Origin: Chrysiogenes arsenatis DSM 11915
GTDB lineage: Bacteria; Chrysiogenota; Chrysiogenetes; Chrysiogenales; Chrysiogenaceae
Assembly (NCBI RefSeq): GCF_000469585.1
Contig: NZ_AWNK01000009.1
Coordinates: 1-64,000 of the forward strand
Direction of reading: 5' to 3'
Length of the DNA: 64,000 nucleotides
In this document: piece by piece, positions 1-64,000 of the stretch
Numbering within the stretch: the first letter of the stretch is position 1
Layout: each line of letters begins with the position of its first letter
Position numbers and translations under genes: made by a program
Notes under the pieces: model-generated
Seen by the model: only the letters and a program-made list of their open reading frames with translations
Database searches by the model: none
Told to the model about the DNA's origin: nothing

Positions 1-70
1 GAAAGCGGCTCTTAATCAGTTTTGTATTTTCTTTGAGGGGAGGGTGCCAATGCAAAATTGATGTCTGCCG

Positions 71-445
71 CTACTTACACAAAATTATTGACAGACCCAA
101 AAAACTGGTCAGAATATCTGCTTCTCCGCTTAGCAATGCCTGTTGTGCTTCGAGAAAGCTGGTGTCAATAAAGCGAGCATGGAAACCAACTTCAGAACTG
201 ATCCAACGTGCAAGCTCAATCATCATCCCACTGCGCGTTCCATAGTCGTCGATAAACTCAAACGGTGGGTAGTGTGTTTGACTGACAAAGACAATTTCGT
301 GATGCGAATCAAGGAACTCTTTTTCCGCAGGTGTAAGCTGAAGCCCTTCTGGGCGCGCAAAAGAATTCTTTACTGCGAAAACGAGTAGGCAGCACAGGAA
401 AGTGAACCCAAAGAAATGGCGAGTGGTGCGACGTAAAGGTTGCAT
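71..445 (-). pseudogene. Truncated periplasmic solute-binding (SBP_bac_3-like) domain gene
   Basis: The 124-residue product begins with a signal peptide or membrane anchor (hydrophobic residues about 11-28, then a FARPEG junction). It continues as the first lobe of a bacterial extracellular solute-binding domain of the kind fused to sensor kinases and diguanylate cyclases: a TPAEKEFL helix, a YPPFEFID strand and a GEADILTS segment. Complete domains of this family are about 220 residues and normally sit in larger sensors. Here the frame stops right after the ADILTS motif. The remaining 70 bases to the window edge, read in all three frames, give no recognisable continuation. The motif layout resembles the second sensor domain of the hybrid kinase at 17180. 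It is most likely a decayed or truncated gene. A sequencing frameshift is possible, but shifting the frame at the T6 run also meets a stop quickly. Confidence 0.5.
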
Positions 446-531
446 ATATAGTTAATTCCATTGTGGAGTGAATGACATATTGAACGTATCACGTGGAGGC
501 GATCCCGCGCAATTGAGATATTTATGTGATA

Positions 532-993
532 TTATTTGCTTTTGGGAAGCGATGAGTACTGGACATACGTGCTTCGCGCGAGATCAGCAACCCACAGCGT
601 CGTAGGGTTTGCAGTGTAATGTTTGAGGTCGTCAAAAGAAACCCAGCGACAGGCGAAAACGTCCGAACTGGCGCGTAACTCTCCATTTACATAGCGGCAC
701 AGGTAATCAAGAATGACATAATGGTGTGGGAAGTTGGGGGAGTCGAGCCCCATTTTTTCAATGGCACAGAGGGGAATTTGAGGTGTTAAAACCTCTATTT
801 CAATATTGCACTCTTCGCGGATTTCGCGCTGTAATCCAGCTTCAAGTGTTTCGCCCACTTCTAATTTCCCGCCAGGAAATGTCCACGTCCCTTTGGCTGG
901 TTCCTGTCCACGTTCAGCAATACACACCTCTCCTGCGTGATTTACTATGACAGCCGCCACGCCAATTACGGGATATACTGGTTTTGTCGTCAT
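532..993 (-). CDS. Nudix hydrolase (MutT/ADP-ribose pyrophosphatase-like)
   Basis: This 153-residue protein is a single Nudix domain, which cleaves nucleoside diphosphates linked to another moiety with divalent metal. The Nudix box is complete at about residues 41-63: GGKLEVGET, then a REIREEC helix carrying the metal-binding glutamates. The upstream strand GTWTFPGG is typical of MutT-like sanitising enzymes and NADH/ADP-ribose pyrophosphatases. The substrate cannot be told from sequence alone; 8-oxo-dGTP, CTP-type nucleotides and ADP-ribose are all possible. The start ATG follows a purine-rich GGAGGAAAAT tract. The gene runs alone on the minus strand, divergent from the RlpA-like gene, with 75 bases between the two starts. 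Confidence 0.9.
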   Translation of the reverse strand: MTTKPVYPVIGVAAVIVNHAGEVCIAERGQEPAKGTWTFPGGKLEVGETLEAGLQREIREECNIEIEVLTPQIPLCAIEKMGLDSPNFPHHYVILDYLCRYVNGELRASSDVFACRWVSFDDLKHYTANPTTLWVADLARSTYVQYSSLPKSK

Positions 994-1068
994 TATTTTC
1001 CTCCATCTGCTTCGTGTTGCGCTTCTGTGTTGACCATGGTACTTTTAGCACGAAAAAAGGGGGCATAG

Positions 1069-1905
1069 ATGCAAAGAAGACACTTTCGCGTTCCATGTAG
1101 GTATAGTATTTCGACGTTGATTCTCTTGCTAATCGCTTTCTCTTTCCTCGCGGGCTGCGCGAAACGCCCACCGATTCAATCGCGACCGACCACCTATGAT
1201 ATTCCAACGGATCGCGACTACGGTACTCCGGCACGCGATACCCCCGCAACTTTGCGCCCGTATGTTATTAAAGGTGAGAAGTACTACCCGATATCGAATG
1301 CCGATGGGTATGTTGAAGAGGGGAATGCTTCATGGTATGGACACCCGTTTCATGGTCGCAAAACCAGTAATGGTGAAACCTATAATATGCATCACTTCAC
1401 CGCAGCACATAAAACACTCCCCATGAATCTCTATGTGCGGGTCACCCACCAATTGAATGGAAAGTCGACTATTGTTCGCATCAACGATCGTGGCCCGTTC
1501 GTTGCTGGGCGAATTATTGATCTTTCACGAGCCTCTGCTGAAGCCATTGACATGATTGGCAGTGGAACCGCGCCCGTATTAGTCGAAGTGCTGGGGTATC
1601 ATATCGGCGATCCACGCGCTCGCGTGACAACGTATAACCCTGCCGAATTCCGCAGTGCTGGCGATGTGACCCATGGCAACTTTACGCTGCAAGTTGGTGC
1701 CTTTGCGCAGCGCGATAACGCCAATCGCTATGCCGACAGGTTCCGTAGTCAATATTCAAATGTCCACGTTGTGCCGTATGATTCTCCTGATCGTGGTATT
1801 CTCTACCGCGTCAGAATTGGCGGTTACACGACGCTTGAAGCCGCAAAAGCTGCCAGTATCCAGTTAGAAAATCATCGGATCGATAACTTTATCGTCGCCG
1901 AGTAG
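1069..1905 (+). CDS. RlpA-like septal ring lipoprotein with SPOR domain
   Basis: The 278-residue product has a lipoprotein signal ending in a lipobox with Cys30 (FLAGC), so it should be anchored in the outer membrane. A double-psi beta-barrel follows at about residues 80-175 (ASWYGHPFHGRKTSNGE, later RINDRGPFV), the catalytic fold of RlpA enzymes that cut peptidoglycan strands lacking stem peptides. The C-terminal SPOR domain, about residues 202-278, starts at NFTLQVGAF and binds denuded glycan at division sites. An AAAAAGGGGGC tract lies about six bases before the ATG. The length and domain order match complete RlpA proteins. Whether the enzyme is active or structural cannot be read from sequence. 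Confidence 0.92.
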   Translation: MQRRHFRVPCRYSISTLILLLIAFSFLAGCAKRPPIQSRPTTYDIPTDRDYGTPARDTPATLRPYVIKGEKYYPISNADGYVEEGNASWYGHPFHGRKTSNGETYNMHHFTAAHKTLPMNLYVRVTHQLNGKSTIVRINDRGPFVAGRIIDLSRASAEAIDMIGSGTAPVLVEVLGYHIGDPRARVTTYNPAEFRSAGDVTHGNFTLQVGAFAQRDNANRYADRFRSQYSNVHVVPYDSPDRGILYRVRIGGYTTLEAAKAASIQLENHRIDNFIVAE

Positions 1906-1923
1906 AGAGTATTCTATTTTAAT

Positions 1924-1928
1924 GGAGG
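1924..1928 (+). promoter_or_regulatory. Shine-Dalgarno site that selects a TTG start for the uracil permease
   Basis: GGAGG lies five bases before an in-frame TTG at 1934. The upstream ATG at 1922 overlaps this site and has no ribosome-binding sequence of its own, so translation most likely begins at the TTG. Confidence 0.6.
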
Positions 1929-1933
1929 AACAC

Positions 1934-3166
1934 TTGACGGAATTATCACCCTTGAAACGCCTTGTAACCGGAATGCAAATGCTCTTTGTAGCGTTTGGCG
2001 CATTGGTACTCGTCCCGCTTTTGACTGGTCTTGATGCTTCTGTTGCCCTATTTACCGCTGGAGTTGGCACGCTGATTTTTCAGATCGTAACCCGTCGCAC
2101 GGTGCCGATTTTTCTCGCCAGTTCCTTTGCCTATATCGCGCCGATAATTTATGCCACACAAACGTGGGGGCTTGCCGGAACACTTGGCGGATTGATGGCC
2201 GCAGGTCTGGTGCAAGTGCTTTTCTCGTTTCTGATTCGGATCAAGGGTGATGGATTTCTGGAAAAATACCTTCCGGCGATAGTTATTGGGCCGACGATTA
2301 TGCTGATCGGATTGATTCTTGCTCCCGTGGCGGTCAATATGGCGAAAGGGTTAACGGGTGATGGGTCGTTCGAACTAGTGCCCTATTCGCAAGCCATTGT
2401 GATTGCCACTATTTCATTGGCGGCAACCATTATCACGTCGCTGTGGGGCAAAGGGATGCTCCGCCTCATTCCGATTTTGGTCGGGGTTGCTTGTGGATAC
2501 ATTACCGCGCTGTTGTATGGTATCGTTGATTTCAGTAGCGTAACAAATGCCCCATGGTTTGCTATTCCCAACTTTACTGCGCCAACCTTTGAGCTGGCCG
2601 CTATCCTCTATATGATTCCTATCGCGCTTGTGCCAACCATTGAACATATCGGTGACGTTATGGCTATTTCGCGTGTGAGTGGAAAAAATTACCTTGAGAA
2701 TCCAGGGTTGAAAAATACCCTGCTAGGCGATGGCTTAGCGACGACATTCGCCAGTTCCCTTGGTGGGCCGCCGAATACAACCTATTCAGAAGTAACTGGT
2801 GCCGTCGCACTCATTCGTATTTTTGATGTATCCCTGATGACGATAGCTGCTGTTGGTGCTATTGCGCTGGCATTCCTGGGAAAACTCGGTGCTTTTTTAA
2901 GCACGATTCCGGTTCCCGTTATGGGCGGAATTATGATTTTGCTCTTTGGTATGATTGTCTCTATCGGTATCAACACGATGGTGAAAGCCAAAGTCGATAT
3001 GAGCATACCGCGCAACATGGTGATTGTCGCAGTGATTCTCGTATTTGGTATTGGTGGTATGACGTTTGGGTATGGTCACTTGCAACTTGGAGGGATTGGC
3101 CTAGCGGTCGTGCTGGGGATGATTCTCAATCTGGTACTCCCGAAACATTTTGGCGAAGAGGTGTAA
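1934..3166 (+). CDS. uraA: Uracil permease (nucleobase:cation symporter-2 family)
   Basis: The protein has about 410 residues and roughly 12-14 hydrophobic segments. It has features of the NCS2/NAT family: an SSFAYIAP segment, a central VPTIEHIGDV motif that supplies the uracil-binding glutamate, and a GGPPNTTYSE loop. It should import uracil with a proton. The upp gene starts 3 bases after its stop codon, and that product converts imported uracil to UMP, which strongly supports the substrate. An in-frame ATG at 1922 would add four residues, but the TTG is better placed behind a GGAGG. I see no PyrR-type attenuator in the 28-base leader between the rlpA-like stop and this start. Confidence 0.92.
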   Translation: MTELSPLKRLVTGMQMLFVAFGALVLVPLLTGLDASVALFTAGVGTLIFQIVTRRTVPIFLASSFAYIAPIIYATQTWGLAGTLGGLMAAGLVQVLFSFLIRIKGDGFLEKYLPAIVIGPTIMLIGLILAPVAVNMAKGLTGDGSFELVPYSQAIVIATISLAATIITSLWGKGMLRLIPILVGVACGYITALLYGIVDFSSVTNAPWFAIPNFTAPTFELAAILYMIPIALVPTIEHIGDVMAISRVSGKNYLENPGLKNTLLGDGLATTFASSLGGPPNTTYSEVTGAVALIRIFDVSLMTIAAVGAIALAFLGKLGAFLSTIPVPVMGGIMILLFGMIVSIGINTMVKAKVDMSIPRNMVIVAVILVFGIGGMTFGYGHLQLGGIGLAVVLGMILNLVLPKHFGEEV

Positions 3167-3169
3167 CGC

Positions 3170-3793
3170 ATGCTCACCATTGTCGATCACCCGCTGGTGC
3201 AACATAAACTCTCGATTATCCGGGATAAACATACTTCGAAGAAAGAGTTCAAGGAGCTGGTCGAAGAAGTTGCCATGCTGATCGCCTACGAAATTACCCG
3301 CGATCTTGAGCTTGTGGAGTGTGAGGTGGAAACACCGCTTACAAAAACCATCTGTCGCTCGTTAGGGGGTAAAAAATTGGCGATTATCCCTATCCTCCGT
3401 GCAGGGTTAGGGATGGTAGGTGGTATCGAAAAACTGATCCCCAGCGTACGGATTGGCCACATCGGCATGTATCGCGATCACGACACCTTGCAACCCGTCG
3501 TCTATTACGCAAAATTGCCGCAAGATATGGCGCAGCGCGATGCGATTCTGATCGATCCAATGTTAGCGACTGGCGGCAGTGCTGTTGCCGCTATTGATTA
3601 CCTGAAACAGCAAGGGGCGCGCAGTATCCGCTTTATGTCGCTGATTGCAGCTCCTGAAGGGGTGAAAATTGTGAGCGATGCCCATCCTGAGGTGCCGATC
3701 TACACCGCCGCGCTGGATGAAAAGCTGAATGAGTTAGGGTATATCCTCCCTGGTCTGGGTGATGCAGGCGACCGATTGTTCGGTACACGGTAA
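3170..3793 (+). CDS. upp: Uracil phosphoribosyltransferase
   Basis: This 207-residue cytosolic enzyme makes UMP from uracil and PRPP in pyrimidine salvage. The family PRPP-binding loop is clear ([13 protein letters not shown], about residues 126-138). The [10 protein letters not shown] segment and the C-terminal [12 protein letters not shown] uracil-binding loop are also present. Length and motifs match complete Upp enzymes. The gene lies three bases after the permease stop, and the end of the permease gene supplies a GAAGAGGTG ribosome-binding tract, so the two are co-translated as an uptake and salvage pair. Confidence 0.98.
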
Positions 3794-3802
3794 CTTTCGC
3801 GA

Positions 3803-4708
3803 ATGGCTAACCTTATTTTACTGGGATTTTGTTTTTTTATGGGCATGACGCTCCGTCGCATCGGTCGATTTCCAGAGTCGACCGCGACGGTACTCAATGC
3901 GTTTATCATCAATATCTCGCTCCCTGCACTCACGCTTTACCACATACATAACATCACTATCGATCGCGAATTGCTGATGCCGATGAGTATGCCGTGGGTG
4001 ATTTTTCTTGTCGGGATTCCCTTCTTTCTGTTGCTCGGCAAGTTGTTGAAGTTGAAACGCGAAACCATCGGCTGTTTAATTCTGGTCGGCGGCCTCGGGA
4101 ATACTTCGTTTGTTGGATTACCGATGATCGAAACCTTTTACGGGAGTGAGTTTGTCGGAATCGGCATTGTGGCTGATCAGGCAGGGAGTTTTATTGTTCT
4201 CTCTACCCTTGGAATAGTCGTGGCGAGTATTTTTGCGGCGACGGAACCGAATATCCGCTTTATCGCGAAAAAAATTGCCCTTTTCCCGCCGACACAAGCA
4301 CTGGTGTTGGCATTGTTACTGCGCAGTTGGGAGTATCCCGTGTGGCTGAGTGCTATCTTGATGCGTTTGGGGGATACGCTGACTCCGATAGCTCTGGTTT
4401 CAATTGGATTCCTGTTTCACATACAATCAGTACGGCAGCATGCCCGTGCCTTGGTGCTTGGACTGAGTTATAAACTTCTTTTGGCTCCAGCGCTCATCCT
4501 GATGACTTTTATGAGTCTATGGGGTGCGAGTGGGAGTGTGTTTCAGGTGACCGTCTTTGAGGCCGCCATGCCACCCATGATTAGTGCGGGGATTATTGCT
4601 ATGGAACATCGGTTAGATGTTTCACTGGTCAGCACGATTCTTGGTGTGGGTTTACTCATTTCCTTTCTTACTCTTGCGGGGTGGTGGTATATTCTACTGC
4701 CGTTGTAA
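3803..4708 (+). CDS. Auxin efflux carrier (AEC) family transporter
   Basis: The 301-residue membrane protein has about ten hydrophobic helices in two similar halves. Hallmarks of the AEC/BART superfamily are the N-terminal [10 protein letters not shown] region, the broken helix [10 protein letters not shown] around residues 95-104, and the ADQAGSF segment. Bacterial members move malonate, malate or other organic anions. The substrate here cannot be assigned. It begins nine bases after the upp stop and is probably in the same transcript, although no strong Shine-Dalgarno sequence precedes it. Its presence in a uracil operon has no obvious metabolic explanation. Confidence 0.85.
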
Positions 4709-4785
4709 CCCACGTATTCAGGGTGACTTTTTCCGCTCATTTCGCTACGATTCGGCAATTGATTTTTTATACAAAGGTGATGTCT

Positions 4786-6060
4786 ATGCTTGATATGAAG
4801 GCTCTTAGTGAAAATATCGATTTTTTTCAAACGCAACTTTCGCGCCGTGGTGGGTCGTGGTCGCTTGAACCCTTAGCGCAACTCAATAGTACAAAAAAAG
4901 CACTTACGGCGCAGATGCAAAAACTTCAGGAAGAACGCAATGCAACGAGTAAGCAAGTCGGGATCTACAAAAAAGAGGGGCGCGATGCCACACTGATTAT
5001 GGAGCGGATGCGTGAAGTGGGTGAAACGATTAAAGAGCTCGAAGCGCAGGTAAAGGAACTGGAAGAGCAAGAGCGTACCATTGCTTTGGGATTACCGAAT
5101 ATACCCCACGAGTCGGTTCCGGCTGGTGCTGCTGAAGCCGACAATGTCGAAGTGAAACGGGTTGGCGCGATTCCGGTATTCGATTTTCCGGTTCGTTCCC
5201 ATGACGATATCGGCACAGCGAACGATTGGCTTGATTTTCCGCGTGGTGTAAAAATTGCGCAGACACGCTTTACCGTTGTGAAAGGGGCTGCCGCTCGTTT
5301 AGAACGTGCGCTCATTAATTTTATGCTCGATATTCACACGCAAGAACACAACTATACTGAGGTTCAGGTGCCGCTATTGGTCAACCGTGAATCCATGACC
5401 GCTACCGGACAGCTTCCAAAATTTGAAGAGGATCTCTTTGCCTGTGAAGAGGGAAATCTCTTGTTGATTCCTACGGCAGAAGTCCCCGTAACGAATATTC
5501 ATCGTGATGAAATTTTGTCATTGGCAGCGCTGCCAACAGGCTATGTCGCGTACACTCCGTGCTTTCGCCGCGAAGCGGGTTCGTATGGGCGTGACACCAA
5601 AGGGTTGATCCGTCAGCACCAATTCAATAAAGTTGAATTGGTCAAATTTTCCCATCCAGAGAGCTCATATGACGAACTTGAAAAGCTTCTTGCCAATGCC
5701 GAAACCATATTACAGCGGCTGGAACTTCCATACCGCGTTGTCGCTCTATGCGGTGGTGATCTGGGATTCAGTGCCGCAAAAACGTATGATATCGAAGTAT
5801 GGCTCCCTTCGCAGGGGTGCTATCGTGAAATATCTTCATGCTCCAATTTCGAAGATTTTCAGGCACGTCGCGCGCAGATTCGCTTCAAGGATGAGAAGGG
5901 GAAAAATCGCTTGGTGCATACGTTGAATGGCTCGGGTCTTGCAGTAGGTCGGACACTCGTAGCGATTATGGAAAACTATCAGCAGGCCGATGGCTCAGTG
6001 AAAGTGCCGACGGCATTGGTGCCATATTTGGGTGGCGTAACCATACTCGCTGCAAAATAG
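4786..6060 (+). CDS. serS: Seryl-tRNA synthetase
   Basis: The 424-residue class II synthetase charges tRNA-Ser. The N-terminal arm, about residues 1-105, is a long antiparallel coiled coil (MLDMKAL start, then an [11 protein letters not shown] helix) that grips the tRNA variable arm. The catalytic core shows motif 2 ([10 protein letters not shown]) and motif 3 ([12 protein letters not shown]) of class II enzymes. I chose the ATG at 4786 because family members begin MLD and an AAAGGTGA site sits five bases upstream. An ATG six bases earlier overlaps that site. A cognate tRNA-Ser(GCU) lies at the other end of the window. Confidence 0.98.
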
Positions 6061-6093
6061 CGACGAAAATGATCTGATCAAAAGAGGTGTTTG

Positions 6094-8001
6094 ATGTTGA
6101 AGAAAAGTTTAGCGCTTCTGCTTTTGGGAGTAAGTTGTGCACTACCGTCTTTTGCATCACCTGATTACGACCATTTGCGACAAGGAGTACGTGCCCTTTT
6201 AAAAAACGATTTTCATCGCGCGGGTGAAGTGCTTCTTCCAGCAGTGCAACACGCGTCTGAATCGGTGCAGGACGTCTTGCTGTATGTTTCAGCGCAAACC
6301 CTCTTCGGGCAGGAGCAATATGCCGATGCACATGCGCTGTTTACGCAAGCTATTGCGAAGCGGCAGAGCGATTCGTTCCTCAATCGTGCTCGGTATTATC
6401 GTGCGCTCTGTGCCGCACGGCTGGGGATTACGTCGCAGTTTATGTTGGATGTGGCTGACGTAGATATCGCGTTACTCACTCGGGCAGAGCAGGCGGAATT
6501 GCTGATGTTGCAGGCGGATACTCTGGATAAAAAGCAAGCGATAGCGTTTGACTATCCCGACACGGCAGCTGGCCGTGAGGCGCTCAAACACGTTGCAAAG
6601 CCGCTTACCGCGGCACAGCGCACTGTGTTAGCAACGGTGCTCTATCAGCATAAATACTACGATCAAGCCATTCAGCAGTACGAAGCGATTGGCCGTTCAA
6701 AGCTTGATCTGACTTCATTAGAGCGGTTAGCGCGCAGCTATTTTTCCCGTCGCGATTATCCGAAAGCGACCGTGGTATTTCGTGAGTTATATGCGCGTGA
6801 TAGCAAGAACGTAGAAGCCCGTTCTAGTGCGCTGTATTATTTGTCTCGCATCTATTTGCGTGAAGATAAAGACGAAAACGCCATTATCAACCTGCGCCGT
6901 TTAGTCGAACACTATCCTGAATCGCGCGATGCCAGTAACGCATTGTGGCTTCTCGGGAATCACTTCCGCAATCGCGACCCGCAGCAGGCGCAACACTACT
7001 ATCAATGGCTGTTTAAGTCGTATCCCGAATCACGACATGCTGGCGAAGGGATGTGGCGCTTAGCGTGGAGCGATTATCAGCAAGGGAAACTTGATGTTTT
7101 TCGCCAGCGGGCAGAGCTGATTGCCGAGCGGTACGATGATGGCCATTATTTAAATCATACCGCGCGGTATTGGATTGCCCAAAGTCACCGATTGGAAGGT
7201 GATACGGCGACCTATCGCAGCACGTTACATACTCTGACAGAGGCTCCATCGGTGAGTTATTATGTGATGATGGCTGCGCGTGATTTGAATATTGCGCCAC
7301 GCTTTCTGGAAAGTGCGATCCATTCATCAGGCGACACGGCTGCGTTGTTGACTCCCGTTTTGCTTGAACGGTTTCGTGTGCTGGCGCGTTTGGGGTTATA
7401 CGAGTTGGGTGCGATTGAAATTCAAGCACTACTCGCGCAAACGCCCGCCGAACAAAAGGTACTTTTGAGTCGTGAACTTTTAGCGACGGGTATTTATCAC
7501 CCTATCATTCGCAATTTTTCGCGCTCTTCACCGGAGGCGTACCCCCTTGCCTATTGGGATCGGGTTTCACCGATTGCCGAACGGTACCAGCTTGATCCTT
7601 TGTTAGCTCTGAGCATAATGCGTGAAGAAAGTGCGTACGATCCACAGGCCACCAGTTGGGTCGGGGCGATGGGTTTGATGCAACTGATGCCCTATACCGC
7701 GGAAGATGTCGCGAAGCGAATAGGGCTTCCATTCGGGAATCCGTCCGAAGCCTATGATATCGATACTAACATAACGCTTGGTATTTCATATCTTTCGTCG
7801 CTGGTTGCGTCACAAGAGATACTGCCGTTTGCTATTGCCTCATATAATGCTGGGCCGGGCAACGTGAATCGTTGGAAAACGCGCTACGGAACGGACGATA
7901 TCGAAGCATTTATCGAAAATATCCCATTTGCAGAAACACACGCTTATGTGAAGCGGGTGTTGACAAGTTATGAGATATATAAGAGATTGTATCAGCGATA
8001 G
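6094..8001 (+). CDS. Soluble lytic murein transglycosylase (Slt70-like)
   Basis: This exported protein of about 635 residues cleaves peptidoglycan to 1,6-anhydromuropeptides. A signal peptide (LLLLGVSCALPSFA) is followed by a long alpha-helical region of TPR-like repeats, about residues 30-480, forming the U-shaped superhelix of Slt70. The C-terminal SLT domain is at about residues 490-625. The catalytic glutamate lies in an REES motif (about Glu512). GAMGLMQLMP and the ASYNAGPGNVNRW segment complete the goose-type lysozyme signature. The ATG at 6094 follows AGAGGTG; a TTG three bases earlier is an in-frame alternative. It is 33 bases after serS. Confidence 0.93.
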   Translation: MLKKSLALLLLGVSCALPSFASPDYDHLRQGVRALLKNDFHRAGEVLLPAVQHASESVQDVLLYVSAQTLFGQEQYADAHALFTQAIAKRQSDSFLNRARYYRALCAARLGITSQFMLDVADVDIALLTRAEQAELLMLQADTLDKKQAIAFDYPDTAAGREALKHVAKPLTAAQRTVLATVLYQHKYYDQAIQQYEAIGRSKLDLTSLERLARSYFSRRDYPKATVVFRELYARDSKNVEARSSALYYLSRIYLREDKDENAIINLRRLVEHYPESRDASNALWLLGNHFRNRDPQQAQHYYQWLFKSYPESRHAGEGMWRLAWSDYQQGKLDVFRQRAELIAERYDDGHYLNHTARYWIAQSHRLEGDTATYRSTLHTLTEAPSVSYYVMMAARDLNIAPRFLESAIHSSGDTAALLTPVLLERFRVLARLGLYELGAIEIQALLAQTPAEQKVLLSRELLATGIYHPIIRNFSRSSPEAYPLAYWDRVSPIAERYQLDPLLALSIMREESAYDPQATSWVGAMGLMQLMPYTAEDVAKRIGLPFGNPSEAYDIDTNITLGISYLSSLVASQEILPFAIASYNAGPGNVNRWKTRYGTDDIEAFIENIPFAETHAYVKRVLTSYEIYKRLYQR

Positions 8002-8075
8002 TTACAAACACTGTTCTCTTATGCTCCTAAATGCGCTATATTTCGCAGGGAACAAGAAAAATCAAGGAGAGGTAC

Positions 8076-8894
8076 ATGAAGCGGGAAAAGACCGATTACA
8101 TTGTGCAGTCAGTATATAATGCGCTTGACATACTTGAAGCATTTCGCGAGAGCCACAGCGGAGAATTGGACATTACCACTATTCGTGAAAAATTCGGATT
8201 GAGTAAAAACACCGTTATACGACTCCTAGCAACACTCGAAAAACATGGGTATGTCGAAGAGAATCACTATACAAAAAACTACCGTCTTGGCCTGAAAAAC
8301 TTCGAAATTTCACAGGCGTATATCAGTAAAATCGATTTATTAAAGATGACTGAGCCTATCTTGCAAGAAATCGTCGATACCGTTGATGAATCAGCGTATA
8401 TCGGAGTGCTTCGCGGGAAGCGGGTGGTCTATCTTAACGTCGTTGAAACGACACAGGCGGTTCGGATTATGCCGCGTATTGGTATTGTCGGTCAGGCTTA
8501 CTTTACCGCGATTGGCAAAAGTCAGCTTAGCGACTTTTCAAATCAGCACATTCTGGAACAGCTTGAGAAGGAAAATCTAACGATCTGTTCTTCTGGGAAA
8601 CCATTTCAGGGGAATGAATCATTTCTGGCTGAAATGGATCGCGTGCGCGAACATGGATTTTCGATGGATGATGAAGAGTTTGAAGAAGGAGTACGTTGCG
8701 TTGGTGCGCCGATTCGCAATTATACCGGAAACATTGTGGCTGGACTGAGTATCTCCGGCCCTGTGCAACGGATGAGTGATGAGCGCATCGCTCAGGAAAT
8801 AGCACCACTGGCGAAACTTATGTCGGAAAAAGCAAGTCGCAAGCTGGGCTATAATGGTGGCCATATACAGTTTGACCACGTAAGTACACCCTGA
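8076..8894 (+). CDS. IclR-family transcriptional regulator
   Basis: The protein has 272 residues. An N-terminal winged helix-turn-helix, about residues 10-75 (FGLSKNTVIRLLATLEKHGYVEE), is followed by an IclR effector-binding domain, about residues 85-255, with VVYLNVVET and the DDEEFEEGVRCVGAPI signature. Such regulators control local catabolic operons by binding a small carboxylate or aromatic ligand. I chose the start at 8076 because an AAGGAGAGG site lies just upstream; the frame is open for 15 more codons. No obvious target gene is adjacent: a transglycosylase lies before it and the ATP-grasp gene after a terminator. It may act elsewhere or on itself. Confidence 0.92.
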   Translation: MKREKTDYIVQSVYNALDILEAFRESHSGELDITTIREKFGLSKNTVIRLLATLEKHGYVEENHYTKNYRLGLKNFEISQAYISKIDLLKMTEPILQEIVDTVDESAYIGVLRGKRVVYLNVVETTQAVRIMPRIGIVGQAYFTAIGKSQLSDFSNQHILEQLEKENLTICSSGKPFQGNESFLAEMDRVREHGFSMDDEEFEEGVRCVGAPIRNYTGNIVAGLSISGPVQRMSDERIAQEIAPLAKLMSEKASRKLGYNGGHIQFDHVSTP

Positions 8895-8905
8895 ACAACA
8901 GTAGA

Positions 8906-8962
8906 ACACCCACCATAAAACGGAGCACAGACGTTTCAAGTGGTGGGTGTTTGCCTTTTTAT
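8906..8962 (+). terminator. Rho-independent terminator after the IclR gene
   Basis: An 11-base perfect inverted repeat (AACACCCACCA at 8906-8916 and TGGTGGGTGTT at 8942-8952) is followed by GCCTTTTTAT. The 25-base loop holds a second small stem, AAACG with CGTTT. It starts 11 bases after the IclR stop codon. Confidence 0.8.
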
Positions 8963-9057
8963 CTAAAAGGAATACGCTCGTATCTCTTCTATTCATCTGA
9001 TGTTCCAGCCTCACAACCGCTCGTGTACGGAGCGAACACCACCTTGCTAGGAAACCC

Positions 9058-11637
9058 ATGACAACTAACGAGAGTATTCCGGCATCTTATATTGAAAAAT
9101 TGCGCGGTTTCGATGAAATGCTTGATGCGAATAGTGACATTCGGCCACATTGGAATTCATTTATGTCGCTCGCAACAGGCCTTGAGGCTGGGTTTCTGGA
9201 GCGCAGTGCTCAGGAAATTCGCCGCCTGTTACGCGAAAATGGTGTGACCTATCACTTTCATGATGACGCGGCGAAAGATCACCGCCCATGGGAACTCGAT
9301 ATAGTTCCTTTACTGATATCGAGCGAGGAGTGGCACACCCTTGAAAAGGGTTTGACGCAACGCGCCGAGCTATTAAACCTTATTTTGGAAGATATCTATG
9401 GGCCACAAAACCTTATCCGCCAAGGACACCTTCCGATGGAAGTGGTCTATGCGCACAATGGATTTGCGCGCCAGTGTGCTGGAATCCGGCTACCCGGCAA
9501 TCATCAACTCATCATCTATGGTGCCGATATTGCTCGCTCGACCGATGGCGTGCAGTGGGTTATGTCAGACCGTACGCAAGCCGTCTCAGGATTGGGCTAT
9601 ACACTCGAAAACCGCACCGCCATGGCGCGTACGTTGCCAAACTTATTACGTGAATGTAAAGCGGAGCGTTTGGCACCGTTTTTCCGTTCCTTACGCGAGT
9701 CATTGAGTGACATAACACCAGAACAAAAGGCCAATCCGCGCACCGTTTTATTAACGACTGGCCCGATTGATCCCACCTATTTTGAACACGCCTATTTGGC
9801 GGCGTATTTGGGATACACACTGGTTCAACCAGATGATTTGACGGTGCGTGATGGCCGGCTTTGGTTGAAGTCCATCAACGGCCTGCAACCCGTAGATATT
9901 ATCTTGCGCCGTACCGAAGACAGCCAATCCGATCCTTTAGAACTCGGGCGACTTTCCTCTGTTGGTATTCCGGGGCTTATCGAAGTAGTACGACGGGGCA
10001 ATGTTGCGGTCGCGAATCCTATTGGCAGTGCAGTGCTCGAAAATCCTGGATTATTCCCTTTCCTGCCGACTATTTGCAAAGTACTGCTTGGAGAAGAAAT
10101 ACTGCTTCCATCGGCACCAACGTGGTGGTGTGGTCAGCCGTTGGAGCTTGGATATGTGCTGGAACACCTGAATGAACTCGATATCCTCTCCATTCATCAA
10201 GTAGGCGATTCACACGTGGTGGCTCACGGGCCACTGCTGAGTAAACGGGAGTTGGAAGCACTCCGCCGTCGCATACTGGCACGGCCATACCTCTACGCTG
10301 GGCAAAGGAAACCGACCATTTCAACTTCTCCGACATTGGTTGACGGAAACCTTACGCCAAGGCCGACGAAATTCCGCACTTTCATGACCGCGTCACTCGA
10401 CAACTATATTTTGATGCCGGGAGGGCTGGCACGAGCTGCGACGAGCGAGCCAGAAATGGCGGCGGGAGCCGCATCCTACACCATCAGCAAAGACACGTGG
10501 GTCATATCAACCAACGTTCAGCGGCACCAATCGTTGTGGCACCAAGGGAGTAGCCTCGCCGCGACGCCAGGCTATTCAGAAGACAGCAATCTTTTACCAA
10601 GTCGCACTGCCGAAAACCTTTTCTGGGTTGGGCGCTATTTGGAGCGTGCCGAAGGGACGGCTCGTTTTCTGCGTACAACGGTTCACCGCCTGTTAGAGCA
10701 GGGTGAAATGGAAGATGAAACGGTAGAGCAGTGTCGCCATACCTTACTGATGACCCTTTCGCACTTAACCGGGACATTACCTGGCTTTACTGGTGTCGAA
10801 GGGGAACATCTGCGTGCCAATCCCGAAGCAGAAATCCTCAGCCTGATTTATGATCGCAACCGCGTCGGGAGCCTTGCGTTTACGCTTCATAGTATGATCC
10901 ATGCGACGTCAGCGGTGCGCGAACGGTGGTCGAGCGACTCATGGCGGTTGATTGATGAAACCGAAGAGCGGTGGGGGAAAATCAGCCGTAGCAGCAATCA
11001 ACAAAAGAAACTGCCACGGGCGCTGGATGACATTAGTCAATTGATCACCAACCTTGTCGCGTTCACCGGTTTAACGCTTGAAAGTATGACGCGTGAAATG
11101 GGATGGGTGATGCTTGACCTTGGCCGTCGTATTGAGCGCGGCATGCACGTACTGGAAGTGCTACGCCTCGTATTGTCGCAACACTACGACGAAGCATTGG
11201 AATATCAGGTGTTGGAATCTATCTTGGCGGCCAACGAGAGTTTGATTACCCATCGCCGGCGCTATCGCTCGTATCTGAAACCGCAAACGGTGCTCGAATT
11301 GCTCCTTTTCGATGCCTCGAACCCACGTTCGTTGGCCTATCAGATCGAACAATTGCAGCACCATATTTCCCTGCTGCCTGGCGAAAAACGGGGCTTTGCG
11401 CTGCGCGAAGTGGAACGTGATGCGTTGAAAGCATTTAGTACTCTCAAACTCTCCCGTATCGAAGAGCTTTTAGCAACCGAAAATGGCGAAGCAGGTACGC
11501 CAGTGAAACTCGAAAAATTTCTTGAATCGATAGAAACCTGCTTGGTTAATAGTGCCAATAGCATTAACCACACGTTCTTTACCCACGCGCTGCAACGTCA
11601 GCAACTCGTTGCCAAACCAGCAGAGGCGGAATTATGA
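9058..11637 (+). CDS. Fused circularly permuted ATP-grasp and alpha-E domain protein
   Basis: The 859-residue protein joins two families that are often separate. The N-terminal half, about residues 10-480, is a circularly permuted ATP-grasp domain (DUF404/DUF407 type) with RTYLILEDIYG-like and LPGNHQLIIYGADIARSTDG segments. The C-terminal part, about residues 510-840, is an alpha-E (DUF403) helical domain beginning SRTAENLFWVGRYLERAE. ATP-grasp enzymes form amide bonds through acyl-phosphates. Comparative genomics has linked this pair with transglutaminase-like peptidases as a probable peptide-synthesis or protein-tagging system, but the substrate is unknown. It overlaps the transglutaminase gene by four bases, so the two are translationally coupled. 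TAGGAAACCC precedes the ATG. Confidence 0.88.
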   Translation: MTTNESIPASYIEKLRGFDEMLDANSDIRPHWNSFMSLATGLEAGFLERSAQEIRRLLRENGVTYHFHDDAAKDHRPWELDIVPLLISSEEWHTLEKGLTQRAELLNLILEDIYGPQNLIRQGHLPMEVVYAHNGFARQCAGIRLPGNHQLIIYGADIARSTDGVQWVMSDRTQAVSGLGYTLENRTAMARTLPNLLRECKAERLAPFFRSLRESLSDITPEQKANPRTVLLTTGPIDPTYFEHAYLAAYLGYTLVQPDDLTVRDGRLWLKSINGLQPVDIILRRTEDSQSDPLELGRLSSVGIPGLIEVVRRGNVAVANPIGSAVLENPGLFPFLPTICKVLLGEEILLPSAPTWWCGQPLELGYVLEHLNELDILSIHQVGDSHVVAHGPLLSKRELEALRRRILARPYLYAGQRKPTISTSPTLVDGNLTPRPTKFRTFMTASLDNYILMPGGLARAATSEPEMAAGAASYTISKDTWVISTNVQRHQSLWHQGSSLAATPGYSEDSNLLPSRTAENLFWVGRYLERAEGTARFLRTTVHRLLEQGEMEDETVEQCRHTLLMTLSHLTGTLPGFTGVEGEHLRANPEAEILSLIYDRNRVGSLAFTLHSMIHATSAVRERWSSDSWRLIDETEERWGKISRSSNQQKKLPRALDDISQLITNLVAFTGLTLESMTREMGWVMLDLGRRIERGMHVLEVLRLVLSQHYDEALEYQVLESILAANESLITHRRRYRSYLKPQTVLELLLFDASNPRSLAYQIEQLQHHISLLPGEKRGFALREVERDALKAFSTLKLSRIEELLATENGEAGTPVKLEKFLESIETCLVNSANSINHTFFTHALQRQQLVAKPAEAEL

Positions 11638-12536
11638 GCCATTATCGCATTACACACACCACGTCCTATCACTATTCGGACATGGTTAGCCTTTGTTACA
11701 ATGAAGCCCGCTTAATTCCGCGTACATTTGCGGGGCAATCGTGTCTGAAATATGAACTGCAGATCGAACCACTCCCCGCTGATTATCAAGAGCGGCTCGA
11801 CTTTTATGGCAATAAAGCGAGTTATTTTAGCATTAGTACACCACATTCCGTGATGTCAGTGACCGTTCAATCAGAAGTACTTGTCCATAGCTCATTTGAT
11901 CGTGCCGCCTTAGAAGGGACTCCGACGTGTAGCGAAGTGACCAAAGCCCTCTTTTGTGCCGATAGTGATCCTGCTCTTATTGAGCCACGTTCAATGATGC
12001 TAGAGTCTCCGTACGTCCCGCAAATGAGTGAGCTGGCGAGTTACGGGCGCGAAATTTTTACTCCCACGAAGCCTTTTGGTGTCGCGGTGCATGAGTTGAT
12101 GGAAAAAATTTTCCGTGAATTCCGCTATACACCTGGCGCGACATCGATTGCGACACCACTGCGCGAAGTCTTTACCAAAAAGATCGGCGTGTGCCAGGAT
12201 TTCGCCCAAATCGCTATTGGCATCTTGCGTTCGCTCGGCTACAGTGCCCGCTACGTGAGCGGATACTTGGAAACTGTTCCTTTGCCGGGACAAACCAAGC
12301 TGATTGGATCAGATGCCTCGCATGCGTGGTTTGCCGCATGGATACCTGGGCTTGGCTGGGTCGATTTTGACCCAACCAATAATACCATGCCAACCGGACG
12401 GCATATAACCTGTTCATGGGGCAGAGATTACTCGGATGTTATACCACTTGGCGGGGTAATTTATGGTGGTGGCGACCATATTCTGAAGGTCAGCGTTGAC
12501 GTCCATAATCTTGATACCGATAAGCGTGGTCAATAA
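11634..12536 (+). CDS. Transglutaminase-like peptidase of the ATP-grasp/alpha-E system
   Basis: The 300-residue cytosolic protein has the bacterial transglutaminase-like N-terminal beta domain, about residues 1-85 ([13 protein letters not shown]), followed by a papain-like core. The catalytic triad is visible: Cys187 in GVCQDFA, His230 in ASHAW and Asp246 in DFDPTNN. In this genomic context such proteins are thought to cleave or transfer amide bonds made by the coupled ATP-grasp enzyme. That role is inferred from conserved neighbourhoods, not shown. No signal peptide is seen, in line with a cytoplasmic partner. The start overlaps the upstream stop codon. Confidence 0.9.
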
Positions 12537-12567
12537 CTCTGAGTACAGTAGTGAAAGGATAACGAGG

Positions 12568-13095
12568 ATGTTTAAAGGAACGACTATTCTGTGCGTTCAA
12601 CGCGATGGAAAAGTAGCCCTTGGCGGCGATGGCCAGGTGACACTGGGCAATACTATTATGAAAGCGACTGCTCGTAAGGTGCGTCCTATGGCAGAAGGAA
12701 AAGTTATTGCTGGCTTTGCGGGGTCAACTGCCGATGCGTTTACTCTTTTTGAACGTTTTGAGGCGAAATTAAAAGCGCACAATAATCTGTTGACACGTGC
12801 CGCCATTGAAATGGCCAAAGAGTGGCGTTCTGACCGGATGTTGCGTAAGCTCGAAGCTATGCTCATCGTCGCGAATGCCGAACATGCGTTTATTATCAGT
12901 GGTACGGGAGATATCATCGAACCTGAAGATGGTATTCTTGCTATCGGTTCCGGTGGCGCGTACGCCATGGCCGCCGCCCGTGCTCTGATGCGCCACAGCC
13001 AACTCAGTGCACGGGAAATGGTTCAGGAATCCCTGACTGTCTCTGGTGAAATTTGTATTTATTCTAACTGTGAACTCACGATACTTGAACTGTAA
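12568..13095 (+). CDS. hslV: ATP-dependent protease proteolytic subunit HslV
   Basis: This 175-residue subunit forms the double-hexamer peptidase of the HslUV (ClpYQ) protease. The N-terminal nucleophile threonine is Thr5 of the precursor in a GTTIL context, so a four-residue propeptide MFKG must be removed, as I recall for Thermotoga-type Hsl[12 protein letters not shown], the [18 protein letters not shown] helix and [15 protein letters not shown] are diagnostic. The ATG at 12568 behind AACGAGG gives the family length; the longer open frame overlaps the transglutaminase gene. The hslU gene follows 21 bases later. Confidence 0.97.
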
Positions 13096-13116
13096 AACTT
13101 TGAGGAGATACTGAGA

Positions 13117-14439
13117 GTGGAACAACTTACCCCGCAACAAATCGTTTCAGAACTCAATAAGTATATTGTTGGTCAATCGAAAGCCAAGCAAGCCGTAGCG
13201 ATTGCACTGCGCAATCGCTGGCGTCGTCAACAACTTGATGATTTTCTACGCGAAGAAATTTCACCCAAAAATATCATCATGATTGGTTCCACGGGGGTGG
13301 GCAAAACAGAAATTGCACGCCGGTTAGCCAAGCTGACCCAATCGCCATTTTTGAAAGTAGAAGCCAGTAAGTTTACCGAAGTGGGGTATGTCGGACGTGA
13401 TGTTGAGTCAATTATCCGAGATCTGACCGAGATCGGGGTGAAAATGGTGAAAGATGAGCTCACCGAAAAGCACGCTCAAGCAGCGGAAGAAGCCGCTATT
13501 GAACGAGTGCTGGACGCGCTTATTCCGCCGAATGAAAGCCCAAATTACAGCGAAACACGGCAGAAATTCCGCAAAAAACTGCTCGAAGGGAAATTTGACG
13601 AAAGCGATATTGACATAGATGTCGCCGTTGCTCCACCGAAAATCGAGATGATTGGCGCCACTTCCGGCGGGCAGATGGATGATTTTGCCTCTGGCATTAA
13701 AGATATGCTGGGCGGCATGTTCAGCAACCAACGCAAAGAACGGAAGATGAAGGTCAAGCATGCGCTGAAGGTGCTGCGTGATGAAGAAGCGTCGAAAATG
13801 GTCGATATGGATGAACTGAAAGCGCAAGCGATTGATCGTGTTGAACAAACGGGGATCGTCTTTTTGGATGAAATTGACAAAATCGCTTCGTCACAGGAAA
13901 ATCGCCGTAGCGGAGCCGATGTCAGTCGTGAAGGGGTGCAGCGGGATATTCTGCCAATCGTAGAAGGTTCTGCCGTTTCGACAAAATATGGCATTGTCAA
14001 GACCGATCATATCCTCTTTATTGCGGCAGGTGCGTTTCATGTCTCCAAGCCAAGCGATCTGATTCCTGAATTGCAAGGACGATTTCCTATCCGCGTCGAA
14101 CTAGAGTCTCTTGGGAAAGACGATTTCATCCGTATTCTTACCGAACCTCGGAGTGCATTGATTAAGCAGTATCGTCATTTGCTCGAAACCGAAAAAGTGC
14201 AGCTCGATTTTAACGAAGAAGCGGTGGCCGCGATTGCGGAATATGCCGTACGGGCGAATGATAAAATGGAAAATATCGGTGCGCGGCGCCTGCATACGGT
14301 ATTAGAAAAATTACTCGAAGAAGTGAGCTTCCACGCCCCTGATATGGCGGGAACCACTCTGATTATTGATCGTGATTACGTGGATCGTAAATTACGTGAC
14401 CTTGTGGAAGACGAAGATTTAAGCCGTTACGTTCTGTAA
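13117..14439 (+). CDS. hslU: ATP-dependent protease ATPase subunit HslU
   Basis: The 440-residue AAA+ unfoldase feeds substrates to HslV. It starts [17 protein letters not shown], typical of the family. Walker A is at residues 57-64 (GSTGVGKT) and Walker B is FLDEIDKI near residue 250. The inserted I domain occupies about residues 110-235, and the C-terminal small domain ends EDLSRYVL, the tail that docks into HslV. The start codon is GTG behind TGAGGAG. Gene order hslV-hslU is the usual one. Confidence 0.98.
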
Positions 14440-14477
14440 GATCGCGTTCATATGATGAGGGGGCAAAGAGAACTGCT

Positions 14478-17135
14478 ATGAATTTCACCGCAGCTATCGA
14501 TCCATTTATTCTGAAAACTCAGAAGAAGCACCACTTGATGGTGATACTTTTTGTTTCAGTGGTACTGATTGCTATGGCGGCGACGTTTCTCGATGTTGCG
14601 CGGCGGAACCACATTGAACAAACCATTGCTGCGTATCAAGGATCGCAAGAGATAGCGTGGCGCTCGATGGTGCAAATCCATAAAAATTCTCTGTCTGAAG
14701 ATGAATATTCCTACACACATGACATCACCCTCCCGCTCGCAAGTTTAATGCACAATATGCAGCGCCTGTATCCAAAGCGATCCTTTTTCTTGCTCATCAA
14801 AGAAGAGTATCTTCACCGAGTAGCGCTTGATTTTCTTTTGCAAGTCGACCTAGAGTGGCCATCGCAATTTTCGCTCAGAACAGTTGAATTTCAAAATCGT
14901 TCTCTTGCCGAAGCGCACCCACGAGATAATAGACGGTTAATTCAAACCTTGTCGCAGTATCCCGCGCTCCAAAGTGCGGTACGCTATGGTACGAGCGATG
15001 TTGTCTATAGCTCCCCGCTCGGTCTTCCTGCGGTATCAATTATTAATCCGATTGTCGATTTGCAAAATAACGTTTTTGGATACGTTATCGGCTACGAAGA
15101 AACAAACCAGTTTTATAAGGAAAACCTCACATTTTGGATGCATTTATTGATAGCGGCGCTGCTCGTTTTTATGGCGGGATACGCGTGGTATGTCGTTTTG
15201 AAAAGTCGACTGGATAGCGAGCGTCAAAAGCAACGTCTCGAAGCTATCAGTGACACGATGGACGAAGGGATGTATGTGATTGATCGTGCGGGTGTTGTCA
15301 TCTATGCCAATGCTGCTGCTGAGAGAATTCTTGAATATCCCGTCAGTGAAATGGTTGGCAGAAACGCGCATCAACTTTTTTGCCATAACGTAGACACAGA
15401 GCTTATGGCATGCCCTATTTATCAAACGATTGAAATCAACGCGCCATATTTCGGGGAAAACAGGTACACCCGTCGTGATGGCTCATTTATCATCGCACGG
15501 GTCGCAACGCGGCCATTATTGGAAAATGAAAGTGTTGTTGCTGCCGTAACGACTTTTTTTGATATCACGGAACAACAACTGACGCAAAAACAACTGGAAC
15601 GCTCGGAGCAAAAACTCCGACTGACGTTCGAGGCGGCGGCTATTGGAACATGGGACTGGGATATTGCCACGGGTGTTATCGAGCTCGATCACTGCTGCTA
15701 TACTATTCTTGGATATCCGGATAAAGCGTTTGTGTTCTCTCTATGGCTTTGGAAAGAGATGGTGCATCCTGATAATACGGAAAGTTTGTTTGATCAAATA
15801 TTGCGCCACGTGCATGCGGGAGAGCCTTTTGTAGTGGAGTTTCGCCTTCGCTGTGCCGATGGCTCGTGGAAATGGATTCAGCAACGGGGACGTGTCGTTG
15901 AGAACACCGATGCGACGGTAACGACCCGCCACGTGATTGGTACCATTATCGATATCACGGAGCGGATGGAATATGAGCAGGCCTTGATTATCGCTACACA
16001 GCAAGCAGAGTCGGCCAATCGTGTGAAATCGGAATTTCTTGCCAACATGAGTCATGAAATACGGACGCCGCTGAATGCGATTCTTGGTCTTACCGAAATA
16101 GGGGTTGATGAATGTGCCGGCAAAGAGTGCCACGGACTTTTTGAAAAGATACATAGCTCGTCACGACTGCTGCTGGGGATATTGAATGATATCCTTGACT
16201 ACTCGAAGATCGAAGCCGGAAAACTTGAAATCGAAAAGCGAAATTTTCAGTTAGAAGAAATTATCGGACAACTCACCATCCTTTTTGAAAATATGGCGGC
16301 GAGTAAAAATATCAGTCTCCATTTTCCTGATCTTAGGCGACTATCTCGTTGCGTTGTAGGTGACTCGCTACGCATTACGCAGGTGCTGACAAATCTCCTG
16401 AGCAATGCGCTCAAATTTACGGAAACCGGATCAGTCACTCTTTCCATTGATGGGTCGGGCGAGGGAGAGAACTACTTGTTGACTTTTTCCGTAATAGATA
16501 CAGGTATTGGTATGGATACCGCGCAAGTCAACACGATTTTTTCCCCTTTTTCGCAGGCGGACTCATCAACGACCCGCCGTTTTGGAGGTACGGGACTGGG
16601 GTTGACTATCAGTCGAAAATTGGTTGAGGCGATGGGAGGAGTGCTATCGGTTGTCAGCGAGCCGGGAGTTGGGTCAACCTTCACGTTTACTCTCCCTTTG
16701 CCCAGTGAAGTATGTACTGAACGCCGTACTTTCAAAGTAGCCGAAGTGAACACGTTCGATACGCTCAAGGGGATACGTGTGCTATTGGTGGAAGATAATG
16801 AATTGAATCAGCGTGTTGCCAGCCGCCTGTTACAGCGCAAAGGGATACTCGTTACCACGGCCTCTAACGGTAAAGACGCGGTAGCCATGGCGCTCGCAAA
16901 TGAATTTGACCTTATTCTGATGGACTTACAAATGCCAATTATGGATGGGTACGAAGCGGCGAAGCAGATTCGAAAAAACAATAAACACGTGCCAATTATC
17001 GCACTGACGGCAGCGACGCTTGCAACAGAACGGCAAAAGGTGATTGATTCGGGGATGGATGACCATCTCGCGAAACCAATTAACTCGGAAAACATGTTCA
17101 AAGTTTTAACGCGCTGGACGACAAAAGAAGCGTAA
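14478..17135 (+). CDS. Hybrid sensor histidine kinase with two PAS domains and a receiver
   Basis: The 885-residue membrane kinase has TM1 at about residues 20-38, a periplasmic region of about 180 residues that I do not recognise, and TM2 at about 218-240. Two PAS domains follow, at about 250-365 and 378-495. The kinase core is at about 515-735, with the phospho-accepting histidine in NMSHEIRTPLN, the N box SNALKFT and the G boxes DTGIGM and GGTGLGL. A receiver occupies about 762-880 with its phosphorylated aspartate in LILMDLQMP. It stands 38 bases after hslU and just before a second hybrid kinase. No separate output regulator is encoded nearby, so the phosphorelay partner lies elsewhere. 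Confidence 0.93.
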   Translation: MNFTAAIDPFILKTQKKHHLMVILFVSVVLIAMAATFLDVARRNHIEQTIAAYQGSQEIAWRSMVQIHKNSLSEDEYSYTHDITLPLASLMHNMQRLYPKRSFFLLIKEEYLHRVALDFLLQVDLEWPSQFSLRTVEFQNRSLAEAHPRDNRRLIQTLSQYPALQSAVRYGTSDVVYSSPLGLPAVSIINPIVDLQNNVFGYVIGYEETNQFYKENLTFWMHLLIAALLVFMAGYAWYVVLKSRLDSERQKQRLEAISDTMDEGMYVIDRAGVVIYANAAAERILEYPVSEMVGRNAHQLFCHNVDTELMACPIYQTIEINAPYFGENRYTRRDGSFIIARVATRPLLENESVVAAVTTFFDITEQQLTQKQLERSEQKLRLTFEAAAIGTWDWDIATGVIELDHCCYTILGYPDKAFVFSLWLWKEMVHPDNTESLFDQILRHVHAGEPFVVEFRLRCADGSWKWIQQRGRVVENTDATVTTRHVIGTIIDITERMEYEQALIIATQQAESANRVKSEFLANMSHEIRTPLNAILGLTEIGVDECAGKECHGLFEKIHSSSRLLLGILNDILDYSKIEAGKLEIEKRNFQLEEIIGQLTILFENMAASKNISLHFPDLRRLSRCVVGDSLRITQVLTNLLSNALKFTETGSVTLSIDGSGEGENYLLTFSVIDTGIGMDTAQVNTIFSPFSQADSSTTRRFGGTGLGLTISRKLVEAMGGVLSVVSEPGVGSTFTFTLPLPSEVCTERRTFKVAEVNTFDTLKGIRVLLVEDNELNQRVASRLLQRKGILVTTASNGKDAVAMALANEFDLILMDLQMPIMDGYEAAKQIRKNNKHVPIIALTAATLATERQKVIDSGMDDHLAKPINSENMFKVLTRWTTKEA

Positions 17136-17162
17136 TTTACGGTATAAACAGCATGCGCGGCA

Positions 17163-17174
17163 AGAAGAGGAAGG
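17163..17174 (+). promoter_or_regulatory. Shine-Dalgarno site setting the start of the second hybrid kinase
   Basis: A GAAGAGGAAGGG tract ends five bases before the ATG at 17180. The in-frame ATG at 17153 has no comparable site, so the later start is preferred. Confidence 0.6.
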
Positions 17175-17179
17175 GCACT

Positions 17180-20100
17180 ATGGGGTATTCTCGACTCGTT
17201 AGAATCATTTGTGCGGTGCTCACTTTTTTAAGCGCTGTTGCCTCTTCGACGTATGCCGCAGAGAAGGTTGTACTGCAACTCAAGTGGTATCACCAATTTC
17301 AATTTGCGGGCTATTACGCAGCGCTTGAAAAAGGCTTTTTTGCCGCAGAAGGGTTGCAAGTTGAACTCCGCGAACGTGATCGCTGGAAAAATAATATCTC
17401 AGAAGTGCTTGATGGTCAGGCTGACTATGGCGTAGCCGACTCCGCCCTGTTCCTCTATACCACGCACAATGCAGGAATTTTCATTGTCGCGCCGATTTTC
17501 CAACATTCTCCAAACGTCCTTATTACCCTTAAATCGAGCAATATTCAAAGTCCGTTAGATCTCATTGCCAAGCGCGTTCGCCTGTATAGCAATAATGCTG
17601 AAGGGTTTTCAATCATGGCGATGCTTGCTGAACATGACGTGCTTAACCGCGTTATTCAACAACCCTTTACCACCGATTACAATGTGCTTATTTCCGGCGA
17701 AACTGACGCTATCTACGGCTATAGCTCGAATGAACCCTACCAATTGCGTGAGCGCTATGGGGTTGATGTTAACATCATGAATCCAATGAATTTTGGGGTC
17801 GATGTCTACGGCGATATGCTGTTCACAACGAAACACGAAGCTCAAACACATCCCGAACGTGTTGCCGCCATGCGCCGCGCCGTCATAAAAGGGTGGGAAT
17901 ACGCTTTGGATAATAAAGAGGAAATGGTCGAACTGATACGGGCCAAATATTCCACCGAAAAATCCTACCAGGCGCTTATGTTTGAAGCACATGGTATTGA
18001 GCAGGCTGTTGGGCGATTTGCCACACCGCTTGGTACAATGAACCCCGGTCGCATCGAATATATTACCCAGATCTTCGCAAAGCATGGACTTTTGAACGAA
18101 GAGAACTTCAAGGCGGAACAACTTTTTTATCAGGTTTCCCATGCTGACGAACTGGCGCTGACAGAAAAAGAACAGGCCTTTCTGAATACTCATCGCACTA
18201 TCAAAGTCGGTGTTGATCGTGACTGGGCGCCAATTGAATACGTTGATAATCGGCAACGTTATCGTGGTATTGCTTCGGAGTATCTTGAAAGTATTTCCCT
18301 GAAAACCGGTATCGCATTCGAAATCGTGCATGATGCGCCGTGGAATGAACTTTTACGAAAAGCCAAGTCGCATGAGATAGATGTGCTCGCAGCGGCTGCC
18401 ATCACGCCGGAGCGGGCACGCTTTCTGAGTTTTACGCGACCGCATATCACCTCGCCCATGGTGCTGGTGACAGATAAATCGGTTGAGTATGTTGATCGTC
18501 TCAAAGGACTTACTGGGAAAAAAATTGCTGTTGTGAATGGGTACGCCTCGCACGAATGGTTACTGGCGCATCATCCAGAAATTGTCACGGTTGTCGTCGA
18601 TTCGACCAGTGATGGGTTACGCGCGGTCAGTGCTGGCGAGGTGTTCGGGTTGATAGACAATCTCATGGTTGTTTCGCACATGATGAAAGCGCGTGGCTTC
18701 GCGAACCTGAAAATTTCCGGTCAAGTTCCCTTTACGTTCGACCTTTCGATAGCGGTGCGCGACGATTGGCCGGAGTTGCACTCTATTCTGCAAAAAGGGT
18801 TAGATGCTATTTCGCCCGAGGAAAAAAGTACTATTGCCAACCGTTGGCTTACGGTGGAGTATACAACAGGGACGAATTTCAAGGCCGTGATGCCGTATTT
18901 TTTCGTTGGTGCACTGGTGCTGTCTATCGCGCTTATTTACTCTTTTCGCTTGCGACGGCTCAACTATCAGGTGCAGGAAGCTCACCGGAAACAACAAAAA
19001 CTTGCGGCAGATGCCGAAGCGGCGAATAAGGCAAAATCGGAATTTCTCGCCAATATGAGTCATGAAATCCGTACCCCGATGAATGCTGTTATCGGCCTTT
19101 CAGAAATGGCACTGGAGCAGTGTCGTGATTGCGAGCAACAAGAAAATCTGACGAAAATTCATCGCTCATCGTTACTCTTGTTAGGGATTATCAACGATAT
19201 TCTGGATTTTTCAAAAATCGAAGCAGGAAAGTTAGAAATCGAATATTCGCCGTTCCAACTGAGTCAGGTTATTGATTCGCTCTCTATCCTTTTCTCCGAT
19301 ACGGCGCACCACAAGGGGCTGGAGTGGCGCGTGCATATCGACTCCAATGTTCCTCCTACGGTTGCGGGCGACGTGCAACGCGTTACCCAGATTTTGACGA
19401 ATCTGGTGGGGAATGCTATTAAATTCACTGATCATGGTTTTGTAGCAATAGAAGTCTCGCGCATTGAAGATCCCCATCATGCACTCGTGTTGCAAATTCG
19501 GGTTTGTGATAGTGGCATCGGTATGAATCAGGAACAGGTGTCACGCCTTTTTACTCCCTACACTCAGGCCGATAGTTCTACCACGCGACGCTATGGGGGA
19601 ACGGGACTTGGCCTTACTATTGCGCGCCGTTTAAGTGAGCTGATGGGTGGTGCTATTGCGGTTGAAAGCACGCTCCATGTCGGGAGTGTTTTTTCGGTGA
19701 CGCTCCCGTTTCAGGTAGTAGCGGAAACGGTAACAGAGGAGGCGAATGCTCACGTGCATACTGGAGCGTCAAGTGCGGATCTTGCTGGCCGTCATGTGCT
19801 GGTGGTTGAGGATAACCCTATCAACCAAGAGGTGGCACGACACCTTTTAGAGCAATTCAAGATGAGCGTGACAACTGCCGATAATGGTGCAGAAGCGGTA
19901 GCACTTGCATCGAAAGAGCCACACTTTGATGTTATTTTAATGGATATTCAAATGCCGATTATGGATGGATTTGAAGCTACCAAACGTATTCGGCAGGTGT
20001 TGCCGGATATTCCGATTATCGCTGTAACGGCGGCGGTATTTTCCGAAGATCGTCGTAAAGTGTTAGCGTGTGGCATGAATGATCACCTCAGTAAGCCAAT

Positions 20101-20554
20101 CAATCGACATAAAATTTTTGATTGTCTGTGTAAATGGATAGCACCGTCCGTTATAAACCCATCACATTCGAAAGTGCAGGAAAAAATGGAAGAGAAACCG
20201 TCTGCAAGGCACGATGATCCAGCCGGAATTGATTTTACAATCGCGCTACAAATGGTTGATGACGATCGAGAATTTCTTGACTCATTGTTGGCGAAGTTTG
20301 CCAACCAGCTCGCCACAGTCTTTACTCCTTTGCCGCACTTAGTAGCGACGGGTGCGACAACCGAAGCTTCAGCTCTCTGTCACTCGCTCAAGGGGGTGGC
20401 GGCGAATCTAGGCGCAACACGACTTCATGCCATTGCCTCCGAAATTGACCAATGCTACAAGCAACACATCCCTATCGAAAAACATTTACAGGAAGAGCTT
20501 CAAACGGCGCTGGGAGAACTTCGCGCCTCGTTGGAAGTGTACTGTGCGAAATAA
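17180..20554 (+). CDS. Hybrid histidine kinase with NMT1/THI5-like and SBP_bac_3 sensor domains, REC and Hpt
   Basis: This 1124-residue kinase carries two periplasmic binding domains in tandem. A signal sequence (LTFLSAVASSTYA) leads to an NMT1/THI5-like domain, about residues 28-310 (LQLKWYHQFQFAGYYAA), a fold that binds pyrimidine precursors, taurine and similar ligands. An SBP_bac_3 domain follows at about 325-565. A single membrane helix is near 575-597. The kinase core, about 625-850 (NMSHEIRTPMN, GGTGLGL), is followed by a receiver at about 875-990 (VILMDIQMP) and a histidine phosphotransfer domain at about 1020-1120 with the active His in CHSLKGVAANLG. It thus contains a whole phosphorelay except the final regulator. 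The next gene overlaps its end by 11 bases. Confidence 0.93.
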   Translation: MGYSRLVRIICAVLTFLSAVASSTYAAEKVVLQLKWYHQFQFAGYYAALEKGFFAAEGLQVELRERDRWKNNISEVLDGQADYGVADSALFLYTTHNAGIFIVAPIFQHSPNVLITLKSSNIQSPLDLIAKRVRLYSNNAEGFSIMAMLAEHDVLNRVIQQPFTTDYNVLISGETDAIYGYSSNEPYQLRERYGVDVNIMNPMNFGVDVYGDMLFTTKHEAQTHPERVAAMRRAVIKGWEYALDNKEEMVELIRAKYSTEKSYQALMFEAHGIEQAVGRFATPLGTMNPGRIEYITQIFAKHGLLNEENFKAEQLFYQVSHADELALTEKEQAFLNTHRTIKVGVDRDWAPIEYVDNRQRYRGIASEYLESISLKTGIAFEIVHDAPWNELLRKAKSHEIDVLAAAAITPERARFLSFTRPHITSPMVLVTDKSVEYVDRLKGLTGKKIAVVNGYASHEWLLAHHPEIVTVVVDSTSDGLRAVSAGEVFGLIDNLMVVSHMMKARGFANLKISGQVPFTFDLSIAVRDDWPELHSILQKGLDAISPEEKSTIANRWLTVEYTTGTNFKAVMPYFFVGALVLSIALIYSFRLRRLNYQVQEAHRKQQKLAADAEAANKAKSEFLANMSHEIRTPMNAVIGLSEMALEQCRDCEQQENLTKIHRSSLLLLGIINDILDFSKIEAGKLEIEYSPFQLSQVIDSLSILFSDTAHHKGLEWRVHIDSNVPPTVAGDVQRVTQILTNLVGNAIKFTDHGFVAIEVSRIEDPHHALVLQIRVCDSGIGMNQEQVSRLFTPYTQADSSTTRRYGGTGLGLTIARRLSELMGGAIAVESTLHVGSVFSVTLPFQVVAETVTEEANAHVHTGASSADLAGRHVLVVEDNPINQEVARHLLEQFKMSVTTADNGAEAVALASKEPHFDVILMDIQMPIMDGFEATKRIRQVLPDIPIIAVTAAVFSEDRRKVLACGMNDHLSKPINRHKIFDCLCKWIAPSVINPSHSKVQEKMEEKPSARHDDPAGIDFTIALQMVDDDREFLDSLLAKFANQLATVFTPLPHLVATGATTEASALCHSLKGVAANLGATRLHAIASEIDQCYKQHIPIEKHLQEELQTALGELRASLEVYCAK

Positions 20555-21455
20555 ACATTTTCGCACCATATTGTTTTTTCTGGCGTTTGCTTTGCTCTGT
20601 GTACCATGGAACGTGCCTGTGGCTGCGCAAGCGTATGAGCCTGTCAAGCCCCTCGTTATATCAGGCAGTACGACCCCTCAACCATCTATCGAAGCGGTTG
20701 CCTCGCTCTTTACCAGCGAAACTGGAATCCATCTTTATATTTTTGGCGAGGGGAGCGAAACCGGTTTGCAGAATATGCGTAACGGCACAACCGATGTAGC
20801 CATGGTCAGCCGTCCGCTTTCGCCAGAGGAACACAAGGAATTTGCCTCCGTTGTGATAGGGTATGATGCGTTAGCGATCATTGTAAATCAACGCAATCCG
20901 ATCGAGGGCCTTGACTTTGCCACACTGCAACAAATCTATGCTGCTCCAATCCAGAATTGGAATGAAATTCCAGCGGGTGACGATCGTCAACTGATTGTTA
21001 TTTCAAAACAGCTCAATCGTGCCACCTTGCGTATTTTTGAGGAGTATATCGGTCTCAAGTCACTTCGCCCTGATATGAGTACCGCAGAAGCAACCACAAC
21101 TATTCGCGCTGACGCGTGGTTAGGTGATTCAAACGGAAATATCACCTCGTGGGTGGGTGGGATTCCCGGTGCTATCGGGTATGTTTCGTATGGTACCGCG
21201 CTGATGCATCAGAAGGCTGGTATGCCGATAAAATTTATTGCGCTCGATGGGGTGCTTCCCTCATTTTCAGCGATTTCCAATGGGCAATATCCTATGCGCC
21301 GTGAGCTCAATCTCGTCTACCTACCGGGAAATCAACGAGCAGATCAGTTTGCTCACTGGATGCTCGGTCAATCCGGGCAAATGGCTATTACTGCGGAAGG
21401 TTTTGTGTCAAGTGTCGATACGCTTCTTTCCGCCCCTGAAGCGAATCGGCCATGA
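20544..21455 (+). CDS. PstS-like phosphate/oxyanion-binding periplasmic protein
   Basis: The 303-residue exported protein has a signal peptide (ILFFLAFALLCVPWNVPVAAQA) and a PBP-like domain of the phosphate-binding class: an ISGSTT strand and loop near residue 40, then TDVAMVSRPLSPEE, PAGDDRQLI and a late IGYVSYG segment. I chose GTG at 20544, preceded by GGAAG, so that the signal peptide is N-terminal; it overlaps the kinase stop. No PstCAB permease genes are adjacent. It is flanked by sensor kinases and shares four bases with the next one, so it probably delivers a ligand signal rather than supplying an ABC importer. Phosphate as ligand is an inference from family. Confidence 0.85.
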   Translation: MRNKHFRTILFFLAFALLCVPWNVPVAAQAYEPVKPLVISGSTTPQPSIEAVASLFTSETGIHLYIFGEGSETGLQNMRNGTTDVAMVSRPLSPEEHKEFASVVIGYDALAIIVNQRNPIEGLDFATLQQIYAAPIQNWNEIPAGDDRQLIVISKQLNRATLRIFEEYIGLKSLRPDMSTAEATTTIRADAWLGDSNGNITSWVGGIPGAIGYVSYGTALMHQKAGMPIKFIALDGVLPSFSAISNGQYPMRRELNLVYLPGNQRADQFAHWMLGQSGQMAITAEGFVSSVDTLLSAPEANRP

Positions 21456-22873
21456 ATAAAAAGCTACTTTTTGCCAAACTGGTATTGCCAACATTTGCCG
21501 CGGTTCTTATTGCCCTCGCTTCGTTTGGGACGATTTATTCGTTTCTTAATCAAGAGCTGGACAGTACGTTAATTGAACGCGAGCACGTATTTCGTATTAA
21601 AGAGAGTATTGATGATATGGCCAAGGCAATGCAGCAATCAGTGTTAGCGCGGGAAATTGCGCTTCTTGCCGAAGCTGCACAGTTGTCGTTATTGGTCTAT
21701 GATCGCATTGATACCCTGAACGATCGCAATCCCCAGCATGCCCATTCTTTGCGAGAGATGTATACCGACTACTATCAGCAACTTTCCATTACGATGACAT
21801 TACTGCAAGAAAATCGTTTTGACGAAGGGAGACCACAACGGGTTCTGACGGCTGAAATTCATGATCATCTTCAAATAATGCTGGATCAGGTTATTTTTGA
21901 AATTGAATCGAGGCGACAGAGTACGACGCAAAATGTCAACATACTGATTTTCATTTCAACAGTTACGTTATGCGTCGTAGTACTGCTGAATGCCTTGTAT
22001 CTCATACCATTTCGGGTCATTAAACCAATGACGGAACAGCTCGAAGCGCTTCAGGAACATCAGCAGAAGTTGCAAAATTTATTAACAACCTTACAAGCAC
22101 GGATCGACGATGCGGTTACCAAAGCACGTGAGCAGGATCGCTTAATTTTTGAACAAAATCGTCGCCAATCCTTGGCGACTCTGCTGATAAATCTGGCTCA
22201 TCATTGGCGCCAACCGCTGAATATTACCGGGTTACTGATTCAAGAAATCGAAGAAGAATTTGCTGAAGGGACTGTTGATCAGGAATGGATACACAAACAA
22301 GTTGACGCGGCCATGGAACATCTCACCCGCCTTTCTGACTCTCTGACAAGCTTTACTGATCTTTACGCCAGTAGTAATGCTACCTTACGCAATTATTATG
22401 TGATAACGGCTATGGAGCATGCCCTTGCCTTTGCCTCAGCGGCTCCATGGTACAAACGGATTACGATTCGTACTGATATTCCGCCACACGCCCATATTAT
22501 GGGGATTCCAAGCGATATGGTTGAAATATTCAGCGAGCTCCTGCAGAATACCGGAGAGGTCGTCGATGCGCGAAACCTCTTCAATGTGACCGTTACGATT
22601 AAGGTTGTAGAAGTTTCGGATGATACACTTTCGGTTGAGTATCGCGATACTGCAGGCGGTATTGTGCCGGAAATTTTGCCGCAAATTTTTGATCCTTATG
22701 TGACAACGGCATTTAAAGCACGGGAAAAAGGGCTTGGACTCTTTATGCTTAAACGACTTATTCAAGAACGGTATAATGGAACGATAGCGGTGCAAAATGA
22801 GGGTGAAGGGGTACTTTTTACCTTAACACTCCGCAACAACAGCACGAAGCATAACACGACCATTTTTCGGTAA
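21452..22873 (+). CDS. Two-transmembrane sensor histidine kinase, HWRQPL type
   Basis: The 473-residue protein has TM1 at about residues 7-30, a periplasmic helical region of about 130 residues and TM2 at about 165-190. A coiled coil, about 195-240, leads to the dimerisation helix with an AHHWRQPLN phospho-acceptor motif (about residue 250), a variant common in epsilon-proteobacteria and related lineages. The ATPase domain is at about 345-465 with ELLQNTGEV in place of the usual N box, then DTAGGI and EKGLGLFMLKRL. The start overlaps the PstS-like gene by four bases, which suggests that the binding protein and the kinase form one sensor. No receiver is fused. Confidence 0.9.
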   Translation: MNKKLLFAKLVLPTFAAVLIALASFGTIYSFLNQELDSTLIEREHVFRIKESIDDMAKAMQQSVLAREIALLAEAAQLSLLVYDRIDTLNDRNPQHAHSLREMYTDYYQQLSITMTLLQENRFDEGRPQRVLTAEIHDHLQIMLDQVIFEIESRRQSTTQNVNILIFISTVTLCVVVLLNALYLIPFRVIKPMTEQLEALQEHQQKLQNLLTTLQARIDDAVTKAREQDRLIFEQNRRQSLATLLINLAHHWRQPLNITGLLIQEIEEEFAEGTVDQEWIHKQVDAAMEHLTRLSDSLTSFTDLYASSNATLRNYYVITAMEHALAFASAAPWYKRITIRTDIPPHAHIMGIPSDMVEIFSELLQNTGEVVDARNLFNVTVTIKVVEVSDDTLSVEYRDTAGGIVPEILPQIFDPYVTTAFKAREKGLGLFMLKRLIQERYNGTIAVQNEGEGVLFTLTLRNNSTKHNTTIFR

Positions 22874-22892
22874 GTGAAGAGAGGGTAACATC

Positions 22893-23084
22893 ATGGATAC
22901 AAAACGAATGATCCGCATTGCCATTGGGAGCACTCTATTTATTGTGTTTATCGTGCTTTGTGTGGTTTTTTACGATAAGAATCGTGAAATGGGCAAAGGT
23001 TTCAGCGAAATGGTACGCCAGAAAAACGAAAATATGAAACTGCGCGAAGAGACCTCGCGTCGTCCATGGGGTGCTGTTCAATAG
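22893..23084 (+). CDS. Small single-span membrane protein, unknown function
   Basis: This 63-residue protein has one strong hydrophobic segment (about residues 9-27, IAIGSTLFIVFIVLCVVFY). A charged cytoplasmic or periplasmic tail rich in Lys, Glu and Arg follows and is predicted helical. GAGGG lies eight bases before the ATG, and it sits 19 bases after the HWRQPL-type kinase, so it is probably the last gene of the sensory operon. I do not recognise a family. A role as an accessory to the kinase would be a guess from position only. Confidence 0.65.
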   Translation: MDTKRMIRIAIGSTLFIVFIVLCVVFYDKNREMGKGFSEMVRQKNENMKLREETSRRPWGAVQ

Positions 23085-23094
23085 TCGTTTTCAC

Positions 23095-24177
23095 TCAGTT
23101 CTGGCGTATCCAAGGGTGCGAGTACCATCCGTAGCGACCACTCCCGTCGGCCATTGGAACCGTGCAATTAAAGCGGTTTCGTTTCTGCGTTGCACTCACA
23201 AGTGGGGCGTTGGTGCTCATGGTAAATATCCCCGGTTCCGGCCTCTTCATCGTCAGAGGTGTGCCATCAAACGTAAAGCATGCCACTTGATTCCAGCGAA
23301 ACGGGCTTGCCTGATTGACTTGAAGTGTGAGTGTCGCGCCGCTGCCAGAGAGTAACAATGGCGAAAGAGGCACTACCTTTTGAATTGGTAGTGCTACGGT
23401 ACGTGCTTTTCTCGCAAACTCATCTATCTGGGCGTAGCGCTGTGCCATGGGGAAACGAGGGAGTGGTACTGGACTGATTCCTGCAGGAATGGCTCCTGAA
23501 TGTTGTCCGAACGCAAAATACCCCATTTCGGTCACTATGGCGTGGGCTTCAGAACGGTACTCGCCATATGGGTAGGCGAAAAGCCGTGGTTGGGTTCCAA
23601 GTTCTTGGTCGATTCGTTGTTGTGCGCCCTCCACTTCGCGATGAATGCGGGCATGATATTCGCTGTCACTTTCTTGTGCTCCGCGTTCGGCAAATGAGGT
23701 GTGGCTCAGGGTGTGATTGCCGAACACGATTCCGTGCGAGGTCATTTCGCGCATCTGATCCCAGCTCATATAACCACGAAGGTTGCTATCAATAGCATCC
23801 GTTGGCACAAAAACCGTTGCCGGGAATTGATACTGTTGCAGCAATGGGAATGCTACCACGTAGACAGACGCATAGGCATCATCGATGGTAATTGATACGG
23901 TGCGCGGTGGAATCGCTTCTCCATGAGTACGCGCAGCAATCAGCCGCTCCAGTGGCCACACAGAAAAATCGTTTTGTGCAAGGTACGCAAGATGCGCGGC
24001 AAACTGCTCATGTGTGACATTGGTCGAAGGGTGTATATTTTCGCCAAAACGGTGATACATAAACACCACCGCGCTGGGATATTCGTCAGATTGTGTCGTC
24101 GCATATCCACCCTGCACCACACCGAGAGCACAGCAGAAAAGCACACTATAAAAAAAACTGACTGCCAAGGATTTCAT
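23095..24177 (-). CDS. Secreted polysaccharide deacetylase (NodB-type)
   Basis: The 360-residue product has a signal peptide (about residues 1-26) and a NodB/CE4 domain at about 35-240. Catalytic motifs are complete: SITIDDAY with Asp99 and Asp100, and HTLSH with His155 and His159 for zinc. FAYPYGEYR forms a later motif. The C-terminal 100 residues look beta-rich and are not recognised. Such enzymes remove acetyl groups from chitin-like or peptidoglycan or exopolysaccharide GlcNAc, and they are often periplasmic. It overlaps the end of the thiolase-like gene by four bases, an unexpected pairing. Confidence 0.9.
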   Translation of the reverse strand: MKSLAVSFFYSVLFCCALGVVQGGYATTQSDEYPSAVVFMYHRFGENIHPSTNVTHEQFAAHLAYLAQNDFSVWPLERLIAARTHGEAIPPRTVSITIDDAYASVYVVAFPLLQQYQFPATVFVPTDAIDSNLRGYMSWDQMREMTSHGIVFGNHTLSHTSFAERGAQESDSEYHARIHREVEGAQQRIDQELGTQPRLFAYPYGEYRSEAHAIVTEMGYFAFGQHSGAIPAGISPVPLPRFPMAQRYAQIDEFARKARTVALPIQKVVPLSPLLLSGSGATLTLQVNQASPFRWNQVACFTFDGTPLTMKRPEPGIFTMSTNAPLVSATQKRNRFNCTVPMADGSGRYGWYSHPWIRQN

Positions 24178-25802
24178 TCTTTGTGCCCATCTTTCTTGAG
24201 TATCTTGCCCAACTTATCAAAATACTTGTCAGCCACGCGCACGACACCATCCATCGTTTTGCGATACACGCGCATAATAGGAACTTCGTTGATAAGCATC
24301 GCACCGCTTTCGTTACGGTTCAGCATCATACTGTCGCCGGGTTTCAGGTGCGTGAGATGTTCATAGTTTTCTGGGCCGGTGCCAATCAAGAAACGGTAAT
24401 TTTTCTTCTCATAGGCCGCCTCAAAAACGACCAGCACGTTTTGCGGTGTGCCGCTTTTCCAGTGGAATTTACTGGTGCTGGCAACTATGCGCGCCTTAAT
24501 TTCATGCTGATCGCTAAACAAGGTTTCAAGCGAGATGTGCTTCGGGCGCATCTGGTTCGCTTTGGGCAGATCGGTCGGGCGGAACGGACGGTTGGGGCGG
24601 TTTTCGTAGTGCACGGTGTTTTCAAGTATGATGACAACGTTATTATTGATCGGGCCACCAATCGAATGGCTGATGGCGACCTTTAGTCTATTGTTCTGCC
24701 GCAGAATGTCAAAGTTTTCAGCAATTTGTACCATGCCAGTCGCCCCGAGAGGGTGACCGCGCCCTTTCAGACCACCAGTCAGATTCGTGGCAAAGCGGCC
24801 ATTTTCACCGGAGATCGCTTCGTCAAGCAAGAAGGTAAAGAGTTCACTGCGATCACTAAAGCCCAGATCGACCATATTGATCGGGCCAAAACCGTTGAAA
24901 GGATCGTGCATATTGATGTGAACGCGGTTTTCCAGTTCGCGCACCTGACGAATACCCGCCATGCCATATGCATGACGCGACGCAATCACGGTTGCGGGAA
25001 AAGTGGTGAGCGACGTCCGTTCTGCTATCGTTGGAATATCAGTCGCTGAACCGACGCCAGCAACGATGATATCTTGCGGTGTGGCCGTCAGAATACACGC
25101 CGAAACGGCATCGCTCATGGGGCAGAAATCGTGATAGCGCAGCGGTTCGTAATACAGGTAATTTTTCCCTTCAGCAATATCAGAGAAATACTGCTCCGTC
25201 GGGAGAAGAAAGTTGTTATGCGCTTTCGGATTCTGTGCGGCATAGTGATGCGCGCGAGCCGTGAGTTTGGCGCTGAATTCGCTCCATTTTTCGTTGGATA
25301 AATTGTTTTCATGCATCAGGGCGCGTGCTACCAAGGCGCCACAGGCAGGCATGGTCAGCCCGTACTCACTCTCTTCCTTATCAATAACGCCAGCGATGAT
25401 CTTGGTCGCATTTTCGGTCGAAATATCGGACATTTTTTGGATGCCAATCACAAGGACGTTTTCATAGCGTCCAGAAGCTATTTCAAGGTAGCCGTTTTCA
25501 AACGCGCTGGCACCAGAGCTGGAAGCGGTGTCAAGCAGAATGCTTTTTGCACCCGAAATACCCAAAATACCAGCAATTTTTGCGCCGAGGTTATCCACTC
25601 CGTTAAAGGCAAAAGGGTTCTGTGAGCCGACGACGACAGCATCAATTTGCGATTTGTCAATCGGACTATTCAGGAAGACTTGCTCGGCTTGTTCAGCCAA
25701 AGCAAAAAAGTCGAGCTTCTCTTTTTCGCGACCGTTATATTTCCCCACTTCACTTGACATAGCAGCGGCGACATAGACTTTTCGTCCACGATACATACTC
25801 AT
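24174..25802 (-). CDS. SCP-x-type thiolase-like protein with Ser at the nucleophile position
   Basis: The 542-residue protein has the full thiolase fold, about residues 5-410: a VVVGSQNPFAF strand, a DTASSSGASA active-site helix, a CPMSDAVSA segment and the GGLKGRGHPLGATG histidine motif. The nucleophilic cysteine of thiolases is replaced by Ser94 (read directly from the codons TCC AGC TCT). The C-terminal catalytic cysteine region reads SHSIGGP. About 120 extra C-terminal residues resemble an OB-fold/DUF35-like acyl-CoA-binding appendage, but this is tentative. It may be a non-condensing acyl-CoA binder, hydrolase or structural partner rather than an acetyl-CoA acetyltransferase. The start overlaps the upstream GAF protein by four bases. 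Confidence 0.85.
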   Translation of the reverse strand: MSMYRGRKVYVAAAMSSEVGKYNGREKEKLDFFALAEQAEQVFLNSPIDKSQIDAVVVGSQNPFAFNGVDNLGAKIAGILGISGAKSILLDTASSSGASAFENGYLEIASGRYENVLVIGIQKMSDISTENATKIIAGVIDKEESEYGLTMPACGALVARALMHENNLSNEKWSEFSAKLTARAHHYAAQNPKAHNNFLLPTEQYFSDIAEGKNYLYYEPLRYHDFCPMSDAVSACILTATPQDIIVAGVGSATDIPTIAERTSLTTFPATVIASRHAYGMAGIRQVRELENRVHINMHDPFNGFGPINMVDLGFSDRSELFTFLLDEAISGENGRFATNLTGGLKGRGHPLGATGMVQIAENFDILRQNNRLKVAISHSIGGPINNNVVIILENTVHYENRPNRPFRPTDLPKANQMRPKHISLETLFSDQHEIKARIVASTSKFHWKSGTPQNVLVVFEAAYEKKNYRFLIGTGPENYEHLTHLKPGDSMMLNRNESGAMLINEVPIMRVYRKTMDGVVRVADKYFDKLGKILKKDGHKE

Positions 25803-27268
25803 TGATTTCCTTCTTTCTCTCGCTGTGGTTCGCGGGTGCGTTCGCTTGAGGCGGTGCGTTCCAGAGAAACAATCCGCCCCTGTGCATGACCGATGACCTC
25901 TTCGGCGCTGACGCTGGAATTGCCGGTCACTAACGCCATCCGAAACGTTACCGGGAAATCCTTGCCATCAACTTCAATAATCTCTTTTTCGACGTGCTCG
26001 CGTAAGGAGAGCAAGTAGCGTTGTTGATCTTGTTCCGGGCAATCCGCTGGAATAACGACGGCAAATTGCCCTGGCTTAAAGGCCGCCACGACCATGCCAA
26101 AGTATGAAATCTCTTCGAGCCACGAAGCAAACTTCCGCAACAGTTTTTCTATAGTACTGTAGCCATATTTCTTGACAAGCTTATCAACGCGCAGCATTTC
26201 AATGTAAGCAACTTGCACCGTGCCATCTTTCTTGGCAAGTGTTTCGTAAATACGGCGAAAGTATTTTTCATTATAGAGTTTCGTAAAAGGATCGGTTTCG
26301 TTGAACTTCTGTTTTAGGTTAATGTATTCGCGGGTAATGGTGGCGTAATTGGCAATAAATTGCAGCGTCGCCTGATCGGTTGGACTAAAAAATTCTTCTT
26401 CCGGGCTAGCCAGTGCCAGTACCATAACGGCTTTTCCCGCCTGCAAAATAGGGTAACCAAGGAACGATTGCAGTTGGCAGTCCTCGTTGCGTGAGTAGAC
26501 GCAGGTAGCGTTCGAGCTGTGTTTGATATTGCCCAGCAGTAAGGGACGAGTGTTTTGTACCACCCAGCCAATCAAACCATCGCCAATCGGTACGTTGGGA
26601 TGGACTTGTTCGTAAAAGCTTTTTTCAGTCGAAAAAGTGATGGTGTAACTGGTCTGTTTTTCATCAACCACGGCTAAAAAGCCGTGCTCGATCCGCAGTG
26701 TGTCGCAGAGCAGGCGGATGGCTTTAATCAGAATAAGATTGAGATCGTACCCTTCACCAAGAATTTTACTGAAGGCATACAGGATATCAAAATAGCCCGC
26801 TTTTTCGTCCATGTACATGAACCGTTGATAGTTGTAAATGGCGCGTCCCATCTGTTCCGCAAACATGTTCAATATTTTTTTGTCGCGATCATTAAAACCA
26901 AACTGCCGTTTTGAATCGATAATGAGAATGCCGCGATTGGATACCGGAATACCAAGGAATGACTTGATATCTTCAGTCTGCGAATAATAGGGGAAGCGGC
27001 TGAGGTCGCGATCCACTTTGGAAATGTCATACGTTTTGCCGTACTTATAGATGACGCCCAGAAAGGAATCTTCCACAGGGACAACGGCATTGGGCAGCAG
27101 GTTTTTGCTCAAACTATGACTGGCAACCATTTTCAGTTGGGTTGACGAGGTGTTGACCACAAAAAAGGCTGCTGTGAACGCATCCGTTACCGAGGCGATA
27201 ATTTTTATCAGGTGGTCGAGTTCTTTATTGATATCCACGTTCGATCGCTCCTGAGGGTACGAGGTCAT
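25799..27268 (-). CDS. GAF-GAF protein with degenerate GGDEF domain
   Basis: The 489-residue cytosolic protein has two GAF domains, about residues 10-150 and 170-310, and a C-terminal domain with GGDEF architecture, about 320-470 (DPFTKLYNEKYFRRIYE). The catalytic GGDEF signature is replaced by KPGQF, and the metal-binding first aspartate region reads YIEMLRV, so cyclase activity is unlikely. It could act as a sensor adaptor. A GTG 30 bases downstream of the ATG has a better placed AGGAG site and may be the true start. It is co-transcribed with the thiolase-like gene, with which it shares four bases. Confidence 0.85.
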   Translation of the reverse strand: MTSYPQERSNVDINKELDHLIKIIASVTDAFTAAFFVVNTSSTQLKMVASHSLSKNLLPNAVVPVEDSFLGVIYKYGKTYDISKVDRDLSRFPYYSQTEDIKSFLGIPVSNRGILIIDSKRQFGFNDRDKKILNMFAEQMGRAIYNYQRFMYMDEKAGYFDILYAFSKILGEGYDLNLILIKAIRLLCDTLRIEHGFLAVVDEKQTSYTITFSTEKSFYEQVHPNVPIGDGLIGWVVQNTRPLLLGNIKHSSNATCVYSRNEDCQLQSFLGYPILQAGKAVMVLALASPEEEFFSPTDQATLQFIANYATITREYINLKQKFNETDPFTKLYNEKYFRRIYETLAKKDGTVQVAYIEMLRVDKLVKKYGYSTIEKLLRKFASWLEEISYFGMVVAAFKPGQFAVVIPADCPEQDQQRYLLSLREHVEKEIIEVDGKDFPVTFRMALVTGNSSVSAEEVIGHAQGRIVSLERTASSERTREPQREKEGNQ

Positions 27269-27307
27269 TGTATCGAGTTTTTGGTGGCGCAGCGCCTGGT
27301 CGCGAAA

Positions 27308-30300
27308 CTATCCCGCGACCGATTTCATAAAGTGTTCGTCGATGATAGATAAATCGACGCTGACGATTTTACTGACACCGGGTTCTTCCATCGTCACACC
27401 GTAAAGCCGATCAGCCGCTTCCATCGTCCGCTGATTATGCGTGATGATAACAAACTGTGTGCCGTGTGCCAACTCTTTGACCATTTCGCTGAAACGGATA
27501 ACGTTGGAGTCGTCGAGCGGCGCATCAACTTCGTCCATAAAACAAAATGGACTCGGTTTCACAAGGAAAATAGCAAAGATGAGTGCTGCTGCGGTCAGTG
27601 TCTTTTGGCCGCCACTGAGTAAGTTGAGTGTTTTCGGGCGTGTGCCGGGTGGCTCGGCGATGATTTCGAGCCCGGCTTCCAGCACATCGTCGTCGGTGAG
27701 CTTCAGGTACGCTGTGCCGCCACGGAATAGGCGCGGGAAAACGATCTGGAATTGTTCATTAACCGCATGAAAGGTTTCCATAAAACGTTTTTTAGTCGAT
27801 TGATCTATTTTGTTAATTCCCTCTTCAATCGTAGCGACACTTTTTTCCAGATCCTCTTGTTGCGCTATCATAAAGGTATAGCGGTTTTCTATCTCTTGGT
27901 AGGCGTCGATCGAATCAAGGTTGACACTGCCAAGCGATTGCAGTTTTCCCCGCAAATTCCCCAGCTCCATCGTTGCTTCTTTTTCGTCGAAGAGTTCCGG
28001 GCCGAGGGCGTACCGTTCGAGATTTACCAACTCAATGGATTTTTCCTCTGCCTGACGGGTCAGGTTATCGAGGAGGATTTTATGGCGTTCGATTTCGAGG
28101 TGAACCGCATTGGCTTTCTCCTCGAGCTTGGCAAGTGAGTCGCGGAAGGCGGCTAACCGTGCTTTGAAGCTTTTGGCCTCTTCGCCCATTTGGTCGAGTT
28201 CGCCATTCACTTCTTGCAAAATGGTGTTGTTTTCGTCCAACGTCCGTGCAATCACGTCTAGGCGCGTGGCGATTTGTTCCATCTCGGTTTTGGCATCGGC
28301 TTCGCGCTGGCGAAAATCGGCCATACGGGTCGTTAAAGCCGCGATGCGCGTAGTGGTGTCGTCGAGTTTTGCCTCTTTGTCCTTCAGCGTATAGGTTTCC
28401 GCCTGAATGATTTCTTCGATACGCGCTAGGCGGATGCGCGAGTTATTGACGTTTTCCATCTCCTGTTCGATTTCCGGTTGGATATACTCGATGGAATGGG
28501 CGATATCTTCGAGTTCAAACTCAAGGTCTTGTTCGCGCGAACCGAACTCTTTGATTTTTTTCTTGAGCGCGTCGATTTGTTCGTTGGCTTGTGCCGCACG
28601 ACTTTCGATCCGTTCACGATCATGCGCGATGGTAGCCAGATGGCGCTGCAACATCCCAAGGCGCGACGCATATTCGGCAACGGTGCGGCGACGAGCATCG
28701 CCTTCTGGTGCCAAACTTTGTGTGCGGTGTTGCAGTTCCGCCACCGCCATTGCGCTGGTGCGGGTGGCAGCCTCGCCATTGATGAGCTCTGCATCAAGGC
28801 GCTGCACAACCTGTTCGGCGTCAGCAATCTCGCTTGCGAGTGTGATGAGCTGCGTTTGCAGGGCGTAAATGTCGGTTGCGGCACCCGTTCCCGCACCAAA
28901 ACAACAGTTCGCGTGGTAGAGAACCCCCTGTTGGTTCGCAAAAATTGCGGTGGGATGCTGTCTGGCGAGGCTGGCGGCAGCGTCGGCATAGTAAAGATTC
29001 GGCGGAAACGCAAATGGGGGTTGTTCGTCGACCAAGGTGCTAATGTGCTGCGCGCCGTCTATTGTTACCGGTTGAGTGGTAGCGCCCGTCGCAATCTGTG
29101 CCCCTTCACCTTGAAAACTGTCTGCAACAATGTATCCGTAGGCGGCGGCTCCCAAGAGGGTGAAAAATGGTGTTTCATAGCCGGGGCGAATTTTGAGTGT
29201 ACTCAGTACGTCGCCTTGGTGTTCGTCGGGTGGCGCTGTCTGCGCTTTGGCAATCATTTTTTTCAGTGTTTCGCTTTGCGAGAGCCGTTCGTACAGGGTT
29301 CCTTTGGCTTCGCCCTGTTGGCGTCGCAGCGAGTCGAGTTGTTCGGCAGCGGCATTTTTCGCCGCTTCAGCCGCCTGTATTTGCTCGCGCAACGCGGCAA
29401 TTTCCGTCTCAATCTCAGTGAGGGCGAGGGTTGCTTGATGATGTTCGTCGGTCGCGGTCGCTACTTCCTGACGGACTTCGTTTTCTTCTTTTTGACATTT
29501 TTCGATGTCAGAAACGGTTTGTTTTAACGCGGATTCCAGGTCGATAACACGGTTGCGGTTGTTGGTGATTTCGGTCTTGGCGGTAAACGAATCTTTGCGT
29601 GCGAGTTCGAGTTCTTCGCGCAGACCTTCCAGCTTTTTGCGCTTCATCAGGAGCGCTTTCTCCTGTTTTTCCATCTCTTCGCGCAAGGTTTGCTGACGGC
29701 TTTGGTTCTCGGTGGCTTTGGCGCGGAATCGTTCGACTTCGCCTTCCAGTGCTTCGCGCATCCGGTCAAGTTCGGTCAACTCTACCGATTCTTGCCCGGC
29801 ATAGGTGTCAAATTGCGTGAGCGAGTGGGTGATGCTTTCCTGCTTTTGTGTGAGGAGTAAATGCTCGCGCGTGAGTTCTTCTTGCTGCTTCAGGTGCCAT
29901 GTTTGTTTCGCTTCCAGACGAGTCATGTGCGCGTATTCGGTGCTCAAACGCTTTTGGAGATCGTCCATCTGCTGTTGTTGCGTTGTCCGTTGCTCGGCAG
30001 TCTGCTTGGCCTGCTCAAGGTACGCTTGCAGGCGCGCGCTGTTATCGTGGTATTGCTTGGAAAGGATTTGTGTTTCGAGTTCGTAGATTTCCGCTACCAA
30101 TTCTTTGTAGCGGAGGGCTTTGCTCGCTTGGTTTTTTAGGTAGTTGTATTGTTTACGGACTTCTTCGGTCACATCTTGCACGCGCAAAAGATTGGTGCGC
30201 ACCCCTTCGAGTTTGGTGAGCGCCTCTTTTTTACTCTCTTTAAATTTATTGATTCCTGCCGCTTCTTCTATAACGGCGCGCCGCTCTTGTGGCCGTGAGG

Positions 30301-30754
30301 TGACGATTTGGTGGATTTGTCCCTGTTCGATGATCGACATGGCACGAGTGCCGACGCCGGAATCGAGAAAAATACTCCGCACATCGCGTAAACGCGCCGC
30401 GGTGCCGTTAATCATATATTCAGAGCCACCGCGTGTGGTGAGGCGACGGATCACTTCGAGTTCTTGGAATTCGTTATAAGGGTGCGGGAAGGTTTCAGAG
30501 ACGAGGCGAAGTTTCACTTCCGCCATTTCGGCTGGTGGGCGGCGTTGCGTGCCACCAAAAATAACATCGCTCATACTGGTGCCGCGCAAATCTTTGGCTT
30601 TTTGCTCACCCATTACCCAGCGGATGGCATCGGAAATATTGCTTTTGCCGCAACCATTTGGTCCAACGATACTGGTAATTCCATCGCGGAATTCCAGCAC
30701 CCCTTTGTCGGCAAATGATTTGAAACCACGGATTTCAAGACGTTTAAACTTCAC
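27308..30754 (-). CDS. smc: Chromosome segregation SMC ATPase
   Basis: This 1148-residue condensin subunit organises and segregates the chromosome with ScpA and ScpB. The Walker A motif GPNGCGKSN is near residue 33. Two long coiled coils, about 170-490 and 670-990, flank a hinge at about 505-650. The C-terminal head has the LLSGGQKTL signature and Walker B CFMDEVDAPLDD. The start is GTG with only a weak GAG-rich leader, and the length is typical. Several long open frames on the opposite strand are shadows of its biased coiled-coil codons. Confidence 0.97.
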   Translation of the reverse strand: MKFKRLEIRGFKSFADKGVLEFRDGITSIVGPNGCGKSNISDAIRWVMGEQKAKDLRGTSMSDVIFGGTQRRPPAEMAEVKLRLVSETFPHPYNEFQELEVIRRLTTRGGSEYMINGTAARLRDVRSIFLDSGVGTRAMSIIEQGQIHQIVTSRPQERRAVIEEAAGINKFKESKKEALTKLEGVRTNLLRVQDVTEEVRKQYNYLKNQASKALRYKELVAEIYELETQILSKQYHDNSARLQAYLEQAKQTAEQRTTQQQQMDDLQKRLSTEYAHMTRLEAKQTWHLKQQEELTREHLLLTQKQESITHSLTQFDTYAGQESVELTELDRMREALEGEVERFRAKATENQSRQQTLREEMEKQEKALLMKRKKLEGLREELELARKDSFTAKTEITNNRNRVIDLESALKQTVSDIEKCQKEENEVRQEVATATDEHHQATLALTEIETEIAALREQIQAAEAAKNAAAEQLDSLRRQQGEAKGTLYERLSQSETLKKMIAKAQTAPPDEHQGDVLSTLKIRPGYETPFFTLLGAAAYGYIVADSFQGEGAQIATGATTQPVTIDGAQHISTLVDEQPPFAFPPNLYYADAAASLARQHPTAIFANQQGVLYHANCCFGAGTGAATDIYALQTQLITLASEIADAEQVVQRLDAELINGEAATRTSAMAVAELQHRTQSLAPEGDARRRTVAEYASRLGMLQRHLATIAHDRERIESRAAQANEQIDALKKKIKEFGSREQDLEFELEDIAHSIEYIQPEIEQEMENVNNSRIRLARIEEIIQAETYTLKDKEAKLDDTTTRIAALTTRMADFRQREADAKTEMEQIATRLDVIARTLDENNTILQEVNGELDQMGEEAKSFKARLAAFRDSLAKLEEKANAVHLEIERHKILLDNLTRQAEEKSIELVNLERYALGPELFDEKEATMELGNLRGKLQSLGSVNLDSIDAYQEIENRYTFMIAQQEDLEKSVATIEEGINKIDQSTKKRFMETFHAVNEQFQIVFPRLFRGGTAYLKLTDDDVLEAGLEIIAEPPGTRPKTLNLLSGGQKTLTAAALIFAIFLVKPSPFCFMDEVDAPLDDSNVIRFSEMVKELAHGTQFVIITHNQRTMEAADRLYGVTMEEPGVSKIVSVDLSIIDEHFMKSVAG

Positions 30755-30947
30755 TCAGCACTCTCATCAGCGATATTGGAAATCAGGTGTATAGATACTA
30801 TAAAAGCGCGGTGGTTTCACGAAAATAAAACATCGCTCTACGAACTTGGCAATAGTGGCTTATGTTTTCGGGAGAAAGTGCCGACAAGTGAGGCAGCGGT
30901 GCGTATCGTCGTCGCTTGAGTTGTCAGCATATTTCAAGGAGGAAATC

Positions 30948-31316
30948 ATGCGCACTTTGATTATTACAGGCTTGATCCTGTTCAGCTCGGTGGCTCTTGC
31001 CAATACAGCCAAAACGCTTCCACCTTCGCCACCGATGGGCGGAATGGTCGCTCCAGCGCCTCAGTATTCCTATCCGCAAGCCAGCAGCATGTACTATGGT
31101 GGCCAACAAGCCGGATACTATCAACAACCACCCGTCGCGACGTATTCCTACACCCCACAGCCAGCGTACGAGGAAACCGAGGTCTATGTGCCGGTCATTC
31201 GGTACGAAAAACGGAAGGCGTTTAAGCCAGTTGGGGCGGTAATGCCGGGGCAATTGCCAACGATTCAGTCGCATCCGGTAGGAGCGATGCCGCCGCAGTA
31301 TCCAGCGTATCGTTAA
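30948..31316 (+). CDS. Small secreted Pro/Tyr/Gln-rich protein, unknown
   Basis: The 122-residue product has a clear signal peptide (ITGLILFSSVALA, cleavage near residue 18). The mature part is low-complexity, rich in proline, tyrosine, glutamine and methionine (SMYYGGQQAGYYQQPP), with a more ordered EVYVPVIRYEKRK stretch. No cysteines remain after processing and no domain is recognised. A strong AAGGAGG site precedes the ATG and fixes the start. It is divergent from smc and convergent with the Nif3-like gene, three bases away, so it appears to be a stand-alone transcription unit. A surface or envelope role is a guess from composition. Confidence 0.7.
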   Translation: MRTLIITGLILFSSVALANTAKTLPPSPPMGGMVAPAPQYSYPQASSMYYGGQQAGYYQQPPVATYSYTPQPAYEETEVYVPVIRYEKRKAFKPVGAVMPGQLPTIQSHPVGAMPPQYPAYR

Positions 31317-31318
31317 GA

Positions 31319-32152
31319 CTAAAAAAGTTGAAATGGGTTACTGCAACGCTGACTCTTCACCATTTCTAGGGGAAGATTGAGCGGTGTTAGCAGTGATTCC
31401 ATCAGATCAGCAAAAATATACTCACTCCCAAAATGGCCGCAATCAATAAGATTGAGGCCATTTTCGCGTGCCCACACCGCATCGTGATACTTAATGTCGC
31501 CGCAGAGGTAGACATCCGCCTTTTTGCGTGCCGCTTGTTGCACCGCACTGCCACCGGAGCCCGTGAGAATCGCGATGCGCTGGAGCGGTTTGTCGTTCGC
31601 CTGCGTCGCGATCACGTAGGGGAGATTCAGGGCGTGTTTGACTTGCTGGCACAACGTGGCCAGTGAAACAGGCGTTGCCAGCCGTGCCATGCGGCCGATG
31701 CCGAATATTTTTTGAGTATCAAACATACGGGCGAGTTTTTCGGCATGTGCTGGCGCAACGGTTATCTCTTCTAATACTCCTTCAATGGTCGCGCCAATGA
31801 GGTGTGCTAGATAGTCGGATAATCCGCCGGGCACAATATCCAGATTGGTATGGGCGGAATAGATTCCAATTCCTTGGCGTAGCGCACGGCACAGGACAGC
31901 GACTTCCGGTGTTGATGCGACAATTTTTTGGAGTCCGCGAAAAATCACGGGATGATGCGTGACAATCAGCTCAGCGCCACTGGTCTCGGCTTCATCAAAA
32001 ACGTCACGTGTGAGTTCGAGAGAGAGAAAGATTTTCGAGACAGTTGGGCTGGGAGCGTCAATCAGGAGGCCGCAGTTATCCCAATCCTGTGCCAGGCAGA
32101 GTGGAGCGATGGTGTCGAAGTGGTGCAGTAGCGTGCTGGTTTTAATAGGCAT
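31319..32152 (-). CDS. Nif3-like dinuclear metal-centre protein (GTP cyclohydrolase I type 2 family)
   Basis: The 277-residue protein belongs to the Nif3/DUF34 family of toroidal hexamers with two metal ions per subunit. Motifs include DNCGLLI near residue 25, the metal ligands IVTHHPVIF, YSAHTNLDI and a C-terminal LIDCGHFGSE. The biochemical role of the family is not settled; annotation as a GTP cyclohydrolase is traditional. GAAGGA lies upstream of the ATG. It is 24 bases downstream of the DUF342 gene on the same strand and may share its transcript. Confidence 0.93.
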   Translation of the reverse strand: MPIKTSTLLHHFDTIAPLCLAQDWDNCGLLIDAPSPTVSKIFLSLELTRDVFDEAETSGAELIVTHHPVIFRGLQKIVASTPEVAVLCRALRQGIGIYSAHTNLDIVPGGLSDYLAHLIGATIEGVLEEITVAPAHAEKLARMFDTQKIFGIGRMARLATPVSLATLCQQVKHALNLPYVIATQANDKPLQRIAILTGSGGSAVQQAARKKADVYLCGDIKYHDAVWARENGLNLIDCGHFGSEYIFADLMESLLTPLNLPLEMVKSQRCSNPFQLF

Positions 32153-32176
32153 GCGGTATCCTTCACTGTTTTTTGG

Positions 32177-33631
32177 TTAATCAATACGGCCATTGCCTTC
32201 AACTATTTCGTGAAGTTCGGGGTTGTACGAGTAGGTGCGACCGGTGAGTGGTGTGAAAATGACTTGCTGCAGCCCATAGGTATCAATTACGGTCATAGCA
32301 GCAATTTTCCCAGGAATATTGATCGTTCCGACGCACTTTTTCATGGTGCTTTTAATTGCCGAACGAAAACGCCTGAGGAGGCGAAAGTTTTTCAAAAATA
32401 GATTTGCGATATTTTGTTGATCGTGCGAGAGGCGCGTCAAATCAAGCTCTCCCGCCAGTAATTTGCTATGATCGACCTTCAGGTCAGTCATTTGCAAAGA
32501 AAGGAGTTCCTGCCGGAATTTGATATTGGAATATTCACTGCGGAGCTGGTTGAGCCATTCGAGTACATTCGGGTCGTAGCGCAACGTCAGATGAGTGGGT
32601 ACCATGTCCGAAGGATTCACCACAAGGATACTTAATGACTCATACGCCGTAACGTAAGAGGCTGTAACCATATCGATATCAACTGACTGTCCAGTAAGAC
32701 GTGAGCGAAGCGCTTTTTTAACCGCTATCGATCGTCCAGCACTAACCGTGGCACGTTCTAAAAAAGAGGCTTGCAGATTGCGACGGGCGTGCACGATCCC
32801 ATAGCACCCTTTTTTCAGGACGACGTTATTCCCTTCAATGACGGCCTTGGACTCGACAAATCCTTCTATGAGCACATCTCCTTTCGCTTCAACGCGAAAG
32901 CCCCCCAGTACGTTCCCTGAGACAACGACGGATCCATCAAAGCGTATATGACCTGTGCTATAATCGACATCTTGATTAATTCGAAGTACCTGACTAACGC
33001 TGAGCTTGGTGCGTAAGAAGAGTGCTACCCCTTTAATGGCAGCAAAATAACTTTTTCCTAACGGAGTTTCTTCCACGCGCACTCCGCCATCAAGCTCAAC
33101 TAACGTGCGCTCATCGCCATCATTCGCTTCAATTTCTTTGCCAAAAATATTCTCTCCGGCGATTCCAAGTGTTGGCTTATGTACTTCCAGTAAAAGGGTG
33201 CCTTCTTCAACTTCTTTGACGAGGTCGCGCTCTTTAAAGTCCATTACGCCAGTTTTAGGATCAATTTTTCCTGGCGACATGTTGAAATCAACGTGGAGTA
33301 CGAGCTGTGATGGTGCGCCATGTTGCGGAGCAACACCCTGAGCGAGGATAAAATCTCTTTGCTCACCGCTCTTGGCCTCCCGCGCAAAACGGGCGATATC
33401 TTCTGATAAATTTTTGACATAGCGTGGTTCGATACGGCATTTTTCTGCTGCCCAGCGCCAGAGGTTTGGCGTGACAAAATCGGCACGTTTTTCCTGAGTA
33501 TCGGGGCAAATAATAGTGAGAATGGCCTGCAGCGAATGCTTGGTATAGGTAACTGAAGCTGCGGCATTTATTGTGATGCTGTTTGCCATCTCCTCGCTCT
33601 CATATAAAGATTTGCTAATGCGATAGGCCAT
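32177..33631 (-). CDS. FapA-like DUF342 protein
   Basis: The 484-residue cytosolic protein contains the DUF342 region, about residues 110-440. It has an N-terminal part with FNMSPGKIDPKTG-type segments, a central right-handed beta-helix of repeated short strands (SVVVSGNVLGG, DVLIEGFVES, NVVLKKGCYGIVHA), and a coiled coil before the C terminus. In some bacteria FapA recruits flagellar regulators or activates kinases at the pole; others are uncharacterised. An internal ATG at 33589 has a GAGGAG directly abutting it, so the exact start is uncertain. It is divergent from the HD-GYP gene, 42 bases apart. Confidence 0.85.
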   Translation of the reverse strand: MAYRISKSLYESEEMANSITINAAASVTYTKHSLQAILTIICPDTQEKRADFVTPNLWRWAAEKCRIEPRYVKNLSEDIARFAREAKSGEQRDFILAQGVAPQHGAPSQLVLHVDFNMSPGKIDPKTGVMDFKERDLVKEVEEGTLLLEVHKPTLGIAGENIFGKEIEANDGDERTLVELDGGVRVEETPLGKSYFAAIKGVALFLRTKLSVSQVLRINQDVDYSTGHIRFDGSVVVSGNVLGGFRVEAKGDVLIEGFVESKAVIEGNNVVLKKGCYGIVHARRNLQASFLERATVSAGRSIAVKKALRSRLTGQSVDIDMVTASYVTAYESLSILVVNPSDMVPTHLTLRYDPNVLEWLNQLRSEYSNIKFRQELLSLQMTDLKVDHSKLLAGELDLTRLSHDQQNIANLFLKNFRLLRRFRSAIKSTMKKCVGTINIPGKIAAMTVIDTYGLQQVIFTPLTGRTYSYNPELHEIVEGNGRID

Positions 33632-33673
33632 AAACTGTGTTATATCTTTTTTCTGGTAAAAATTCAGAAAAAA

Positions 33674-34879
33674 ATGGCGGACGAGATGAGCGATCGACGC
33701 GTATATTTGATTTCTGTTGACGATTTACTGCCTGGACAAATTACCGCCGAACCAATTTATACTCCAGACGGACTTTTGGTTGTCGCATCGCAAGCCCGCT
33801 TAACCGATGCGCTTATCATGCAGTTTGAGCAGTTAAAAATACCTCATGTTAAAGTTCATATGCCTGTGGTCGATGATGAAGAGAGCGCAGGGATCCCTTT
33901 TGCGTTGCCTGACTCCACTACTGTGGAGTTGCGTGAAGATACTCCTCTCCAGATTGAATTTAAAAATGGCAAAGAGGCCTATCTTGTGCTGGCTTCTATG
34001 CTGAATGTCGCACGCACGCAAGTGATAGCTGGGAAATACCCTTCGCTCCCTGAAAAAACCATTCGGCTTAAAGTTGAACAAATGATAGGAACTTACCGGC
34101 GCAACTATCGCGCCTTAATGATTCTGTCGCGCACCAATATGCGTCAGCATGAATCGGTACAGCATGCGCTCAACCGGGCTATCGTCAGCCTTGCAATCAG
34201 TATTCAAATCACCAACGATCAAGAAGAGATAATCGATACGGTTATTGCTGCATTAGTGGCTGATATTGGCATGTATTCGATTCCTGATTCATTGACAAAA
34301 AACCCAGGTAAACTCTCTGCCGAAGATAAAAAAATTATCGAAAGCCACCCGCTGGTATCCGCAAAGCTCTTGCGGACGAAAGGCTTTTCCAATAGAGTGC
34401 TCACGAACGTACTTGATCATCATGAACGGTTTGATGGCACCGGTTATCCGCGCGGCATGCAGGGTTTTGAAATATCGGTTGGTGGTGCCGTCATTGGACT
34501 GGCTGACACCTATTGTGCCATGACATCAAAGCGGAGCTACAAGGGTTCTTTTAGTCCGACAAAAGCGCTTTCTGAGCTAAACAGTAAAAGGAATGTGGCG
34601 TTTCAGGGCGATCTGGTTGAAGTCCTGATTCGCAATGTCGGCATTTTCCCTATCGGTACGCTCGTCGAACTGAGTAACGGTGAAGTGGGTATTGTGAATC
34701 GCCCGAACCCTGACGATCCGCTTTTACCGCGGGTAACTCTGGTAATGGGTAGCGAAGGAAAGAGAAAGAACTATCTAACACAAATCAATCTTGCCGATCT
34801 TGAAGATGTGCAGATTGTTAAGGCGCTTGACCCCGACAAGTTCGGAATGGATGTATCGAGCTTCCTTTTTATGCCTTGA
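33674..34879 (+). CDS. HD-GYP-family protein with degenerate HD motif
   Basis: The 401-residue protein has an N-terminal region of about 130 residues and an HD-GYP domain, about 150-330. The GYP signature (HHERFDGTGYPRG, residues 249-261), the HP motif (His225) and a preceding His164 are present. However, the HD-x-GK motif reads ADIGM, with Ala196 for the metal-ligand histidine and Met200 for lysine, and a later conserved Asp is Cys281. Loss of the HD histidine should cripple c-di-GMP hydrolysis. The C-terminal 70 residues look like the small beta domain found behind many HD-GYP units (GTLVELSNGEVGIV). The PAS-GGDEF gene follows 12 bases downstream. Confidence 0.88.
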   Translation: MADEMSDRRVYLISVDDLLPGQITAEPIYTPDGLLVVASQARLTDALIMQFEQLKIPHVKVHMPVVDDEESAGIPFALPDSTTVELREDTPLQIEFKNGKEAYLVLASMLNVARTQVIAGKYPSLPEKTIRLKVEQMIGTYRRNYRALMILSRTNMRQHESVQHALNRAIVSLAISIQITNDQEEIIDTVIAALVADIGMYSIPDSLTKNPGKLSAEDKKIIESHPLVSAKLLRTKGFSNRVLTNVLDHHERFDGTGYPRGMQGFEISVGGAVIGLADTYCAMTSKRSYKGSFSPTKALSELNSKRNVAFQGDLVEVLIRNVGIFPIGTLVELSNGEVGIVNRPNPDDPLLPRVTLVMGSEGKRKNYLTQINLADLEDVQIVKALDPDKFGMDVSSFLFMP

Positions 34880-34891
34880 GTGAGGGAGAAA

Positions 34892-36130
34892 ATGGACAAG
34901 CAACTGCTCTATAGTGCTCTTGATGCTCAAAAAAGTATAATACTGGTGTATCAGCGGGATGTTTTGGTCTTTGCGAACCGCCGGTTCTTTCAGGTATTTC
35001 CACAGTTCTCTTCCCTTGAAGAGTGCACGCTGAACCATCGGTGCGTTAGCGAGCTGTTTACTGATATTGATGGACAGGATTTATCAGTAGAGACTTTTGA
35101 TCAGAATGAAACGTTGATGGCGCGAATCAAGCACGCAGAGGGTCTTATTACCGTGTATCAAATTGATACGCAACTGATAGAGAATGGCAAAGTGTTAACG
35201 ATTAGCGAAGTTTCTTCAACCGAAACGGCTATGTCGTGCAATCTCGCGCATCGGTCACTCTATGACAATATTGACGTGATTGATACACTGGTGATGATGG
35301 TACGCGTGGATGAATTTGGTCGCATTATCAGTGCCAGCTCGGCTTTCTTGCGACTTTCGGAATTCGAAGCGGTTGACCTGATTGGAAAACCGATGAGTAT
35401 TATTCGCCGCCCGAACATGCCGCAACGGACGTTTACCCGTTGGTGGAAAACTATACAAGAAGATCCGCGCTGGTCCGGTGAACTGAAGCTTCGTAAAAAA
35501 GATGGCACGCTCTATTGGGTGTATACCGCTGTTGCACCCGCCTACGTTTCCCCATCACAAACCAAATCGAATGGGTATTTTTTTGTGATGGAAGAAATCA
35601 CTGGCCAAAAAGAGATGGAACAAACATTGATTAAGCTGTACGAGGTGCGGCAACTTTCCATGACCGACCCGCTTACCCAACTGTATAATAGGTATAAATT
35701 GAACGATTCCATCACGCGGGAAATTGAGCGGACGCGCCGCTACGATGTCCCGCTATCGATGATTCTGATTGATATTGATCACTTTAAGCCGATTAACGAT
35801 AATTTTGGCCATTTGGTGGGCGATCAGGTGCTTGTTGAAATGTCAAAACTGCTGAAAGCACATATACGCACCTCAGATATTTTGGGACGGTGGGGTGGCG
35901 AAGAATTTATTATTCTTCTGCCACATACGGTGAAAGAACATGCTGCAGCAAAAGCAGAAAGCATCCGTTGTGCCATTGAAAAAAGAGTGTTTGCTTGTGG
36001 CAATATAACCGCCAGTTTTGGTGTAACACAATTCCGTCTGAGTGATTCGGAGGATGACTTTATCCGTCGCACGGATGATGCGTTGTACGAAGCAAAAGGG
36101 AGTGGTCGAAATATTGTGATAGTTGTTTAG
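34892..36130 (+). CDS. PAS-GGDEF diguanylate cyclase
   Basis: The protein has 412 residues counted from the ATG at 34892. An N-terminal PAS-like region (about 5-100) is followed by a well-formed PAS/PAC pair (about 136-241; RRPNMPQRTF, then KKDGTLYWV). The GGDEF domain, about 258-412, has DPLTQLYNRY, an IDIDHFKPIND metal site and an intact GGEEF (335-339). An RTSD allosteric I-site lies exactly five residues before GGEEF. It should make c-di-GMP with product inhibition. It is immediately downstream of the degenerate HD-GYP gene and likely co-transcribed. A GTG at 34880 is an in-frame alternative without a good ribosome site. Confidence 0.93.
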   Translation: MDKQLLYSALDAQKSIILVYQRDVLVFANRRFFQVFPQFSSLEECTLNHRCVSELFTDIDGQDLSVETFDQNETLMARIKHAEGLITVYQIDTQLIENGKVLTISEVSSTETAMSCNLAHRSLYDNIDVIDTLVMMVRVDEFGRIISASSAFLRLSEFEAVDLIGKPMSIIRRPNMPQRTFTRWWKTIQEDPRWSGELKLRKKDGTLYWVYTAVAPAYVSPSQTKSNGYFFVMEEITGQKEMEQTLIKLYEVRQLSMTDPLTQLYNRYKLNDSITREIERTRRYDVPLSMILIDIDHFKPINDNFGHLVGDQVLVEMSKLLKAHIRTSDILGRWGGEEFIILLPHTVKEHAAAKAESIRCAIEKRVFACGNITASFGVTQFRLSDSEDDFIRRTDDALYEAKGSGRNIVIVV

Positions 36131-36167
36131 ACGTTTTATTTTTATTTACTTACAATCGGAGGTTCGT

Positions 36168-37682
36168 ATGCGTACCGTAAGTCGTACAGTCGGCATTCTT
36201 CTTGCTCTTGTCGTGATTATTGTTGTGGCAGTCAAGATGTATGCCGGTTCTGTGATTAAACTCGCTGTTGAAACGGAAGGTTCCAAGCAGCTGGGAGCGA
36301 AAGTTGATGTTGCCAGTGCATCAATGACGTTTTTCCCTGTCGGTGTTGAACTGTTTGGCGTCCAAGCGACCGACCCGACGAACCCCATGAAAAATATGGT
36401 TGAAGCGAAGCGCATTGCTGCCCGTGTCGAAATCGCACCCCTCTTTCAACAAAAAGTGGTTATTCCCGAAGCGTTTCTTGATAATTTACTATTTAACACC
36501 GATCGCGCACACTCAGGCGCACTTCCAGGTGTTTCTGCCGCGCCAAGAATGCCTGCACTTTCTTTGACACTTCCTGACCCCGCTACAATTATCGCCCAAC
36601 TTGATCTTGAAACACTGCGTGTTGTGCAGGCGCTTCAAGATGAACTTGCCAGTGGTAAAGAACAATGGATGGCGAATGTCGCGCAACTTACAAATACCGC
36701 AAAAATAGATTCTTGGAAAAAACGGACGGATGATATCCGCGCCAATGCGTCCGGTGGAGCTGCGAAAACGGTTCAGGCTATCAGCGAGGCGCAGCAAATT
36801 CTGAAAGAGGTGCAGGGAGAGTTTCAGGCACTTGACTCTACCGAAAAGCAATTTCGGAGTGATGTAGCCCGTTGGCAACAATTGGCGCTAGCGGCATCCA
36901 AAGCGCCAGCGGCTGACTTGCAGGCCATTAAAACACGTTTCCCTTTCAATGCCGCTGGGGCAACTGCCTTAGGTGAAATTCTCCTTGGTCAGGAAATTCG
37001 CCCGTGGGTTGAGCGTCTGGCGCCATTCTTTGAAGCGAAAGAACCACAAGCGCCATCCGAAAACCCTTGGGTGGTCTTTGTTAATCAATTAAATGCAACT
37101 GCAAGCCATGACGGTGGCACACTTGCACTAACAGTGCGCGGTATCAGCACAGAAACCGTGATGAGCACTCCCGTTGCTGTACTGCTTAATGCGGAAAACT
37201 TCGGCATCCTCAGTGCTCTGAGCGGCGAAGGGGAGTTTAGCGCGGCGAATATCAGAGCAAAATTTAACGGTGCACTTGCCTCGCAAGCCTTTGCCGATAA
37301 AATCACTGTATCGCAACCACTGGTAGCCAGAGCACTACAGGGAGCGCTTAAGGCTCAACCGAGAGTACCAATTGAAGCTGAACTGACTGGCAACTGGGAT
37401 CAATATGCTTTGCGGATTCGTTCCGCAATTGACCAAATCGCGGGACAGGCATTAAATAACGCTCTCAATCAACAGCGCAAAGAGTGGGAAGGTAAAATAC
37501 AAAGCGCCATTACCAGCGCAACGAGTGGCGATTTGCAAACGCTACGCCAAGAGCTGAGTGACATGCAAAATTTACAACAGCACTTTACCAATCAACGTAC
37601 TTCACTCAAGGAACTAGAGACGCAACTGATGTCAATTGGCAAAGGTGGGTCTCGAGTCAATATAAAAAATCTATTCCGGTAA
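36168..37682 (+). CDS. TIGR03545-type AsmA-like inner-membrane protein
   Basis: The 504-residue protein starts with a single membrane helix (about residues 8-25, ILLALVVIIVVAVKMYA). The segment after it (LGAKVDVASASMTFFPVGVELFGVQATDP) strongly resembles the TIGR03545 family of uncharacterised AsmA-like envelope proteins. Long helical, Gln/Ala-rich regions fill the middle and the C terminus (about 180-290 and 430-500). The start at 36168 follows CGGAGG. TIGR03545 genes usually sit beside a DUF2062/TIGR03546 partner; none is seen here. A role in lipid or envelope transport is family inference only. Confidence 0.75.
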   Translation: MRTVSRTVGILLALVVIIVVAVKMYAGSVIKLAVETEGSKQLGAKVDVASASMTFFPVGVELFGVQATDPTNPMKNMVEAKRIAARVEIAPLFQQKVVIPEAFLDNLLFNTDRAHSGALPGVSAAPRMPALSLTLPDPATIIAQLDLETLRVVQALQDELASGKEQWMANVAQLTNTAKIDSWKKRTDDIRANASGGAAKTVQAISEAQQILKEVQGEFQALDSTEKQFRSDVARWQQLALAASKAPAADLQAIKTRFPFNAAGATALGEILLGQEIRPWVERLAPFFEAKEPQAPSENPWVVFVNQLNATASHDGGTLALTVRGISTETVMSTPVAVLLNAENFGILSALSGEGEFSAANIRAKFNGALASQAFADKITVSQPLVARALQGALKAQPRVPIEAELTGNWDQYALRIRSAIDQIAGQALNNALNQQRKEWEGKIQSAITSATSGDLQTLRQELSDMQNLQQHFTNQRTSLKELETQLMSIGKGGSRVNIKNLFR

Positions 37683-37725
37683 GAGTCTAATCCGCCGGAG
37701 TTACATCCCTTATTCAGGAGCTTTC

Positions 37726-40700
37726 ATGTCATTTCAACCACGCGGTGCGCTTCTCAAACAGTGCGCCGCAAACGCTATTCTTTGTCTTGATGGTGCCACT
37801 GGAACAGCTTTACAAAATTATCAGCTCACGGCAGCTGATTTTGGTGGTGAAGCGTTGGATGGGTGCAATGAGCACCTCGTGCTGACGCGCCCTGATGTCG
37901 TGCAGGATGTTCATCGCCGCTATCTTGAGGCGGGTGCCGATATTATTGAAACGAATTCTTTTGGCAGTACGGCGGTTGTCCTGCGCGAATATGGACTCGA
38001 AAATCAGGTGGAAATTCTCAACGTTACGGCGGCACGTTTGGCGCGTGAAATAGCGGAACAGTATTCTACACCAGAAAAACCACGGTTTGTCGCCGGTTCT
38101 ATGGGGCCAACTTCGAAGTCGTTGTGTATTACGGGTGGCATCACGTTCGCTGAACTTATCACGGCGTTTGCCGATCAAGCCGCCGCCTTACTGCGCGGTG
38201 GTGTCGACTATCTGCTCCTTGAAACGTGGCAGGATACGCTGAACCTCAAAGCAGCCTTGATCGGTTGTACGCAGGCGATGCAGACAACGGGGTTGGAAGC
38301 ACCGATTGCCGTCAGTATCACCATTGAACCGATGGGAACGATGCTGGCGGGTCAAGGGGTGGAAGCGCTCTATACCGCGATTGGTCATTATCCACTGCTC
38401 TATGTTGGTCTGAATTGTGCCACGGGGCCGGAGTTTATGACCGACCATATTCGCACGTTGAGCGAAATGGCAACCTGTGGTGTGGCGTGTGTGCCGAATG
38501 CGGGTCTGCCCGATGAGCAGGGAATTTATCAGCAATCCCCAGCCGATTTTACCGCTAAAATTGTTGATTTTGCCCGTCATGGCTGGCTGAATTTTGTGGG
38601 CGGTTGCTGTGGCACGACCGACAAACACATTGCAGCATTGAGCCATGCTATTGCCAATCAACAACCCCGCTGCGCACCAGCGCGCCGTCCCGATGGGTTA
38701 TCGGGCATCGACTACCTCCCCTTGCAGGCTGGTGAGTTGTATTTGATTGGTGAACGGACGAACGTAATCGGATCGCGCAAGTTTAAACGGCTGATTGCGG
38801 ATGAGAATATAGACGAAGCGGTTGAAGTGGCGCGGAAGCAAGTGCGCTCAGGCGCACATATCATTGATATCTGCCTTGCTAATCCTGATCGTGATGAATT
38901 TACCGATATGCAAACCTTTCTCTCGGTGCTCATGCATCGTGTGAAAGTGCCGCTGATGATCGATTCCACCGATCCGGCGGTGATTGCGATGGCGCTGCAA
39001 TATTGCCAAGGGCGCGGCATTATTAACTCGATTAACCTTGAGCAGGGGGAAGAGCGTTTCGGGCAGATTATCCCCTTGATCCGGCAATTTGGAGCCGCTG
39101 TTGTGGTGGGGACGATCGACGAAGATCCTGAACATGGTATGGCAGTGACCGTTGAACGGAAACTGGAGATTGCCGAGCGCAGTTATCAACTTTTGACGGA
39201 GCACTATGGCTTGCAGCCGGAAGATATTATCTTCGATCCGCTCGTCTTTCCCGTGGCGACCGGTGATGTTAATTACCGCTTGGCGGCTAAGGCAACGATT
39301 GACGCTATCCGCCTGATACGCCAGAAGTTTCCACGTTGTCATATCACGATTGGGCTTTCGAACGTCTCCTTTGGTCTGCCACCCGCCGCACGCGAAATTG
39401 TCAATTCAATATTCCTGCATCACTGTGTCGATGCGGGGCTAAATATGCCGATCATCAACACCGAAATGATGGTGCGCTACAGCTCAATTGCGCCGGAAGA
39501 TAAACAATTGGCTGAAGATTTGCTCTTTGCGCGAACCGATGATCCGATCACTCCTTTGGCAGCCAAGTTCAAGGATCGTTCGGCGGCGGCCAAGAGTGTG
39601 GTGCATAATGAACACCTCAGCATCGAAGAAAAACTGGTGAGTAATATTGTTGAAGGATCGAAAGAGGAGTTAGTGGCACGACTCGAAGCGGCCTGTGCCA
39701 AATATCGCCCGCTTGAAATTATCAATGGCCCGTTGATGGAAGGGATGGCGACGGTCGGTAAACTCTTTAATGAAAACCAGTTAATTGTTGCCGAAGTGTT
39801 GCAATCTGCCGAAGTAATGAAGGCCGCAGTCGACTATCTTTCGCCGAAACTCGATAAATCCGAAACGGTACACCGTGGCACGATGGTGCTGGCAACGGTC
39901 AAGGGCGATGTGCACGATATCGGAAAAAATCTCGTCGATATTATCCTGACAAATAATGGTTTTAAGGTGATCAATCTGGGGATTAAAATCCCATCTGAAA
40001 CGATTCTGGCGGCAGTGCGTGAACACTCGCCGGACTTTATCGGTTTAAGCGGATTGCTCGTCCGCTCGGCACAACAGATGATAGCGACCGCTTCAGACTT
40101 GCGCGATGCTGGGATCAATGTTCCGATTTTCGTCGGTGGTGCGGCGTTATCAGAAAACTTCGCGGCCAATCGTATTCAGCCGGAATATAACGGCACGGTT
40201 ATTTACAGTAAAGATCCGATGGAGTGTTTTGCCACGGCGCAGCGGCTTATTGATCCAAACTTGCGTGCTGATTTTGAAGCGGAACTGAGCGAAGTGCGTC
40301 AAGCCAGAGCTTCCAGTAAAAAAGCCACGCCACAGGTTACGCCAACAATACCGGCGACCATTGCCGAAATAACGCCACCGACTCCGCCGGATTTTGAGCG
40401 ACACATCGTGACGGTCAAAGGAGATCAAATTCGTGAGATTTTTGAGTATATCAACCCTGCCATGCTTTTTGGCAAACACCTTGGCTTCAAAGGGTACACG
40501 CAAGCGCTTGAGAGCGGTGATCCGAAAGCGCTGAAATTACGCGACAGTGTGCAGGTGTTACTCGATGAATTGGTAGCAAATCCTGCGGTGCAACTGCAAG
40601 GGGTCTATCAGTATTACCGTGCGCAACGGACGCAGCCGGAAACCGTTACGATTTATGTGGGCGAAGCGACAAAACGCGAACTTCGCTTCCCGCGCGATGA

Positions 40701-41148
40701 ACGACAGGGGATTTCGCTGGCCGATTACCACCGTGCCGAGGGTGGTGACAACCTCGCGCTGATGGCCGTTACAGCAGGAGCAACGTTTTCTCAATTAGCT
40801 TTGGCGGCAAAAGATCAGGGCGAGTATTTACGCAGTCATATTATTTGGTCGTTGGCGCTCGAACTAGCAGAAGGCTTTGCCGAATGGCTCCATTATCGCT
40901 TACGGGCGGCATGGGGCATTGGTGAGTGTTGTGTGCACTCCAAACAGGAACTTTTCAGCGCGAAATACCGTGGGCGGCGGTATGCTCCAGGCTATCCAGC
41001 AATTCCCGACATGGCACGGCAACGCGATATTTTTGCTCTGCTTGCGCCGGAAGAAATTGGCATAACATTAACCGAAAGCGACATGATGGATCCAGAAGCA
41101 AGCGTATCGTGTGTCGTGCTCCACCATCCACAGGCAAAGTATTTTTAA
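37726..41148 (+). CDS. metH: Cobalamin-dependent methionine synthase
   Basis: The 1140-residue four-module enzyme transfers methyl from methyltetrahydrofolate to homocysteine through B12. The homocysteine module (about 10-320) has zinc ligands Cys231 and Cys294/Cys295 in GGCCGTT. The pterin module spans about 340-600 (IGERTNVIGSRKF). The cap and B12 module, about 640-880, has KGDVHDIGKN with His730 as the cobalt ligand. The C-terminal SAM-binding reactivation module, about 900-1140, is present (RYAPGYPAIPD). All modules are intact, so this should be a self-sufficient MetH. CAGGAG precedes the ATG. No B12 or SAM riboswitch fits in the 43-base gap upstream. Confidence 0.98.
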   Translation: MSFQPRGALLKQCAANAILCLDGATGTALQNYQLTAADFGGEALDGCNEHLVLTRPDVVQDVHRRYLEAGADIIETNSFGSTAVVLREYGLENQVEILNVTAARLAREIAEQYSTPEKPRFVAGSMGPTSKSLCITGGITFAELITAFADQAAALLRGGVDYLLLETWQDTLNLKAALIGCTQAMQTTGLEAPIAVSITIEPMGTMLAGQGVEALYTAIGHYPLLYVGLNCATGPEFMTDHIRTLSEMATCGVACVPNAGLPDEQGIYQQSPADFTAKIVDFARHGWLNFVGGCCGTTDKHIAALSHAIANQQPRCAPARRPDGLSGIDYLPLQAGELYLIGERTNVIGSRKFKRLIADENIDEAVEVARKQVRSGAHIIDICLANPDRDEFTDMQTFLSVLMHRVKVPLMIDSTDPAVIAMALQYCQGRGIINSINLEQGEERFGQIIPLIRQFGAAVVVGTIDEDPEHGMAVTVERKLEIAERSYQLLTEHYGLQPEDIIFDPLVFPVATGDVNYRLAAKATIDAIRLIRQKFPRCHITIGLSNVSFGLPPAAREIVNSIFLHHCVDAGLNMPIINTEMMVRYSSIAPEDKQLAEDLLFARTDDPITPLAAKFKDRSAAAKSVVHNEHLSIEEKLVSNIVEGSKEELVARLEAACAKYRPLEIINGPLMEGMATVGKLFNENQLIVAEVLQSAEVMKAAVDYLSPKLDKSETVHRGTMVLATVKGDVHDIGKNLVDIILTNNGFKVINLGIKIPSETILAAVREHSPDFIGLSGLLVRSAQQMIATASDLRDAGINVPIFVGGAALSENFAANRIQPEYNGTVIYSKDPMECFATAQRLIDPNLRADFEAELSEVRQARASSKKATPQVTPTIPATIAEITPPTPPDFERHIVTVKGDQIREIFEYINPAMLFGKHLGFKGYTQALESGDPKALKLRDSVQVLLDELVANPAVQLQGVYQYYRAQRTQPETVTIYVGEATKRELRFPRDERQGISLADYHRAEGGDNLALMAVTAGATFSQLALAAKDQGEYLRSHIIWSLALELAEGFAEWLHYRLRAAWGIGECCVHSKQELFSAKYRGRRYAPGYPAIPDMARQRDIFALLAPEEIGITLTESDMMDPEASVSCVVLHHPQAKYF

Positions 41149-41160
41149 CTACTTGAGAGT

Positions 41161-41195
41161 AAAAAGGCCGTATCGCAGAGGATACGGCCTTTTTT
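41161..41195. terminator. Bidirectional rho-independent terminator between metH and a convergent operon
   Basis: A 14-base perfect stem (arms at 41161-41174 and 41181-41194) with a six-base GCAGAG loop ends in a T tract on the plus strand and, through its leading A run, on the minus strand. It lies 12 bases after metH and two bases from the stop codon of the converging gene. Confidence 0.9.
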
Positions 41196-41196
41196 A

Positions 41197-42141
41197 CTAA
41201 CGACGACCGAAATATTTACTTTCCGGCGTTATCGACACGAGAAATTGATTGGCATTGGAAGCGACTCCATAAGGAGTGACCCCCGTACCTTCGGCGGTTG
41301 CCTCTATATAGAAGCCCGTTCCGGCTTGCAAAATATAGGGAATCCACAGGAGATCTGTGCGGATGGCACGTCCATCCCCTTTGACGGCAAAAAAGCTGTA
41401 CACTTCCATATCGTCTGTGTTGACTTTGCGTATGGAGGTCGCCATCCCCATTTCAGGAAGTTCAGCATTTTGACTCAACGACTGAAATTTAGCTGTGGTA
41501 ATTGCAAAAAGGCGCTCAAAGTTACCGGATGTTTTCGTTTGATTGGCTTTTTCAACACGGTTTGTACTCATTCGTACGAGGACATGTGTGGTGCCATTTT
41601 GGTAGTGATATAAAAACGGGGTGCGAATCGATGAATTAGCCGTCGAAAAAATCCCACTTTGATACGAAAATGGCTCAGGAAGCATGCCTGTTGCGACGCC
41701 AGGAATGATAACGGGCAGCGGCAACGGAGAAAAGCTGACTTCGCGCACCTCAAGACATGCATTTTCATGTGAAGGGGCAATACGCAAACTTACCGGTTGC
41801 AATGTGTTTTGGTCGAAAGTGTTGGTCGATGGGGTGAAGTTTTCGTTTTCAGACGTTTCGCGGTAGATGGCCAGCTCGTAAGTATCATTTGCAAGCGAGA
41901 GCATCAGCCGGACTTCACGTTCATAGATAATTTTTACTGGCGGGCCTGGCAGTTCCGATGTTTCAATTTCACTATAGACCGGGAAAAGTTCAGTGCTGTC
42001 AAACTGCACTGAATTGATGCCGATGCGCGATGATGAAATAGCGAACAATGAGGTTGAATCAGCCGTATCAAGTGTTATTCCATATGCGGAAGCGCTGAAC
42101 AGAGCGAGTGAAAGAGCGATACTTCTAATAATTATTGGCAT
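41197..42141 (-). CDS. Exported protein of unknown family (third gene of a three-gene operon)
   Basis: The 314-residue product has a signal peptide (RSIALSLALFSASAYG, cleavage near residue 22) and a beta-rich mature part without a recognised domain. One cysteine lies in the ENACLEVRE segment. Near its end it has GTGFYIEATAEGTGVTPYG and a final FGRR tail. Its start overlaps the end of the preceding exported protein by ten bases. Three consecutive overlapping exported proteins suggest that they work as one envelope complex, but the function is unknown. Confidence 0.7.
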   Translation of the reverse strand: MPIIIRSIALSLALFSASAYGITLDTADSTSLFAISSSRIGINSVQFDSTELFPVYSEIETSELPGPPVKIIYEREVRLMLSLANDTYELAIYRETSENENFTPSTNTFDQNTLQPVSLRIAPSHENACLEVREVSFSPLPLPVIIPGVATGMLPEPFSYQSGIFSTANSSIRTPFLYHYQNGTTHVLVRMSTNRVEKANQTKTSGNFERLFAITTAKFQSLSQNAELPEMGMATSIRKVNTDDMEVYSFFAVKGDGRAIRTDLLWIPYILQAGTGFYIEATAEGTGVTPYGVASNANQFLVSITPESKYFGRR

Positions 42142-43022
42142 AGCGGTTCCACCTTTGGCGCAAAAGTATACAGCAGGGTGTTGACGCGATTTTCGTTTTC
42201 ACCGTCCACCGTATTGGCATAGTCATAACTATTGGAATGCTTCATATCGAGTATAAAGTACGTGCAACGCAGCGAAGCATTCGTGGTCATTATTTTGGGG
42301 AATATAACAGCAGTACGGCGATATGAGTCGGCGTAAATTCGGTCAAGCTCCGTATCCACAAGATTCTCTTTTCCGCTCATTTCCCACATCACATATCTGG
42401 TATCAGCGAGATAGCCAGGATTTGGGGTAAACGATGTCGAAATAATCTTCTCTGCGTACTCTTTTTCATAGCGAGCAAGAACTTGGGAGAAGAGCGTCGT
42501 GTAATTATCATGCCCAATATTGATATACAGCGCCCCTTTCGGATAGGTATACAACGGTTTATTATGAATATTCGGGATAATTTCTTTCGGAATTTCTTCT
42601 GGTTCCGCATCCAGAAAATGGAGCGAATCCTTCGTGCGTGTGCTGATAGTAAACAATCCCCGTAAATCTATTTCAAAACGGGAATCGCTTGTCCACATTT
42701 CACCCTCTGGATTTGGTGGGCTAAGAAACTGCACTCTTTCGGGGGCAAAGCATTTTTGTTCCTGATTCCAGCCATAATCAATATTCGCCCGAATCACGTC
42801 CCCCGTGGGTGTTACGCCAGGGCTCGCACCACTTGCATCGCGCAAAACAACGCCCTGAGTCGTGACGATGGCAGCAACATCGCTATTTGTAAGTTCAAGC
42901 GTGTTAATCTGAATACTTCGTCCATCAATATAGCGTAAGCTCTCTTGCGTATCGGTCATCGTAAACGCTAAGACAGAAGAAAATCCGGCAAACAAAAAGA
43001 GAGTAATCATTATTGCACGCAT
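42132..43022 (-). CDS. Exported protein of unknown family (second gene of operon)
   Basis: The 296-residue product starts with a signal peptide (MITLFLFAGFSSVLAF). The mature protein is mixed alpha/beta and carries no motif I can name. Notable segments are DGRSIQINTLELTNSD, a KCFAPERVQFLSPPNPEGE stretch and a C-terminal CTYFILDMKHS, with a terminal PLCQ, giving three cysteines that could pair in the periplasm. The ATG at 43022 is preceded by GGAGGCGTT, which fixes the start. Its 5' end overlaps the lipoprotein gene upstream and its 3' end overlaps the next gene. Confidence 0.7.
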   Translation of the reverse strand: MRAIMITLFLFAGFSSVLAFTMTDTQESLRYIDGRSIQINTLELTNSDVAAIVTTQGVVLRDASGASPGVTPTGDVIRANIDYGWNQEQKCFAPERVQFLSPPNPEGEMWTSDSRFEIDLRGLFTISTRTKDSLHFLDAEPEEIPKEIIPNIHNKPLYTYPKGALYINIGHDNYTTLFSQVLARYEKEYAEKIISTSFTPNPGYLADTRYVMWEMSGKENLVDTELDRIYADSYRRTAVIFPKIMTTNASLRCTYFILDMKHSNSYDYANTVDGENENRVNTLLYTFAPKVEPLCQ

Positions 43023-43441
43023 AACGCCTCCGTGCTCGACTGCGTGCAAATGGTCACCTGATCACCATGAAAAACAATTTCATAATCAAGTTTCGTCCCA
43101 TCAGCACTGTATAAAATAGCTGATCCATACTTTTCGCCCGTTGCGGCCAGCGTGTTGACCGTATACAAATAATAATTACCGGACGAAGTAACCATCTGCC
43201 CTGACGCTTGCACGTCTCCACTGCCATTCGCCACCTCAGATACATCGCTCAGCGTTGTAACCGTGCCAACACCTGGCGTTGACGGAATCTGAGAGCCGAT
43301 TGCCATGCTCGTAACATAGGCTGATTGGGTCGGATTTGATGTGATTGGCTTGGGCGGAACGGTGTTAGCGCCTCCCCCACCGCCGCAGCCGCTAAGCAGC
43401 GCTCCGCAGAGGAGGAATCCATAAAGAGTCGTTTTTTGCAT
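43010..43441 (-). CDS. Small lipoprotein of unknown function (first gene of operon)
   Basis: The 143-residue lipoprotein has a signal with lipobox LLSGC, Cys19 being followed by five glycines, then a Pro/Thr linker. The globular part, about residues 45-143, is predicted beta-rich (NYYLYTVNTLAATGEKYGSAI). It ends with two cysteines that may form a disulfide (TICTQSSTEALCVQ). GAGAGG lies upstream of the chosen ATG; the open frame extends further but without a signal peptide. It is divergent from the RidA gene and leads the three-gene exported operon, overlapping the second gene by 13 bases. I do not recognise the family. Confidence 0.7.
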   Translation of the reverse strand: MQKTTLYGFLLCGALLSGCGGGGGANTVPPKPITSNPTQSAYVTSMAIGSQIPSTPGVGTVTTLSDVSEVANGSGDVQASGQMVTSSGNYYLYTVNTLAATGEKYGSAILYSADGTKLDYEIVFHGDQVTICTQSSTEALCVQ

Positions 43442-43574
43442 ACCGTAGAACCTCTCAAAATAGTAGGTATAAAGAAAGAAATGGCGTTGTATACAAGAAA
43501 GTCGTTGCGTCTCACACAGCGAACAGTTAGAAATAGCACCACTGTTTCGTATGATACTACCGGAGGATGATTTT

Positions 43575-43964
43575 ATGAACAAGCAGATTATCGCAACTGA
43601 CCAAGCACCCGCAGCTGTGGGGCCATATGAGCAAGCAATTGTGTACAATGGTGTGTTGTACGCTTCTGGCCAAATCCCACTGAATCTTGCTGGTGAAATG
43701 GTTGCGGGGGATGTGAGCGCTCAGGCACGTCAATGCCTAACGAATCTTCGTGCCGTATGCCAAGCCGCTGGAACTTCGCTTGAGAATGGGTTAAAAATTA
43801 CTATGTTTTTGACTGATATGAACGATTTTGCTGCTGTGAACGCCGTGTATATTGAGTTTTTCACCGGCGCAAAAGCTGCCCGATCTACCATTGCGGTGAA
43901 AGCACTACCAAAAGGTGCACTGGTCGAAATCGAAGGTATATTCGCTGTTCCAACGTCAAAATAA
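43575..43964 (+). CDS. RidA-family enamine/imine deaminase
   Basis: The 129-residue protein forms the trimeric RidA fold and hydrolyses reactive 2-aminoacrylate-type enamines made by PLP enzymes. Diagnostic segments are AVGPYEQAI, YASGQIPLN, the ARSTIAVKALPKGALVEIE stretch with the substrate-binding arginine and glutamate, and the middle NLRAVCQAAG. The start at 43575 is behind CGGAGGATG. It is the first gene of a plus-strand run toward argC, divergent from the exported-protein operon with 133 bases between. Confidence 0.95.
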   Translation: MNKQIIATDQAPAAVGPYEQAIVYNGVLYASGQIPLNLAGEMVAGDVSAQARQCLTNLRAVCQAAGTSLENGLKITMFLTDMNDFAAVNAVYIEFFTGAKAARSTIAVKALPKGALVEIEGIFAVPTSK

Positions 43965-43979
43965 TAGGAGACTCTATTG

Positions 43980-44960
43980 ATGAAAACAACATTCTGGATG
44001 ATCTGTAGCTCTTTATTTATACTTTTGATACTGGCCACGGATAGTTTTGCACGCCTTGGTAAAGGAGGCAGCTTCGGCCCACGGCAAAGCTCGCCGATGT
44101 TCAGTACACCCAAGAAAAGTGAACCAACGCAGGTACAGCGCCCTGCAACAACGCAGCCGCAAGTACAACGTCAGGCAGGCACTCCGGCGCGTGCTGGATT
44201 TTTTGGCGGTGGAATCGGTGGATTTCTTGTCGGTGGGATGATCGGTTCGCTCCTTTTAGGTGGCGTAGCCAGCGCGGCTGGTGGTGCTACTGGTGGCGTA
44301 GGACTACTTGACCTGATCTTCCTTGGCGCGATGGTTTTTTTCTTGGTGAAAGCTTACAAAAGTCGAACGCAAAACCGTCAGGATCCTAAAAGCGACCCAT
44401 GGAGCATTGGCTCACCACAGCAAGCGGAGCCGTTAACGGAGTCCGAAATAGAAGAAGTGCGCCCAACTGAAGCACAAAACCGAGATGTTGCTCGGTCGGC
44501 TGCGGTCTCAAGCGGTTTAGCGCATATTCGCCAGATGGATTCCGGATTCCGCGAAGATGAGTTTCTACGCGGGGCACAAGAAGCATTTACGATGTTGCAA
44601 ACTGCCAATGCAAATCGTGAGATTGAAAAAGTTGATTTCTTGCTCGATAGTGCTTTATTGCAGGATTTTATTCGATTGCAAAAAGAGGCTGAAGTACGCG
44701 AAGAGAAACACGCATTCGAACAACTTGAGATTCTTTCGGCGCAGATTGTCGAAGCGCTGCAACAGTCCGGTGCCGATTCTATTACTGTTGAGTTTACTTT
44801 TTCGGTTATCGATTTCACCTGCGATAAAGACGGGCGCATTATCGATGGCAGCATGGATCCTGCACAATTTACCGAATACTGGCGCTTTATGCGCAATATA
44901 GGTGATGAAGCGTGGCAGGTTATTTCGGTGTTACAACCTGAGGAATATAAAAAGTCATGA
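43980..44960 (+). CDS. Tim44-like domain membrane protein
   Basis: The 326-residue protein has a signal or membrane helix at the N terminus, a Pro/Gln-rich linker (about 30-70), and a glycine-rich hydrophobic region (GFFGGGIGGFLVGGMIGSLLLGG) plus a second helix near 118-135. The C-terminal cytosolic part, about 195-325, matches a Tim44-like domain (FREDEFLRGAQEAFTMLQ). Bacterial members are often uncharacterised membrane-associated proteins; the name does not imply mitochondrial-type import. ATG 43980 and TTG 43977 are both possible starts behind TAGGAG. The stop codon overlaps the argC start by four bases. Confidence 0.88.
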   Translation: MKTTFWMICSSLFILLILATDSFARLGKGGSFGPRQSSPMFSTPKKSEPTQVQRPATTQPQVQRQAGTPARAGFFGGGIGGFLVGGMIGSLLLGGVASAAGGATGGVGLLDLIFLGAMVFFLVKAYKSRTQNRQDPKSDPWSIGSPQQAEPLTESEIEEVRPTEAQNRDVARSAAVSSGLAHIRQMDSGFREDEFLRGAQEAFTMLQTANANREIEKVDFLLDSALLQDFIRLQKEAEVREEKHAFEQLEILSAQIVEALQQSGADSITVEFTFSVIDFTCDKDGRIIDGSMDPAQFTEYWRFMRNIGDEAWQVISVLQPEEYKKS

Positions 44961-45994
44961 TTAAAGCGGCTATTATCGGTGCAACTGGGTATACCGGAGC
45001 AGAATTGGTCAAGCTGTTGCTTGCGCATCCGGACGTTACATTGGTAGCGCTGACCAGTGAAAGTTCGGATGGAGAGCGGCTCATTGACCACTACCCTGCG
45101 CTTACCGGTCGTTGCTCGTTGCGTTTTCAGAAAAATGACCCGGACGCGATTGCGCCGCAGTGCGATGTTGTTTTCTTGGCGCTTCCCCATGGCGAAGCGA
45201 TGGCAAATGGTGTTGCTTATCGTGAGCGTGGTGTGAAAGTGGTCGACCTCAGTGCGGACTTTCGGCTCGATTGCCCCGAAATCTACCGCAAACACTACCA
45301 TCTGGAGCATGTCGGTGCTGCGTATTTATCACAAAAGGTCTATGGACTGCCTGAAATAAACCGCGAGAAAATCAAAGCGACATCACTGGTAGCAAATCCA
45401 GGTTGTTATCCGACCTGCTCTTTGCTGGGCTTAGCGCCAGCTTTGCAAAATAACTTTATTCTCCCTCGTGTGATTATTGATGCGAAAAGTGGCGTGAGTG
45501 GCGCGGGGAAGAAACCGAGCACTAAAACCCATTTCGTCGAAGTGAATGAAGGATTTAGCGCATATGGTGTTGGTACACATCGTCATCATCCCGAGATAGT
45601 GCAGGAAATGGGGAAGTTGATAGGGACTGCGCCCAGTGTGGTCTTTACGCCACACCTGCTCCCGATGAGCCGTGGGATGCTTTGCACGTCCTATGCAGAT
45701 CTTGCTGGTGGCGTGAGCGCTGCCCAAATCGTTGACGCGTATCAAACATTTTGTGCACATGAACCTTTTGTCCATTTTCTCGGGCGTGACTGTTTCCCTA
45801 ATGCCAAAGACGTCCGCGGCTCAAATAACTGCTTTATCGGAGTGCATATCGACGAAAATACCCAACGGTTGATCGTGATAAGTGTCATCGATAATCTAGT
45901 CAAAGGAGCGTCGGGGGCAGCCGTGCAAAATATGAACCTGATGTTTGGGATAGAGGAAACGACAGCATTGCTCCATTGTGGACAAGTGTTGTAA
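44957..45994 (+). CDS. argC: N-acetyl-gamma-glutamyl-phosphate reductase
   Basis: The 345-residue enzyme performs the NADPH-dependent third step of arginine synthesis. The Rossmann motif is IIGATGYTGAEL, the catalytic cysteine is Cys150 in NPGCYPT, and the general-base histidine lies in THRHHPEI. The full length and the FTPHLLPMSRGML segment match ArgC type 1. It is translationally coupled to the Tim44-domain gene, an unusual operon partner; no other arg genes are in the window. Confidence 0.97.
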   Translation: MIKAAIIGATGYTGAELVKLLLAHPDVTLVALTSESSDGERLIDHYPALTGRCSLRFQKNDPDAIAPQCDVVFLALPHGEAMANGVAYRERGVKVVDLSADFRLDCPEIYRKHYHLEHVGAAYLSQKVYGLPEINREKIKATSLVANPGCYPTCSLLGLAPALQNNFILPRVIIDAKSGVSGAGKKPSTKTHFVEVNEGFSAYGVGTHRHHPEIVQEMGKLIGTAPSVVFTPHLLPMSRGMLCTSYADLAGGVSAAQIVDAYQTFCAHEPFVHFLGRDCFPNAKDVRGSNNCFIGVHIDENTQRLIVISVIDNLVKGASGAAVQNMNLMFGIEETTALLHCGQVL

Positions 45995-46041
45995 CGTAGT
46001 AAATGTCTATTAAGTACACTGTAAATATGGAGGCCTTTGTT

Positions 46042-46563
46042 ATGAGTAAGTCTTTTGTTGTTCTTTGTTGCGCACTCGCTTTGGTAGCTGCTGGTTGTTC
46101 TGAAAAAAAAGAAACCAATCTCGGACAAGTACCGGCACCAGCACCAGCTGCGGCATCAGTACAAATTGAAACCCCACCGACCCCTCCTGGAATGATGATG
46201 CCAGAAGGTCATCCTGCTGTTGCCGCAGTACCGCAAAGCTTTGATTTTTCCGATATTACACCGCTTGAAGGTGGCCTGACGATCGAAAATATTTTTGCTC
46301 AGTCGGCTGAACTTTCCGGCAAAGAAGTGACACTGCGTGGTAAAGTAGTGAAGTTTTCTGCCGATATTATGGGAAAAAACTGGGTTCATGTTCAAGATGG
46401 TACTGGAGCTGAAGGGACAAACGACCTGACCATTACGACTGCAGCGACGGTGAACGTTGGCGATATTGTGGTCGTAAAAGGAACCGTCACGACGGAGAAA
46501 GATTTTGGCTATGGCTATTTCTACAATCTTATCATTGAAGATGGAGAAATTACGGCGGAATAG
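46042..46563 (+). CDS. OB-fold (NrfJ-like) lipoprotein
   Basis: The 173-residue product has a lipoprotein signal with Cys19 (LVAAGC), a Pro/Ala-rich linker (about 25-65) and a C-terminal OB-fold, about 80-165: GKEVTLRGKVVKFS, then GKNWVHVQDGTG and VVVKGTVTTEKDFG. The NWVHVQDGTG motif is shared with NrfJ-like exported proteins of dissimilatory reducers. The function is unknown; periplasmic nucleic-acid or metal/haem handling has been suggested for relatives only loosely. The start at 46042 follows ATGGAGG. A terminator follows about 40 bases downstream. Confidence 0.8.
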   Translation: MSKSFVVLCCALALVAAGCSEKKETNLGQVPAPAPAAASVQIETPPTPPGMMMPEGHPAVAAVPQSFDFSDITPLEGGLTIENIFAQSAELSGKEVTLRGKVVKFSADIMGKNWVHVQDGTGAEGTNDLTITTAATVNVGDIVVVKGTVTTEKDFGYGYFYNLIIEDGEITAE

Positions 46564-46605
46564 GCTCACGTCTCTGTTCTGAACCACGTATATTACCGAA
46601 ATAAG

Positions 46606-46639
46606 AAAAAAGCCATCGAGAAATCTCGGTGGCTTTTTA
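46606..46639. terminator. Bidirectional rho-independent terminator between the OB-fold lipoprotein gene and nadB
   Basis: A 14-base stem with one G-U type mismatch (arms about 46607-46620 and 46625-46638) and an AAAT loop ends in TTTTT on the plus strand. On the minus strand, where nadB ends at 46663, the A run gives the T tract. Confidence 0.88.
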
Positions 46640-46662
46640 TGAATGTATACCTAACGTCAACG

Positions 46663-48177
46663 TTACAATCTATTCGCGTCAATAATCCGATCAATACTAT
46701 TCTTATCCATCACAAAACGTTGCGACTCGTTGAGTTCGTCCTGCGAATCGGTGCGGTAATGGGCACCAATACTCTTTTTGCGGGTTATGGCAGCGGCGAT
46801 AATAGCGTTGCAGAGTGGATGCCACGCCGCATCGGCTTGAGCATGCAACTTCGCAATCCCTTTTGCTAAAAGATCCTGTGAACGGATAATGCCAGCGTGT
46901 CGCCACATGGTCTGTCTGATACTCTCTGGAACCGTATCGAGTGAAGCCGATTGATATGGTGCCCCTTTTTCTAGGGAGCAGTTCTTATAACCGCTTTGTG
47001 GTGCATCTTGCAGTGCGCTCAGAGCAGCTTGCTCGCCAAATACCAACCCTTCAAGGAGCGAATTGGACGCAAGGCGATTCGCTCCATGCACGCCGCTACA
47101 GGCTACTTCTCCTGCAGCATAGAGCCCTGTCAATGATGTTCTGGCGCTCACGTCAGTCAGTACGCCACCCATGCAATAATGGGCTGCTGGTGAAACAGGG
47201 ATTGGTTCCATGCTGATGTCCATGCCGTATTTAAGACAGGTTTGGTAGATCGTAGGGAATCGTTGCTGAACAAACTCTTTCCCAAGATGCGACACTTGTA
47301 AGTACACATCTTGTCCAGTACGTTCCATTTCAAAATTGAGCGATCGGCTCACCACGTCACGAGGAGCGAGTTCCAGCATTGGTGAATAGCGTTCCATAAA
47401 ACGCTCTCCAGCTTTGTTCAGGAGAATTGCTCCCTCGCCACGCATCGATTCTGAAAGGAGAAATGGCGGGCAACCCGCTACATTTAACGCAGTAGGGTGG
47501 AATTGAATAAATTCCATATCGACTATTGAAGCACCGGCACGGAGTGCAAGAGTGATTCCATCGCCCGTAGCGACTGTTGGATTCGTGGTATAGGCGTAGA
47601 GCTGTCCCATGCCGCCTGTAGCTAAAATGACCCCGCAGGTATACACATGGTGAGTTATTCCCTCGTGGCACAAGGCAACGCCGCGAGCAACCCCTTTTTC
47701 TGTTAGTAATTCCAACGCACGTGTGTTTTCCCAGATCGTAATGTGCGGCATGTTATGTGCTTTCGCACTGAGCGCTCGTTGAATTTCATTCCCCGTTGCG
47801 TCGCCATTTGCATGCAGAATGCGGTTTGTGCTATGAGCCGCTTCGCGAGTAAATTTGAGCTTACCGCCATCTTGGTCAAAATACGCTCCCCACTGAATGA
47901 GGCGTTGAATCAACACAGGCCCCCGCTCTACTAAGTAGCGAACGGCCTCAATATCATTCAGGTGAGCTCCCGCTTCAAGCGTATCTTGAATATGCAGACC
48001 ATAATTATCTTCTTCATGAAGTACGACCGCCACACCACCCTGTGCATAGCTGGTATTCGTCTCTTGAAAGGACGACTTGTTGACAACCAACACTGAGCGT
48101 CCATGTTCGGCTAAAGTAATGGCTGCAGCAAGGCCAGCAGCGCCGCTCCCAAGAACAACAAATTCGAAAGCATCCAT
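46663..48177 (-). CDS. nadB: L-aspartate oxidase
   Basis: The 504-residue flavoenzyme oxidises aspartate to iminoaspartate, the first step of de novo NAD synthesis. The FAD-binding motif is VLGSGAAGLAAAI at residues 8-20. TNTSYAQGGVAVVL, the HPTALN substrate segment and HGANRLASNSLLEGLVFG are typical of NadB and separate it from succinate dehydrogenase. GAAAGG precedes the ATG. It stands alone on the minus strand; nadA and nadC are not in the window. The 191 bases between it and the PKS stop codon hold its promoter region, although I could not assign boxes with confidence. Confidence 0.95.
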   Translation of the reverse strand: MDAFEFVVLGSGAAGLAAAITLAEHGRSVLVVNKSSFQETNTSYAQGGVAVVLHEEDNYGLHIQDTLEAGAHLNDIEAVRYLVERGPVLIQRLIQWGAYFDQDGGKLKFTREAAHSTNRILHANGDATGNEIQRALSAKAHNMPHITIWENTRALELLTEKGVARGVALCHEGITHHVYTCGVILATGGMGQLYAYTTNPTVATGDGITLALRAGASIVDMEFIQFHPTALNVAGCPPFLLSESMRGEGAILLNKAGERFMERYSPMLELAPRDVVSRSLNFEMERTGQDVYLQVSHLGKEFVQQRFPTIYQTCLKYGMDISMEPIPVSPAAHYCMGGVLTDVSARTSLTGLYAAGEVACSGVHGANRLASNSLLEGLVFGEQAALSALQDAPQSGYKNCSLEKGAPYQSASLDTVPESIRQTMWRHAGIIRSQDLLAKGIAKLHAQADAAWHPLCNAIIAAAITRKKSIGAHYRTDSQDELNESQRFVMDKNSIDRIIDANRL

Positions 48178-48368
48178 GATTTGACCTTTCGCAAAACAAA
48201 GTAAAAACAGAAAAGAAACCTTGTTTATAAGTATACGGCAAACCCGAAAGGATACTCAAGCATGAAGCTTCGGATTGTATACAATTTCCAATGGCAGATG
48301 AGATGTCAGCACAAAACCATCGCTTTTGGTTGGGGTGAATCTGTGTGATCGCTTACTCTTTGTGTGAT
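48178..48368. other. Intergenic region between the PKS stop and nadB
   Basis: This 191-base gap should hold the end of the biosynthetic operon and the promoter of nadB, both on the minus strand. A weak five-base hairpin (arms 48315-48319 and 48327-48331) is the only terminator-like element, followed on the minus strand by TTTGTG rather than a real T tract. No gene, tRNA fragment or att-like repeat of the tRNA-Ser end is visible. Confidence 0.4.
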
Positions 48369-51300
48369 TTACAATAGCCCTTTCAGTTCAGCCAAAATAT
48401 CGTGCGCGGTTTGAGTACTCTTCGTCTTCGCTGTGGACTCCGCTTCGTTATTCAATGGTAAATGTTCCTGTAATAAGTGGTTCGCGAGCCCAGCGATCGT
48501 CGGAAAATTAAACAGAGTTGCCACAGTAAGGGAAATTTGAAGCTCCTTCACCAGAGCGTTGCGTAAATCGACCGCCATAAGTGAGTCAAGACCCAGTTCG
48601 ACGAGTGGTGTTGTGGGATTGAGGTGGCTCGCATCGATTCCTATGATGGCGCCTGCTTGTTGTTGAATACAATGAATCATGAGCTGATGGCGCTCTTCTA
48701 ACGTAGCGGTTTGCAATTGTTCGAGTATTGATGCCACCGGTGACGTTGCGGGGTGGTTGTCGTGTGTTTGAGACGAAGTGAGCAGCGAAGCCAGCCAGCG
48801 AGTATTGGAAAGCTGATTGATGCGTGTGTACTGTGTCCAGTCGCAAGCGAGTGCTGCAACAGCGGCGACTCTTGATTGTTGCGCCTGCTGCAGAAGTGAC
48901 ACAAGAGCGTGCGGTGGAAGATAACGAAATCCCTGCCGTTCAACCATGCGCCGCACGGTATCCGAGCTTTCTGCCATGCCACCGCCCGCCAGTGGCCCCC
49001 ATGCGATGCTGATCGCCGGAAGTCCATGTTGTTGGCGCAAATACGCCAAGCCATCGAGAAAGGCGTTCGCAGCGGCGTAACCAGCCTGACCGCGGTTGCC
49101 CAGCACTGCCGCCGCAGAGGAAAAGAGTACAAAGCTGTCGAGTTCAAGGTGTGCGGTCAGTTGGTGTATGTGCCACGCCCCAGCACTTTTTGCCCCCAAG
49201 ACTCGCTGGAGTTGTGCGGCGTTGAGTTGTGATAGTGGCGCATCGTCGAGAACGCCAGCGAGGTGAAAAATCCCTTTGAGGGGTGGCACTGTTGCCTGAA
49301 TTGTCTGGAAAAGTTGCTCGCACTCCGACGCCACAGCTACATCAGCACGGAAAAATACCACGTTGGCCGCCGTGCAAAGCGACGCTATCCGTGCGGCAAC
49401 CGCGCCAGTAGGAGCATGTCGTCCGACAAGAGCGAGGTGTTTAGCCCCTGCCGCAACACAGGCTTCGGCCAATGCCAAACCAAGCGCGCCTGTGCCACCA
49501 CTGATCAGATAGGTCGCCTCTGATTTGAGCGCGAACGCGGGATTGGTCTGTTTTGGTGCAAGGCGAACGACACGTGGCAGCCAAAGTTGAGTGCCACGGA
49601 TGACCCCTTCCCGCTCTCCTTGTGGGTCGGCGACAAATGCGACGAGCGTAGCGAGCGCGGCCACCGACAATCGATGTTCAAGATCGATACTGCCACCCCA
49701 GAAGTGCGGGTATTCCAAAGCAGCGCTGCGCGCAAACCCTTGCCATGCGGATTGAAATGGATCTATCGCGACGTTCTGGCGCGGCGTGGCGTTTGTGGTG
49801 ATAAGCCAAAAGCGCAGAGCAATGGGCTGTGGGACGCGTTCACCGATCTGGGCAATCACTGCTGCTGCATGGGCAAGCGATTCGGCCAGAGCATGAACGT
49901 CGTTTTCGTTTTGCGGCACAGGTGTAAAGTACAACAGAATTTTTCCCTCTAGGTGTGGCAACCACCGATCAACTCTTTCGGGAACTGCAACTTCGCATGT
50001 GCCACCAAGCTTGAGAATGCCAGCTGCATAGAGGTCGGTGGTACTGCTTTCGCCTAACAACAGAAATGACGCGTTTGCCACATCGCCATGCGGCATGGTT
50101 TCCTGCCACGTGACTTGATAGAGGAGATCAGCATGCGTGTCAGACGCAAAGAGAGTCTGGCGATCCGTGCGCCGCAAACTAAACCCTGTGATAGCCAGTA
50201 AATGCGTACCGTCAGCCGCATAAACATTGACGTCACCCTCAATGGCATCGCCAGTCGTTTGCGAGCGGGAGTGACACCAAATTTCTGCAGTAAACGGAGC
50301 GAGAAGATGAATCTGCAGCGCACCCATCGGGATATAAATGCGCTCACCACCTTCGATGGCCTGTCGGAATTCGTCTGAGGCGGAGGCCATACTTTGCAGA
50401 ATAGCATCCATCAACCCCGGATCGGGTGCACCGCCATCCACAACACCTTCAAGCCGACATAACGATTCGTCATCTCCCGCAAATATCTCGCGAATACGAC
50501 GATACGATGACCCAACACGATAGCCAGCGGCCAGAAAAGCGTTGTAAAATGATGTAGGATCGTGCGCAACCGTACAGCGTTGGCGCAGGTTTGCGAGCGA
50601 TGCGACGGGTGATGGTGGTGTGGCAGGAACCACCGTTGCCTGACAATGTTCCTGCCATTCGGTTTTTGCTTCACCGTGGGCGCGGCTCACAATGCGCGCC
50701 GCGCGCGTAGATTGATGGCTTGGAGCGCCAAGTATTACCTGCACGTCACGCCCGGCCTGATCGACCAGGAGTGGACGGACGAAGTGGACATCCTGCAGCC
50801 GTAGCGGCGTTCCTCCTTCATCACAAACCGCGAGCCCAGCGGCCAGCAACATACAGATATGCGCGGCGGCAGGCGAAAGGACACGATCAAAGATGATGTG
50901 TTCCGCTAAAAATTGCGGTGTATCCGGCGTAAAATGGGTTTCAAACAGCACTCCATCGCCCAACGCTGGCGACTCAATGCGGGTGCCGAGCAGCGGATGA
51001 CCGTGACGCACCAGCGATGCGGTGAGAGTAACGGCTGGTGGTTGCGGCGTTGTCCAATATGGTGTCCGCTGAAACGGGTAGGTTGGCAGCGTCGCCGTCC
51101 GTCTTCCAGATTCTGAGTAATACACCGCACTGGAAGCAAGGTTGCGTTCGATACAGTGGCACAATGACGTTGCACTCTGCTGGAGATCATCCTGACCAGC
51201 GCGGAGGCTGGGAAGCCATTCCACATGAGCCATTTCCCCCATCATTTTGCCAAAACCACAGAGCACGGGAGTAGGGCCTATTTCAAGGAATGTTGTATAC

Positions 51301-54300
51301 CCATCTTGTAAAAGCGTTTGTAAAGCATCGGCAAAGCGTACCGGTTCGCGCAACTGGCGTCGCCAGTACGCAGGTGTACAAAGGTCGCCGTTTTCAGCTA
51401 TTTTTCCGCTCAAAGTTGATACTATGGGGAATTGCGTGGAATTCATAGGGACAGTAGCCGCAGCCGCTTCAAAGTCACGTACGATTGGTTCCATCGCCGG
51501 CGAGTGGAAGGGGTGCGATACGGTCAGGTAACGGGCACTTTTGCCCATCGCTTCATACTGCCGAACGATCTGGTGCACCGCTTCGGCGTCGCCAGAAATA
51601 ACCACACTCTGCGGCGTGTTCACGGCTGCAATCGCCACGCGGTCGCTGACCCCAGCTAGCAGCGGCAGCACCTCACGTTCCGTCGCCTGCAGCATCACCA
51701 TCACCCCACCTGTAGGCAAAGAGTCCATCAGTTGTGCCCGCCGCGCGACAAGCCACACGGCATCGGGTAGCGACATCACTCCAGCTATGCAGGCGGCGGC
51801 AAATTCGCCAATGCTATGGCCGATAGCGGCAGCTGGAGTCACCCCCCATGATTGCCACAAGGCGCAGAGGGCGTATTGCAGGGTAAACAGTGCGGGCTGA
51901 GTATAGACTGTGCGCGCCAGAAGTGCCGCATCGTTTCCATACATAATGGCGCGAATGGAACATCCAAGGTGAGGTGCGAAGAGTTGGTCGCACTCGTCAA
52001 CCGCTTGTTGAAAGCAAGGCCACGCGCGATACAACCCCTGACTCATGCCGGGGTACTGTGACCCTTGTCCGGTGAACAGAAAAACAACTCCCTTGGTATG
52101 GGAAGCATCAGGAGATTGATTGACAGTAGTCAGACGTTTGCGCAATGCCTCAGCCAGCTCTGCAAACGTCTGGCCAGCGACCGCCAGACGTGCCGGAAAC
52201 CGAGTGCGCCCGTGGGCGGCGGTGCGGCAAAATTCGCCGACGGTGCCGGTAGCCGTTTGAAGCGTATCAAGGTAGCGTTTACCTGCTGCTTGCAGTGCGC
52301 CTGGAGTCCGTGCTGAAATTTCAAGAATGTGACACGGAAGATCCTGCGGCGGAGCCACGGGAGTCGTTACGGGAGCTTCTTCGATAATCACATGAGCGTT
52401 CGTACCGCTAAAGCCAAACCCACTGAGCGCGGCACGGCGCGGGGCGGTCGATGGCGGCCACGGTGTTGCGTGCGTGACGATTTGGAGCGGCAACGTTTCC
52501 CACGCAATATGGGGATTTGGTGCCTGAAAAGCAGCTTGCGGCGGAATCGTGCCGTGTTGCAGCGCCAGCACGACTTTGAGCAAGCTCGCCATCCCCGCAG
52601 CTCCTTCAAGGTGCCCGATGTTCCCTTTCACCGAACCAAGCAAGAGTGGCCGTTTACTCGTACGGTTCTGGCCATACACACCACTGATGCCGGAAACTTC
52701 GACGGGATCGCCAAGCGGTGTGCCCGTGCCATGCGCTTCGATATAGTCAATATCAGCCGGGTGCAAGTTGGCATCGGCCAAGGCGCGCTGAATTACTTGT
52801 TGCTGCGCTAAACCACTGGGAGCGGTGAAGCTGGAACTCGCACCGTCTTGCCCAATAGCGCTCCCACGTATGATGGCCAAAATAGTGTCGCCATCGCGCT
52901 GCGCATCGGAAAGTCGCTTCAGCAACACCGCGCCACACCCTTCACCGCGACCATAGCCGTTGGCCGCGGCATCAAAAGGCTTGCAACGTCCATCGGGCGA
53001 GAGAGCGCCGAGTTTTGAGAAGTAAACAAATAAGTGTGGTGACAACAGTAAATTGACACCAGCCGCCAGCGCCGCCGTACATTCGCCAAGCCGTAGTGCT
53101 TGACAAGCGAGGTGCAGGGCGACCAGCGATGAAGAACAGGCGGTATCGACCGACAGATTCGGCCCCGTAAAATCAAGAATGTACGAGAGACGTCCACCGG
53201 AAGAGCTAAACATTGAACCTGATCCGGAGTAGGCATCAATGCGGTCAAGCGTGCCGGAATAGAGGTGAGCCGTTTTGTAGTCATCCGAGCAGATCCCCAG
53301 ATAGACGCCAACATTTTCCCCTTTGAGTTTTTCCAGCGGGATATTGGCGTGCTCGATGGTTTCCCACGCAACTTCCAAGAGTAAACGCTGTTGCGGATCA
53401 AGGGCGCGGGCTTCGCGGGGAGGAATGCGGAAAAATGGCGCGTCGAATTGATCGAGCTGATCTGGCACCAGAAAACCACCGTGCTTCACTGTGCTTTTCC
53501 CCGGCACTTCCGGATTGGGATCGTAATATTCCGCAACATCCCAACGGATGGTCGGGATTTCGGAAATGGCAACGGCACCACGTTTCAAAAGATCCCAATA
53601 CTCCTGCGGCGAATTCGCTCCACCCGGAAAACGGCACCCCATACCAATAATGGCGATAGGTTCATTGTTTTCTGCATGGTGCGAGAGTGCGGCTTCCGGT
53701 TTTACTGTTGTCACTCGACCAAGGCATTTTTCAAGATGAGCGGCCAACGTGGCTGGTGTGGCATGATCGAAGAGTGTCGTAACAGGGAGCGTGAGGCCAA
53801 GTGACGCTTCGAGTTGCCGCGTAATCACGATACTCATCAACGAATCGACGCCCTGATCAAAAAAACCGGTGTGCGGATCGACGGTGTGGAGATCGTTGTT
53901 ACTCGCTTTGCGAATAACTTGTTGGATATGTGCAAGTAGGTCAGGAATATCTTGGGTGGGCGCGGTGGCGCGAGGAGCATTGTACTGTTCTGCGGCACAT
54001 TGAATAGAGGCGCTTTCGTCGCCTCTCGCTTCACGCCAGCATTCATGGAGGGCAACCTGCAAAACGGGATGCGGCGAAACTTCGATGAAATGGGAAGAAC
54101 CATCGCGCAAGAGCGCAGCCATTGCCGTTGCAAATTGAACCGGTTCGCGGAGGTGTCGCACCCAATACTCAGCTCCAAAGTCGCTGGCATGAGCCTGAGC
54201 ACCACGCCAAGACGAATAGATAGGCGTATGTGGGGTTTGTGGCGCAATGCCATGCAAAGCCTTATAAAATCCTGCTAAGGCGGGATCAACGTGCGCGCTA

Positions 54301-54893
54301 TGAAAGGCCACATCAGTGGGCAGTTCGCGGTGAAATATCTGGCGCTGTTCGAAGAGCGCCAGCGCAGCAGCGATCCCGTGATCACCTGAAAATACCACCG
54401 AGCGCGGACTATTGATGGCAGCAATCGTTAGTGGTAACCCTTCTGAGTCGAGAAACGATTGCGCTTCATCGGCTGACAGGGCGGCAAACACCATGCGACC
54501 ACGGCCACCTATTTGCTGCATCACACGGCAGTGAGCGGCAATGATCGTGACGGCGTCTGGCAATGTGAGGATGCCTGCAATATGCGCGGCGGCTACTTCG
54601 CCCCCGCTATGCCCCAGCACCGCCGTTGGCTTCAGACCGCGCGCCGCCAGTTGTTGCGTCAGACCGAGTTGAACAGCAAAAATAATCGGATGCGCTACCC
54701 AAGGGATATGAAAACGCGAGTTTTCCGCCGAAGCGCCTATTTCATCGTGGAGTGATATACCAATCGCTTCACGAAACAGTGGCGTAAGTTGCTCTACGAC
54801 GGCGCGAATATGCGGATTTGTGTGCAGCACATCGGCACTGGTCTCTTTCCATTGCGCCCCCATGCCGGAATAGATAAACGCGCGTTGTTGCAT
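48369..54893 (-). CDS. Type I polyketide synthase, AT-ACP-KS-AT-DH-KR-ACP
   Basis: The 2174-residue megasynthase has, in order: AT1 about residues 4-290 (GHSGG, Ser96); ACP1 317-392 (Ser351); KS 410-840 with Cys586, His721 and His761; AT2 935-1230 (GHSIG, Ser1027); DH 1296-1575 with His1332 and Asp1496; KR about 1590-1975 (GGTGALG, Tyr1939, Asn1943); and ACP2 2068-2142 (Ser2104). AT2 keeps the carboxylate-binding Arg1052 and an HPFH motif, which suggests malonyl-CoA. AT1 has His121 there, which suggests a monocarboxylic starter. The KR has an LDD motif (B-type). ER and a fused thioesterase are absent; a type II thioesterase and a PPTase lie upstream in the operon. I chose the ATG at 54893 behind AAGGTG because a longer frame overlaps the previous gene. 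It could act once or iteratively. Confidence 0.95.
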   Translation of the reverse strand: MQQRAFIYSGMGAQWKETSADVLHTNPHIRAVVEQLTPLFREAIGISLHDEIGASAENSRFHIPWVAHPIIFAVQLGLTQQLAARGLKPTAVLGHSGGEVAAAHIAGILTLPDAVTIIAAHCRVMQQIGGRGRMVFAALSADEAQSFLDSEGLPLTIAAINSPRSVVFSGDHGIAAALALFEQRQIFHRELPTDVAFHSAHVDPALAGFYKALHGIAPQTPHTPIYSSWRGAQAHASDFGAEYWVRHLREPVQFATAMAALLRDGSSHFIEVSPHPVLQVALHECWREARGDESASIQCAAEQYNAPRATAPTQDIPDLLAHIQQVIRKASNNDLHTVDPHTGFFDQGVDSLMSIVITRQLEASLGLTLPVTTLFDHATPATLAAHLEKCLGRVTTVKPEAALSHHAENNEPIAIIGMGCRFPGGANSPQEYWDLLKRGAVAISEIPTIRWDVAEYYDPNPEVPGKSTVKHGGFLVPDQLDQFDAPFFRIPPREARALDPQQRLLLEVAWETIEHANIPLEKLKGENVGVYLGICSDDYKTAHLYSGTLDRIDAYSGSGSMFSSSGGRLSYILDFTGPNLSVDTACSSSLVALHLACQALRLGECTAALAAGVNLLLSPHLFVYFSKLGALSPDGRCKPFDAAANGYGRGEGCGAVLLKRLSDAQRDGDTILAIIRGSAIGQDGASSSFTAPSGLAQQQVIQRALADANLHPADIDYIEAHGTGTPLGDPVEVSGISGVYGQNRTSKRPLLLGSVKGNIGHLEGAAGMASLLKVVLALQHGTIPPQAAFQAPNPHIAWETLPLQIVTHATPWPPSTAPRRAALSGFGFSGTNAHVIIEEAPVTTPVAPPQDLPCHILEISARTPGALQAAGKRYLDTLQTATGTVGEFCRTAAHGRTRFPARLAVAGQTFAELAEALRKRLTTVNQSPDASHTKGVVFLFTGQGSQYPGMSQGLYRAWPCFQQAVDECDQLFAPHLGCSIRAIMYGNDAALLARTVYTQPALFTLQYALCALWQSWGVTPAAAIGHSIGEFAAACIAGVMSLPDAVWLVARRAQLMDSLPTGGVMVMLQATEREVLPLLAGVSDRVAIAAVNTPQSVVISGDAEAVHQIVRQYEAMGKSARYLTVSHPFHSPAMEPIVRDFEAAAATVPMNSTQFPIVSTLSGKIAENGDLCTPAYWRRQLREPVRFADALQTLLQDGYTTFLEIGPTPVLCGFGKMMGEMAHVEWLPSLRAGQDDLQQSATSLCHCIERNLASSAVYYSESGRRTATLPTYPFQRTPYWTTPQPPAVTLTASLVRHGHPLLGTRIESPALGDGVLFETHFTPDTPQFLAEHIIFDRVLSPAAAHICMLLAAGLAVCDEGGTPLRLQDVHFVRPLLVDQAGRDVQVILGAPSHQSTRAARIVSRAHGEAKTEWQEHCQATVVPATPPSPVASLANLRQRCTVAHDPTSFYNAFLAAGYRVGSSYRRIREIFAGDDESLCRLEGVVDGGAPDPGLMDAILQSMASASDEFRQAIEGGERIYIPMGALQIHLLAPFTAEIWCHSRSQTTGDAIEGDVNVYAADGTHLLAITGFSLRRTDRQTLFASDTHADLLYQVTWQETMPHGDVANASFLLLGESSTTDLYAAGILKLGGTCEVAVPERVDRWLPHLEGKILLYFTPVPQNENDVHALAESLAHAAAVIAQIGERVPQPIALRFWLITTNATPRQNVAIDPFQSAWQGFARSAALEYPHFWGGSIDLEHRLSVAALATLVAFVADPQGEREGVIRGTQLWLPRVVRLAPKQTNPAFALKSEATYLISGGTGALGLALAEACVAAGAKHLALVGRHAPTGAVAARIASLCTAANVVFFRADVAVASECEQLFQTIQATVPPLKGIFHLAGVLDDAPLSQLNAAQLQRVLGAKSAGAWHIHQLTAHLELDSFVLFSSAAAVLGNRGQAGYAAANAFLDGLAYLRQQHGLPAISIAWGPLAGGGMAESSDTVRRMVERQGFRYLPPHALVSLLQQAQQSRVAAVAALACDWTQYTRINQLSNTRWLASLLTSSQTHDNHPATSPVASILEQLQTATLEERHQLMIHCIQQQAGAIIGIDASHLNPTTPLVELGLDSLMAVDLRNALVKELQISLTVATLFNFPTIAGLANHLLQEHLPLNNEAESTAKTKSTQTAHDILAELKGLL

Positions 54894-54901
54894 ATGTTTC
54901 A

Positions 54902-54907
54902 CACCTT
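54902..54907 (-). promoter_or_regulatory. Ribosome-binding site of the PKS gene
   Basis: AAGGTG on the minus strand is eight bases before the ATG at 54893. It supports that start over the upstream frame opening at 54971, which would run into the coding region of the preceding gene. Confidence 0.55.
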
Positions 54908-54927
54908 GAGTGCTTTTTCGGGCACGG

Positions 54928-56511
54928 TTATTGTTTGATCGAAGGTAATGTGGTGGCCTTCTCTTCTCCATGAGTCAACATGTGAATGATCGTATTGATG
55001 AGGCCGCTATTCAGGTCGGAACGGACAGCAATTTCTTGGGTAGACGGTTGCACTCTGGCGGCAATGGCACCCACTTTGTAAAGTGTATCGGGCGGCAACG
55101 TTGCGATCGTCACACCTAAATTATTCGGATCACTTTCAAAATACGAATAACGGTTGGTCATCACCACGATGTATGCGTCGAGCGGGGCCAGCCAGTAGGA
55201 CGCAACGTTATAGCCCGCAAATTGCCCACTGTGACCAAAAAGTGAGTTGTCGATGCGAGCCAGTCCGCGCGCGTACTGAAATGTCGTGTTGGGGTCGAGT
55301 GGTGCTCCACTCACCCAGTAGGCAGATTCCTGACGGCTTTGCACGCGACTAACCATGACATGCTGCAGAAATTTCATCAGGTCAGAGGCGTTAGAAACCA
55401 TCCCGCCGGTTGTCCACGCAAAGGAGGGATCAACTTCAGAGAAGTCTTCCAGTGTGCCATCACCATTGATGTAGGGTTGTGCGAGCAGGGTACTGTCGGG
55501 TGTGTCATTGGTGCGGAATTTGAGAAGATCGGTGTCAGATGAATCGTAGGGAGCATTAAAATAATCAGCATACCCGTGAACAAAAGGCGCACCACCACGG
55601 AATTGCCGTTCACCCGGAATAGGTAAATAGGTTTGGGTCAGGTTGAGTGGCGCGGTGATCAGGCGCGCAACTTCGTCATGCACGGGATTACCCGTGGCTT
55701 TTTCAATGATCAGTCCGAGCAAATAATAATTGGTGTTGGAATATTTAACGGTTGATCCGGGAGAAGAGGTCGGATTGGTTCCGTAAGGGGTGCCGACACT
55801 ATCGCCAGTAGCCGTTGTGAAAGAGGCTGGTGCATCAAACGTATCAACGAATCCGAGTATTTCGCTGCTGTCCCACGTTTTTTGTCCGTGACTCATCACA
55901 AATTGATTCATCGGCATTTGCATGTCGGGCGAATCCCCGTGCACCAGACGCGCATCGGTGGTCACATAGCTATACAGGCCACTGGTGTGGTTGAGCAGCA
56001 TGCCAATGGTAATCACACTTCCCTTGCCGGCGTTGATACCGGTCAACGTGCCAGGCAACCATTTTTCAACGGTATCACTCAAGGAGAGTTTCCCTTCGGC
56101 GGCGAGTTTAACGACGACATCAGCAATAAACATTTTTGTGACACTGGCAATGCGAAACGGCAAATCAATGGTCATAGGCGTATAACAGGTGTTCGGAGCG
56201 GCAGTATCAATTTCCGCGCATCCGACGGCATAATACCACGGTTGATAACCGTTCAGGTGAACCGCCACAATGGCGCCGGGGGTTTGGCTACCGGTGGCAT
56301 TGTGATAGTATTGGTTCGTGCCATAAAAATAATCATTTACCGATTGTTGCAGTGCGGCATTCGTAGTCGCTGTCACAGGAGGCGGCGTGGAAGCATCACC
56401 GGAAATATAATTTTCCCCTCCACCGCATCCAATAAGCGTGAAGAGTAAAACAGTACAGAGTGTGACCCAAATACGTGAACCAGTGGAAGCAAGCAGAGTG
56501 CATGTTGGCAT
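54928..56511 (-). CDS. Beta-lactamase-fold serine hydrolase lipoprotein in the PKS cluster
   Basis: The 527-residue lipoprotein (lipobox LIGC, Cys29, then three glycines) carries a class C beta-lactamase/D-Ala-D-Ala peptidase-like domain, about residues 60-450. The three active-site motifs are present: SVTK (SxxK) in RIASVTKMF, YSN in VKYSNTNYYLLG, and HSG in LFGHSGQFAG. Family members include esterases, peptidases and, in polyketide pathways such as that of lovastatin, acyltransferases. Its place between the aminomutase homologue and the PKS, in one operon, suggests periplasmic maturation, hydrolysis or self-protection for the product. AGGAG lies seven bases before the ATG, and the PKS starts 34 bases after the stop. 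Confidence 0.9.
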   Translation of the reverse strand: MPTCTLLASTGSRIWVTLCTVLLFTLIGCGGGENYISGDASTPPPVTATTNAALQQSVNDYFYGTNQYYHNATGSQTPGAIVAVHLNGYQPWYYAVGCAEIDTAAPNTCYTPMTIDLPFRIASVTKMFIADVVVKLAAEGKLSLSDTVEKWLPGTLTGINAGKGSVITIGMLLNHTSGLYSYVTTDARLVHGDSPDMQMPMNQFVMSHGQKTWDSSEILGFVDTFDAPASFTTATGDSVGTPYGTNPTSSPGSTVKYSNTNYYLLGLIIEKATGNPVHDEVARLITAPLNLTQTYLPIPGERQFRGGAPFVHGYADYFNAPYDSSDTDLLKFRTNDTPDSTLLAQPYINGDGTLEDFSEVDPSFAWTTGGMVSNASDLMKFLQHVMVSRVQSRQESAYWVSGAPLDPNTTFQYARGLARIDNSLFGHSGQFAGYNVASYWLAPLDAYIVVMTNRYSYFESDPNNLGVTIATLPPDTLYKVGAIAARVQPSTQEIAVRSDLNSGLINTIIHMLTHGEEKATTLPSIKQ

Positions 56512-56528
56512 ACGTTTCTCCTGTGTCG

Positions 56529-57833
56529 CTAGGCGGATGAGCCGCTGTTAGGTGAAAAGAACGGAACGTCCTGAGGGCGTAATGGTCGTAAATCACTGAA
56601 CCAATCGGCATTTGCATCGTATTCAGCACAAAAAATCCGCAAAACCTGTGCCGCATCTGGCGACTGCAGGTAGCGCAGCAACAGGGCAGGTTTCCCGTTG
56701 ATCTCTTGCACATCGACCACTTGCACTTTGCCATGTGGGGTAGACATACATGGCCCACGCGCCGTGCGACAAATGCCACTGACGTTCCCCCAGGCGGTGC
56801 GGTAGATTTCAAGCGCTTCGACTAAAGGGACGCGGAAATAGTGACGCGCTCCGGTATCGCGCACGATAAATTGATAGTATGGGATGATTCCAAGGCGAAC
56901 TTGCTCTTGCCAGAGGTCGACCCATGTTGTCGCTTCGGCATTGATATGGCGGAGTAACGGTGACTGTGCGCGAATTTCAGCTCCCGTGGCTCGTATACGT
57001 TGAACGGCCTGCTGTACGGCTGGTGTGGCAAGTTCACGCGGGTGGTTCATATTGGCGACAATAGCAAGATGTTTTCCACTCGCAATAATGCGCTCAAAAG
57101 TTTGCAAAAGAGAGTCGGCGTCAGGGTCGGTCAGGAAACGATATGGCCAATAGGTAATGGCTTTGGTGCCAAATCTGATGGCATTCAAATGGGGAATATT
57201 AGCAGCAAGAATTTTATCCACATATTCGGCAAGTATGTGAGCGGGCATCACCATTGGATCGCCACCAGTAAACAGGATATCGCGCACTTCTTGGTGCTGT
57301 GCCACATACTGCACCAGGGCGTTGATATCGGTGCTAACAAAAATTTCTTTTTCTCCGCCAACAAATTGGAGCCAACGGAAGCAAAACGTACAATGGGCAT
57401 GGCACATTTGCCCTTCAGCGGCAAAGAAAAGGACAGTTTCGGGGTAGGAATGGATAATTCCCTGCTGTTTTAATCCGTCAATAATCGGCAAGGTAGCATC
57501 CATGGTTTGTACGGAATGGGGGTTCAAATCCTGTCGAATTTCGCGCACCGCACGAGCAATGACCTGTTCCGTTTCGCCTTGGTGGAGTAACGATGCCAGC
57601 CGTTGATAATGATGTGGCTGGAGCATGTCACGGTTAGGAAAATTTAAACGGTACATGGGATCTGATTCGGGATGCTTCCAGTCGATAACTTCATCGACCA
57701 TGTATCGGTTCGTGCGGAAGGGAAACACGCGCCCAACCACAGCCGTAGCTTCCTGCAATTCAGCCGAAAGGTGTTGCCACTGCGGTAACGTGTGAATCGT
57801 TTCTCGGGTATAGGCACGAAATGTTTTTTGCAC
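56529..57833 (-). CDS. KamA-family radical SAM (lysine 2,3-aminomutase-like) enzyme
   Basis: The 434-residue protein aligns along its length with lysine 2,3-aminomutases, which move an amino group from C2 to C3 with SAM, an iron-sulfur cluster and PLP. The radical SAM cysteines are Cys144, Cys148 and Cys151 (CX3CX2C), followed by FTGGDPM. Lys369 in STPHGKV fits the PLP lysine. By eye, Arg325 takes the place of the substrate-binding Asp293 of the clostridial enzyme and the second Asp is not kept, so lysine is unlikely as substrate. An acidic substrate such as glutamate would fit Arg better. The start is GTG, 13 bases after the outer-membrane protein stop. It could supply a beta-amino acid to the PKS. 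Confidence 0.87.
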   Translation of the reverse strand: MQKTFRAYTRETIHTLPQWQHLSAELQEATAVVGRVFPFRTNRYMVDEVIDWKHPESDPMYRLNFPNRDMLQPHHYQRLASLLHQGETEQVIARAVREIRQDLNPHSVQTMDATLPIIDGLKQQGIIHSYPETVLFFAAEGQMCHAHCTFCFRWLQFVGGEKEIFVSTDINALVQYVAQHQEVRDILFTGGDPMVMPAHILAEYVDKILAANIPHLNAIRFGTKAITYWPYRFLTDPDADSLLQTFERIIASGKHLAIVANMNHPRELATPAVQQAVQRIRATGAEIRAQSPLLRHINAEATTWVDLWQEQVRLGIIPYYQFIVRDTGARHYFRVPLVEALEIYRTAWGNVSGICRTARGPCMSTPHGKVQVVDVQEINGKPALLLRYLQSPDAAQVLRIFCAEYDANADWFSDLRPLRPQDVPFFSPNSGSSA

Positions 57834-57846
57834 GGGATGTTATCTC

Positions 57847-58935
57847 TCAGTAGGCAAATTTAAATCCGGTTAAAAATTCGGTGTCCCGTTTTGCGGCAAC
57901 CGGCCAAGGGTTATTGTCAAACGCGACGGCGTACTGAATCAGAAAACCGACGTATTGATTGAGGGAAAATTCGAGGCTGTTTGTCCAACGCCAGTCATAG
58001 CGCTTAGTAGTACCAAGGATGATTGCTTTTTGTTCATCAAGGCCGGCTTGAGGGATGGTGGTTAACCCGTAAATATTGGTAGCGTCCAGGGCGCGCTTCA
58101 TGTTGAATTCCTGGCGGTAACGCAACATGTCAGTGAGGCGATGCGTGTAATCGGCACGGAGGTAGATACCATCATATTTTTCTGAATCATTCTGAATTAA
58201 GGTAGCAACCATCGGTGCGTACTCGTCGGAAATACGACCCAGTCCGAGGCGTATACCAAGGCGGTAGCGATTTTTGTCAACAACATCTTGCAGCACATTG
58301 TACGAACCGACACCCACAAAAGGGATAGTACGACTTTGAATGAAAATGGGGCTTAAACGCTGCCAAAACAGGCCTGCTTCGGCAAAAAGATAGCGGTTCA
58401 ATTCGTACTGCAAGGTTTCTTCAAAATTCTGCACGTCTTTTTCTGAGACATTGCCGTCAGGATTTTGAATCTCTTTTTTGTCAATGCTATAGGCTAAATG
58501 GTTCGTGAATCGACCTTTGCGAAGTCCAAGATACATTCCGCCATTTTTGACGGTACCATCGTCGTTGCCACTGAGTTCGGCAAAAGAGAATTTAAGGTGC
58601 GTGTGCTTTAGGAAATATGGGTATTCGGGGCTATATTCGAATGAGCTGTGTTCCCACCACTCTTCGGGTTGATTGGGTTGAAAGGTAGGGTGTGAAAAGA
58701 AACCCTGATACTCGCCGTACGGTTTTTCTGGGTTGATTTGCGGGGGAAGTTTTGGTGCGGATTGAATTTGACGGTACAAGTCGGGATAGTTTTCGCGAAT
58801 GTACTCCGGTGTGAGTTCAAGGCTCTGCGCGGAGGCGGCCGCGAAAAGGCAGAACGTTAAACTGGCCAAGCTCCATCGCAACATTGCCGAAACACGGAAG
58901 GCGGCTGACTTGAAAGGCGGGGTGACTCTCCTCAT
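57847..58935 (-). CDS. Predicted outer-membrane beta-barrel protein in the PKS cluster
   Basis: The 362-residue product has a signal peptide (LRWSLASLTFCLFAAASA, about residues 16-35). The mature protein then has repeated alternating-residue strands rich in Tyr, Phe, Arg and Asp, ending in FLTGFKFAY, the terminal aromatic expected of an outer-membrane barrel. The last 120 residues (RADYTHRLTDMLRYRQEF) resemble DUF481-type salt-inducible barrels, but only loosely. The start ATG follows AAAGGAG and overlaps the PPTase stop by four bases; an open frame upstream is not used. It may export or tether the product, or be an accessory without direct role in synthesis. Confidence 0.78.
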   Translation of the reverse strand: MRRVTPPFKSAAFRVSAMLRWSLASLTFCLFAAASAQSLELTPEYIRENYPDLYRQIQSAPKLPPQINPEKPYGEYQGFFSHPTFQPNQPEEWWEHSSFEYSPEYPYFLKHTHLKFSFAELSGNDDGTVKNGGMYLGLRKGRFTNHLAYSIDKKEIQNPDGNVSEKDVQNFEETLQYELNRYLFAEAGLFWQRLSPIFIQSRTIPFVGVGSYNVLQDVVDKNRYRLGIRLGLGRISDEYAPMVATLIQNDSEKYDGIYLRADYTHRLTDMLRYRQEFNMKRALDATNIYGLTTIPQAGLDEQKAIILGTTKRYDWRWTNSLEFSLNQYVGFLIQYAVAFDNNPWPVAAKRDTEFLTGFKFAY

Positions 58936-59615
58936 ACTTGCTCCTTTGCACTCCATGGCGTTAAACCGTGACGAGAAAGATAGATGCGCTCTATAACACA
59001 CGAAGATGGCTTTTCAGTAGTCGCAACATGAGCACAATAGTCGAATCCGCAGGAGAATTGCCGGATATGCCAACGCTCATGGTGTACGGTAGCCGTGTCC
59101 TCCTTGATAATGACTTCTTCCAGCGGCAGAAGTAACCCTTGGCCAGTACCTTTCAGAACAGCCTCTTTCGCCGTCCAGTAGGTATAAAACTGACGTTGGC
59201 GCGCGGCGGGGTCGAGCGCTTTGAGTTCCGGCAAATGTCCCACGAACTCATCAAATGCGATCGGACGAATCTGCTCAACATCAACGCCTACCTTACCCGA
59301 GCTGGCACATGCAAGCACGACGACCGCTCCTGAGTGGGAGATATTAAACGACCAAGCACCTGCAATGAAAGGTTTTTTTGTATCAGTGTAGGTAATATTT
59401 TCTAAAGGATTGCAGAGTGTTACGTGTCGCGCGCCGCGTTGCTCTATCGCATAGAGCAACAGAAGTTTGCCAAGTAGCGTAGCACGTTGATCTTCCGGGC
59501 GTCGATAACGATGACATTGCTTTTGGAGTGGCTCAGGAAGAAGGGCAAGCAAAGAGTGTTGCTGAGTCGCCGAGAGTGGAGCATCGCACGCGATCCAAAA
59601 GATTTGCAATTTCAT
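58932..59615 (-). CDS. Sfp-type 4'-phosphopantetheinyl transferase
   Basis: The 227-residue enzyme transfers phosphopantetheine from CoA to the ACP serines (Ser351 and Ser2104 of the PKS here). The family signatures are both complete: GVDVE at residues 110-114 with metal-binding Asp and Glu, and WTAKEAVLK at 147-155. The N-terminal half shows the pseudo-dimeric fold (WSFNISHSG). The length is that of two-domain Sfp enzymes that act on secondary metabolism, not the short AcpS. The start codon overlaps the thioesterase stop (ATGA), and the stop overlaps the next gene. Confidence 0.96.
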   Translation of the reverse strand: MKLQIFWIACDAPLSATQQHSLLALLPEPLQKQCHRYRRPEDQRATLLGKLLLLYAIEQRGARHVTLCNPLENITYTDTKKPFIAGAWSFNISHSGAVVVLACASSGKVGVDVEQIRPIAFDEFVGHLPELKALDPAARQRQFYTYWTAKEAVLKGTGQGLLLPLEEVIIKEDTATVHHERWHIRQFSCGFDYCAHVATTEKPSSCVIERIYLSRHGLTPWSAKEQV

Positions 59616-60334
59616 GCTTCGGCCAAAGTCGCTTGTATGAGGGTGCCGATGGCATCGACATGGTCAAAAAGGAAAAAATGACCTCCAGTATACGTGACAA
59701 CGCGACAAGCACGGCTGGTATATTTCTGCCACTGCCACGCCTGTGCAAGGGTCGTACTTTCCTGATCGCCGATCAGGACTGTAATGGGAACTGGCAGAGG
59801 TGGTAACGCGGCGTGCTGATATTCTGCTACCACACGCATGTCATCGCGAATAATCGGCGCAAAATACTCCATCAATTCACGGTCATTAGCAACAGCTGGC
59901 GGGCACCCGCCTAACGTGATAAGTTTTTGCTTAAATTCTTCTAAGGGAAGAGTATACCAGCGAGCCTCGACGCTTGTTTGATCCGGAGCACCTTTGCCCG
60001 AAAGAAAAAGATGGCGGGGAAGTGGAAGATTGTTTTGCATCAACTTGTGCGTGGCCAAATAGATAACCAATGCCCCCATGCTGTGACCAAAAAGTGCATA
60101 GGGCTGCTGAATGGATGGAGCCAGTTGCGAGGTCAAATCAGACGCCATGGCGTCGATATCAGTCAGGCGCGGCTCCTGCCCTCGGCGCCCCCGACCAGGA
60201 GGCTCAAAGGTGACGACAGGCACCGTTGGTGATATGTTTTGTGCCAGTGGGCGGTAGGAATACACATTGCCACCGGCAAAGGGAAAACAGAAAAGTGATG
60301 TGGTTAAGTGAATCATACTCTTGCTTTCGAACAC
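59612..60334 (-). CDS. Type II thioesterase
   Basis: The 240-residue alpha/beta hydrolase removes stalled or mis-primed acyl groups from PKS/NRPS carrier proteins or releases the product. It shows LFCFPFAGGN near residue 14, the nucleophile Ser85 in GHSMG, Asp190 in LIGDQE and His219 in TGGHFFLF. This is the GrsT/RifR pattern. Because the PKS lacks a fused thioesterase, this enzyme may be the only hydrolytic release step. The start is either GTG at 60334 or ATG at 60316; both have weak ribosome sites. It lies 11 bases after the SET-domain gene. Confidence 0.93.
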   Translation of the reverse strand: MFESKSMIHLTTSLFCFPFAGGNVYSYRPLAQNISPTVPVVTFEPPGRGRRGQEPRLTDIDAMASDLTSQLAPSIQQPYALFGHSMGALVIYLATHKLMQNNLPLPRHLFLSGKGAPDQTSVEARWYTLPLEEFKQKLITLGGCPPAVANDRELMEYFAPIIRDDMRVVAEYQHAALPPLPVPITVLIGDQESTTLAQAWQWQKYTSRACRVVTYTGGHFFLFDHVDAIGTLIQATLAEA

Positions 60335-60345
60335 GAATCGTTTCT

Positions 60346-60846
60346 CTATATAGCTGAGGTAAGAGCTTCGCGCTGGTGAATTTGCGTTGCTATTTGCAGC
60401 ATCGTTTCACTTGAGCGCAATAATTTTTCAGCCCACGAAAGCCCAATGATCGGTTGATGCGTAACCGAGTCGCAAAAAGGGAGTTTAACCTCCGGTCCCA
60501 ATAAATATCGATAATCGACTGTGATCTCTTCTCCTTGCAATAAATCCCTTTGGGCAAACAGAAAACCTAAATGCCACAGACAACTCGGGGTGAATGAATG
60601 ATTGACAAAGCACTCGTCAGGCCATTCAGGGGATATTGTGCAATGGTTTTCGAACCAGCGAATCGATGATTCCGCATGCGGATGGTCGGGCACGGCAGTG
60701 AGTTCTTCAAGCGTAATAGTTTCGCTGATATGAGTTGGTGCAACAACGACCCTGCCGATATCAACTTTTTCAGACACAAAAAGCCCTTTTCCAGCCAGAG
60801 GAATTAACGAGTCGGCAACGTAATACGGGATATTTATCATGTCCAC
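60346..60846 (-). CDS. SET-domain protein leading the PKS operon
   Basis: The 166-residue protein has a small SET domain, the fold of SAM-dependent lysine methyltransferases. Visible parts are the N-terminal PLAGKGLFVSEKVDIG strand pair, an NHSFTPS motif at residues 82-88 (standing for NHSCxPN) and GEEITVDYRYLLGP at 105-118, with the pseudoknot tyrosine. Bacterial SET proteins outside pathogens are mostly uncharacterised; some occur in biosynthetic clusters. TAGGAGTGG precedes the ATG. As first gene of the operon its product could methylate a small molecule or a pathway protein, but neither is shown. Confidence 0.85.
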   Translation of the reverse strand: MDMINIPYYVADSLIPLAGKGLFVSEKVDIGRVVVAPTHISETITLEELTAVPDHPHAESSIRWFENHCTISPEWPDECFVNHSFTPSCLWHLGFLFAQRDLLQGEEITVDYRYLLGPEVKLPFCDSVTHQPIIGLSWAEKLLRSSETMLQIATQIHQREALTSAI

Positions 60847-61083
60847 TCCTAGGAAAAGTCAGCGTCAATGGATATGGCGACAGATGAAAGTCGGTTAATT
60901 CCGCGACTCTCGAATACTCCGTGTCAATAAATTTTTGTATACCAAAAAATCTACTGCCAAAAGTGCCGCATTGGCAAGTACATTTATGTGCAGCCGGAGG
61001 ATGTGATGTTTCCGTTATTTTTTAGGTAACTCTGTGTTTTATGGGGGATCATGCACTCAAAGGCATTCGATTGCATGTTAAAA
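60847..61083. other. Leader and promoter region of the PKS operon
   Basis: This 237-base gap between tRNA-Ser and the SET-domain gene is AT-rich in its middle. It has a TTGACA on the minus strand near 60930-60935 but no convincing -10 box at the correct spacing, so I do not assign a promoter. A six-base inverted repeat (ATGCA/TGCAT, about 61051-61077) follows the tRNA end without a T tract. No integrase or attachment repeat is visible. Confidence 0.4.
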
Positions 61084-61177
61084 TGGCGGAGAGCGAGGGA
61101 TTCGAACCCTCGATACCGCTATTAGCAGTATACTCGCTTAGCAGGCGAGCGCCTTCGACCTACTCGGCCAGCTCTCC
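61084..61177 (-). tRNA. tRNA-Ser, anticodon GCU
   Basis: On the minus strand a 94-base tRNA folds with acceptor stem GGAGAGC/GCTCTCC, an anticodon stem CTCGC/GCGAG around CTGCTAA (anticodon GCT), the long variable arm of class II tRNAs and a T arm with GGTTCGAATCC. CCA is encoded at 61084-61086. It reads AGC and AGU serine codons. Confidence 0.95.
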
Positions 61178-61295
61178 GTTTGCGCGTGAGCGCGTTTTTG
61201 GACAGGCGGGATACTACCGTAACTGAGCCTTGAATGCAAACTTTTATTCGTCCTCAAAGCAATAATTCCGTATTTTCCCGCCATAAAAACATTTA

Positions 61296-62612
61296 CTACT
61301 CGTAAACGCGTATTTTCCCAAGCGAATCGATCTCGACGATCTTTAATGGTGAGACATCACCACTGTCACGTGTGATCATGGTTTCCAATTCTGGGAGTGT
61401 TTCCAAAAACTTTTTTTGACTTTGCGCGATAGAAGCAATGCGAATTTCCCAAGGGAGTCGATGGGCATTTTCAACCAGAATTTCTGTCGCTATGATTTTT
61501 TCTCCAATAGTGCGTAGAGCGGGCGCAATTTCTTTGGCCTGCGTGCCAACGAAAAGGATGGCAAGCGTGGCGCCGTCATAACGTCCAACCAAATCAGAAG
61601 ACCTGACATGGCACTGCACGAGCCTTGCGACGTCTACCATGACGCGGTCGCCTTGGCTCACGCCAAACGTATCGTTGACATGCTTGAGTGATTGCACCCG
61701 CAAGAGCGCTACCACAATATTGCCATTGGCACGTTCGGCGGCGCGAAATATTTTTTCACCGACGTCAAGGAGCGTTTCACGATTCCACATACCGGTCAGC
61801 AGATCGCGCCCCAGCAGTGGTCGCATGGCTTGCAGTTGATGCGAACGGGTATCATGCGTGACTATTCTGGCGAGAACGGCGCTCTTTGCCCATGTCGTAT
61901 CGAAGCACTCTTGCACCCCGTAACGGAAAAATTTTGCGGCAAGTTGTGGTTTGACGGTTTCGCTAAACACTACAATGCCGACTTCTTCCGCAAGATAATG
62001 CTGGCGGATAGTACGCACCAATGCGTCGGTGTTGATGTCTCCATGAAGCGTGGCGGCGCAGCACACCCACGGAGCAATGTTGGCGTGCGCGGTGACAAGC
62101 GATTCGGCTGCTTCGCTGACCGACACATCAAGGGCGGACAGCACCGCTTCGCCATTTTCGCACTGAATCACGCTCATGCCGCACTGCTGGCTCCATTCTA
62201 AAAGTACAGGGGGAATATCTCCCACCACAAGGAGCGGCTGATGAGAGCGCCGCTCGATGAATGTCAGCAAATCAATAACGTAGCTGCGCTCGCCATCATC
62301 GCGCACGGTGAAGATTTCCGTCCAAGGGAGCAACGATGCCGATGGGTGGCGGTCGCGTTTTTGTGCAGTAAAGCCAATCAAAGGAAGTGGATTTTCTTGA
62401 AGGTAGCAGGCCAGTGCTTCTGCGCTAGTGCCCATGCCATCCATACTCACCAGTATCCCTTTAACTGATTTGTTCTGCGGCGATTGTAGCATAACAAGCA
62501 GATCGGATACCGAAGCCGTGCGACAGATTTCGATCCGTGGATCGTTCAGGGTATTGCGCCACAGATAGGTACTGATCAGGGCGTCTGAAAGCGATTCGCA
62601 AACAAGAAACAT
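61296..62612 (-). CDS. Receiver-like protein with degenerate GGDEF domain and intact I-site
   Basis: The 438-residue cytosolic protein has two receiver-like folds (about 1-120 and 125-255; the second has VVFSETVKPQLAAKFFRYGVQ) without the usual phospho-aspartate pattern. A GGDEF-type domain follows at about 265-415 (GRDLLTGMWNRETLLD). The catalytic motif reads DGATL (346-350), so no cyclase activity is expected, yet an RSSD allosteric motif lies exactly five residues before it. It may therefore bind c-di-GMP and act as an effector. Its ATG lies two bases after the pepA stop, with AGGAG inside the pepA end, so the two are coupled. Confidence 0.85.
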   Translation of the reverse strand: MFLVCESLSDALISTYLWRNTLNDPRIEICRTASVSDLLVMLQSPQNKSVKGILVSMDGMGTSAEALACYLQENPLPLIGFTAQKRDRHPSASLLPWTEIFTVRDDGERSYVIDLLTFIERRSHQPLLVVGDIPPVLLEWSQQCGMSVIQCENGEAVLSALDVSVSEAAESLVTAHANIAPWVCCAATLHGDINTDALVRTIRQHYLAEEVGIVVFSETVKPQLAAKFFRYGVQECFDTTWAKSAVLARIVTHDTRSHQLQAMRPLLGRDLLTGMWNRETLLDVGEKIFRAAERANGNIVVALLRVQSLKHVNDTFGVSQGDRVMVDVARLVQCHVRSSDLVGRYDGATLAILFVGTQAKEIAPALRTIGEKIIATEILVENAHRLPWEIRIASIAQSQKKFLETLPELETMITRDSGDVSPLKIVEIDSLGKIRVYE

Positions 62613-62613
62613 C

Positions 62614-63981
62614 TTAGTGAATCTCCTGCTTGATCAGCGCATAGAAGGCTCGCACACCGCTACCGGTAGCCCCTTTGCCTTCAAAATATTCTTTTTTGAC
62701 GTCCCATGCGGTGCCGGCTACGTCGAGGTGCATCCACCGTGTCCCTTCCGGAATGAATCGCTGCAAGAACAACCCTGCGGTAATCGTTCCGGCCTCTTTA
62801 CCGCCAACATTTTGCATGTCAGCATATTCGCTTTTGAGCTGTTCGTCATACTCGGCAAAGGCGGGCATTTGCCACAAGGCTTCGTGGTACTCAGCCGCGA
62901 GAGTACGCACGTGCTGCGCCATCTCGTCAGTATTACTGATCACACCAATAGCGTGGGAACCCAGTGCAACCACACACGCGCCGGTCAGTGTCGCAATGTC
63001 GACGACCATTGAAGGGCTAAACCGCTTAATGCCATAGGCTAAAGCGTCGCATAAAATTAAACGTCCTTCGGCATCTGTATTGATGACTTCAATCGTTTTT
63101 CCGTTATACGCGGTGACAATATCGCCGGGCTTGCTGGCGCGACCACCGGGCATATTTTCGGTAGCGGGGATAATCCCCACCACGTCGGCTTGTATGCCAG
63201 CTATCCCCATCGCTTTGAAGGTGCCAAGGACAGCGGCTCCGCCACACATATCGAATTTCATCTCTTCCATGCTGGCACTTGGTTTAATGGAAATACCACC
63301 CGTGTCGAATGTCAACCCTTTCCCAACCAAGAGAATTGGCGGCTTCGGTGTTGCCGAGGTATTGCGCAGCACGATAAGTTTTGCGGGTTGCTCGCTCCCT
63401 TTCGCGACCGAAACAAAGGCTCCCATGCCCATCGCTTCGATTTGCGCAAAGTCAAACACTTCCACCGCGAAACCATATTCTGCCGCCAGCGCTTCGGCTT
63501 GAGCGGCCAGATAGGTCGGTGTCGCAATATTGCCAGGGAGGTTTCCCAACTCGCGCGCATAGTTCATGCCACTCGCGATACTTTTCGCCTCCTGCACGGC
63601 ATCTTCAAAGCCAGCAATTGTGATCGTTTCGAGCACAATAACCGGACTTTCTGGGTCGGCGCTTTTGGTGGTGCGATAGGTGTACGATGCCAATAACGCT
63701 CCCAGCGCTACATCACGCGCTTGCGCGGCTTCCGTGACGGTTTCGAAAGTAAGTGCCGTGTAACGCGCATGGCGAGCACATTTCCACGCTACTGCGCCGG
63801 CGATCATGAAACGGTCGCTCCCTTTTTCGGCCACGCCAACGTACATAACAGCACGGCCGTCTTCAAGTGTCAGTAGGCTGGTTTTGGGTACCGCACGAAA
63901 GCCAAGTTGAGCCAACTGCTCTGCGTGAGCCAGCGATGCGAGCGATGACTTTGAAACTATCCGAACAATGGCATTTGACAT
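62614..63981 (-). CDS. pepA: Leucyl aminopeptidase (M17 family)
   Basis: The 455-residue cytosolic peptidase removes N-terminal residues from peptides. The C-terminal M17 catalytic domain has the zinc and substrate ligands in GKGLTFDTGGISIKPS, the MKFDMCGGAAV helix, the NTDAEGRL signature and the LTGACVVALGSHAIG segment. The N-terminal domain, about 1-140, is the variable regulatory part. TAAGGAG lies about seven bases before the ATG at the window edge, so the gene is complete. Its partner downstream is the degenerate GGDEF protein, a functional link that is not obvious. Confidence 0.96.
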   Translation of the reverse strand: MSNAIVRIVSKSSLASLAHAEQLAQLGFRAVPKTSLLTLEDGRAVMYVGVAEKGSDRFMIAGAVAWKCARHARYTALTFETVTEAAQARDVALGALLASYTYRTTKSADPESPVIVLETITIAGFEDAVQEAKSIASGMNYARELGNLPGNIATPTYLAAQAEALAAEYGFAVEVFDFAQIEAMGMGAFVSVAKGSEQPAKLIVLRNTSATPKPPILLVGKGLTFDTGGISIKPSASMEEMKFDMCGGAAVLGTFKAMGIAGIQADVVGIIPATENMPGGRASKPGDIVTAYNGKTIEVINTDAEGRLILCDALAYGIKRFSPSMVVDIATLTGACVVALGSHAIGVISNTDEMAQHVRTLAAEYHEALWQMPAFAEYDEQLKSEYADMQNVGGKEAGTITAGLFLQRFIPEGTRWMHLDVAGTAWDVKKEYFEGKGATGSGVRAFYALIKQEIH

Positions 63982-64000
63982 ATTTTACTCCTTAAAGGTG

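Follow-up and report, generated by a model that had tools for sequence, protein, structure and literature searches.

A polyketide operon of Chrysiogenes arsenatis that probably forms the front of a hybrid PKS-NRPS assembly line distributed over four loci

Lipopeptides with a beta-amino fatty acid are made in the mycosubtilin/iturin pathways by the hybrid synthase MycA, whose domains run KS-ACP-aminotransferase-C-A(Asn)-PCP-C, and which aminates the acyl chain at its beta position and adds Asn, before two further NRPS proteins and a terminal thioesterase (TE) complete the peptide (PMC4219810). In cyanobacteria, the puwainaphycin pathway also employs a PKS-NRPS line, here for a beta-amino acyl peptide containing both Thr and Asn, with FAAL initiation and a ten-residue ring as the outcome (PMC4219810). 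A further group of related systems concerns interrupted adenylation (A) domains such as those of TioN, MarQ and KtzH, where an auxiliary enzyme lies between motifs a2 and a3; the inserts listed in a review of these are exclusively methyltransferases, oxidases and ketoreductases (PMC11355689).

The window analyzed here, a stretch of 64,000 nucleotides from the C. arsenatis genome, contains at 48369-60846 seven minus-strand ORFs with touching ends, which the initial annotation had read as an operon for a small polyketide. All seven are present at these coordinates, as reading of the ORFs and their junctions confirmed, and profile matches bear out the domain calls of all seven proteins. The features are listed below, with identities to the homologues in locus L015 of the Desulfuromonadaceae MAG G040:

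48369..54893, minus strand: PKS1, loading AT-ACP-KS-AT(malonyl)-DH-KR-ACP, C-terminal docking tail, no TE; 59% identity over 1652 aa
54928..56511, minus strand: S12 serine peptidase-like lipoprotein (beta-lactamase fold), PF00144, lipobox LIGC; 50% identity
56529..57833, minus strand: KamA-family radical SAM/PLP enzyme, predicted aminomutase with a substrate other than lysine; 66% identity
57847..58935, minus strand: DUF481-type outer-membrane beta-barrel protein with signal peptide, PF04338; 52% identity
58932..59615, minus strand: Sfp-type 4'-phosphopantetheinyl transferase (PPTase), PF01648; 43% identity
59612..60334, minus strand: stand-alone (type II) thioesterase, PF00975; 58% identity
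60346..60846, minus strand: SET-domain protein, PF00856 (E=7e-7); adjacent, not conserved with the pathway
61084..61177, minus strand: tRNA-Ser(GCT), just upstream of the operon; a neighbour outside the pathway

The junctions, read directly, show gaps of 11 bp between the SET and TE genes and of 17 bp between the KamA and lipoprotein genes, and an overlap between the TE and PPTase genes. Two starts were moved: the outer-membrane protein most likely begins at ATG 58935 and not at GTG 59001, because of an ATGA overlap with the PPTase stop, and PKS1 most likely at ATG 54893 and not at 54971, because the former aligns with the start of its homologue. Consensus scans of the operon gave no promoter or terminator signals above shuffles, and the proposal of one transcript is therefore based on spacing and conserved order only. 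Upstream of the operon, an RNA family search found the tRNA alone. Concerning a plasmid origin, the outer-membrane protein had no match in 72,556 plasmids, and no empty insertion site could be demonstrated in the two further genomes of this family, since the genes next to pepA are arranged differently there.

We found the operon in a single other genome, G040, which belongs to another phylum. Six of the seven genes are kept there in the identical order TE-PPTase-OMP-KamA-S12-PKS1, with 43-66% identity, and because of this conservation the gene set is far beyond chance. The KamA-like enzyme, the lipoprotein and the outer-membrane protein, kept with the PKS across two phyla, do belong to the pathway as first proposed, while the inclusion of SET in the set is doubtful, as it is not conserved with the other six genes. 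SET was rejected as a pathway member, as neither L015 nor four relatives nor plasmids contain it. The literature searched (most subscription journals lie outside it) holds no described pathway with the same combination, as the initial annotation had stated, no paper on a KamA enzyme in a PKS/NRPS cluster, and none on a Chrysiogenes product.

The beta-barrel assignment of the outer-membrane protein is based on its match to PF04338/DUF481 (29.2 bits vs a gathering score of 21.1, E=1e-6), which its homologues match at 71.2 and 41.5 bits (E=2e-19 and 2e-10); an AF2 model built from two sequences only has a pLDDT of 32.8. The barrel may serve for passage of the product across the outer membrane, or for its placement there. 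It could be argued that the barrel, the lipoprotein and the KamA-like enzyme are general metabolism or envelope genes captured in the operon, with the KamA clade being housekeeping. Indeed, close KamA relatives (39-47% identity; Bacteroidales, Thiodiazotropha and others) adjoin flavodoxin-domain reductases or varied housekeeping and primary-metabolism genes, with no homologue of PKS1 near them, and SET itself resembles a plain bystander. However, all three genes stay with PKS1 in identical order in two phyla, and relatives of the DUF481 barrel are encoded in another three NRPS or PKS loci, of which one also has an S12 lipoprotein, so that we consider such a capture unlikely.

Every type I KS of the C. 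arsenatis genome sits in PKS1, PKS2 or a hybrid synthase, and in both C. arsenatis and G040 condensation-type domains are confined to the hybrid, NRPS2 and NRPS3. PKS2, which has no loading domain, lies at 84824-91237 on the same contig as the operon and is adjoined by the hybrid (C7:91740-99650), NRPS2 is linked to AsnB on contig C2, and NRPS3, with a terminal TE, is on contig C1. The line is consequently split into four loci, two separated by 24 kb of housekeeping genes and the others on other contigs. In G040, a draft MAG whose three pathway loci are on separate contigs, PKS2 carries an N-terminal docking helix and begins 4 bp after PKS1, and orthologues of all the remaining genes are present (hybrid 52%, AsnB 78%, NRPS2 67% over 2763 aa, NRPS3 61% and PKS2 69%, the last two partial). 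When the gene links of the two genomes are pooled (PKS2-hybrid and AsnB-NRPS2 in C. arsenatis; PKS1-PKS2, hybrid-AsnB and NRPS2-NRPS3 in G040), they yield one colinear chain, PKS1-PKS2-hybrid-NRPS2-NRPS3. As a whole explanation, the window operon probably supplies the initiation and accessory functions of a single distributed five-synthase hybrid PKS-NRPS line. The initial list of seven genes, although all are real, was incomplete as a pathway, as the window does not include the other PKS and NRPS genes, and what had been taken as a self-contained small-polyketide cluster appears instead to be the front of this line.

Two or more independent co-occurring pathways, in which the operon product would be separate from a PKS2-hybrid-NRPS lipopeptide with its own initiation, might be suggested by the distance between the loci in C. 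arsenatis and by their separate contigs in G040. This is quite unlikely: PKS1 and PKS2 are adjacent in G040 and PKS2 and the hybrid are adjacent in C. arsenatis, PKS2 lacks a loading domain and so needs an upstream donor, and there is no other condensation domain in either genome and no other type I KS in C. arsenatis.

For the five-synthase line, we infer the module order, substrates and product from domain content. The loading AT of PKS1 has a His where extender ATs carry the malonate-binding Arg, and is by its sequence an ordinary acyl-type AT. PKS1 would load a non-carboxylated acyl-CoA and add one enoyl C2 unit, PKS2 would add a saturated C2 unit, and the hybrid would add a third, convert the beta-keto group to a beta-amine by its own aminotransferase domain, and add Asn. 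The hybrid has the order KS-ACP-aminotransferase-C-A-PCP-C (PF00109/PF00202/PF00668/PF00501 in sequence), with the PLP lysine motif GKAIGGG at 929; its KS-ACP module has no AT, and the only other AT of the genome is FabD. In its Asn module the PCP precedes a further Condensation domain, whose HHIIADG motif was read as C and not E, and no epimerisation domain is seen. NRPS2 closes with a condensation domain of the E type. The A-domain codes, read against a PheA fragment, correspond to Asn, Thr, a Gly-like and an aromatic residue; that of the hybrid is not the same in C. arsenatis and G040 (DLTKVGEVC / DMANIGEVC), and that of the first A domain of NRPS2, EAKQFSLLL, matches no known code, its residue being called X here. 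NRPS2 would add X and then D-Thr, the latter by a module with an embedded radical SAM/B12 domain, and NRPS3 would add Gly and an aromatic residue and release the chain by its TE. The operon PPTase may prime the carrier proteins, and the type II TE may clear those that are blocked. The product is probably 3-amino-6-enoyl-Asn-X-D-Thr-Gly-(Tyr/Phe), a pentapeptide with a short beta-amino acyl tail.

The resemblance of this line to that of MycA extends over the whole hybrid, the beta-amination and Asn steps, the two NRPS proteins that follow, and the terminal TE. Unlike in mycosubtilin and iturin synthesis, there is no fatty-acyl ligase start: the hybrid opens with a KS, and the chain comes from a loading AT-ACP via two PKS proteins. 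Products of the iturin/mycosubtilin type are cyclic, with the ring closed through the beta-amine; here the TE of NRPS3 ends the line. The genes are moreover in four loci, and include an extra KamA-family enzyme, S12 lipoprotein, DUF481 barrel and radical-SAM-interrupted A domain. The puwainaphycin line is set apart by its FAAL initiation and ten-residue ring, and we know of no KamA enzyme or radical SAM domain in it.

The S12 lipoprotein carries the catalytic motifs S123VTK, Y257SN and H427SG, and among solved relatives is best matched by alkaline D-peptidase and DD-carboxypeptidases, well above ClbP and beta-lactamases. It shares with the D-stereospecific S12 peptidases (alkaline D-peptidase 4y7p, and the BogQ type, which is set beside it by description and not by sequence) the nature of an SxxK/YxN/HxG serine hydrolase, and the predicted product of the pathway has a D-residue. 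In contrast to them, it is a lipoprotein inside a biosynthetic operon and could trim instead of destroy; the D-Thr peptide may thus be either trimmed or inactivated in the envelope. A ClbP-like prodrug-activating peptidase that cleaves an N-acyl-D-amino leader in the periplasm, and not a D-peptidase for resistance or trimming, would have the same fold and envelope location, and the Asn module does come after the acyl chain. Nevertheless, ClbP matches only distantly (E=1e-9 vs 1e-34 for D-peptidases), and the Asn module of the hybrid has no epimerisation domain, therefore no N-acyl-D-Asn leader is predicted, making this role decidedly improbable.

KamA-family enzymes produce beta-amino acids, and in lysine 2,3-aminomutase Asp293 and Asp330 bind the side-chain amine of the substrate. 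The KamA protein of the operon matches TIGR00238, below cutoff, reaches 110.8 bits against the lysine 2,3-aminomutase equivalog TIGR03820 (cutoff 525.4), and misses all the Arg, Glu and EpmB equivalog cutoffs. Its AF2 model (pLDDT 86.8) has KamA/AblA (PDB 2a5h) as best fold match (E=4.5e-19, TM 0.62-0.69), and shares with it the CX3CX2C cluster motif and the equivalents of the carboxylate-binding Arg134 and the PLP Lys337; Cys144/148/151 and PLP Lys369 are invariant in 14 sequences, and Arg153 is likewise invariant. However, the positions of Asp293 and Asp330 are taken by Arg325, which does not vary within the clade, and by Cys362, and the zinc-site tail is absent. The neighbours of its relatives are not decisive as a guide to function. 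The enzyme would supply the line with a beta-amino acid other than beta-lysine, our best guess being beta-glutamate as residue X, an idea based only on the Arg in KamA and Lys239 in the first A domain of NRPS2.

A beta-amino starter, initially suggested as a possibility, is unlikely, given the acyl-type starter AT, the attribution of the beta-amine to the hybrid aminotransferase, and the absence of both lysine-binding Asp from the KamA clade. That PKS1 alone makes a short envelope-associated polyketide from such a KamA-supplied starter is very improbable. In its favour, the window shows a compact, self-contained operon that includes a PPTase and a thioesterase, and the KamA family does produce beta-amino acids. 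Against it, PKS1 has no TE and, in G040, lies 4 bp ahead of a PKS2 with docking helix; no gene of the operon codes for a ligase acting on a free beta-amino acid as starter; both Asp are lost; and the one further genome in which the operon was found has orthologues of the other PKS/NRPS genes.

In the distributed line, the Thr-activating A domain of NRPS2 is split by a radical SAM and a B12-binding domain, with PF00501 pieces and intact A motifs on either side of PF04055 and PF02310. As in TioN, MarQ and KtzH, the auxiliary enzyme lies between a2 and a3, ahead of the a3 motif YLLYTSGSTGTPKG, but it consists of a radical SAM core and a B12-binding domain, unlike the inserts of that type (PMC11355689). 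The insert is 76% identical in G040. Across 395 genomes of the G040 phylum, a radical SAM insert inside a synthetase occurs in G040 alone, other matches being separate proteins of 428-670 aa whose alignment is limited to the radical SAM core. The literature searched (again without most subscription journals) contained no paper describing an A domain interrupted by a radical SAM enzyme. We tentatively propose that this beta-amino acyl pentapeptide pathway might employ two radical SAM enzymes of kinds unprecedented for peptide synthetase pathways. One would be a KamA-clade aminomutase whose pocket takes an acidic substrate and which supplies beta-glutamate to the EAKQFSLLL A domain; the other, the radical SAM/B12 domain embedded in the Thr A domain, would modify activated or carrier-bound Thr.

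If active, this insert would add a radical-chemistry class to the interrupted A domains. Having Arg and Cys instead of the lysine-reading Asp pair, the KamA clade offers a direct test of how the substrate choice of aminomutases shifts. Reading window by window or contig by contig would split one broken assembly line into several small clusters; pieced together, it points to a complete and so far untouched natural-product pathway in a phylum, the Chrysiogenota, without a described product in the literature searched, and the recurrence of the DUF481 barrel beside other PKS/NRPS genes provides a lead on product delivery to the outer membrane in Gram-negative anaerobes.

The seven minus-strand genes that the initial annotation had assigned to one operon were borne out, as were their domain assignments, but the stand-alone cluster that it made of them was not: further synthases lie on host contigs C7, C2 and C1, all with orthologues in a Desulfuromonadaceae MAG (G040). 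The window operon is only the front end of a larger PKS-NRPS line, which is distributed over the 2.83 Mb, 22-contig host genome as follows:

48369-60846 (within the window, on C7), minus strand, upstream to downstream: SET, type II thioesterase (TE), Sfp-type PPTase, DUF481 outer-membrane protein (OMP), KamA-like radical SAM protein, S12 lipoprotein of beta-lactamase fold, type I PKS (PKS1)
C7 84824-91237: second PKS (PKS2), KS-AT-DH-ER-KR-ACP
C7 91740-99650: hybrid synthase, KS-ACP-aminotransferase-C-A-PCP-C
C2 14283-22376: peptide synthetase NRPS2, adjoining an AsnB-like gene
C1 103700-110692: peptide synthetase NRPS3

PKS1 has the domain order AT-ACP-KS-AT-DH-KR-ACP and no TE. Two gene starts should apparently be corrected, that of the OMP to ATG 58935, where an ATGA overlaps the PPTase stop, and that of PKS1 to ATG 54893, which matches the start of its homologue. 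GC content is ~56% across PKS1 versus ~49% in its surroundings, as expected of either PKS genes or acquired DNA. A tRNA-Ser gene lies directly upstream of the operon and nadB downstream. Since promoter and terminator scans of the operon gave no better signal than shuffled sequence, we infer co-transcription from gene spacing and conserved order. Elsewhere in the window, between metH and argC, three neighbouring minus-strand ORFs (41197-43648) encode exported or lipoprotein-like proteins of no obvious family.

Among 84,980 species genomes, the KamA-like protein matched 31 loci. One of these, L015 in G040, shares with the host the gene order and orientation TE-PPTase-OMP-KamA-S12-PKS (identities of 58, 43, 52, 66, 50 and 59%, respectively), with SET absent from the operon; in the remaining 30, neither the PKS nor any operon protein besides KamA has a relative. 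The host family is represented in the search set by two further genera, and no close KamA match was found in two same-family genomes or in the other relatives tested. The full-length OMP occurs in one of 51 genomes of the host phylum and, in the class of the MAG, in G040 only (277 genomes). A presence this scattered, spanning different phyla, points to horizontal transfer. Upstream of the MAG operon (L015:879-4681) lie ABC exporter-like (SyrD-like by reading), SPFH/Band 7 and LivK-like binding protein genes, none of which is in the host operon.

In L015 another PKS gene, whose product has a docking helix at its N-terminus, begins 4 bp past PKS1. Its host orthologue, PKS2, is followed by a DUF697 protein gene and then by the hybrid. 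Whole-genome searches of the host found no type I KS beyond PKS1, PKS2 and the hybrid, and six condensation-type domains, confined to the hybrid, NRPS2 and NRPS3; G040 has no further condensation domains. NRPS2 is 67% identical between host and MAG over 2763 residues, and AsnB 78%. The host links PKS2-hybrid and AsnB-NRPS2, the MAG links PKS1-PKS2, hybrid-AsnB and NRPS2-NRPS3, and the union is one colinear chain, PKS1-PKS2-hybrid-AsnB-NRPS2-NRPS3. We take this as an ancestral cluster later split differently in each lineage, the MAG breaks being less certain because the genome is a draft. A P-type ATPase-like protein with an N-terminal region of no obvious role is encoded between hybrid and AsnB in the MAG (L075:12045-14078). 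Other KS-like matches in the host are a fatty-acid-type ORF on C22 and a separate aryl-polyene-like set (C3:258114-292545; L043, L044) that, as read from the sequence, comprises several FabF/KR/thioesterase-type genes, a HAL/PAL-like lyase, an AMP ligase and exporter-like genes, with four B12-binding radical SAM-type ORFs within and beside it (C3:268227-269699 and 273705-277812); this is possibly a pigment pathway.

The best reading is a distributed PKS-NRPS pathway for a beta-amino acyl pentapeptide. The loading AT has His at the position where the two extender ATs carry the Arg that binds malonate, which makes an ordinary acyl-CoA the probable starter. Module 1 would contribute an enoyl unit; a saturated unit would then come from PKS2 and a beta-amino unit from the hybrid, giving a 3-amino-alk-6-enoyl chain whose length would be set by the starter. 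The hybrid lacks an AT in its KS-ACP part, and FabD is the sole remaining AT in the host genome; iturin-type systems likewise rely on an AT in trans. We read the A-domain codes as Asn for the hybrid, Thr for the second domain of NRPS2 (A2, DFWNIGMVH), and Gly-like plus aromatic for NRPS3; the first domain of NRPS2 (A1, EAKQFSLLL) presumably matches no known code. An epimerisation-type domain closes NRPS2 and a TE closes NRPS3.

The KamA-like protein belongs to a clade of ~430 residues found in Bacteroidales, Thiodiazotropha and others. Cys144/148/151, Arg153 and Lys369, which in lysine aminomutase correspond to the cluster cysteines, the Arg for the carboxylate and the lysine for PLP, are kept in all 14 aligned sequences, and lysine 2,3-aminomutase is by a wide margin the best match to the AF2 model (pLDDT 86.8). 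At the two Asp positions that hold the lysine side chain in the Clostridium enzyme, however, the clade has an invariant Arg325 and a variable residue 362 (Cys in the host). An aminomutase-type mechanism is thus predicted, but the protein should not be named a lysine aminomutase. Glutamate 2,3-aminomutase has a basic residue (Lys) in place of the first Asp, which makes an acidic substrate a reasonable, if weak, guess; Lys239 in A1 is compatible with such a substrate. In eight loci from Bacteroidales and a Spirochaeta MAG (L016, L017, L021, L025, L027, L032, L037, L039) a flavodoxin-domain reductase-like gene comes directly after the KamA-clade gene, the two perhaps forming an electron donor pair.

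The Thr A domain of NRPS2 is split between motifs a2 and a3 by ~530 residues (C2:17979-19568, locus L066) matching Radical_SAM (E=7e-18) and B12-binding (E=1e-11) domains. By sequence, its closest relative of solved structure is AprD4, a radical SAM enzyme from the apramycin pathway. Host and MAG share 76% identity over the insert, more than over NRPS2 as a whole, and across 395 genomes from the phylum of the MAG no other synthetase contains it. The inserts named in a 2024 review of A domains are methyltransferases, oxidases and ketoreductases, and the word 'radical' is absent from that review (PMC11355689); we found no report of a radical-SAM-interrupted A domain in the literature searched.

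The S12 lipoprotein has a full set of catalytic motifs. Its nearest sequence relatives are alkaline D-peptidase and D-Ala-D-Ala carboxypeptidases, whereas ClbP and beta-lactamases are far more distant. Given the D-Thr predicted in the product, its simplest role would be that of a D-peptidase trimming or destroying the peptide at the envelope; D-stereospecific peptidases are known resistance factors against nonribosomal peptides (work listed as reference 28 in PMC6095874). Diverged OMP relatives were found in three more genomes:

G042: alongside TE, ParA-like, DUF697 and NRPS genes
G144: alongside ParA-like, DUF697, NRPS and S12 lipoprotein genes
G519: beside ABC transporter, condensation-domain and KS genes (read from sequence alone)

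With these three settings, the envelope parts are recurring companions of PKS and NRPS genes rather than chance neighbours; SET is outside this set. In two genomes of the MAG's class besides the MAG (L084:4117-9085 and L085:130-9440), a ParA-like ATPase, DUF697, a DUF481 barrel and an NRPS form one block, with a TE in one and an S12 lipoprotein in the other, which points to an envelope cassette that recurs at nonribosomal peptide loci. By association, the envelope parts likely serve product export or placement.

The product and the role of the KamA-like protein are predictions. The hybrid synthase is akin to the iturin/puwainaphycin kind, and the combination of accessory enzymes around the line is new.

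Follow-up and report, generated by a model that had tools for sequence, protein, structure and literature searches.

Lysine 2,3-aminomutase (KamA/AblA; structure 2a5h) holds the ε-ammonium group of lysine with two aspartates, Asp293 and Asp330, and Arg134 is the ligand of the α-carboxylate in 2a5h. The characterised glutamate 2,3-aminomutase is said, in work by Ruzicka and Frey from 2007, to have Lys and Asn at the recognition sites. A glutamate 2,3-aminomutase of the radical SAM type, IdnL4, has also been proposed to serve a polyketide synthase in the biosynthesis of incednine (PMC11284099).

The enzyme studied here, P0001, is encoded in a window of 64,000 nucleotides from Chrysiogenes arsenatis DSM 11915. 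Its gene starts with a GTG at 57833, preceded by GAGAG. P0001 matches the profile TIGR00238 (E 3.9e-39), and all KamA family models that match it score below their curated cut-offs, including those for lysine 2,3-aminomutase (TIGR03820, 110.8 bits against 525.4) and glutamate 2,3-aminomutase (EAM; TIGR04368, 94.5 bits against 650). Its sole PDB relative by sequence search is 2a5h (E 3.7e-21), which is also the top fold match of the AlphaFold model (pLDDT 90.7) at Z 33.5, the runner-up reaching Z 15.0. By its CxxxCxxC motif, PLP lysine and KamA fold, P0001 is a member of the radical SAM/KamA superfamily, and searches of the genome contigs (an assembly of 2,825,161 bases in 22 contigs) detected no KamA-type gene besides it. 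The positions on which the comparison turns are as follows.

56529-57833, minus strand: P0001, KamA-related radical SAM/PLP enzyme of 434 aa (ORF call with profile, PDB and fold matches)
57381-57404, minus strand: cluster motif C144-x3-C148-x2-C151 (alignment)
57375-57377, minus strand: Arg153, equivalent to Arg134 of lysine 2,3-aminomutase, in 143/143 of the family (alignment)
56859-56861, minus strand: Arg325, equivalent to Asp293 of lysine 2,3-aminomutase, in 143/143 of the family (alignment)
56748-56750, minus strand: Cys362, equivalent to Asp330; in the family Ser 135, Val 7, Ile 1 (alignment)
56727-56729, minus strand: Lys369, equivalent to the PLP-binding Lys337 (alignment)

In MAFFT alignments, the P0001 block PYYQFIVRDTGARHYFR pairs without gaps with the lysine 2,3-aminomutase block PYYIYQCDLSEGLTHFR, and R325 therefore corresponds to Asp293; SGICRTARGPCMSTPHGK and SGFAVPTYVIDAPGGGGK are likewise free of gaps, so that C362 corresponds to Asp330 and K369 to the PLP lysine. 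C151-F-R153 falls on C-T-Arg134 of lysine 2,3-aminomutase. The initial annotation had described a KamA-like enzyme with arginine in place of Asp293, the second recognition aspartate replaced within a Ser/Cys region, and the cluster cysteines and PLP lysine retained; all of this is borne out. P0001 carries neither the Asp293/Asp330 pair of lysine 2,3-aminomutase nor the Lys/Asn pair reported for glutamate 2,3-aminomutase, having R325 and C362 at these sites.

One scan of public genomes returned at least 588 relatives of P0001, a large KamA-related group that we name the RDTG family. The best matches listed come from Nitrososphaerota, Halomonas, Bacteroidota, Chloroflexota, Aquificota, Methanococcoides and others, and plasmid copies occur in Streptomyces, Nocardia, Rhodococcus, Amycolatopsis and Mycetohabitans. 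The members form a single clade (SH-aLRT 100) apart from the lysine 2,3-aminomutases and the other KamA groups. Among 143 non-redundant relatives, R325, T327, M363, S364, K369 and R153 are invariant (143/143), R356 and R359 are almost so, and the 'RDTGA' loop reads RDTG[AP] in most family members. P0001 lies in this clade and has R325, T327, M363, S364, K369 and the CFRW motif. Since arginine occupies the recognition site in every relative counted, it is a hallmark of the whole family, and the earlier idea that it is particular to P0001 was rejected. The family apparently has no characterised member, as had been supposed, and the open-access literature yielded no publication naming the function of the gene.

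Outside the ammonia-oxidising archaea the RDTG gene is mostly solitary, which fits a one-enzyme osmolyte pathway, and no recurrent conserved neighbours were found there among the gene clusters counted; the TRAP-transporter genes that adjoin the Halomonas copies are common to related genomes only. Five IMG/VR viral contigs (L186-L190) encode an RDTG-family enzyme, all five with every key residue, and on one of them the gene (L189:5001-6272) immediately precedes one for the large subunit of a terminase (PHROGs match); these may be phage-borne genes for β-glutamate synthesis. On the Rhodococcus plasmid pDK3 (L024:14986-20575) the gene stands beside cupin, SidA-type monooxygenase and tRNA-ligase-like genes, which we take to resemble hydrazine-forming (N-N bond) systems. 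Elsewhere among KamA-type sequences, L004, outside the RDTG clade, also has arginine at the Asp293 position (in a CRPTLG loop), possibly through an independent change, and the group of L007, L008 and L012 has glutamate there and a loop before the PLP lysine that is two residues shorter.

P0001 is the clearest outlier of the RDTG family. It has lost eight positions that are invariant in the 143 others (L49, P107, Q110, N114, Q127, K129, P138 and H261), and any other RDTG member is the sole exception at two positions at most. It deviates at 28 of 147 strongly conserved columns, against 0 to 12 in other members, and its branch is the longest in the family tree (1.88 against a median of 0.53). Most of the lost positions fall in three places.

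57492-57515, minus strand: residues 107-114, where the family motif P107..Q110...N114 has become S107, T110, T114 (alignment)
57447-57455, minus strand: residues 127-129, where the family QHK has become IHS (alignment)
57051-57053, minus strand: Asn261, which is His in 143/143 relatives (alignment)

The set P107..Q110...N114, Q127-H-K129, P138 and H261 is missing in P0001 only. P0001 belongs to the family by descent and core residues and does not share this putative substrate motif. The lysine 2,3-aminomutase counterpart of K129 is Arg112; this position is Lys or Arg in most of the KamA sequences aligned, and position 261 is His in most of them. The P107-N114 segment is present in the family and absent from lysine 2,3-aminomutase, and a segment specific to the family in this way may help to form its substrate pocket; several of the lost positions are near one another, and near the cluster motif, in the sequence. 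Because eight family-invariant residues are gone, the probable substrate of the family cannot simply be transferred to P0001, and the losses might leave the enzyme with little activity or none. No close orthologue sharing them was found in 40 genomes of the phylum of L034, in 398 genomes of the phylum of Thiobaca, or in the best 80 of at least 588 genome loci.

The gene for P0001 is one of seven on the minus strand that are tightly packed, with few-base gaps or overlaps; 13-17 bp separate it from both its neighbours. The other six are listed in order of transcription.

60346-60846, minus strand: SET-domain protein, encoded at the head of the apparent operon
59612-60334, minus strand: type II thioesterase
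58932-59615, minus strand: Sfp-type 4'-phosphopantetheinyl transferase
57847-59001, minus strand: DUF481-like outer-membrane protein
54928-56511, minus strand: serine hydrolase of β-lactamase fold with a lipoprotein-like N-terminus
48369-54971, minus strand: type I polyketide synthase of 2200 aa, AT-ACP-KS-AT-DH-KR-ACP

P0001 is thus encoded in a polyketide operon, as a role like that of IdnL4 would imply, and is the only RDTG copy so placed among the loci examined. The operon contains no dedicated β-amino-acid decarboxylase or ligase; adenylation domains are located elsewhere in the genome, and two other contigs carry NRPSs. The L-aspartate oxidase gene nadB (46663-48177) was set aside as an operon member, being part of ordinary NAD synthesis. 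We note in passing that this bacterial polyketide synthase operon is headed by a SET-domain protein (60346-60846). At about 86-99.6 kb on the same contig (C7; L181:1-13651), a polyketide synthase is followed by a KS-ACP-aminotransferase-C-A-PCP-C protein whose A-domain code is Asn-like, a layout akin to that of the β-amino acyl lipopeptide synthases of iturin or microcystin type. A 2697-aa NRPS on contig C2 (L182:8284-16374) has a radical SAM and B12-binding unit inserted within an adenylation domain, and in its first adenylation domain Glu replaces the usual Asp235; an asparagine synthase gene adjoins it. The most economical role for P0001 would be to supply a β-amino acid to one of the assembly lines of this genome.

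Our main reading, to which we give about even odds (roughly 0.5), is that P0001 is a radical SAM/PLP 2,3-aminomutase of RDTG descent, that the family converts glutamate to β-glutamate, and that P0001 itself acts on another or a broader substrate on behalf of a polyketide or peptide. By analogy with lysine 2,3-aminomutase, a [4Fe-4S] cluster on C144, C148 and C151 would cleave SAM, the amino acid would sit as an imine on the PLP of K369, R153 binding its α-carboxylate, and migration of the amino group from C2 to C3 would follow. In typical RDTG members the carboxylate of the side chain is probably bound by R325, perhaps aided by R356 and R359, which are conserved too; the most likely reaction is that of L-glutamate to β-glutamate, and in archaeal nitrifiers the product may then be amidated by a linked glutamine synthetase. 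P0001 keeps the catalytic core and R325; given the lost family residues and the polyketide synthase operon, its substrate is probably not free glutamate, or not free glutamate alone, and it would probably supply a polyketide or peptide with a β-amino acid as building block. We infer the substrates, and the recruitment of the gene into the operon, from the observed sequence, descent, residue losses, gene order and synthetase linkage.

It may be instead that P0001 is an ordinary glutamate 2,3-aminomutase, making β-glutamate as a solute or as a peptide or polyketide building block, and that its losses are tolerated drift. P0001 does retain R325, R153, R356, R359, K369 and the cysteines, RDTG relatives near NRPS-type genes (on Streptomyces and Rhodococcus plasmids) retain the full motif, and IdnL4 of the incednine cluster has been proposed for this chemistry (PMC11284099). 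Yet eight positions that are invariant in 143 archaeal and bacterial members are altered in P0001 alone, and we consider this alternative a serious one but unlikely. The loss of K129 and His261 and the longest branch in the family might also suggest a gene in decay, or one put to another use, whose aminomutase activity is gone; we regard this as improbable: the 434-aa frame is intact, the operon gaps are 13-17 bp, the cluster cysteines, PLP lysine and substrate arginines are all retained, and the AlphaFold model is confident.

For the family as a whole, the main reading places P0001 among enzymes that probably convert glutamate into the salt protectant β-glutamate, in ocean archaea and in many bacteria. 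Three lines point to glutamate as the probable substrate, namely the arginine in place of Asp293, the β-glutamate of Nitrosopumilus maritimus and the linkage to glutamine synthetase. The arginine replaces an aspartate that holds an ammonium group, as lysine does in the characterised glutamate 2,3-aminomutase. In N. maritimus, β-glutamate is the most abundant identified metabolite, at 730 mM (PMC8269262). Counted at the level of the genus, 46 of 47 Nitrosopumilus genomes have the RDTG gene (the exception being a 1.2-Mb genome), and in the single genome of the genus that was checked it is the only KamA-type gene.

Throughout the class of ammonia-oxidising archaea the gene is present in 67 of 120 genomes. 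A second glutamine synthetase occurs in 53 of the 120, every one of which also carries the RDTG gene (53/53), and in none of the 53 genomes without it; the two genes are adjacent on one strand in 41 of 53. This co-occurrence (Fisher p 3e-21, n=120) is uncorrected for phylogeny and confounded by shared ancestry, and 14 of the 67 RDTG-bearing genomes do not have the second synthetase. The second synthetase passes the GlnA cut-off, two synthetases were present in 8 of 10 RDTG-bearing archaeal genomes checked, and in the linked copies compared (L042:11399-12841 and relatives) the loop reads DNASAMH, against D[AS]GSGMH in the ordinary copy. For an archaeal glutamine synthetase, the residues listed for the glutamate site include Gly246 and His250 (PMC10799026), which by our placement would fall in this loop.

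The glutamine synthetase of Methanohalophilus converts β-glutamate to β-glutamine (PMC1224877), and for the methanogens under study at the time a glutamate aminomutase was excluded by early NMR work (PMC1224877), so an aminomutase route to β-glutamate is not universal. The RDTG gene is absent from the Methanosarcinaceae genomes of about 2 Mb that we checked as a Methanohalophilus-like control; it is therefore not the sole route to β-glutamate, since Methanohalophilus makes β-glutamine. Those genomes carry another KamA paralogue, of 363 aa, which perhaps belongs to the group of L007, L008 and L012. The gene is also found in genomes with no obvious osmotic need, those of gut Bacteroidota, which counts against an osmolyte role. 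The carboxylate side chain that the initial annotation thought plausible for the substrate is thus well supported for the RDTG family and less so for P0001.

What Arg325 makes likely is a negative or polar side chain, and some archaeal carriers have no second synthetase, so the family might act on another acidic or carboxylate amino acid, such as 2-aminoadipate or a linked glutamate, with the synthetase linkage reflecting general nitrogen metabolism; but it is β-glutamate that N. maritimus accumulates, most archaeal genomes checked have the linked synthetase in addition to a normal one, and the loop of the linked copy is altered, which leaves this alternative a low probability. The automatic annotation of the whole family as lysine 2,3-aminomutases, found in plasmid records and in keeping with the shared fold, deserves hardly any credence, both ammonium-holding aspartates being replaced, one by an invariant arginine, the TIGR03820 score of P0001 (110.8 bits) being far under the cut-off, and the gene clusters counted showing no recurrent neighbour of the ablB-like acetyltransferase kind.

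N. maritimus is a model of the ocean's archaeal nitrifiers, and we found no publication in the open-access literature that names its gene for making β-glutamate; a 2024 study reported that few ammonia-oxidising archaea encode ectoine synthesis and that alternative osmolytes were yet to be identified (PMC11428151). One testable family can now be proposed as the candidate, with the second glutamine synthetase as its testable partner enzyme, and P0001 would be a natural experiment in which the specificity of an aminomutase has changed and its radical chemistry has been kept. A bolder proposal, which we make tentatively and at somewhat under even odds, is that the RDTG family is the unrecognised β-glutamate synthase of ammonia-oxidising archaea and many bacteria, with marine phages as further carriers, that the dedicated second synthetase takes its product on to β-glutamine in the archaea, and that the Chrysiogenes copy has been neofunctionalised to feed a new β-amino acid into a polyketide or peptide.

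Set against the known systems, P0001 resembles lysine 2,3-aminomutase (KamA/AblA, 2a5h, TIGR03820) in its fold (Z 33.5), CxxxCxxC motif, PLP lysine and α-carboxylate arginine, and by analogy the same overall chemistry would be expected of it. It differs in having Arg for Asp293 and Cys (Ser in relatives) for Asp330, in its C-terminal part and in a score far under the TIGR03820 cut-off; the RDTG family, moreover, has an additional segment, NPHPxGQ…N.P, ahead of its radical SAM domain. With the EAM of Clostridioides difficile (TIGR04368) it shares the replacement of both side-chain aspartates and a positive residue at Asp293 (Lys in EAM, Arg in P0001), and the substrate of that enzyme is the one predicted for the RDTG family. 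However, P0001 has Arg and Cys (Arg and Ser in relatives) where EAM has Lys and Asn, and scores no nearer to the EAM model than to other KamA models. The likeness of IdnL4 to P0001 is one of role: it is proposed to be a glutamate 2,3-aminomutase of the radical SAM type that works for a polyketide synthase, and its activity in vitro was not observed (PMC11284099); the incednine system has a dedicated decarboxylase and ligase, whereas the P0001 operon is without both. The RDTG members of ammonia-oxidising archaea, Halomonas, Bacteroidota and others, at about 46-54% identity, share with P0001 its R325, catalytic residues and clade, but unlike P0001 keep P107, Q110, N114, Q127, K129, P138 and H261.
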